Source of the DNA: Thermoplasmatales archaeon SW_10_69_26
GTDB lineage: Archaea > Thermoplasmatota > SW-10-69-26
Assembly: GCA_003009755.1 (NCBI GenBank)
Contig: PXUB01000031.1
Span: 1 to 28,904 of the forward strand
DNA length: 28,904 nucleotides
Reading direction: 5' to 3'
The translations under genes and the position numbers were made by a program. The notes below the pieces were generated by a model. That model made no database searches, had not been told where the DNA came from, and saw only the letters and a program-made list of their open reading frames with translations. Each line of letters starts with the position of its first letter. Positions within the stretch are counted from its first letter, which is position 1. Shown here one piece after another: positions 1-28,904 of this stretch.

Positions 1-1
1 G

Positions 2-94
2 GCGCTGGACTACCAGACTCCAAGCGAAGTGTACCTGGCAGGGTTGATCACAGAGGAGGGCGTGTACAGGCTCGTCAACGAGGTCCCTGGATAG
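2..94 (+). CDS. C-terminal end of a DDE transposase (integrase core), cut by window edge
   Basis: Reading from base 2, an open frame gives 30 residues before TAG at 92-94. It contains LDYQTPSEVY, which resembles the last conserved block of IS3/IS481-type transposases (pattern 'LgyxTPxevy'), the piece just after the catalytic Glu of the integrase fold. Only the tail is in the window, so neither the catalytic residues nor the inverted repeats can be judged. No obvious terminal inverted repeat follows in the 70 bases before the next promoter. The family call rests on one short motif and is moderate. Confidence 0.5.
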   Translation, partial: ALDYQTPSEVYLAGLITEEGVYRLVNEVPG

Positions 95-120
95 TACACG
101 ACCGTCGACGCGGGCCCGGG

Positions 121-132
121 AAACATTTATTT
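121..132 (+). promoter_or_regulatory. TATA box of the FG-GAP gene
   Basis: The AT-rich run AAACATTTATTT stands out in GC-rich surroundings. It lies about 40 bases before the ATG at 167, so transcription would start near 150 and leave a very short leader. No Shine-Dalgarno sequence precedes the ATG, which fits leaderless or near-leaderless translation. Confidence 0.6.
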
Positions 133-166
133 CTCGTCAAACGAACCGAGACCCGTAGCTGAATCC

Positions 167-1441
167 ATGACCCCGGGCTTGCAACCCGACGAGCTCGCGG
201 GGCGTCCTCGGATCATCGTCGTCGCCCTCGCCCTCGTGCTCGTCTCGGCCGCGACGCCAGCCGCGATCGGCTCGGACGTCGGGCCCTCGCACGTCCACGA
301 GGCGCCGCTGGTGGACGTCGAGGGCGGACCGGGAGAGGAGTTCGGCTCCGCCGTCGCCGTCGAGGGGGACACCGTCGTCGTCGGCAGCGGAACGCCGAGC
401 ACGGGACCGCCCGGCGAGGCCCAGGTCTTCACTCGCGATCAGCCGGGCGTGTGGACCGAGACGACCGAGCTGGTTCCCCGCTCCGGCAACCGGAGCTCGG
501 CCTACGGGATGGACATCGCCCTCTCCGGCGACACGGCGATCGTGGGCGACCCCGGCGCCGAGCCCGGGGGCCTGCGGCACGCGGGCGCCGTCCACGTCTT
601 CGAACGCGGCCCCGACGGAAGCTGGGACCACCAGGCTCGCCTGACCGCCGCGGACGGTCGCGCCGGTGACGCGCTCGGGTGGAGCCTCGCGCTCGAGGGA
701 AGACGAGCCCTGGCGGGAGCGATCGGCGACACGAACGCCAACGGGCACTCCGCAGGGAGCGTCTACGGCTTCTCGGCCAACGAGACCGGCGCCTGGAGCC
801 AGGACGCCAAGATCCTGGCCTCCTCGGGGAGCCCCGAGGACAACTTCGGCGCGACCGTGGCCTTAGACGGATCCGTCGGCCTCGCGAGCAACTCCATGAC
901 GCACGGGCTCGGCGCCGGCCGGGTCAGCGTGCTCGAGGCCCGGACCGACGGCAACTGGACCGAGGTGGACCAGCTGCTCGACGGCGGCGGGGACAGGCTC
1001 GTCTCCGCGGACGTGCTCGCGATCGACGACCGGACGGTCCTCGTCGCCTCGCCGGGAGCCGAGGGCTTCCACGTCTTCACCGAGACCGCGCCCGGGGACT
1101 GGAGCGAGTCGAGGTTCGTGACCTCCGAGGCCGGGTTCCTGCTCTTCGGCTGGTCGATCGCGCTCGAGAACGGCACGGCCGTCGTGGGCACGAACCCGGG
1201 CGGCCGCATCGGCACGGCGAGCAACGCGCCCGGGAGCGCGTTCGTCTACGAGCGCAACGCGACGGGCGGGTGGGACAGCGTCGAGCGACTGCGTTCGCTG
1301 ACCCCGCTACCGCAGGAGAGGTTCGGTTGGTCGGTCGGCATCGATCGGGGAACGATCGTCGTCGGCGAGCCACACGACGCGAACGCGAACGGCCAGCGGG
1401 CCGGCGGCGCCTGGGTCTTGCGTCCCGTGGCGTCGCCGTGA
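167..1441 (+). CDS. Secreted seven-repeat FG-GAP beta-propeller protein
   Basis: The 424-residue product starts with a signal-like segment (hydrophobic core about residues 16-33, ending near ATPAAIG). The rest is repeats of the FG-GAP type: a strand motif such as 'xFGxSxAL', then a 'GDTxxVG' turn, then 'GxxxVF'. Seven copies of the strand motif begin near residues 58, 112, 168, 226, 279, 326 and 385 (for example EEFGSAVAV, DNFGATVAL, ERFGWSVGI), which suggests a closed seven-bladed propeller. There is no transmembrane anchor or sorting motif after the repeats, so the protein is probably released or held by others at the surface. Such proteins often bind surface ligands; the ligand here is unknown. 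The ATG at 167 is chosen because the TATA box is about 40 bases upstream. It is convergent with ftsY. Confidence 0.8.
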   Translation: MTPGLQPDELAGRPRIIVVALALVLVSAATPAAIGSDVGPSHVHEAPLVDVEGGPGEEFGSAVAVEGDTVVVGSGTPSTGPPGEAQVFTRDQPGVWTETTELVPRSGNRSSAYGMDIALSGDTAIVGDPGAEPGGLRHAGAVHVFERGPDGSWDHQARLTAADGRAGDALGWSLALEGRRALAGAIGDTNANGHSAGSVYGFSANETGAWSQDAKILASSGSPEDNFGATVALDGSVGLASNSMTHGLGAGRVSVLEARTDGNWTEVDQLLDGGGDRLVSADVLAIDDRTVLVASPGAEGFHVFTETAPGDWSESRFVTSEAGFLLFGWSIALENGTAVVGTNPGGRIGTASNAPGSAFVYERNATGGWDSVERLRSLTPLPQERFGWSVGIDRGTIVVGEPHDANANGQRAGGAWVLRPVASP

Positions 1442-1488
1442 CGACGTCGGCGCCCGACGGGGCCGGGCCTGGCGCAGGCACCGCGGGG

Positions 1489-2613
1489 CTACTCGAAGAT
1501 CCGCTCGATCATCCAGTCGGGGTCGAACGGGATCAGGTCGTCGTAGCCTTCGCCGACGCCGAGGTAGGCGACGGGTTTGCCGACGGCGTGGGCGATCGAC
1601 AAGGCGGCGCCGCCCTTGGCGTCGGTGTCGACCTTGGTCAGGACGCTGGCGTCGACGCCGACGGCCTTGTCGAACTCCTTGGCCTGCTCGATGGCGTCGT
1701 TGCCGGCCAGCGAGTCGCCGACGAAGATCGTGAGATCGGGGTCGGCGACGCGGTCGATCTTGGCCAGCTCGTCCATGAGGTTGCTGTCGGTCTGCATGCG
1801 GCCGGCCGTGTCGACGAGCACGAGGTCCTTCTTCCGGGACTCGGCGTGGTCGATGGCGTCGAAGGCCACGGCCGCGGCGTCGGAGCCGGGCTCGTGGTTG
1901 ACGACGCGGACGCCCAGCTTGTCCCCGTGCTGCTTGAGCTGCTCGATGGCGCCGGCGCGGTAGGTGTCACCGGCGGCGAGGACGCTGGAGAAGCCCAGCT
2001 CCTTCATGCGGTGAGCCACGCGGGCGATCGTCGTCGTCTTGCCGGTCCCGTTGACGCCGACGAACATGACCGTGAGCGGTCTCTCGTCCTCGGTGAGCAG
2101 CCACTCGTCGAACTTGAAGCTTCGACCCTCGAGCAGGGAGCGGATCGCGGACGTCAGCTCGCTCTCGACGGCTTGGGGGACCTCGCTTTTCGCGTCGACC
2201 CGGATGCGAGGCAGCCGCCTCTCCATCTCGTCGCGCAGCTCGCGGGCGACCTCCTGGGCGACGTCGGCTTCCAGGAGGACGAGCTCGAGGTCCCACAGCA
2301 GGTCCTCGACCCGTTCGGGATCGATCTGGTAACCGCCTTGTTCGACCTCAGGTTCCGGCTCGGGCTCCGGCTCGGGCTGTGGTTCGGGTTCCGCGGCCGG
2401 TTCGGTGTCGAGCTCGGGGGACGAGGTCTCCGCCTCGGCGGCGGGCTCGTCCTCTTCCCCCTCTTCGAGCTCGGCGAGCTCGGCCTCGAGTTCGGCCTCG
2501 AGCTCGTCCTCGCTCTTCTGGAGGTCCTCGGTGGAGACGCTGGCGTCCTCGGCCTCCTCGCCGACGTCCGTGATGCGCTCCGTGAGGTCGTCGAAGGCGC
2601 CCACGGCCCTCAC
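1489..2613 (-). CDS. ftsY: Signal recognition particle receptor FtsY
   Basis: FtsY is the membrane-side GTPase that receives the SRP-ribosome complex and hands it to the Sec translocon. The 374-residue protein has an acidic N-terminal region (1-95) with a Glu/Ala/Leu helix and a run of Glu-Pro repeats (about 71-89), the SRP54-type helical N domain (about 96-175), and the GTPase G domain. Visible motifs are GVNGTGKTT (G1, 186-194), DTYRAGA (216-222), DTAGR (268-272), TKVD (326-329) with the following DAKGG, and GVGEGYDDL (352-360). The start is GTG at 2613, and its GTGA overlaps the pfdA stop, so the two are translationally coupled. Another GTG three codons in (MRAV) is possible. The gene is last in the rpl18a-pfdA-ftsY operon, an order known in euryarchaea. 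Confidence 0.97.
   Translation of the reverse strand: MRAVGAFDDLTERITDVGEEAEDASVSTEDLQKSEDELEAELEAELAELEEGEEDEPAAEAETSSPELDTEPAAEPEPQPEPEPEPEPEVEQGGYQIDPERVEDLLWDLELVLLEADVAQEVARELRDEMERRLPRIRVDAKSEVPQAVESELTSAIRSLLEGRSFKFDEWLLTEDERPLTVMFVGVNGTGKTTTIARVAHRMKELGFSSVLAAGDTYRAGAIEQLKQHGDKLGVRVVNHEPGSDAAAVAFDAIDHAESRKKDLVLVDTAGRMQTDSNLMDELAKIDRVADPDLTIFVGDSLAGNDAIEQAKEFDKAVGVDASVLTKVDTDAKGGAALSIAHAVGKPVAYLGVGEGYDDLIPFDPDWMIERIFE
2344..2404 (-). repeat. Short tandem repeat encoding the Glu-Pro linker of FtsY
   Basis: A near-perfect 6-base repeat (GGCTCG/GGCTCC on the plus strand) encodes alternating Glu and Pro in FtsY residues about 71-90. It makes a stiff, acidic spacer between the N-terminal acidic region and the N domain. 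Such repeats can vary in copy number between strains. Confidence 0.6.
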
Positions 2614-3071
2614 CCAGCGCCTTGGGGACCGCCGGGTGGGCCGCCGCCCTGACCCCGGCCTTGGGCCTGGGCTTGCTGTTGCTGCATCTGGGAGACGACC
2701 TGCTCGAGCTCCTGCTGGAGCTCTTCGAGTTCGGCATCGACCTCTTCGAGGGCGTCCTCGGCCTCGTCCTCGCGGCCGTCGAGGCGCTCGATCGCCGTCT
2801 CGGGCGGCTCCTCGGCGAGCACGCCGTTGCCGAGCGGGGCGAGCACGGCCTCGGGGTCCTCGATGCGGGCGTGCACGTAGGCACCGCTGCCGAGGGGGAG
2901 GAGGACCGTCTCGTCCGGCTCGGCGTTGCCGATCGTCTCGATCGCGTCCTTCGTCTCGTGCAGCTGCGTGAGCAGCTGGTTGATCTGTTCCTTCTGCTCC
3001 TCGAGCTCCTGGACCTGTTCCTGGAGCTGCTGAGCGACCTGCATCTGTTGTTGACGTTGAGGTTGAGCCAT
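2610..3071 (-). CDS. pfdA: Prefoldin subunit alpha
   Basis: Prefoldin is the hexameric co-chaperone that captures unfolded proteins and passes them to the group II chaperonin. The 153-residue product has the expected plan: an N-terminal coiled coil rich in Gln and Glu (residues 5-50), a central beta-hairpin region (about 51-95, including LLPLGSGAYVHA), and a C-terminal coiled coil (about 100-137). It ends with a Gly/Pro/Gln-rich tail that is longer than usual. The start is ATG at 3071 because an AGGAGG sequence lies 7 bases upstream. An upstream in-frame extension exists but overlaps rpl18a and looks unlike prefoldin. It starts 2 bases after the rpl18a stop and its TGA overlaps the ftsY GTG. 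Confidence 0.95.
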   Translation of the reverse strand: MAQPQRQQQMQVAQQLQEQVQELEEQKEQINQLLTQLHETKDAIETIGNAEPDETVLLPLGSGAYVHARIEDPEAVLAPLGNGVLAEEPPETAIERLDGREDEAEDALEEVDAELEELQQELEQVVSQMQQQQAQAQGRGQGGGPPGGPQGAG

Positions 3072-3073
3072 GA

Positions 3074-3307
3074 TCAAGCCTCCTGTTTGTCCAGCTTGTA
3101 GCGGACGGTCGGGTCTTCGACCTCGTCGGGGTCGGGCTGGGAAACCTGGTCGATGTCGACCTGGGTCCGTCGCACGCGGTGCTTCGAGCCGAGCACGGAG
3201 AAGGTCCACTCGCGGGCCTCCTCCGTGGTGTCGGCTAGCGTCTCCAGCGTGAACGGGTGCATCTCCCCGCCCATCTGGAATTCCCCGGAGACGCGGTAAG
3301 GCTGCAT
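3074..3307 (-). CDS. rpl18a: Ribosomal protein L18Ae (eL20, formerly LX)
   Basis: This 77-residue product matches the small archaeal large-subunit protein formerly called LX, now L18Ae/eL20. Typical features are the N-terminal strand YRVSGEFQMGG, the helix with ETLADTTEEAREW, and the strand HRVRRTQVDI with a basic patch for rRNA contact. It is the first gene of an operon with prefoldin alpha and ftsY; this linkage of ribosome, chaperone and targeting genes is conserved in euryarchaea. A TATA box (CTTTATAG, minus strand) lies about 30 bases upstream, so the mRNA is nearly leaderless. The C-terminal tail (DPDEVEDPTVRYKLDKQEA) is somewhat extended. Confidence 0.93.
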   Translation of the reverse strand: MQPYRVSGEFQMGGEMHPFTLETLADTTEEAREWTFSVLGSKHRVRRTQVDIDQVSQPDPDEVEDPTVRYKLDKQEA

Positions 3308-3334
3308 TGGGGTTCGCCGGCCATAGCGGCCTCC

Positions 3335-3345
3335 CCTATAAAGAG
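3335..3345 (-). promoter_or_regulatory. TATA box of the rpl18a-pfdA-ftsY operon
   Basis: On the minus strand the sequence reads CTCTTTATAGG, centred about 33 bases before the rpl18a ATG at 3307. This is the standard archaeal spacing for a start site almost at the start codon. The 3308-3469 gap is a divergent promoter region that also serves the plus-strand gene at 3470. Confidence 0.65.
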
Positions 3346-3434
3346 GCTGGCCGCGGAGCCACGCGTCGACGAGGCGTGGGGCGTCCGCCCGCGGGACCCC
3401 TGTACGGCGAGACGAGATGGCAGCTCCAGCCCGT

Positions 3435-3450
3435 AACCCCTATCAACGAG
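3435..3450 (+). promoter_or_regulatory. Promoter element of the surface-protein gene
   Basis: AACCCCTATCAACGAG lies 20-35 bases before the ATG at 3470. It is almost the same as elements upstream of hydroxyacyl-CoA dehydrogenase (16533-16548, minus) and of the membrane protein at 27224 (27178-27192). It probably combines the B-recognition element (AACCC) with a TATA box ending in ATCAACG. Confidence 0.5.
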
Positions 3451-3469
3451 CGGTGTTGTCGCGGCGGCG

Positions 3470-4657
3470 ATGCGTACCCGTCGGTTGCTCCTCACGTTCG
3501 TGCTCGCCCTCCTGTTGGCGAGCCCCGTCGCGCTCGCCCAGGATGGCCTGTCGGTCTCGAGCGAGGCTCGCTCCGGGGATCAGGCCCTCGAGGACGCGTC
3601 CCCGCTCGAGCCCGGCGATCCGGTAACGATCCACGCGAACGTGACCACGCCCGAGGACGATCGCGAGTGGCGGGCCACGCTCAACGCCAGCCTCGACGGC
3701 GAGACGAACGACTCAACCCAGCAGACCTGGACGGGCGCCCAGGCGACCGAGCTGACCACCAACTTCGAAGCCCCGGACAACGAGGACGACCCGCACTTCG
3801 TCGAGTGGACGCTCGTCGTCGAATCGCGAGCCTCCGGCGAGGAGACGTGGACCGAGGAGGACCGAACCGAACGCAAGGTCGGGTTCCAGGTCCGCCAGCC
3901 GGCACCGCCGCCGAACGCGGAGAACGTCACGGTCACCGTCGAGACCGCCGGCGGGGACGCGATCCACGAGCTGGGCAACCTCTCACCCAACGAGGAGGTC
4001 ATCCTCGAGGCCGACGTCGAGCTCCCCGAGCGCGAGAACAACGAGTGGAACGTGACGGCCAGCGTCTTCGTCGACGACAGCCGGGTGGCCACCGGGCAAC
4101 AGCAGGCCAGCTCCAGCGACACGCTGTCCTTCCCGCTGCAGTTCAACGCGCCCGGCGAGGAGGGCGCCCACGACGTCCGCTGGCAGGTCGTCGTCGAGTA
4201 CCGCGACACCGGCGACGAGGAGTGGACGAGCCTGACCACGCGCGAGGACACGGCCACGGTCTCTGTCGAGCGGCTGGCGCCCGAGCCCGGTCCCGACATC
4301 CCCTGGCTGTGGATCTTGATCGCGGGCGCGGTGGTCGTCGGCGGCGGAGCCGGCGCCTACTACCTGTTCCGCCCACCCAAGCAGATCAAGGGCGAGCCGC
4401 GCAGCCAGGCCATGCAGGACCTCGAAGGCGAGGAGCAAACCGTCGAGACCCAGGAGCCCGAGGTTCACCCGCAGGTCAAGATCCTCGAGGCGCGCGCCGA
4501 GGATCTGCGCCGGATGATCGAGCTCGCTCGGGAACGCTACGAGGAGGGCGAGATCACCGAGCACCAGTTCGAGCAGATCAAGGAGCGCAAGGAGGCCGAC
4601 CTGGAGGAGGTCGAGGCCGAGATCGAGGAGTACCGGCAGGAAGGCGGCCAGCAGTAG
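3470..4657 (+). CDS. Membrane-anchored surface protein with SHOCT-like cytoplasmic tail
   Basis: The 395-residue product has an N-terminal signal peptide (RTRR, then hydrophobic 6-23, ending ALAQ). Two extracellular beta-rich domains follow (about 30-142 and 150-267). They look like related immunoglobulin-like repeats: each contains a 'DPxTI/EEVIL' strand, a 'NASxD/TASVFVDD' strand and a 'W.xVVE' strand followed by 'GxExWT'. One transmembrane helix spans about 279-300, followed by positive residues (RPPK), so the C-terminus is inside. The cytoplasmic part is a charged coiled coil (335-392) with a SHOCT-like segment, RYEEGEITEHQFEQIKER. No enzyme motif is seen. A role as surface sensor or adhesion protein is only a guess. 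The ATG at 3470 is favoured by the promoter and the signal peptide. Confidence 0.75.
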   Translation: MRTRRLLLTFVLALLLASPVALAQDGLSVSSEARSGDQALEDASPLEPGDPVTIHANVTTPEDDREWRATLNASLDGETNDSTQQTWTGAQATELTTNFEAPDNEDDPHFVEWTLVVESRASGEETWTEEDRTERKVGFQVRQPAPPPNAENVTVTVETAGGDAIHELGNLSPNEEVILEADVELPERENNEWNVTASVFVDDSRVATGQQQASSSDTLSFPLQFNAPGEEGAHDVRWQVVVEYRDTGDEEWTSLTTREDTATVSVERLAPEPGPDIPWLWILIAGAVVVGGGAGAYYLFRPPKQIKGEPRSQAMQDLEGEEQTVETQEPEVHPQVKILEARAEDLRRMIELARERYEEGEITEHQFEQIKERKEADLEEVEAEIEEYRQEGGQQ

Positions 4658-4703
4658 AGCGATCGAGGGGGAGCGCTCCAGGAGAGCGCGGAGCCTTCAC
4701 GCA

Positions 4704-4770
4704 GAGGCTCGAAGCCTCAAGTGACGGCCAGCGACGGGGGTCCGGCTGGGGGTTGGACCAGCTGGACCCC
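4704..4770. repeat. Inverted repeats in the gap before sepF
   Basis: The 232-base gap 4658-4889 holds no gene. It contains GAGGCT-CGA-AGCCTC (4704-4718) and a GGGGTCC/GGACCCC pair (4737-4743 and 4764-4770) flanking a CCAGCTGG palindrome (4758-4765). They could end the upstream transcript or form a leader hairpin, but there is no T-tract, so the role is open. Confidence 0.35.
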
Positions 4771-4846
4771 ACCTGGTCTCCTCGACTCTGGGCGAGGGCT
4801 CTGCGACCCCTGTCTCCTCGATGCCCGCCGCCATCGGAATCCACGG

Positions 4847-4857
4847 CCCTTAAGTAC
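4847..4857 (+). promoter_or_regulatory. TATA box of sepF
   Basis: CCCTTAAGTA is the only AT-rich element in the gap before sepF and is centred about 38 bases before its ATG at 4890. A GGATTAGG sequence directly before the ATG is a weak ribosome-binding site. Confidence 0.5.
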
Positions 4858-4889
4858 GACCAACGCTCCTTCGCGGGCGAGGGATTAGG

Positions 4890-5255
4890 ATGGGATTGTT
4901 CTTCGACAGGGACGCCAACGGTTCCGACGCTTCGCTGGCCGACCAGGAGTTCATCGACCTCCGCGACCACGACGCGCCCACCGGCGGCAGTGCCGACGTG
5001 AACGTGCGCGTCGCCGAGATGCGTCAGGTCGAGGACCTCAAGGCGATCAGCGGTCTCGTCTACGAGGGTGACATGCTCATGGTCGACTTCTCGCCGCTCG
5101 AGGACGACGAGGTCGCGATGCAGCGCATCACGAAGGAGTTCAAGCGCATCGCCGACGACGTCGGTGGCGACGTGGCTGGCTTCGGCGAGCACACGCTGAT
5201 CGTGGCTCCCGAGGGCGTCGACATCGACCGCCGCAAGGTCCGCGTCCAGAACTAG
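4890..5255 (+). CDS. sepF: Cell-division protein SepF (FtsZ membrane anchor)
   Basis: SepF tethers FtsZ to the membrane in archaea that lack FtsA. The 121-residue product has a short N-terminal segment (MGLFFDRD) that in relatives forms a membrane-targeting helix, a flexible acidic linker to about residue 35, and a C-terminal SepF domain (about 37-121). Typical blocks are VRVAEMRQVEDLKAI, VYEGDMLMVDFSPLEDD and the GGDVAGFGEHTLIVAP strand. The membrane helix is short and not strongly amphipathic, so membrane binding is less certain than FtsZ binding. It is monocistronic with its own TATA box. Its TAG stop overlaps the TAG of the convergent gene at 5252-5629 within the palindrome CTAG. Confidence 0.92.
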   Translation: MGLFFDRDANGSDASLADQEFIDLRDHDAPTGGSADVNVRVAEMRQVEDLKAISGLVYEGDMLMVDFSPLEDDEVAMQRITKEFKRIADDVGGDVAGFGEHTLIVAPEGVDIDRRKVRVQN

Positions 5256-5629
5256 TCCGCGATCGCGGGCAGGGCAGCCAAGACGGCCGCAGCGGCTGCC
5301 ACGACGAGCAAGCTGATCGAGGCCTCCCACCGGATCGGCTGTGGCCCGTTGAGCGCCAGCGCTGCTCCGGTCAACGTCGCGCCCAACGCCACGCTGCCCG
5401 GGATCCAGATCTTGAAGAACCGCGGGGCCAGCGTCAGCTTGGCCCGCCACGTCGTGGCCCACATGTGGCCCCAATCCACGGCGTCGCTCTCCTCGGCTGC
5501 ACGCTCCAGCACCGCCTGGACATCGTCGGGGTCCGCATCCAGGCGACGAGCTAGGCGGTCGACGGTCTGCGGGGTCTCGTCCAGGGCTCGCAGGACGCCC
5601 TCGCGATCGAGCGCGGTCAGCCGGACCAC
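5252..5629 (-). CDS. Small HTH protein with two C-terminal membrane helices
   Basis: The frame starts at GTG 5629, 13 bases inside the end of the DNA polymerase gene, and gives 125 residues. Residues 6-48 look like a winged-helix fold: LDREGVLRALDE, then TVDRLARRLDADPDDVQAVLERA, a classic helix-turn-helix pattern. A linker with several Trp follows (about 53-70). Two hydrophobic helices are at about 75-94 and 103-122. This suggests a membrane-tethered DNA-binding protein, but no family is recognised. Its position immediately after polB suggests co-transcription rather than shared function. The start is inferred; no other good start precedes the HTH. Confidence 0.65.
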   Translation of the reverse strand: MVRLTALDREGVLRALDETPQTVDRLARRLDADPDDVQAVLERAAEESDAVDWGHMWATTWRAKLTLAPRFFKIWIPGSVALGATLTGAALALNGPQPIRWEASISLLVVAAAAAVLAALPAIAD

Positions 5630-8013
5630 TCCCTGAGCGAGGCCTGCGAGGGCCGGCCCGCCAGCTCGTCCTCGTCCTCGCCGAAGTAGGAGAGGACGCG
5701 GTGAGCCGCCGGGACGACCTGCTTGTCGATGTAGTAGTCGGCGTCGAGCTCCTCGTCCTCGGCCAGGAAGTCGATCAGGCGGGCGCGCTCGCTGACGAGG
5801 TCCCCGTCGTCGACGATGACGTACCCGATCTTGGACCCGATCGGGGCCTCGAAGCCCTCCTCCTGCTCGCGGGCCCGCTGCACGGCCATGGCGTGGGGCT
5901 GTTTGGAGCTGTAGTCCTCGGGGTCCATCGTGAGCGTCTTGTGGATGAGCAGGTCCTCGAGGGGGACCTCGCCGTCGCGCAGGGCCTGAACGGCGTCCTT
6001 GGCGAAGCGGGTGGCCTCGTCGGGGTTCTGGTCGGACAACAGCGTGTCGATCACGGTCTGTTGGACGTCCTTGGCGTACTCGCACCAGTCGCCGCGGCGG
6101 ACCTCGAGCCCGCGCACGACCGTGTCGCCCTCGAGCGTGCGGCCGGCGTAGCGTTTCTTGGCGCCGGTGAAGAACAGCGTGTCGAAGCGGGCTTCGACCT
6201 CGAGCTCGATCGGCAGCTCCTCGTTGACGGCGTCGATGAAGGCCTCGACGGCCTCGTCCTCGCCGACCATGACGCTGTCGGTGTCGCCGTACAGCACCTC
6301 GAGCCCCATCTCGTCGGCCATGTCGACGGCGCGTTGGATGAAGTGCCGGCCCCAGGCGGTCGTGGCTTCGGCGCAAGGCACCGACTGCCAGCGGGCGCCC
6401 GACCAGCCCATGTAGCCGTAGAAGGCGTTCGTGAGGACCTTGATCGCCTGCTCCTCGACCGCGAGGTTCTTGCGCTGCTGCGTGCCGGGGCTCAGGTCGG
6501 CCATCTCCTCCTTGAGGTCCCCGCGCTGGTCGATGAGCTGCTGGAGCAACCGCTTGAAGAAGCCGTCGGGTTCGGCGCGGAACCGGTGGTCGACCTCGGG
6601 GGCCTCGTAGGCGTCCACGTCCACGTCGACGCCAGGCGGGACGTAGGTGTCCGGGGAGACGTTGTGCGCGACCATGATCGAGGGGTACATCGACGAGAAG
6701 TCGAGGTAGACGACGTCCTCGTGGATGCCGGCCGGGGGCTCGAGCACGACGCCGCCCTCGTAGTCGGCGCTGCCCTGGTGGGCGCGCTTGTCGGGCGCCA
6801 GGACGTTGCGTCGGTGGGCCTCGGCCAGCAGGTACCAGTCGGCCTGCCGGCCCCGCCCCATGCGCGAGCCGTCGGAGAGGTCCTGGTAGGTCCGCTGGCA
6901 GAGGCCCCGTTGCAGCGGGAGCAGGTTCTCGGCGATGCCGAGCGCCATGAGGGCGTCGTCCTCTGCGTAGGCGAGCAGCTCCTCGCGCCGGTCGGCATCG
7001 TCCCAGATCTCGGCCATGTTGGCCGAGTCGAGACCGTCGTGGTCGCCCTCGTCGACGCCCAGGTGCTCGGCCACGCGCTCGAGGGTCTGCACCTTGACGT
7101 CCGGCAGGTCGCGTTGGGCCATCTGGTAGCCGTCGACGTTGCCGCGCCCGGTGACCGTGACCGCCTTGTCGCGCCCGGCCTGCCGGATCTCGGGGGTGGA
7201 TCCATCGCGACCGACCTGGACCTCGATGCCGTGCTCCTCGGCGCGGTCGACGAGGTAGGGCCAGTCGAAGTTGTCGCCGTTGTAGGTCACGAGCACGTCG
7301 GGGTCGCGCTCGCGGATCGTGCGCGCCAGGTCCTGGACGAGCTCGCGGTCGGAGGCCTCGTCGGGCTTGGTGAGCACCTCGGTGTAGCCGTCGTCGCCAG
7401 CGATCGAGGCGACGACGATCGGGTCCGAGCTGGCGTCGGGCGTGACGTGCGGGTTGTAAACCTCGAGGTCGAAGGCCAGAAGGTCCAGGTCGACCGCGGC
7501 CTCGAGGTCTTGCTCGATCGCGTCCACCTCCATCGCGCCGGGGACCTCGTCGCTCTCGGTCGCCTCGATCCGGGTCCAGGCGAGCGGGCGCACGTCTCGG
7601 TCGACCATGAACCGGTTGACGAAGAGGACGTCGTCCTCGCGTGTGGACGCGACGGCATCCATCGATCGGAACTTGCGCCGCAAGGCGGGCACGTTGCCCG
7701 GATGGTGCGCGACGACGCGCACGGCCTCGAGCTCCGCGAGGTCCTCGCTGCGCGTGACGACCTCGCAGCGCTCGGGTGCGATCTCACCGGCCGTGGTGCG
7801 CTGCAGCGTGTGCGCGAGCTTGTCCGCCTCGGCGCTCTCGGCAGGGACGGCGTAGAAGTACGGCTCGAAGTCGGACACGAGCGCGGTGTGCGTGTCCTGC
7901 TCGCCCGCGAGCCACAAGCGCGGCCAGGCGCGGCCGTTCACCGTGACGTAGTCGACGGTGAGCAGCGTGCCCTCGATCGTGTGCGTGGCTTCCGAGCCCG
8001 CCTGCTCCGGCAT
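5617..8013 (-). CDS. polB: Family B DNA polymerase with proofreading exonuclease
   Basis: This replicative-type enzyme copies DNA and proofreads 3' ends. The 798 residues match the archaeal family-B length. The N-terminal domain (1-175) is followed by the exonuclease: FDLEVYN (D182, E184), YNGDNFDWPYL (244-254) and YAEDDALM (349-356). The polymerase motifs are intact: DFSSMYPSI (438-446, motif A), KVLTNAFYGYMGW (525-537, motif B) and YGDTDS (575-580, motif C). KKRYAG (619-624) is also typical. All catalytic acids are present, so both activities are expected. There is no intein at the usual sites. The ATG at 8013 follows a minus-strand TATA box at about 8036-8046. The last 13 bases overlap the next gene. 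Confidence 0.97.
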   Translation of the reverse strand: MPEQAGSEATHTIEGTLLTVDYVTVNGRAWPRLWLAGEQDTHTALVSDFEPYFYAVPAESAEADKLAHTLQRTTAGEIAPERCEVVTRSEDLAELEAVRVVAHHPGNVPALRRKFRSMDAVASTREDDVLFVNRFMVDRDVRPLAWTRIEATESDEVPGAMEVDAIEQDLEAAVDLDLLAFDLEVYNPHVTPDASSDPIVVASIAGDDGYTEVLTKPDEASDRELVQDLARTIRERDPDVLVTYNGDNFDWPYLVDRAEEHGIEVQVGRDGSTPEIRQAGRDKAVTVTGRGNVDGYQMAQRDLPDVKVQTLERVAEHLGVDEGDHDGLDSANMAEIWDDADRREELLAYAEDDALMALGIAENLLPLQRGLCQRTYQDLSDGSRMGRGRQADWYLLAEAHRRNVLAPDKRAHQGSADYEGGVVLEPPAGIHEDVVYLDFSSMYPSIMVAHNVSPDTYVPPGVDVDVDAYEAPEVDHRFRAEPDGFFKRLLQQLIDQRGDLKEEMADLSPGTQQRKNLAVEEQAIKVLTNAFYGYMGWSGARWQSVPCAEATTAWGRHFIQRAVDMADEMGLEVLYGDTDSVMVGEDEAVEAFIDAVNEELPIELEVEARFDTLFFTGAKKRYAGRTLEGDTVVRGLEVRRGDWCEYAKDVQQTVIDTLLSDQNPDEATRFAKDAVQALRDGEVPLEDLLIHKTLTMDPEDYSSKQPHAMAVQRAREQEEGFEAPIGSKIGYVIVDDGDLVSERARLIDFLAEDEELDADYYIDKQVVPAAHRVLSYFGEDEDELAGRPSQASLREWSG

Positions 8014-8035
8014 CGAGCCCAGCTAGGGGCTTCCA

Positions 8036-8046
8036 CGTATAGAGGT
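8036..8046 (-). promoter_or_regulatory. TATA box of polB
   Basis: The minus strand reads CCTCTATACG, centred 28 bases before the polB ATG. The 56-base gap 8014-8069 holds nothing else. Confidence 0.5.
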
Positions 8047-8069
8047 GGCGTCGGAGGTCGCGGCCGGCC

Positions 8070-8654
8070 TCACCCGGAGCTGTTCGTCGCGTTCCCGCCG
8101 GCGTCTGCGGACGTGTAGCGGACGACGTACTGCTCTTGGCCGATGATCGGCTGGTTGAAGCCGCGGTCGCTGGGCTCGCCGTTGGCGAGGATCTCGAAGG
8201 AACCCTCGCCGTTGGCGACGTACTCCTCGCCCTGGTCGGTCACGATCTTGTCCTGCGTGACGGTCCACCCGAGCGTCTCGAACAGGCAGCCCAACGTCGG
8301 CCGCGTCTCGTGCACGTGGACCATGGCGCCGTTGGCGTCCTGCCGACCGTTCTCGAAGTGGACGCGCGGGTCGGCGAGCTGGTACCGCTGGGCGGAGAAG
8401 TCGTAGGGTTCCTCGCTGTCGAGGTAGACCTCGAGGCGCGCGTGTTCGTGCTCTTGGGTACCGGTGAACACCTCGTCGCACGAGATGACCTCCCCCTGGG
8501 CGGAGGCTCCGTCGTCGAAGAAGCCGGCCTGGTTGGCGGCGACGATGCCACCGAAGACCAGCAAGACTCCGGCGAAGAGAGCGATCAGACCCAAGTTCCC
8601 GCTGACGAAGCTCTCGCCTCCGGAGGGCGAGGCCGGTCCTTTACCACCAGGCAA
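8070..8654 (-). CDS. Membrane-anchored protein with His-rich extracytoplasmic domain
   Basis: The 194-residue product has one N-terminal membrane helix (about 21-40) and an outside domain. The domain contains HEHARLEVYL (69-78), VHFENG (98-103) and MVHVHETRPTLGCLFETLGW (111-130). Paired histidines (H69, H71, H99, H113, H115) with Cys59 and Cys123 suggest metal binding or a disulphide. The spacing of 'HxHxxL', 'HfE' and 'HxH...TLG.xF' resembles archaeal anchored proteins of unknown function, some annotated near thiol-disulphide enzymes; no thioredoxin CxxC is present. The start is TTG at 8654, the only in-frame start. GAGGTGA, a strong match to the archaeal anti-Shine-Dalgarno, lies 6 bases upstream. 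No TATA box is clear. Confidence 0.65.
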   Translation of the reverse strand: MPGGKGPASPSGGESFVSGNLGLIALFAGVLLVFGGIVAANQAGFFDDGASAQGEVISCDEVFTGTQEHEHARLEVYLDSEEPYDFSAQRYQLADPRVHFENGRQDANGAMVHVHETRPTLGCLFETLGWTVTQDKIVTDQGEEYVANGEGSFEILANGEPSDRGFNQPIIGQEQYVVRYTSADAGGNATNSSG

Positions 8655-8660
8655 CCACGT

Positions 8661-8667
8661 TCACCTC
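8661..8667 (-). promoter_or_regulatory. Strong ribosome-binding site that fixes a TTG start
   Basis: GAGGTGA on the minus strand matches the archaeal 16S rRNA 3' end and sits 6 bases before the TTG at 8654. There is no ATG or GTG in a suitable place, so this site decides the start. Confidence 0.7.
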
Positions 8668-8737
8668 TACGGTAGGCTCGGTAGCGGACGGTCCTACATC
8701 AAGCTTCCCGTGTGGGTTGAGGTCCAGGCCGCCCACC

Positions 8738-9082
8738 TCACGCCAGCGCACCCTGGTGGCGGTAGGCCATGTAATAGGTGAGGGCGGCGAACCCGAGGAT
8801 GCCGGGCAGGGGCAACACGATGAACATCTCGCTGGCGCGGTAGATGTAGCCGCTGACGGCGACGATCGCGTACACCAGGAACACGGGCAAGGTGGCCAGG
8901 CCGGCGCGGACGTGGCGGCGGAACCCGTCCAGCCAGGCGGCCTCCTCCTCGAGCGCGACCTCGAAGCTGGCCTGCTCGCCCTCGTCGAGATCGTTCCCGT
9001 GCACCCGGCCGCGGTGCAGCGCGAGATCGCGAGCCTCCCGGAAGCCTTCCCCGCACCGCGAGCAGCGGACGGGTTCGGCCAT
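8738..9082 (-). CDS. C2H2 zinc-finger protein with two membrane helices
   Basis: The 114-residue product begins with a classical zinc finger, C7-x2-C10-x12-H23-x4-H28, followed by an acidic stretch (31-50). Two hydrophobic helices (about 64-81 and 86-105) form the C-terminus. This layout, one C2H2 finger fused to a two-helix membrane unit, could serve regulation or protein-protein contact at the membrane. The function is not known. The start ATG overlaps the TGA of the upstream membrane protein (TGATG), so the two are translated together and probably work together. Confidence 0.75.
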   Translation of the reverse strand: MAEPVRCSRCGEGFREARDLALHRGRVHGNDLDEGEQASFEVALEEEAAWLDGFRRHVRAGLATLPVFLVYAIVAVSGYIYRASEMFIVLPLPGILGFAALTYYMAYRHQGALA

Positions 9083-10470
9083 CAGCCGGCACCTCCCAGC
9101 GCGCCGACGCCGGAAGCGGCCAGCCAGAGGCCGACGACCGTGTAGACGACCATGAGGATGGTGACCGGGAGCTCGCTTTTCAGGGCCTGGACGCGACTGG
9201 CGAAGGATCCGAAGGCGACCTCGTGGGCGCCGACGACGGCGAGCACGTGCGCGAGCACGACGAGGGTCATCTGGAAGGCGACGATGCGCGTCCCCCAGGC
9301 GGCCGGGATCGTCCAGGCCACGGCCTCGGCCGGGCCAAGGGCGAGGGGGTCGGACAGCGTCTCCCACAGCAACGGGAGGGCCTCGTAGAGGTAGGGGCCG
9401 GCGTGGGCGAGGTGGTAGCCGGCGGCGATCGGCACAAGGCCCACCGCCAAGCGGGCCCCGACGCGGCCCAGCGGGCGAAGGGAGCCGGCCACGCGCCGGG
9501 CGGCCTCGGCGCAGGCCCAGAAGGCTGCGAGGAACAGGGCCAACCCGAGGACCAGCAGCCCGAGGTGGGCCAGGGTCCCCCCGCCCAGGCGCGCGATCCC
9601 GGCTCGACCGGGCGGGGTGGCGAGGAACCCGTCGAAGTTGACCCCGTACAAGAGCACGATCAGGAAGCTGGCCCCGGCCGCGCCGCGGGCCTGCTTGTCG
9701 CCCATGCGAGCCAGCGGGTTGGTGATCTGGACGCCCTCGTCCGTCAGCTGGAGGGGAGCCATCGTGGACCACCATGCGAACACGCGGTCGAACACCTCGA
9801 CCTCGGCCAGCCAGACCCGCGAGCCGAACACCATCATGCCGAGCACGGTGAAGGCGCTGTAGGCGATCGCCAGGCGGGCGAGCACGATGGCGTCCTGGCC
9901 AGGGGTGACGATCTCGAGGCCGACGAGCGCCACGAGCAGGATCACGGACGGCCAGGCGCCGACCTCGCGTGGGTAGCGGTAGGGGCGCTCGTCGGCTCGC
10001 AGGGTCTCGGCGACGCCGGCCAGGGCGCGGAACGGGCTGACGAGCAGCCAGAGGTTGCCGACGAGGTAGCAGACCAGCGGCAGGGCGGTCCACGTGCCCA
10101 GCCAGACCAACCGCGGGCCAGCCCAGCCGAAGTTCCACGGGCTCAGCCCGGGCGCGAGCACGCCCAGCCAGAGGATCAAACCGGCCACGCGGGCGACGCC
10201 GACGAGGCCTCGGGGCAGGCCGGTCACGTCGCCGGGACCGATCGGTTCGGCCTCGCCGGGGTTCCGTGGGTCCGATCGGGTGAGGAAGACGCCGACGAGG
10301 GCGAAGGACAAGGCCACGACGCCGGCGCCGGCGACCCACACGATCCAGATCGGGAGGCTGGCGGCCGACACGTCGGCCCCCGTGCCGCCGGCGTGCGCGA
10401 GGGCCGGCATCGCCACGGCCACCAGGCTGAGGACGGCGGCGAGGACGGGAGGCCGGTCCCTCGCGGGCAT
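9082..10470 (-). CDS. Polytopic membrane protein (resembles proteins annotated 'fenitrothion hydrolase')
   Basis: The 462-residue product has an N-terminal signal-like segment (8-26, ending LAHAGG) and about ten hydrophobic helices. The start of the mature part (LPIWIVWVAGAGVVALSF) and the block GNLWLLVSPFRAL (138-150), followed by 'RPYRYPREVGAWPSV', resemble a bacterial and haloarchaeal family often labelled fenitrothion hydrolase. That label has weak support and the true role is unknown. The match is from memory of motifs, so moderate. No catalytic motif is evident. ATG 10470 is chosen as the start of the signal peptide; MGPP at about 10497 is a longer option but would overlap the likely TATA box (10494-10502). 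The next gene, a zinc-finger membrane protein, overlaps its stop. Confidence 0.65.
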   Translation of the reverse strand: MPARDRPPVLAAVLSLVAVAMPALAHAGGTGADVSAASLPIWIVWVAGAGVVALSFALVGVFLTRSDPRNPGEAEPIGPGDVTGLPRGLVGVARVAGLILWLGVLAPGLSPWNFGWAGPRLVWLGTWTALPLVCYLVGNLWLLVSPFRALAGVAETLRADERPYRYPREVGAWPSVILLVALVGLEIVTPGQDAIVLARLAIAYSAFTVLGMMVFGSRVWLAEVEVFDRVFAWWSTMAPLQLTDEGVQITNPLARMGDKQARGAAGASFLIVLLYGVNFDGFLATPPGRAGIARLGGGTLAHLGLLVLGLALFLAAFWACAEAARRVAGSLRPLGRVGARLAVGLVPIAAGYHLAHAGPYLYEALPLLWETLSDPLALGPAEAVAWTIPAAWGTRIVAFQMTLVVLAHVLAVVGAHEVAFGSFASRVQALKSELPVTILMVVYTVVGLWLAASGVGALGGAG

Positions 10471-10493
10471 CGCGGCACCGGTTAGGGGCGGGC

Positions 10494-10502
10494 CCATATC
10501 AG
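10494..10502 (-). promoter_or_regulatory. TATA-like element for the polytopic membrane protein
   Basis: The minus strand reads CTGATATGG about 28 bases before the ATG at 10470, which would give a leaderless transcript. It is a weak match to consensus. Confidence 0.35.
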
Positions 10503-10639
10503 GCTGTCGGGACCGGCGGGGTCGGCTGGGCCTGCTTGGGGTCGCCCTCGCGGACCCGACGGGTTTTTCGTGGGGGAGCCCGGCTGGCGGGCCCGTGGTC
10601 GCAGGCACGTCGACCTCCGAGCCGACGAGGGCCGAGAGC

Positions 10640-11367
10640 GTGGGCGCCGTCGTCGAGCTCGTCCGCCCCGGCAACGTCGTCATGGCGGGCGTGGGCGCGA
10701 TCGTTGGGGCCCTCGTCGCTGCCGGTCCCGGCGCCTGGCTCAGCGTGGCCGCCGCCGCGCTGGCGACCGCGCTCGTGACGGCCGGCGGCAACGCGGTGAA
10801 CGACGTCACCGATCGCCGGATCGACGAGCGCGCCCACCCGGGACGACCGATCCCCTCGGGGCGGTTGTCGGCCAAGGCGGCCAGCGCGATCGCGGCCGCG
10901 GCCTTCGCCCTCGCGTTGGGGCTGGCCGCCGGGGTGTCGTGGCCGCTGGTGGCCGTCGTCGCGGCGGCCCAAGTCCTGTTGATCGGGTACGAGGGCCTGT
11001 GGAAGGCCCGTGGGTTGGTCGGCAACGTCGTGGTCGCGAGCCTCGTGGGGGCGACGTTCGTCGCCGGCGCGGTGGCCGTCGGCCGCGTGACGCCGCCCGT
11101 GGGCTTTTTAGCTGGCTTGGCCTTCTTGGCGAACGTGGCTCGGGAAGTCTGGGGTTGGCGAGCGCGTTGACGCTCGGCGCCGTCGGGCTCTCCGTGCTGG
11201 CCTTGCTGGTCGAGTTCGGCGGCTGGGTGTTCGCTCTCGTCGTCGGCCTCGCCGATGCCGTGTTCCTGGCGGCCGTGTTCGCCCAGACCCCGGCCCGGGC
11301 CCAACGGCTGTCCAAGCGAGCCATGCTGGCCGCCCTGGTCGCTTTCGCCCTTGGTGGAACGCTATGA
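10640..11367 (+). pseudogene. Digeranylgeranylglyceryl phosphate synthase (UbiA family), internally deleted and frameshifted
   Basis: UbiA enzymes of this type add the second geranylgeranyl chain to GGGP in archaeal lipid synthesis. The first frame (GTG 10640, or GTG 10595) gives LVRPGN near the start and the first Asp motif, NDVTDRRID, followed by HPGRPIPSGRLS. It is readable through FLANVAREV (about 11150) and then stops at TGA 11168-11170. The second frame resumes at about 11153 with LASALTLGAVG and runs to RAQRLSKRAMLAALVAFALGG, the normal C-terminus, ending at 11365-11367. The expected segment 'xKDxEDxEGD...Tlp...G' between them is absent, so roughly 30 residues with the second catalytic Asp motif are lost together with the frame. 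The stop overlaps the GGGP synthase ATG (ATGA). It is either a pseudogene or an assembly deletion. Confidence 0.82.
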
Positions 11368-12107
11368 CCGTCTGGTCCGAGCTCACGCGCGATCGAGACA
11401 ACCGCCCGCTGCACGCCACGTTGATCGACCCCGCCTCGACCCCGGGTGAGGAGGCTCGCCCGATCGCCGAGGCCGCCGCCGACGCCGGCAGCGACCTGTT
11501 CCTGCTCGGCGGGTCCACGGACGTCTCCAAGTCCGACGTCCAGGAGTGTGTGGAGGCGATCGAGGAGGTGGCCGAGGTGCCCGTGTTCCTGTTCCCCTCC
11601 GGGTCCGACCAGTTCGCGCCCGGTCTCGACGGTCTGTTGTTCACGCTGACGGTGAACTCGACGCGGCCCGAGCTCATCGTCGAGGAGCCGGCCAAGGGGG
11701 CGACCCCGGTCCGCAAGTCGGGCCTGGAGGCCGTGACGACGGCCTACGTGATCGTCGAGCCCGGCATGACGGTCGGCGAGGTCGCCGAGGCCAACCTCGT
11801 CACGCGCGACATCGAGGGCTGCCAGCGCGCCGCCCGGTATGCATCCCTGGCCGACGTGCTCGGCCTCGACGCGATCTACCTCGAGGCCGGCAGCGGCGCG
11901 CCCGATCCCGTGCCCGAGGACATGATCGAGGCCGCCGCCGAGCCCGACGTCCCCATGATCGTCGGGGGCGGCATCCGTTCGCCCGAGGCCGCCGCCGAGG
12001 CGGCCCGCGCGGGAGCAGACCTGATCGTGACGGGCACGCTGGCCGAGGACGGGGACCTCGAGGAGCTCGAGGCCCTCATCGAGCGGCTGGGCAAGGTACA
12101 GGGTTGA
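11364..12107 (+). CDS. Geranylgeranylglyceryl phosphate synthase
   Basis: This TIM-barrel enzyme joins geranylgeranyl diphosphate to sn-glycerol-1-phosphate, the first committed step of archaeal ether lipids. The 247 residues include HATLIDPAST (17-26), AGSDLFLLGGS (41-51), PVFLFPSG (73-80), the active-site strand YLEAGSGAP (172-180), VGGGIRS (200-206) and ADLIVTGT (218-225), the last two forming the phosphate site. Its length and motifs fit the longer group II form rather than the short haloarchaeal one. The ATG overlaps the stop of the broken ubiA gene, so both belonged to one translationally coupled unit. The next two steps of the pathway are therefore adjacent. Confidence 0.95.
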   Translation: MTVWSELTRDRDNRPLHATLIDPASTPGEEARPIAEAAADAGSDLFLLGGSTDVSKSDVQECVEAIEEVAEVPVFLFPSGSDQFAPGLDGLLFTLTVNSTRPELIVEEPAKGATPVRKSGLEAVTTAYVIVEPGMTVGEVAEANLVTRDIEGCQRAARYASLADVLGLDAIYLEAGSGAPDPVPEDMIEAAAEPDVPMIVGGGIRSPEAAAEAARAGADLIVTGTLAEDGDLEELEALIERLGKVQG

Positions 12108-12152
12108 GCCACCAGCGGCCCCGAGCGGCCGAGGTTGTTCCGGCGAATCCAG

Positions 12153-12193
12153 TCATACACCTAAGTATGAGGAACTCATATTGTTGAGTATGA
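12153..12193 (+). promoter_or_regulatory. Tandem palindromic operator over the antitoxin promoter and start codon
   Basis: Two copies of the inverted repeat TCATA-N8-TATGA occur at 12153-12170 and 12176-12193, exactly 23 bases apart; the second includes the ATG at 12190. The inner arms also form the perfect palindrome TATGAG-GAA-CTCATA (12166-12180). The likely TATA element (CCTAAGTATG) is inside the first copy. AbrB-type antitoxins bind such repeats to repress their own operon. This layout would block both transcription start and ribosome access. Confidence 0.7.
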
Positions 12194-12459
12194 TCGACCT
12201 CGAGGCGAAGGTCGGCGCTCGGGGCCAGGCCGTGATCCCGAAGCCGATCCGAGACCAGATGGGCATCCAACCGGGGGACCAGGTCTCGTTCCGCATCGAG
12301 GACGGACGGATCGTCGTCGAGAAGGTCGACCCCGACGAGCTGTTGGACGAGTTCCTCTCAGCCTACGAGAAACGCCAGCTCCCCGAGGACGTCGACTGGG
12401 ATCGCGAGCATGGGTCCCAGTACGACCAGCGCTTCGATCGCGCCCGTCAGGAGGACTGA
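12190..12459 (+). CDS. AbrB/SpoVT-type antitoxin
   Basis: The 89-residue product has an N-terminal swapped-hairpin AbrB domain: VGARGQAVIPKPIRDQMGIQPGDQVSFRIEDGRIVVEKV. The C-terminal acidic part (about 45-89), with DELLDEFLSAYEK and Asp/Arg-rich ends, likely wraps the toxin. It is the partner of the PIN protein 2 bases downstream, so the pair is a VapBC-type toxin-antitoxin module. The ATG at 12190 is preferred over TTG codons at 12181/12184 because it matches the family start and lies at the edge of the palindromic operator. Binding of that operator by the antitoxin, alone or with the toxin, is inferred. Confidence 0.88.
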   Translation: MIDLEAKVGARGQAVIPKPIRDQMGIQPGDQVSFRIEDGRIVVEKVDPDELLDEFLSAYEKRQLPEDVDWDREHGSQYDQRFDRARQED

Positions 12460-12461
12460 CG

Positions 12462-12878
12462 GTGCGCTACTTGGATGCGAACGTGTTCGTGTTCGCGGTC
12501 CTCGACGAAGGACCCCGCGGCGAGAGAGCCCGCGCGCTCCTACGAAAGGTCGTCGGAGAGGATGGCCGAGCTGCAACGTCCACGCTTGCGATCGACGAGG
12601 TCGTCTGGAGCCTCCAGGGCGAAGGGCCACGCGATGTCGCGATCCAGGAGGGCCAGCGCCTGATGGACTTGCCCAACCTGGAGGTGTTCGATGTCACCGC
12701 CGAGGACACGTTCGATGCTCTGAGTTTGATGGAGGACGAGGACACGCTGGATCCACGAGACGCGATCCACGCCGCCGTCGCCATCAACCACGGCATCTTC
12801 ACCGTCGTCTCCGACGATCCCGACCTCGACGGTCTGCCCGACGTGGAACGTCAGGGACTCGTGGAGACGGCCAATTGA
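12462..12878 (+). CDS. vapC: PIN-domain ribonuclease toxin (VapC family)
   Basis: PIN toxins cleave RNA and stop growth unless held by the antitoxin. The 138-residue product has the conserved acids: D5 in YLDANVF, E46 in AIDEVVW, D100 in DPRDAIHAAVAINHG and D118/D119 in VVSDDPDLDG. All are present, so the toxin is probably active. The start is GTG 12462, 2 bases after the antitoxin stop, with GGAGG 7 bases upstream. The pair forms a two-gene operon. The RNA target cannot be read from sequence. Its codon use does not differ obviously from its neighbours, but such modules move often. Confidence 0.92.
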   Translation: MRYLDANVFVFAVLDEGPRGERARALLRKVVGEDGRAATSTLAIDEVVWSLQGEGPRDVAIQEGQRLMDLPNLEVFDVTAEDTFDALSLMEDEDTLDPRDAIHAAVAINHGIFTVVSDDPDLDGLPDVERQGLVETAN

Positions 12879-12983
12879 GGCCGTTCCTACCGCCAGCCGG
12901 GGGTTCCGGACACCGGTCACGCCCCACGCCACAGCCCAAGGTTCATCCGACGCCGAGCCCAATAGCACGGCGGAGGCTCACCG

Positions 12984-14438
12984 GTGCGGAGGCTGGCGAT
13001 CGCAGCGCTGACGGTCGCGATGCTCGTCGTCCCGGCCACCCAGAGCCTCGGCTCGACCGACGACGTCCGTCTCGAGCCGGACGCAGACGCACGGCCGGTG
13101 ATCCGCGACAGCATCCACGTCCACGGCGACGACGAGCTGGCCAACCACAGCGCCGTCCGGGACGGCAACGGGACCGCCGAGGACCCCTATCGCATCGCCG
13201 ACTGGGTGCTCCTCCAGGACGAGGTTCCTCTCCTCCGATCAGAGCACCCGGGCCTCTGGCTCGACGGCACCACCGACCACGTGCTCGTCGAGAACCTCGT
13301 CCTCACTCCCGGCTACGCCCAGATCGCGGTCCATCTCGACGGAGCCGAGAACGTCACCCTCCGGGACGTCTGGATCCAGGGAGCCGCCACGGGGCTCCTC
13401 GTCGAAGACAGTGAAACCGTTGACATCGATCGGTTGCTCGTCGACCCTCCTCGTGGCTATCCGCTCGGCTTCGATCGGGCGATCCGCGTCTTCAAAAGCC
13501 ACGACATCACCGTCGCTAACGCCCACGTGGACCACGCCGACAACCCGCTGTGGATCGACGCCAACGAGGGGGTCCGCGTCGAGGACTCGACGTTCCGCTC
13601 GGAGGGCTTCCTCGGGGATAGCCCCGACTGGGGCGGCAGCCCGCTTTCCAACTCCACCGACGTCACGATCGCCCGGTCCCTGTTCAACAACACCGGGTTC
13701 TGGCCCCAGCACGAGATGGAAGAGGTGAGGTTCGCCTACAACGAGTTCGTCGCAGGCCCCTATTTTTTGAGCGGATTGAGCCACGAGACCACGATCGCGA
13801 CCGGGGAGGTTTGTGGCAACCTCGTCCGGAACGCTACCGCGATCAGTCAGCCCGCTGTCGATCTCGACCTGAACGGAGGATCGTCCGTCTCGGTCCGAGG
13901 GAACGTGATCGTGGACAACGTTGAGGGGGTCCTTGTCCGCGAAGTCGACCAGGCGTCCGTCCGGCGGAACGTCGTCGTCGGCAACTCGGAGTTCGGCGTC
14001 GCCGTCAACAGCGAGGATGCCGACGTGCAAGACAACAGCGTCCACGGGAACGGCGAGGTGATCTTCGCCTACCCAGCCGATGCTCGCCACAATTGGTGGG
14101 GGGACCCTGAGGGCCCGAACGTGAACGGGACGAACCCCGATGCTGGACAGCTCGTGAACATCTGGGCGGACGTCGAGTTCGATCCTTGGCTGACCTCAGA
14201 CCCCCGATCGGCGGAACCCGCCGAGGTCGGGCCGGCTGCGGTCGATTGCGGCCTTCCCCAGGGCCCGGCCGGGGTCGATGCCGAGCCGAACCTGACCGCC
14301 CGCATCGAGGCCACGGCCGAAACCATCGTGGCCGCCGAGGAGCCACTGGGGCCATGGCCGGTGGACGCCAAGGCCGAAGCTGAGGCCTCGGCAGATGTGG
14401 GCCCGATCCCGGTCCCGCAGCCGACGCGGGATCGGTGA
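12984..14438 (+). CDS. Secreted right-handed beta-helix protein (NosD-like)
   Basis: The 484-residue product has a signal peptide (RRLAIAALTVAMLVVP, ending near residue 23). It then has 'GNGTAEDPYRIADW' (61-74), a motif that opens many NosD-like parallel beta-helix proteins. Repeated strand-turn units of about 22 residues follow (for example 'VLVENLVLTPG', 'VTLRDVWIQGA', 'ITVANAHVDHADN', 'VSVRGNVIVDN', 'ASVRRNVVVGN', 'ADVQDNSVHGN'). HNWWGDPEGP (369-378) is the usual cap after the helix. The C-terminal part (410-484) is Ala/Glu/Pro-rich with no anchor. Such proteins bind or cut polysaccharide, but no catalytic set is clear. The start is GTG 12984 with GGAGG 7 bases upstream. The 105-base gap before it shows no clear TATA box. 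Confidence 0.82.
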   Translation: MRRLAIAALTVAMLVVPATQSLGSTDDVRLEPDADARPVIRDSIHVHGDDELANHSAVRDGNGTAEDPYRIADWVLLQDEVPLLRSEHPGLWLDGTTDHVLVENLVLTPGYAQIAVHLDGAENVTLRDVWIQGAATGLLVEDSETVDIDRLLVDPPRGYPLGFDRAIRVFKSHDITVANAHVDHADNPLWIDANEGVRVEDSTFRSEGFLGDSPDWGGSPLSNSTDVTIARSLFNNTGFWPQHEMEEVRFAYNEFVAGPYFLSGLSHETTIATGEVCGNLVRNATAISQPAVDLDLNGGSSVSVRGNVIVDNVEGVLVREVDQASVRRNVVVGNSEFGVAVNSEDADVQDNSVHGNGEVIFAYPADARHNWWGDPEGPNVNGTNPDAGQLVNIWADVEFDPWLTSDPRSAEPAEVGPAAVDCGLPQGPAGVDAEPNLTARIEATAETIVAAEEPLGPWPVDAKAEAEASADVGPIPVPQPTRDR

Positions 14439-14468
14439 CGGAGGGCCCGGGATGGGTGTGGACCCAGC

Positions 14469-14717
14469 TTAGGGCCCGACGTCGCGACGGCGGATCTTCT
14501 CGATGTCGTGGTCGTCGGTCTCGATCTTGACGACCGCGCGGTTGGCCGCGACGAGGATCTTGTCGAGCCCGATCTCCTCGCTGACCTGGGCCGGGAACGT
14601 GACGTGCACGTCCAGCTTGCGGCCATCGATCTCGAACGGTTGCTCGATCGTGACGGGGCCCTTGGGTGGGCCGGTCTCGTCGCCGGCGTCCGGGTCGGGA
14701 GCGTCGACCTCGACCAC
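14469..14717 (-). CDS. Small protein of unknown function downstream of enoyl-CoA hydratase
   Basis: The 82-residue product starts at GTG 14717, 2 bases after the hydratase stop, so it belongs to the same operon. The first 20 residues are acidic and Pro/Gly-rich. The rest alternates beta-like strands (VTIEQPFEID, KLDVHVTFPAQV) with a helix (EEIGLDKILVAANRAVVKIE) and a charged end. No family is recognised, and it has no Cys pair or membrane helix. Conserved operon position suggests a small accessory protein of the acyl-CoA pathway, but this is only context. Confidence 0.6.
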   Translation of the reverse strand: MVEVDAPDPDAGDETGPPKGPVTIEQPFEIDGRKLDVHVTFPAQVSEEIGLDKILVAANRAVVKIETDDHDIEKIRRRDVGP

Positions 14718-14719
14718 GC

Positions 14720-15502
14720 TTATTCTCCCTTGAACTCGGGCTGGCGGTTCTCGGTGAACGCCTCGAGACCCTCCTGGAGGTCGTGGCTCTCGGCGATCTC
14801 GCTCATGCCTTCGAGCACGAGGCCGAAGCCCTCCTCGAGGCTGGTCTCCATGCCCTTGTTGATGGCCTCCTTGGCCTTCGAGACGGCCAGCGGGCTGGCG
14901 CGCACGCTGACGCGTTTGGCCATGTCCATCGAGGCGCGGACCTCGTCCCCGTCGGGCACGACCTTGTTCACCAGACCGATGCGTTGGGCCTGCTGGGCGT
15001 TGATCATCTGGCCGGTGTAGATGAGCTCTTTAGCCTTGGCCGTGCCCACGATGCGGGGCAGGCGGAGCACGCCACCCCACGCCGGGACGAGGCCCAGCGT
15101 GGTCTCGGGAGCGCCGAAGCGGGCGCGGTCGCTGGAGAAGCGCAGATCGCACGCCAGCGACAGCTCGAGCCCGCCGCCGAGGCAGAGGTTGTTGACGGCG
15201 GCGATCACGGGATGCTCGAACGTGTGGATCTTCTGGAACACCTCGGTGCCCAGCTTGACGTTCGAGGCGGCGTCCTCGGGGCTCATCTGGCTCATCTCGT
15301 TGACGTCGGCACCGGCGCAGAAGGCGTCGTTGCCGGAGCCGGTGATGACGACGGCGTGGACGTCGTCGTTGCCCTCCAGTTCGTCGAACGTGCCGTCGAG
15401 GGCCTTCAGCATGCCCTGCGAGAGCGCGTTGACGGGCGGGTTGTCTAGGGTGAGCTTGGCGATCGGTCCGTCGATGTCGGTTCGAACGAGGTCGTCACTC
15501 AT
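14720..15502 (-). CDS. Enoyl-CoA hydratase/isomerase (crotonase family)
   Basis: The enzyme adds water to trans-2-enoyl-CoA. The 260-residue crotonase fold shows NPPVNALS (21-28), the oxyanion-hole segments FCAGADVNEM (61-70) and NNLCLGGGLELSLACD (104-119), and APETTLGLVPAWGG (131-144). The two catalytic glutamates of hydratases are both present at E113 (GGLELS) and E133 (APETTLG), so hydration rather than only isomerisation is expected. The ATG at 15502 has GGGAGG 6 bases upstream. It lies 20 bases after the hydroxyacyl-CoA dehydrogenase stop; the pair catalyses successive steps of beta-oxidation, or the reverse path. Confidence 0.95.
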   Translation of the reverse strand: MSDDLVRTDIDGPIAKLTLDNPPVNALSQGMLKALDGTFDELEGNDDVHAVVITGSGNDAFCAGADVNEMSQMSPEDAASNVKLGTEVFQKIHTFEHPVIAAVNNLCLGGGLELSLACDLRFSSDRARFGAPETTLGLVPAWGGVLRLPRIVGTAKAKELIYTGQMINAQQAQRIGLVNKVVPDGDEVRASMDMAKRVSVRASPLAVSKAKEAINKGMETSLEEGFGLVLEGMSEIAESHDLQEGLEAFTENRQPEFKGE

Positions 15503-15522
15503 GGGGATCCTCCCTGGGAACG

Positions 15523-16497
15523 TCACTCGGAGTACTCGTAGAAGCCCCGGCCGGATTTCTTCCCGAGCCGGCCGAGCTCGTACAGCTTGTCGATGATCTG
15601 CGGTTCGCGCTGGTAACCGGCCTGGCCTTGCTCCTTGAGGCCTTCCTGGACGTGGTGGACGACGTCGATGCCGACGTGGTCGGCGAGCTCGAGCGGGCCC
15701 ATCGGCCAGCCGAGTCCAGTTTTGACGGCCTTGTCGATGTCGGTCTTGGAGGCCTTGCCCTCCTCGTAGATGAGGAAGGCCTCGGATTGGGCGCGGGCCA
15801 GGATCCGGTTGGCGATGAAGCCGGGGGTCTCCTCGACCTCGACCGGCTGCATCGGGTAGCGGTGGTTGTTCAGCTCCTCGGCGAAGTTCATCACGTTCTC
15901 GACGACGCTGTCGTGCGTCTCGAGCGCGGGAACGATCTCGACGAGCGGGAGCTGCTGGGGCGGGTTGAAGAAGTGCATGCCCAGCACCTTCTGCCGACGA
16001 TCCTCGACGCCGGCGCTGATCTCGGTGATGGACAGCACGCTCGTGTTCGTGCAAAGGGGCACGTGGCGTTCGGTGGCCTCTTCGAGGTCGGCGAAGACCT
16101 GCTGTTTGACGTCCATGTCCTCGACGACGGCCTCGATGACGATGTCGACGTCCTCGAAGTCGTCGTAGTCCGTCGTCGGTTGGATGCGCTCGTAGATCCG
16201 GTCGGCGCGCTCGCGATCGTAGGTGGGCGATTCGACCTCGCGGATCGTCTCCTTCTGATCGTCGGTGAGATCGATCCGGTACTCGTCCTCGATCTCCTCG
16301 ATCGCCTGGTCGGCCTTGGTCTCGTGGTAGTCGACGAGGTCGTCGAGGATGCCCTCGATGGTCTGCATCCCCTGCTTGACCTGTTGCTCGTCGACGTCTT
16401 TCATCACGACCTCGTGCCCGTTGACAGCCATCAACTCGGCGATGCGGGCACCCATCGTTCCGGCGCCCACGACACCGACCTTCTCGACGAACATCAT
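15523..16497 (-). CDS. 3-hydroxyacyl-CoA dehydrogenase
   Basis: The enzyme oxidises 3-hydroxyacyl-CoA with NAD+. The 324 residues have a Rossmann domain with GVVGAGTMGARIA (8-20) and an Asp (KDVD, 34-37) for NAD, then IEAVVED (121-127) and NTSVLSITEI (151-160). The catalytic His175 and Glu187 are in GMHFFNPPQQLPLVEIV. The C-terminal helical domain has ETPGFIANR (223-231) and GWPMGPLELADHVG (263-276). Residues about 52-110 carry a longer charged insert than usual before the 'DVDIVIEAV' strand. The start is ATG 16497 (a second ATG follows at 16494). Further upstream codons would run through the promoter element at 16533-16548. It is the first gene of the operon. Confidence 0.95.
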   Translation of the reverse strand: MMFVEKVGVVGAGTMGARIAELMAVNGHEVVMKDVDEQQVKQGMQTIEGILDDLVDYHETKADQAIEEIEDEYRIDLTDDQKETIREVESPTYDRERADRIYERIQPTTDYDDFEDVDIVIEAVVEDMDVKQQVFADLEEATERHVPLCTNTSVLSITEISAGVEDRRQKVLGMHFFNPPQQLPLVEIVPALETHDSVVENVMNFAEELNNHRYPMQPVEVEETPGFIANRILARAQSEAFLIYEEGKASKTDIDKAVKTGLGWPMGPLELADHVGIDVVHHVQEGLKEQGQAGYQREPQIIDKLYELGRLGKKSGRGFYEYSE

Positions 16498-16532
16498 AGA
16501 GAGACCACCGAGCCATACTCCTAAGCCGCCAT

Positions 16533-16548
16533 CCGTTGATAAAGGGTT
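16533..16548 (-). promoter_or_regulatory. Promoter of the hydroxyacyl-CoA dehydrogenase operon
   Basis: The minus strand reads AACCCTTTATCAACGG, centred about 43 bases before the ATG at 16497. CTTTATC is a good TATA box and AACC a B-recognition element. The same 16-base pattern recurs at 3435-3450 and 27178-27192. Confidence 0.65.
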
Positions 16549-16602
16549 CCCCACTGGCTTCTACGCTGCGGAGTAGTAGAAGCAAGAGCGGCCGGCGTGT
16601 GC

Positions 16603-16980
16603 CTCGACGGGGACCGACCTTGGGACCTCCAGGTTCACGACGACCGGATGTTCCGCCGGGGGGTCGCCGAAGGCAACCTGGGCCTGGGCGAGAGCTACAT
16701 GGACGCTTGATGGGACTGCTGGGGCTGGACGAGTTCATCTGCCGCGTCCAACGCGAACGCCTCGACGAGACGGTCCAGCCTGACCCGGCGATGCTGGCCA
16801 GCGTGGCCAAGGCCAAGCTGGCGAACCCGCAACGCCAGGACCGGGCCTGGGAGGTCGGCGCCGAGCACTACGATCTCGGCAACGACCTCTGCGAGGCGAT
16901 GCTGGCCGAGCGGATGAACGACAGCCGAGCCTGCTGGCGGGACGCGGACACCCTCGGCGAGGCGCCGCAGGATCGAGGGC
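16603..16980 (+). pseudogene. Remnant of cyclopropane-fatty-acyl-phospholipid synthase
   Basis: The first frame reads LDGDRPWDLQVHDDRMFRR, then GNLGLGESYMDA, and meets TGA at 16708-16710, exactly where the family has a Trp (typical 'YMDGWWD'). After TGG-GAC-TGC the similarity shifts one frame and continues from 16725 as LDEFICRVQRERLDE, then EVGAEHYDLGNDLCEAMLAERM and WRDADTL. This is the N-terminal half of SAM-dependent cyclopropane/methyl-lipid synthases (normally about 400 residues). The SAM-binding and catalytic parts beyond about 16980 are missing, as is the N-terminal end. One nonsense change, one frameshift and two truncations make it a clear pseudogene. An ATG at 16710 opens a frame to 17147, but only the first 90 residues or so resemble the family. 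Confidence 0.8.
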
Positions 16981-17016
16981 GGCTACGAGCCGATCCGGTG
17001 ACGCATGGGGCATCGG

Positions 17017-17955
17017 TCACCACAGCTGGTTGGTCAGGCAGAAGACGCTGCCGCCGGCCTTGCGGAACTCGCTCGTGTCGACGGGGTGCACCGTGTAGCC
17101 CTCGGCGGTCAGCCGGTCGATCGTGGTCGTGTTGGCCTGGTCGATGATCACGTTGTCGCCGTCGGGGCAGTGGAGGTTGGCGGCGAAGCTCGCGCGCGCC
17201 TCCCGCCTCGGGGACCGCCCTCGCCGCTCCCGCAAGCGTCGTCGCCGTCGACCTCGCAATGCCCTCCGGGCATGTCGCGAGGATCCCTGTCGTCTTGGCT
17301 CCTAGCTTTCGACCTCCTGAGGGCGGCGAGAGGTACGCAGATACCGTCCGGCAGTCTAGAACTCGGGGTCGGCCAGCTCGAGCCCGACCACGGGCGCGTC
17401 CGAGATCTCGGCGACGGCCCTCCAGGCTTCGCGGGCGGTGCGGTCGCCGGTGCCGGCGAGCACCAGCCGCCGGTCCCGCAGCCAGAGGAGGTCGCCGCCG
17501 CACTCGAAGGGGGCCACCCCGTCCGGGAGCGGGGTCGACCGGTAGCCGAGGACCTGCAGGTGATCGGCGACGACCGGGACCTCGCCGCGTCGCCCCTCCT
17601 AGCGCATCCATCCAGGAATGAAGGAGGCCTCGCCGTCGGTGGGGTCGGGGTAGGGGAAGGCTGTGCTGCGACAGAAGACGAGGTCGGGCAGGCCGGGCTC
17701 GGGCTCGACGACGGTCGTGGCGAAGCCCAGCGACTCGTAGGTGGCCTTCAGCTGGCGCCACTGGTCGCGAGCCCGCTTGGCGTCGACGTCGTGGAGGTGG
17801 CCGGCTTCGTCCGTGGTGTGCGGGTTGTCCTGGCGCGTGACGGCGAAGTGGCACGGGTCGGCGAGCAGGACCCGCTCGCGGCCCGGTAGCGAGGCGAGCC
17901 CGTCGAGCCGGTCCGGCGCGTCGCCAGGCTGTTCGATGACTCCGGCCTGCGTCAC
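17017..17955 (-). pseudogene. Decayed DDAH/arginine-deiminase-superfamily gene
   Basis: Three pieces read on the minus strand. Piece 1 (17955-17602) has LLADPCHFAVTRQDNPH and EPGLPDLVFCRSTAFPYPDP, matching the start of dimethylarginine dimethylaminohydrolase-like enzymes, and ends at TAG 17599-17601. Piece 2 continues in the same frame with EGRRGEVPVVADHLQVLGYR, then FECGGDLLWL and ELADPEF, and stops at TAG 17356-17358, where homologues have 'FYHLDT'. About 165 bases then show no similarity. Piece 3 has FAANLHCPDGDNVIID and SEFRKAGGSVFCLTNQLW, the C-terminus with the catalytic Cys, to 17017. The His of 'HLDT' and its surroundings are gone and the usual 'ANQ' is RST. Two stops plus a destroyed central segment indicate a pseudogene. 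Pieces may be called as separate short genes (17599-17955 and 17017-17259). Confidence 0.8.
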
Positions 17956-18006
17956 GCTCGTGGCGAGCGGTCCCGTGGCCTCGAGCCTGATGGCCCGGGA
18001 GGGGCG

Positions 18007-18450
18007 TCAGGGAGGTCCGTTGTAGCAGCCGCTCGTGCACTCGACGGTGTAGTTGGTGGCAGCGTCCACGGAGAGAGCCTCGACGGAGAACTGCGGGGAG
18101 CCGCAGGGCGAGGTGACCTCGACCGTGGCGGGCTCGCCCGGCTCGGCGACGGCGGTCACGGTCTGGGCGTCGGCGTCGCCGCCGACGTGGTCGGCGTGGA
18201 TGGCCAGTCGAGCGTCGAGGTGCGTCTCGTCGAGCTCGCTGGGCACGGCCAGCGTGAGCGTGTGATCGACGGTCACGGGGAGGCACCAGGACCGCCAGTC
18301 GTCCTCGGTGTCGTCGTGGGCGATCCCGTGGTAGACGGTCGACCCGCGGGCGTGGTCCTCGTGCGAGACGAGGCCGATCCCCTGTGCAGGCAGCCCCGCG
18401 AGGACCAACGCTGCGATCAGCAAGGAAACCCCCAAGCCCTTCGTTCGCAT
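18007..18450 (-). CDS. Small secreted protein with four cysteines
   Basis: The 147-residue product has a signal peptide (RTKGLGVSLLIAALVLAGLPAQ). The mature part is beta-like and acidic and contains WCLPVTVDHTLTLAVP, a middle EPGEPATVEVTSPCG, and the end VECTSGCYNGPP. Four Cys could form two disulphides. The pattern 'DDxEDDWRxWCLPV...LTLAVP' suggests a beta-sandwich of the pre-peptidase C-terminal type, but this is uncertain. No enzyme motif is present. Its own TATA box (CCTTAAGC, minus, 18474-18482) lies about 27 bases before the ATG, so it is leaderless and separate from the upstream operon. Confidence 0.65.
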   Translation of the reverse strand: MRTKGLGVSLLIAALVLAGLPAQGIGLVSHEDHARGSTVYHGIAHDDTEDDWRSWCLPVTVDHTLTLAVPSELDETHLDARLAIHADHVGGDADAQTVTAVAEPGEPATVEVTSPCGSPQFSVEALSVDAATNYTVECTSGCYNGPP

Positions 18451-18473
18451 GGGAGACGAAGGGTTCGGCGGAC

Positions 18474-18482
18474 GCTTAAGGC
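18474..18482 (-). promoter_or_regulatory. TATA box of the secreted Cys protein
   Basis: The minus strand reads GCCTTAAGC, centred about 28 bases before the ATG at 18450, the spacing expected of a leaderless archaeal gene. Confidence 0.5.
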
Positions 18483-18490
18483 TTCGGACC

Positions 18491-19165
18491 TCACGCCAGC
18501 CCGACGAGGTAGGCGAGGCCGGCCATGGCGCCCCAGCTGACGAGGGGGACGGTGAGGTTGTCCTCGCCGGGCAGGGTCTCGACGAGCATGCCGACGATCG
18601 TGCCGAGGAGCACGATCCAGATGAGGTGCAGGGGGAGGGTGACCTCGCCGGTGAAGCTGGGTCGGTCGAAGGGGAGGTGGTAGACGTTGGCGAGCATGAG
18701 CGCCCAGGGGTAGGCGGCGCCGAGGCCGGCGCCGGTGCCCTCGAGGGACTTGTCGGGGTTCCACGGGATGGGGATCGATCCGTAGGCTTTGCCGATGAGG
18801 GCGCTGGCGGCGTCGCCGATGCCGAGGATGGCGTAGGCGGCGAACGCGATCGAGAGGGGGACGGTGAGCGCGTCGCCGAGCACGGCGACGAGGATGAGGC
18901 CGCCGACGAAGTAGAAGGGCGCCCGCGGGAAATCCTCCTCGGGGCGCATCGTCTCGTCCATCGTCCGGGCGAGGGCGCGCTGGCCTTCGCCGACGGGGCC
19001 CTCGAGCTGTTCGCCGCGGTCGTCGAGGTACCAGACGAGCGTGATGAGGGCGAGGCCGAGCAGGGCGACGAGGACGCCGACCAGGAGGTCGAACAGCAAG
19101 AGGAAGGGCACGGCGAGCACGGCGGCGCTCGCGTGCAGGATCTTGCGCTTGACCTCCAGGTCCAC
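18491..19165 (-). CDS. Diacylglycerol/polyprenol kinase family membrane protein (dolichol-kinase-like)
   Basis: The 224-residue product has about six membrane helices. It shows the family signatures: RKILH (7-11) at the start of the first helix, GDAASALIGKAYG (117-129), DKSLEGTGAG (138-147), and GEDNLTVPLVSW (200-211). Relatives use CTP or ATP to phosphorylate lipid alcohols such as dolichol or phytol. In archaea this would serve polyprenol recycling for glycosylation or lipid salvage; the substrate is unknown. The start is GTG 19165, 4 bases after the meaB stop. The ribosome-binding site GAGGTGAG is formed from the last codon and stop of meaB, so the genes are coupled although their roles differ. 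Confidence 0.85.
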   Translation of the reverse strand: MDLEVKRKILHASAAVLAVPFLLLFDLLVGVLVALLGLALITLVWYLDDRGEQLEGPVGEGQRALARTMDETMRPEEDFPRAPFYFVGGLILVAVLGDALTVPLSIAFAAYAILGIGDAASALIGKAYGSIPIPWNPDKSLEGTGAGLGAAYPWALMLANVYHLPFDRPSFTGEVTLPLHLIWIVLLGTIVGMLVETLPGEDNLTVPLVSWGAMAGLAYLVGLA

Positions 19166-19169
19166 GCCC

Positions 19170-20120
19170 TCACCTCTCCAGGAGCTCGCCCGCGGCCGAG
19201 CGGGGCGTGAGCTTGCGGCCCATCACGTCCTCGACGAACCCTTCGAACCGGCGGGTGCCTTCCTCGCTCCCGAGGACGCGTTCGGTGACGCGTTCCTTCA
19301 TGAGCGAGACGATCTCGTGCTCGGCGCGTTCGCGGCGGCGCTCGTCCAGCTCGCCCGTGGTCTCCAGGTGCTCGCGGTGGCCCTCGTAGGCCGCGACGAG
19401 CTCGTCGACGCCGTCGCCGTTCTTGGCGATCGTCTCGACGATCGGGGGCCGCCAGGCATCGTCGTCGGCGTCCTCGAAGGCCAGGCGGAGGTGGGATTCG
19501 AGCTCGGCGACGGTCTGCTGGACGCCGTCGAGGTCGGCCTTGTTGACGGCGAAGACGTCGGCGATCTCCATGATGCCGGCCTTGATCGTCTGGATGTCGT
19601 CCCCGAGCCCGGGCACGGCGACGAGGGCGACGGTGTCGGCGGTGCGGACGATGTCGACCTCGCCTTGGCCGACGCCCATCGTCTCGATGACGACGACGTC
19701 CTTGCCCATCGCGTCGAGGATGCGGACGGCGTCGTGGATGGCGGGGGCGAGTCCGCCGAGCTTGCCGCGGGAGCCCATCGATCGGACGAAAACGTCGGGG
19801 TCGGTCGATCGGCGGCTCATGCGGATGCGGTCGGCGAGCACGGCACCGCCGGTGAACGGCGAGCTGGGGTCGACGGCGATGACGCCGACGGTGGCCTCGT
19901 CCTCGCGGTAGCTGTCGACGAGCTTGTCGACGAGCGTGGACTTGCCGCTGCCGGGCGGCCCGGTGACGCCTTGGATCTCGGCCGAACCGGTCTCGGGGTG
20001 GATGCGTTCGAGGGCGCGCCAGGCGCGATCGTCGCGGTCCTCGGCCCAGCTGATCAGGCGGGCGGCGGCGCGCGGGTTGCCGTCGAGGACGGCGTCGGCG
20101 ACCTGCCCGGGATCGTCCAT
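19170..20120 (-). CDS. meaB: MeaB-type GTPase, methylmalonyl-CoA mutase chaperone
   Basis: MeaB protects and reactivates B12-dependent methylmalonyl-CoA mutase and gates cofactor loading. The 316 residues show a P-loop GPPGSGKST (54-62), DPSSPFTGGAVLADRIRM (84-101), ETMGVGQGEVDI (146-157) and NKADLDG (193-199), followed by a helical C-terminus used for dimerisation. These distinguish the MeaB/ArgK group from other GTPases. The ATG overlaps the TGA of the B12-binding subunit upstream (TGATG), so mutase subunit and chaperone are made together, which supports the assignment. The mutase large subunit is not in the window. Confidence 0.95.
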   Translation of the reverse strand: MDDPGQVADAVLDGNPRAAARLISWAEDRDDRAWRALERIHPETGSAEIQGVTGPPGSGKSTLVDKLVDSYREDEATVGVIAVDPSSPFTGGAVLADRIRMSRRSTDPDVFVRSMGSRGKLGGLAPAIHDAVRILDAMGKDVVVIETMGVGQGEVDIVRTADTVALVAVPGLGDDIQTIKAGIMEIADVFAVNKADLDGVQQTVAELESHLRLAFEDADDDAWRPPIVETIAKNGDGVDELVAAYEGHREHLETTGELDERRRERAEHEIVSLMKERVTERVLGSEEGTRRFEGFVEDVMGRKLTPRSAAGELLER

Positions 20121-20515
20121 CAAGCGGCGACCTCTCGGATGCGCTCGATGATGCGCTTGGTGTTCGTCCCGGGCCCGAAGACGTCCTCGATGCCCTGTTC
20201 CTCGAGCTCCTCGATGTCGTCGTCGGGGATCGTGCCGCCGCCGAAGACGGTGATGTCGCCGGCTTGGCGGTCCTCGAGGTGCTCGACGACGCGGGGGAAC
20301 AGGGCCATGTGAGCGCCGGACAGGCAGGACAAGGCGACGACGTCGACGTCCTCCTGCAGCGCCGCCTGCGCGATCTCCTCGGGGCTTTGGCGGAGGCCGG
20401 TGTAGATGACCTCCATCCCGGCGTCGCGGAGGGCGCGGGCGATGACCTTGGCACCGCGGTCGTGCCCATCCAGGCCGGGTTTGGCGACCAGGACGCGGAT
20501 CTTGTCCTCGCTCAT
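20120..20515 (-). CDS. Methylmalonyl-CoA mutase, B12-binding small subunit
   Basis: The 131-residue product is a stand-alone B12-binding domain. DGHDRG (16-21) is the DxHxxG motif whose His18 ligates cobalt. The later SCLSGAH (about 83-89) and [11 protein letters not shown] bind the nucleotide tail. The archaeal mutase is split into a large catalytic subunit and this small subunit, and the neighbouring meaB supports methylmalonyl-CoA mutase over other B12 mutases. The pathway interconverts succinyl-CoA and methylmalonyl-CoA, linking odd-chain and branched amino-acid breakdown to the central cycle. ATG 20515 is preceded at about 4 bases by GAGGTGG. The promoter is probably GAGATATGCC (minus, near 20591-20600), but this is weak. 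Confidence 0.93.
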
Positions 20516-20663
20516 CGGACCACCTCGGCGTGGGTCGACCCGTCTCGGGTCGCTCGTCGGTCGGTGCGCGCGGGCGGACCTCGCGGACGTGGCATATCTC
20601 GACCAATGCGGAGGGTGGTTTTAAGCGTAAGCGCCCCCGCTGATGGACAGGAGTGCACACCAA

Positions 20664-20676
20664 AGTACTATATAGT
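20664..20676 (+). promoter_or_regulatory. Palindromic TATA box of the tryptophan operon
   Basis: AGTACTATATAGT contains the perfect 10-base palindrome ACTATATAGT (20667-20676). It is the strongest TATA box in the window and is centred 27 bases before ATG 20699, so trpE is probably leaderless. A CACC-GAAT-GGTG inverted repeat (20679-20690) lies between the TATA box and the start and may be an operator. The TATA palindrome could in principle fire both ways, toward mcm-meaB. Confidence 0.7.
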
Positions 20677-20698
20677 TCACCGAATGGTGTCGTGGTGG

Positions 20699-22045
20699 AT
20701 GCAGCGCGTCCCGATCGAGGACCCGCCCGACCCCGTCCAGTTGCTCGCCGAGCTGCGCGAGCACGGGGATGCCTTCCTGCTGCAGAGCGCGGAAGGCCCC
20801 CGCCGGCTGGCCCGCTACAGCTTCCTCGGGTTCCAGCCCCGAGCCCGGCTGCGCATCGACGGGGACGAGGCTCGCCTCGACGGGGACCCCCTCGAGGGCC
20901 GGCCCGCCGACGCGCCACGCCGCGTGCTCGACGGCCACCGCACCGACGAGGACGACGGCTACGCCTTCAACGGCGGGCTCGTCGGCTACCTCGGCTACGA
21001 GTACGCCGCCCAGCTCGAGGACCTGCCGAGGACGAGCCACCAAGGGACCGTGGGCCGGTTCCCCGACGCCGAGCTGGGCCTGTTCCTCGACGGCGTCATC
21101 TACGACCACGAACGGCGCAGCTGCTTCTACTTCACCCAAGACGAGGATCGCAGCCACGAGCTCCCCCTGACGGCGGCGCGCGAGGGCGATCCCGGATCAG
21201 GCTTCCAGATCGGGGAGCTGTCCTCCCAGCCACCCCGCAAGGATTACACCTCCACGGTGGCCGACCTGCAAGACTACGTACAGGAGGGCCACAGCTTCCA
21301 GACGGTGCTGTCGCGCAGCTTCGAGGCCAGCTTCGAGGGCTCCCCCGTCGACGCCTACGAGCAGCTGCTGGCGATCAACCCGAGCCCGTACATGTTCTTC
21401 CTCTCGTTCGACGACCGGGGCGTGTTCGGTGCCTCACCCGAGATGCTGGTCCGCGTCGAGGAGGGCCGCATCGAGACGGACCCGATCGCCGGCACGCGCC
21501 CGCTGGGCGACACGCCGGCCCAGACCCGCGCCTACGAGCGCGAGATGGTGACCAGCGAGAAGGAACGCGCCGAGCACGCGATGCTCGTCGACCTCGCCCG
21601 CAACGACGTCGGCAAGGTCGCCCAGCCGGGCACGGTCGAGGTCGAACAGCTCATGCAGGTGGAACGCTACAGCCACGTCCAGCACATGGTGTCCCGCGTA
21701 GGGGCCGACCTGGCCGAGGACGAGGACGGGCTCGACGCGTTGCAAGCCCTGTTCCCCGCCGGCACCGTGTCCGGCGCCCCCAAGGTCCGATCGATGGAGC
21801 TGATCGCCGAACTCGAACGCCAAGCCCGCGGTCCCTACGCCGGCTGCATCGGCTACCTGGGCCTCAACGGCAACGTCGACTCCGCGATCACGATCCGCTC
21901 GGCCTGGGCCCAAGACGGCACCGTCGAGATCCGCGCCGGGGCCGGCATCGTCGCCGACAGCGACCCCGAGCGCGAGTTCGAGGAGACCGAAGCCAAGGGC
22001 GAAGCCATGCTCGAGGCCCTGACCGGCAAGGGGGGCTGGACGTGA
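20699..22045 (+). CDS. trpE: Anthranilate synthase component I
   Basis: This subunit converts chorismate and ammonia to anthranilate. The 448 residues include FLLQSAEG (26-33), close to the LLES motif that binds feedback tryptophan, with the Ser kept. The C-terminal chorismate domain has PSPYMFFL (228-235), GASPEMLV (244-251), DPIAGTRPLG (261-270), SEKERAEHAMLVDLARND (286-303), GTVSGAPKVRSME (355-367) and IRAGAGIVADSDPEREFEET (411-430). These identify TrpE rather than aminodeoxychorismate synthase, supported by the trp operon. ATG 20699 is chosen because the TATA box is 27 bases upstream; ATG 20684 (five codons earlier) is the alternative. The TGA overlaps the trpG GTG (GTGA). Confidence 0.95.
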   Translation: MQRVPIEDPPDPVQLLAELREHGDAFLLQSAEGPRRLARYSFLGFQPRARLRIDGDEARLDGDPLEGRPADAPRRVLDGHRTDEDDGYAFNGGLVGYLGYEYAAQLEDLPRTSHQGTVGRFPDAELGLFLDGVIYDHERRSCFYFTQDEDRSHELPLTAAREGDPGSGFQIGELSSQPPRKDYTSTVADLQDYVQEGHSFQTVLSRSFEASFEGSPVDAYEQLLAINPSPYMFFLSFDDRGVFGASPEMLVRVEEGRIETDPIAGTRPLGDTPAQTRAYEREMVTSEKERAEHAMLVDLARNDVGKVAQPGTVEVEQLMQVERYSHVQHMVSRVGADLAEDEDGLDALQALFPAGTVSGAPKVRSMELIAELERQARGPYAGCIGYLGLNGNVDSAITIRSAWAQDGTVEIRAGAGIVADSDPEREFEETEAKGEAMLEALTGKGGWT

Positions 22046-22635
22046 CCGGCCCCCACGTCCTGGTGCTGGACAACTACGACTCGTTCACCTACAACCTCGT
22101 CCAGGCGATCGGCGCCCAAGGAGCCGAGGTGACGGTGAAGCGCAACGACGACGTCGATCTGGCCGGCATCGAGCGCCTCGACCCGGACGGCATCGTCATC
22201 TCGCCCGGCCCCGGCAACCCCGCCGACCCCGACTACTTCGGCGTCTGCCGGGACGCGTTGATCGAGCTGGGCCCCACGACGCCGATCCTCGGCGTGTGCC
22301 TGGGTATGCAAGGCTTCGTCCACCACTACGGCGGCGAGGTCGTCCAGGCCCCCCGGCTGATGCACGGCAAATCCTGCCAGGTCAGCCACGACGGGCAGGG
22401 GGTCTACGTCGACATCGACGACCCCTTCGAGGCGGGACGATACCACAGCCTGCTCGTCGAGGAGGGCTCGTTGCCCGCCGACATCGAGGCGACCGCGTCC
22501 AGCGACGAGGACGAGCTGATGGGCGTCCGCCACACCGAGCACCCGATCGAGGGCGTCCAGTTCCACCCCGAAAGCATCCTCACCCCCGCCGGAGACGACA
22601 TCCTGCACAACTTCCTGGAGACGATCGAGAGATGA
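22042..22635 (+). CDS. trpG: Anthranilate synthase component II (glutamine amidotransferase)
   Basis: TrpG releases ammonia from glutamine and channels it to TrpE. The 197 residues begin with LVLDNYDSFTYNLVQ and carry ISPGPGNPADPD, the nucleophile elbow GVCLGMQ with the catalytic Cys, and GVQFHPESILTP with the catalytic His and Glu. The family triad is complete. The start is GTG 22042, overlapping the trpE stop by 4 bases, and the TGA overlaps the trpD ATG. Stoichiometric synthesis with TrpE is expected from this coupling. Confidence 0.96.
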   Translation: MTGPHVLVLDNYDSFTYNLVQAIGAQGAEVTVKRNDDVDLAGIERLDPDGIVISPGPGNPADPDYFGVCRDALIELGPTTPILGVCLGMQGFVHHYGGEVVQAPRLMHGKSCQVSHDGQGVYVDIDDPFEAGRYHSLLVEEGSLPADIEATASSDEDELMGVRHTEHPIEGVQFHPESILTPAGDDILHNFLETIER

Positions 22636-23654
22636 GCGAGGACCAAGCCCTACCCGAACTGAAACGCGTACTGCTCGGCGACCTCCTCGAGCAGTCCAGC
22701 GCCGAGGACCTGATGGCCGAGATGATGGCCGGCGAAGCCACCGAAGCCCAGATCGGCGCCTTCCTGGGCACCTACAAGCTGCGCCAACCGACGACCGGCG
22801 AGCTGGCCGGGTTCGCCCAAGCCATGCGCGAGGCCGGACGCTCGGTCGACCACGGCCTCGACCGACTGATGGACACCTGCGGCACCGGCGGCGCGCTCGT
22901 CAAGAGCTTCAACGTGAGCACGACGGCCGGCTTCATCGTCGCCGGCGCCGGCGTGCCCGTCGCCAAGCACGGCAACCGCAGCGTCACCAGCCCCTCCGGC
23001 AGCGCCGACGTGCTCGAGGCGCTGGGCGCCGACATCGAACTCGAGCCCGACGGCGTCGCCTCGCTGCTCGACAAGGTCGGGTTCGCCTTCCTGTTCGCTC
23101 CCACCTTCCACCCGGCGATGCGGTACGCCGCTGGCCCGCGCAGCGAGCTGGGCGTCCCGACGGTGTTCAACATCCTGGGCCCGCTCACCAACCCCTCCCG
23201 ACCCACGCACCAGCTCGTCGGCGTCGGCCGCCCCGAGCTCGTGCGCGAGGTCGCCGAGACGATGAGCCTCGTCGGCATCGACGGCGTCGTCGTCCACGGC
23301 GCGCCCGGCTTCGACGAGGTCAGCATCGTCGGCCCGACCCGCTATGCTCGCGTGGAAGCCGGCGAGGTCACGACCGGCCACCTGACCCCCTCCGAGCTCG
23401 GCGTCGAGAGCGCCGACGTCAGCGAGGTCTCCGGCGTGCCGCCCGACCGAGCCGCCGACCTGCTCCGCGAGATCCTCGAAGGCCAAGAGGGCCCCCGCCT
23501 GGAGATGGTGGTCGCCGAGGCCGGCGTCGCCCTCTACGGGGCCGGCGAGGTCGACGATCCCGCCGCCGGCGTCGACCTGGCGCGCGAGGTCGTCGAGGAT
23601 GGCCGCGCGATCGACACCCTGGAGCGCTACATCGAGGCCAGCAACGAGGTATGA
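22632..23654 (+). CDS. trpD: Anthranilate phosphoribosyltransferase
   Basis: TrpD adds phosphoribosyl from PRPP to anthranilate. The 340 residues show DTCGTGG (81-87) for PRPP, FNVSTTAGFIVAGAGVPVAK (93-112), HGNRSVTSPSGSADVLEALG (113-132) for anthranilate and Mg, and FLFAPTFHPAMRYAAGPRSELG (about 153-174), followed by FNILGPLTNP. All family motifs are intact and the length is normal. It starts with an ATGA overlap at the trpG stop. The next operon gene, trpC, begins only 162 bases later, the sole break in an otherwise overlapping chain. Confidence 0.96.
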   Translation: MSEDQALPELKRVLLGDLLEQSSAEDLMAEMMAGEATEAQIGAFLGTYKLRQPTTGELAGFAQAMREAGRSVDHGLDRLMDTCGTGGALVKSFNVSTTAGFIVAGAGVPVAKHGNRSVTSPSGSADVLEALGADIELEPDGVASLLDKVGFAFLFAPTFHPAMRYAAGPRSELGVPTVFNILGPLTNPSRPTHQLVGVGRPELVREVAETMSLVGIDGVVVHGAPGFDEVSIVGPTRYARVEAGEVTTGHLTPSELGVESADVSEVSGVPPDRAADLLREILEGQEGPRLEMVVAEAGVALYGAGEVDDPAAGVDLAREVVEDGRAIDTLERYIEASNEV

Positions 23655-23816
23655 GGCCCGTGTCAACCTCTCGCCGCCCTCGTGAGGTTCGAAGGCGAAG
23701 AAGGAACCGCAGCTCCCATCCTGATCGCATGCCGATGGGTCCTCAGTTCGGTCCAGGCCGGGGATGGACGGGACGAGGTCGGCCACCTCAGGGGACCGCC
23801 AGATGGTGACCAACGC
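23655..23816 (+). other. 162-base gap inside the trp operon with two hairpins
   Basis: No convincing gene lies here. Two inverted repeats have the same geometry, 6-base stems with 13-base loops: AACCTC/GAGGTT (23665-23689) and CCCATC/GATGGG (23715-23739). A basic 52-codon frame (23651-23809) overlaps the trpD stop but does not look like a protein of this organism. The region precedes the damaged trpC. It may be a regulatory leader, an insertion, or decayed coding sequence. Confidence 0.4.
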
Positions 23817-24546
23817 ATGTCTGGCACCTTGAGGAAGCTCGTCGACGCCACGCACGAGCGGCTGGCCGCCGGCTTCTACGATGAGCGCCCGGCCGAGCCG
23901 ATCGAGCCCACCGGCTCGCTGGCCGACGCGATCGCCACCCACGATCCCGCGATCCGTCGACCCCGCCGAGCAAGCCCGTTGGTACGCCGAGGGCGGGGCC
24001 GCCGGCATCAGCGTCCTCACCGACCCCGACCACTTCGACGGATCGCTGGCCAACCTGCGCGAGGCCGGGGCCGCCGGACGGCCGCTGCTGATGAAAGACT
24101 TCCTCGTCGACGAGCGCCAGATCCAGGCCGCCGAGGCCTGGGGTGCCTCCGCCGTGCTCGCCATCGCCCGCCTGCCCCGCGAGGGCTACACCGACTACAC
24201 GCTTAAGCAAGCCTGCCAGGACGCCCACGACCGCGGTCTCGAGATCCTGGCCGAGGTCGTCACCGCGGACGAACTCGAGCAGGCGCTGGCCGCTGGCGCC
24301 GACGCGATCGGCGTCAACGTGCGCGATCTGGACACGCTGGCCATCGATCCCGAACGCACCCGTCACCTGCTGGCCGACCGCCAGCTCCCGGTCCCGGCGC
24401 TCCACCTCAGCGACGTCGAGACGCGCGCGGACGTCGAGCAAGCCGTCGCCGACGGCGCCCACGGCGCGCTCGTCGGCACCTCTCTCATGGAAGCCGAGGA
24501 CCCGACCCAACGTCTACGTGCCTTGCGCGGAGGACACCCATCGTGA
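23817..24546 (+). pseudogene. trpC: Indole-3-glycerol phosphate synthase, internally deleted and frameshifted
   Basis: TrpC closes the indole ring. The first frame (ATG 23817) gives LRKLVDATHERLAAGFYDE and SLADAIATHDPAI, the usual N-terminal helices, then loses similarity at about 23950. The second frame resumes at about 23953 with SVDPAEQARWYAEGGAAGISVLTDPDHFDGSL and MKDFLVDERQI and runs to TGA 24544-24546. The segment between, normally 'iAEvKxaSPSxGxi', is absent: about 15 residues with the catalytic Glu and Lys. The late 'ESGI' motif is also changed, reading LHLSDVET. KDF, LAEV and GVNVRDLDT are kept. The product cannot be active as drawn. A real loss or an assembly deletion are both possible. 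The stop overlaps the trpF GTG (GTGA). Confidence 0.82.
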
Positions 24547-25187
24547 ACGTGAAGCTATGCGGGCTGCAGACCGAGGCCGACGTCGACGCCGCCATCGAGG
24601 CCGAGGCCACACACGGCGGCTTCATCGTGCAGGCCCCCGAAAGCCACCGCAACCTGGACCTGGGCGAGGCGGCCGACCTCGTGGACCAGGCCAGTGAGGA
24701 GCTGACGACCGTGATCGTGACCCCCAGCGACGAGCCTGATCGAGCCCGCGAAGCGATCGAGAAGACGTCCGCCGACGTGCTGCAGGCCAGCGGGGACATC
24801 GCGCCCGGAAAGCTGGCCGAGATCGGCGAGGACACCGACGCAGACATCTGGAAGGCCGTCGGCCTCACCGACGAGGCCCACGAGACGATCGCCGAGGTCG
24901 ACCGCTACGCCGAGGCGGGGACCGACGCCGTCGTGCTCGACGCCCTGGAAGCCGGGTACGGCGGCCACGGCGAGCAGATCGACTGGGGCCACGCCAACCA
25001 CGTCCGCCGGTCGATCGCGATCGGCACCGTGCTCGCCGGCGGGCTGACGATCGACAACGTCGCCGAGGCCGTGGAGACCGTCGACCCCTGGTGCGTCGAC
25101 GTCTCCAGCGGCATCGAGACCGACGAAGCCAACGACCCCGACAAGATGCAAGCCTTCGTGCAAGCCGCCTGGGAGGCCCGGTCGTGA
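24543..25187 (+). CDS. trpF: Phosphoribosylanthranilate isomerase
   Basis: TrpF performs the Amadori rearrangement of phosphoribosylanthranilate. The 214-residue barrel starts with VKLCGL (3-8), carrying the catalytic Cys6. It contains [18 protein letters not shown] (131-148) with the catalytic Asp133 and the phosphate-binding glycines, AGGLTIDNV (165-173), and DVSSGIET (186-193). The usual 'QLHG' strand reads QASG. Start GTG 24543 overlaps the trpC stop, and its TGA overlaps the trpB GTG. The gene is divergent in the middle but keeps the active-site set. Confidence 0.92.
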
Positions 25188-26383
25188 GCGACCCCGTCGA
25201 CGAGCCCAAGGACGGCTACTTCCTCCACCACGGCGGCCGCTACGTGCCCGAGACGCTGTGGGCCGCGCTCGAGGAGCTGGGCCAGGCCCACGACGAGGCG
25301 ATGGCCGATCGAGCCTTCCGCGAGGAGCTCGAGGGGATCTTCGCCGAGTACGGCGGCCGCCCGACCCCGCTGACGCACGCGCCCGGCCTCTCCGAGGAGA
25401 TCGGGGCCGAGGTGTACCTCAAACGCGAGGACCTCGTCCACGGCGGCGCGCACAAGTTCAACAACGTGATGGCGCAGGCCCTGCTGGCGCGCCGGATGGG
25501 CAAATCCGAGATGATCGCCGAGACCGGCGCCGGCCAGCACGGCGTCGCGACCGCGATGGCCGGGGCCGCCCTCGACCTCGACGTCACCGTCTACATGGGC
25601 GCCAAGGACATCCAACGCCAACAGCTCAACGTCTTCCGAATGCGGTTGATGGGCGCCGACGTCGAACCCGTCGAGGCCGGCGCCGCCACCCTCAAGGACG
25701 CCGTCAACGAAGCCATGCGCACCTGGGTCGCCGACGTCGACGACGTGCACTACTGCCTGGGCAGCGTCGTCGGTCCCGACCCCTACCCGCGCATGGTGCG
25801 CGACTACCAGGCCGTCATCGGTCGCGAGCTGCGCGAGCAATCCCTCGAACAGACCGGTCGGATCCCGGACGCGGCGATCGCCTGCGTCGGCGGCGGCTCC
25901 AACGCGATGGGCACCTTCTACCCGCTGCGCCACGACGACACCCGCCTGATCGGGGTCGAAGCCGGCGGCGAAGGCACCGACACCGACGAGCACGCCGCCA
26001 GCCTCGTCGCCGGCGAGGAGGGCGTGCTGCACGGCGCCTTGTCCTACCTGCTGCAGGACGAGGACGGCCAAGTCACCGAGCCCCACTCCGTCAGCGCCGG
26101 GCTCGACTACCCGGCGGTGGGCCCCGAGCACGCCCACTACAAGGACACCGGCCGCGCCGAGTACGTCGCCGCCACCGACGAGGCCGCGCTCGCGGCGACC
26201 CGCTGGCTGTGCGAGACGGAAGGCATCCTGCCTGCGCTCGAGCCGGCCCACGCGCTGGCCTACCTCCGCGAAGCGGGGGACGAATTCGCGGAGGACGACG
26301 TCGTCGCGCTCACGCTGTCCGGCCGCGGCGACAAGGACGTGCACACGCTACGCGACGAGATGGACATGGGGGAGATCGCGTGA
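25184..26383 (+). CDS. trpB: Tryptophan synthase beta subunit
   Basis: TrpB joins indole and serine with PLP. The 399 residues match the TrpB1 type that works with Trp[16 protein letters not shown] (11-25) opens the protein; [26 protein letters not shown] follows. The PLP lysine is K91 in GGAHKFNN, the catalytic Glu is E113 in AETGAGQHG (112-120), and the phosphate loop is GGGSNAMG (236-243). The 'COMM'-like region near 140-170 is conserved. The family's usual Ile after HK is Phe here. GTG 25184 overlaps the trpF stop and its TGA overlaps the trpA GTG. Confidence 0.97.
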
Positions 26384-27162
26384 CGCGGCTCGAGGGCGCG
26401 CTCGACGAGCCCGGCCTGGTGGCCTACCTCGTCGGTGACCACCCCGACCGCGAGCGGTTCCTCGCCTACGCCGACGCCCTCGTCGACGCCGGCGTCAGCG
26501 TGCTCGAGGTCGGCATCCCGTTCAGCGACCCGATCGCCGACGGGCCCACGATCCAGACCGCCGTCACCGAAGCCCTCGCCGAGGGCGTGCGCCCGCCCGA
26601 CGTGATCGAGGCGATCGCCGAGCTGCGCGACCGCCACCCGCACGTGCCGATCGTCCCGATGACCTACACCAACATCGTCCACCGCATCGGCTACGATCGC
26701 TTCGACCAGCGGTTGACGGAGGCCGGCGCCGACGGCGCGATCCTGGCCGACCAGCCACCCGAGGCCGCCCGCCACAGCACCGGCCTGGACGAGCTCGATC
26801 AGGTGTTCCTGGCCTCGCCCGCCACCGACGACGAGCGGCTGGCGACGGTGACCCGGTCGACGCGCGGATTCCTCTACGTCGTCGGGCTCTTCGGCACGAC
26901 CGGCGCCCGCGAGAGGCTGGATCCCCGCACGGTCGAGCTCGTCGAACGCGTGGCCCCGATCGCCGACGACCAGGGCACGCCCTTCGCCGTCGGGTTCGGC
27001 GTCTCCCGCGGCGACCACGCCCGCCACCTCGTCGAAGCCGGCGCCGACGGCGTCGTCGTCGGGTCCGCCTTCGTCGACGAGATCCTCGACCGCGAGGACC
27101 CCAAGGCCGTCGGCGACCTGGCGCGCGAGCTGGTCGCCGGCATCGAGGACGCAGGCAAGTGA
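26380..27162 (+). CDS. trpA: Tryptophan synthase alpha subunit
   Basis: TrpA splits indole-3-glycerol phosphate and passes indole to TrpB. The 260-residue barrel shows AYLVGDHPD (15-23) and [19 protein letters not shown] (41-59), which includes both catalytic acids E43 and D54. [22 protein letters not shown] and [10 protein letters not shown] follow for the phosphate site and loop. GTG 26380 overlaps the trpB stop by 4 bases. It is the last gene of trpEGDCFBA. No T-rich terminator is seen in the 60 bases after it; the next promoter follows directly. Confidence 0.96.
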
Positions 27163-27177
27163 CCGGTCGCGAACCGC

Positions 27178-27192
27178 AACCCTTTCAACGAG
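27178..27192 (+). promoter_or_regulatory. Promoter element of the four-helix membrane protein
   Basis: AACCCTTTCAACGAG lies just after trpA and 32-46 bases before ATG 27224. It matches the recurrent element found at 3435 and 16533, with one base less in the TATA core. Confidence 0.5.
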
Positions 27193-27223
27193 CCGCCTTC
27201 CTGGGTTCCTTTGGGATGGGTGC

Positions 27224-27805
27224 ATGCCCTTCGGCGTCTCGCAGGATTTCCTGAACCGGCTCGACGAGGGACAACGGCGAGGCTTGCTCGCGTTGATCCC
27301 ACTCACGCTCGCCGGCCTAACCGGCGGCTTCGTCGCCGAGATGCTCGACCCCGGCCGCGTGGGGGCCTTCGTCTGGTCGTACGCAGGTAGCTTGGTCGCC
27401 GGGCTGGCCATCGGTGGCCTCGTCGGCTGGCGCGTCGTCCAGACGTGGGGCCAGAGCCTGCGCGAGAGCTGGACCGACTGGATGCACTCGGCGATCGGTG
27501 CCCCCGACATCGGCGAGACCGCCCAGCGCGCCGGCGCCCGCCACGTCACGATCGGTCGCGCCACCGGCGCGGGGCTCGTGGCCGCCAACGCCGCCGTCCT
27601 GATCGCCGCCTGGTTCCAGCTGCCGGCCTTCGCGCTGCTCGACGTTTACGGGGCCTTCGCCATCCTCACCGTCGCCGCCACCGGCCTGGCTATCGGAGCC
27701 CGGGCCGCGATCGGGCTCGCCGAAGCCTGGTGGTGCCGGGAGATCGAGGATCAGACGATGGACCTCGTCCGCGAGGGTCGTGTCGGGGTCTGGGGGATGC
27801 GGTGA
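27224..27805 (+). CDS. Four-helix membrane protein of unknown function
   Basis: The 193-residue product has four hydrophobic helices at about 20-38, 46-68, 113-132 and 138-160. A charged loop in the middle (70-110) contains QTWGQSLRESWTDWMHSAIG. The N- and C-termini are on the same side; the C-terminal tail holds a WWCREIEDQTMDLVREG helix. Helices 1-2 and 3-4 may be an internal duplication. No transporter or enzyme motif is recognised. It has its own promoter and is separated from trpA by 61 bases. Confidence 0.7.
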   Translation: MPFGVSQDFLNRLDEGQRRGLLALIPLTLAGLTGGFVAEMLDPGRVGAFVWSYAGSLVAGLAIGGLVGWRVVQTWGQSLRESWTDWMHSAIGAPDIGETAQRAGARHVTIGRATGAGLVAANAAVLIAAWFQLPAFALLDVYGAFAILTVAATGLAIGARAAIGLAEAWWCREIEDQTMDLVREGRVGVWGMR

Positions 27806-27833
27806 CGGAGGCGTGGGACCTGGGCTTATCACG

Positions 27834-27850
27834 AAACCCTTTAAAACACG
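27834..27850 (+). promoter_or_regulatory. Promoter of the zinc-ribbon gene
   Basis: AAACCCTTTAAAACACG, a strong B-recognition element and TATA box, is centred about 40 bases before the ATG at 27882. It is the best match in the window to the local consensus AACCCTTTA, and suggests strong expression of a very small gene. Confidence 0.6.
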
Positions 27851-27881
27851 GCGCTGCTACAGTGCAACGCCGAGGTCTTTC

Positions 27882-28007
27882 ATGGTCGACCCTTGCCCAG
27901 AATGCGAGGAACGCGCCGTCGTCCCCATCCTGAATAACAAGTACAAGTGCAAGGAGTGCGACACGTACTTCGACTTGGCCGAACTGATGAAGTACAAGGA
28001 CAGTTGA
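27882..28007 (+). CDS. 41-residue zinc-ribbon protein
   Basis: The product MVDPCPECEERAVV has CPEC at residues 5-8 and CKEC at 23-26, a single four-Cys zinc ribbon, followed by DTYFDLAELMKYKDS. It is short but has its own strong promoter and is kept intact, so it is probably real. Archaea have many such one-domain ribbons; some act with transcription or translation machinery. The exact partner is unknown. An upstream in-frame start at 27780 would add 34 residues that read through the promoter and look non-coding, so ATG 27882 is chosen. It lies just before RPA, 100 bases upstream. Confidence 0.75.
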   Translation: MVDPCPECEERAVVPILNNKYKCKECDTYFDLAELMKYKDS

Positions 28008-28107
28008 CGGCCGGGCCGGTTCCACCCGAAACAGGGGATGCACTGGACGTTACTTTCGGGTACCCTGGGATGCTTTTCATACGGGAGGACCCTCTGCCGG
28101 CAGGGAG

Positions 28108-28904
28108 GTGTTCCCGCTGCCCTCCGACGAGGACATCGCTTCCACCATCGAAGAACTCGCCCGGAAGCTCGACGACGTTGACGAAGACGAGATCCGCGAG
28201 GAGTTGCAACGCTACCTCGATCACGGGGTCCCCTTGCACCAAGCCAAGCGCGACCTCGAGCAGACCCTACCCCAGCAAAGCTCCGAGGCTGGGGGGTCCA
28301 CGGAACCGTCACCGACCGAGGACAAGCAGATCGGCGAGATCGGTATCGACGACGAGAACGTGAACGTGCGCGCCAAGGTCCTGTCCGTGACCGAGCGCGA
28401 GGTGACCGCCCGCGGCGAGGAGAAGACGATCTGGTCCGGCGAGCTCGGTGACGAGACCGGCGTCGTCGACTACACCTCCTGGCGCAACCTCGACATCGAG
28501 CCCGGCCAGGTGCTCGAGATCGAGGACGCCTACGTGACCGAGTGGCGGGACGCCCCCCAGATCAACGTCGGCGACCACGCCCAGGTCACCGAGATCGCCG
28601 ACGACATCGAGGTGCCCGCCGACGCCCGCACGCCCTCGACCTCCGACGCCGATGTCGGCGACCTCGAGGCCGGCATGAGCGCGGTGTCGGTGACCGGGCG
28701 CGTGCTGTCGAAGGACAGCCGCGAGGTCACCGTCCGCGGCGACCCCCAGACCCTCTGGGAAGGCGAGATCGCCGACGAGAGCGGCCGTATCCCCTACACC
28801 GCGTGGGAGGACTTCGACTTCGCCGAAGGCGACATCCTCACCATCGACAACGCCTACGTCCGCAGCTTCCGCGGCCTGCCCCAGCTCAACTTCGGCGACA
28901 ACGC
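28108..28904 (+). CDS. Replication protein A-type single-stranded-DNA-binding protein, cut by window edge
   Basis: RPA binds single-stranded DNA in replication and repair. The visible 265 residues begin with a helical domain (about 8-52, DIASTIEELARKLDDVDEDEIREE and a following VPLHQAKRDLEQ), typical of euryarchaeal RPA. An acidic linker leads to two OB folds: about 78-165 (VNVRAKVLSVTEREVTARG, WSGELGDETGVVDYTSW, IEDAYVTEWRDAPQINVGD) and 186-265 (VSVTGRVLSKDSREVTVRG, WEGEIADESGRIPYTAW, IDNAYVRSFRGLPQLNFGD). The near-equal wording shows a tandem duplication. Further folds and perhaps a zinc finger should lie beyond the edge. The start is GTG 28108, the first in-frame start before the helical domain; GGAGG at 28084-28088 is too far to be certain. 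Confidence 0.9.
   Translation, partial: MFPLPSDEDIASTIEELARKLDDVDEDEIREELQRYLDHGVPLHQAKRDLEQTLPQQSSEAGGSTEPSPTEDKQIGEIGIDDENVNVRAKVLSVTEREVTARGEEKTIWSGELGDETGVVDYTSWRNLDIEPGQVLEIEDAYVTEWRDAPQINVGDHAQVTEIADDIEVPADARTPSTSDADVGDLEAGMSAVSVTGRVLSKDSREVTVRGDPQTLWEGEIADESGRIPYTAWEDFDFAEGDILTIDNAYVRSFRGLPQLNFGDN

Follow-up and report, generated by a model that had tools for sequence, protein, structure and literature searches.

DGGGP synthase, a member of the UbiA superfamily (NCBIfam PRK12882, Pfam PF01040; described example MjDGGGPS, PDB 6M31), attaches the second ether-linked chain; its product is the core diether of the archaeal membrane (PMC9385802). Changes of the Asp residues of its second Asp motif are reported to cause strong or near-total loss of activity in MjDGGGPS (reviewed in PMC9385802), and the same was seen for AfUbiA and EcMenA (PMC4106721).

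The window, i.e. the whole stretch of 28,904 nucleotides that was analysed, belongs to a 2.8 Mb metagenome-type draft (49 contigs) of a high-GC Thermoplasmatota archaeon. Directly 5′ of the GGGP synthase gene it carries a UbiA-family DGGGP synthase gene split over two frames of the plus strand. The N-terminal part (10595–11170; its start codon is uncertain, GTG at 10595 being one candidate) runs in one frame to AREV (11149), including FLANVAREV, and ends in WGWRAR at a TGA (11168–11170). The C-terminal part (11143–11367; GSLGLASALTLGAVG...) is intact and open in a different frame from 11143 to the TGA at 11365–11367, with LASALTL read from 11155. The two frames overlap from 11143 to 11170, and no single open reading frame spans the gene.

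The N-terminal half matched positions 4–153 of the 250 of Pfam UbiA (E = 4e-26) and positions 3–176 of PRK12882 (E = 2.5e-39); the C-terminal half matched PRK12882 positions 204–276 (E = 3.8e-9). Both halves are therefore collinear on the profile of the geranylgeranylglycerol-phosphate geranylgeranyltransferases, with neither alone reaching the whole-protein cut-off of 296 bits. These matches bear out the assignment to the ubiA family of lipid enzymes, proposed earlier in a sequence-only reading of this DNA. The gene shares further features with the DGGGP synthases: the first Asp motif, NDxxDxxxD, is present as NDVTDRRID in the N-terminal half and aligns with that of relatives; the Tyr/Lys motif is present; and the gene adjoins GGGP synthase, as it does in the class genomes G003, G004 and G006.

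What sets the gene apart from the family is a missing segment together with the loss of frame in the assembly. Some 27 PRK12882 positions, the second Asp motif among them, are absent between the two halves, and in an alignment with 18 relatives 27–28 residues separate REV from the residues matching LASA. In the relatives this segment reads KDxxDxxxD...RTLP...G, i.e. the second Asp motif followed by the RTLP...G stretch; KDxxDxxxD was found in no frame at the assembled junction (GAAGTC followed by TGGGG, 11144–11155). As 5 bases (TGGGG) are kept in the window between the REV and LASA codons, ∼76–79 bases, corresponding to the 27–28 codons, are missing, slightly fewer than the 85–90 estimated in the sequence-only reading. 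Both 76 and 79 leave a remainder of 1 on division by 3, which accounts for the frame change. The same reading had noticed the absence of the second Asp motif and the loss of frame at one point, and on both counts it was right.

With the motif missing and the frame lost, what the assembly shows is a DGGGP synthase gene that is broken, not a working member of the family. Since the Asp residues are needed in MjDGGGPS, AfUbiA and EcMenA, no functional enzyme would be expected from the assembled sequence. The overlap of the two frames (11143–11170) might suggest recoding, with ribosomal frameshifting fusing the halves into one working protein; we regard this as extremely improbable. Frameshifting cannot supply 27–28 missing residues with the second Asp motif, needed in MjDGGGPS and EcMenA, which excludes recoding as the source of a working enzyme, and DNA folding at the junction is unremarkable (fold z-score 0.84).

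Two imperfect copies of TTGGCGAxCG had been described as flanking the junction. The pair does exist (TTGGCGAACG and TTGGCGAGCG, plus strand, 11126–11164; copies at 11126 and 11155, 29 bases apart), but its frequency is ordinary, a 10-mer near-repeat being present in 36 of the 642 45-base tiles of the window. Deletion mediated by this repeat was considered and rejected: such near-repeats are common and both copies survive, so the endpoints of a deletion are not marked by them. A hairpin at the junction was rejected as well, given the DNA fold z-score above and an inverted repeat of only 6 bases nearby.

Nearly all relatives keep the segment: in 104 of 109 loci a motif pattern was matched in the same frame; three more loci were full length (278–290 residues) and fell outside the pattern, and the remaining two come from a single contig that breaks off ahead of the motif. 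The lesion seen in the window was not shared by any relative. Within the class (seven genomes, the window's draft included) G004 and G006 carry an unbroken DGGGP synthase gene. The G005 contig stops right at the second Asp motif (G005:C235:13371, L175), and in G003 the frame is broken by a duplication of 35 bases next to a long palindrome rich in GC (L172, G003:C51, 4509–4567). The G001 contig starts inside GGGP synthase, and no DGGGP synthase was found in that genome; G002 (98% complete) has CarS and G1P dehydrogenase, but GGGP synthase and DGGGP synthase were both not found there, through either an assembly gap or a real loss. Thus, the gene pair is disturbed in five of the seven class drafts, the window's included, and each break is different, so that the lesion is not an inherited one. 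A locus that is hard to assemble in high-GC genomes, or plain incompleteness of drafts, would fit this pattern.

In a survey for broken genes in the draft (G000), open frames from relatives in the class were set against 1.19 Mb of its 2.82 Mb, ∼166 places in all. Two further clean frame breaks were found, a rough rate of ∼1–2 broken genes per ∼166 places; the sensitivity behind this rate was limited, as the known ubiA break was not recovered and some genes were shadowed by antisense frames, and several of the pairs that it flagged resemble boundaries between genes or antisense frames. One of the two breaks is in a CysRS gene (L210, G000:C4, ∼15900, minus strand), split over two frames with, as we read the junction, ∼5 bases missing; its parts are 81% and 84% identical to the intact ortholog (L304) in G001, a genome of the same family. 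A second CysRS-like gene, of a different subgroup, lies on C32, so CysRS activity may not depend on the C4 gene. The other break is in a gene for an LVIVD-type secreted protein (L211, G000:C5, 18961–18970), where the frame changes and ∼19 codons (∼55 bases) are missing in comparison with G002.

Paired-read scaffolding usually leaves N runs of varying length. Five such runs, of 12, 30, 64, 125 and 154 bases, were found in 822 kb of scaffolds, and from them we infer that the draft was made from short reads. The 64-base run lies directly after the window (G000:C31:28905–28968, the window ending at 28904) and is inside a gene. We observed that the protein matches on either side of this run overlap by ∼29 residues; the length of the gap, or the join itself, looks wrong there.

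Taken together, these observations make it very probable that the break in the DGGGP synthase gene is an assembly artefact, the case that the sequence-only reading had named as the one that would refute its claim. Codon-position bias is strong and undecayed to either side of the junction, and the draft has intact genes for GGGP synthase and CarS; both facts favour an artefact. So do the differing disturbances of this gene pair in other class drafts, the absence of the lesion from all relatives, the other short frame-breaking losses (CysRS, LVIVD-type) and the N runs, which show that this draft does contain unread gaps comparable in size to the stretch lost from ubiA. The locus would then be that of a normal archaeal DGGGP synthase gene sharing its operon with GGGP synthase, and ∼76–79 bases of it were dropped at one point of the draft. 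Probably the assembler or scaffolder merged two contig ends over a short unread gap, a false join that silently closed one gap of N-run size; reads would be expected to restore the segment. The organism itself most likely carries an unbroken gene, its product a predicted membrane enzyme that would add the second geranylgeranyl chain to GGGP, with Mg presumably held by the two Asp motifs. The clean break in undecayed coding sequence, accompanied by similarly broken genes and small N gaps of variable length, resembles what silent gap closure or small misassembly produces in drafts.

Some weight against an artefact comes from the small size and limited sensitivity of the survey; real pseudogenes may look fresh too, and the absence of G1P dehydrogenase from the bin might point to a pathway in real decay. 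One could suppose that the sampled population has recently undergone a real deletion, giving a fresh pseudogene either in all cells or in the strain followed by the assembly; were it in all cells, the enzyme's place would have to be filled by another enzyme or by another type of lipid. The sharpness of the break, with both flanks well kept, would agree with such a deletion, as would the lack of a second DGGGP synthase and of G1P dehydrogenase in the bin. Still, the missing segment is kept in nearly all relatives, GGGP synthase and CarS are intact with the operon overlap retained, the enzyme's product is the core diether of archaeal membranes (PMC9385802), and short frame-breaking losses occur in further genes of the draft, a CysRS gene included. 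On balance we consider a real deletion unlikely; the claim that the organism itself had lost the gene finds no support, given the short frame-breaking deletions elsewhere in the draft and its N gaps of similar size.

The search of the genome for a second UbiA, suggested in the sequence-only reading, was run and returned three other UbiA genes, none of them a DGGGP synthase by family models. One, a heme O synthase by a match above the cut-off, is a fusion with a COX15-like part, one is a MenA-like protein, and one, a PRK12875 match above the cut-off, is a prenyltransferase beside carotenoid-type genes. From their presence one could suppose that the DGGGP synthase gene no longer functions at all and that one of the three has taken over its role. 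Their matches point to those other families, however, and several UbiA genes besides DGGGP synthase are present in other class genomes too; a takeover of this kind seems highly improbable. An intact, near-identical copy was sought by a DNA search of 60 relatives, which gave only short weak matches, and by two contig scans, of which the first gave nothing and the second only distant relatives (30–49% identity).

An ortholog of G1P dehydrogenase was not found anywhere in the bin. The gene next to it in G001, leuD, is likewise without a close match in the bin (38%), which suggests a missing contig as the simpler cause of the absence. That a Thermoplasmatota archaeon has truly lost DGGGP synthase, and G1P dehydrogenase perhaps as well, yet retains GGGP synthase and CarS and builds its membrane by another enzyme or without the standard diether, is quite improbable in our view. 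A true case of an archaeon that does without this second ether-lipid prenyltransferase would matter for the lipid divide that separates archaea from bacteria. An assembly artefact being the preferred reading, claims of gene loss made from this draft and from the class, including those on lipid genes and CysRS, need to be checked against reads.

No RNA families or tRNAs were found in the window. GGGP synthase (11364–12107, plus strand) is intact, and its ATG at 11364 overlaps the ubiA stop codon (ATGA), so the coupling of the two genes described earlier was confirmed. Directly 3′ of GGGP synthase, at 12181–12878 of the window, we observed a pair of genes for an AbrB/MazE-type antitoxin and a PIN-domain (VapC-type) toxin.
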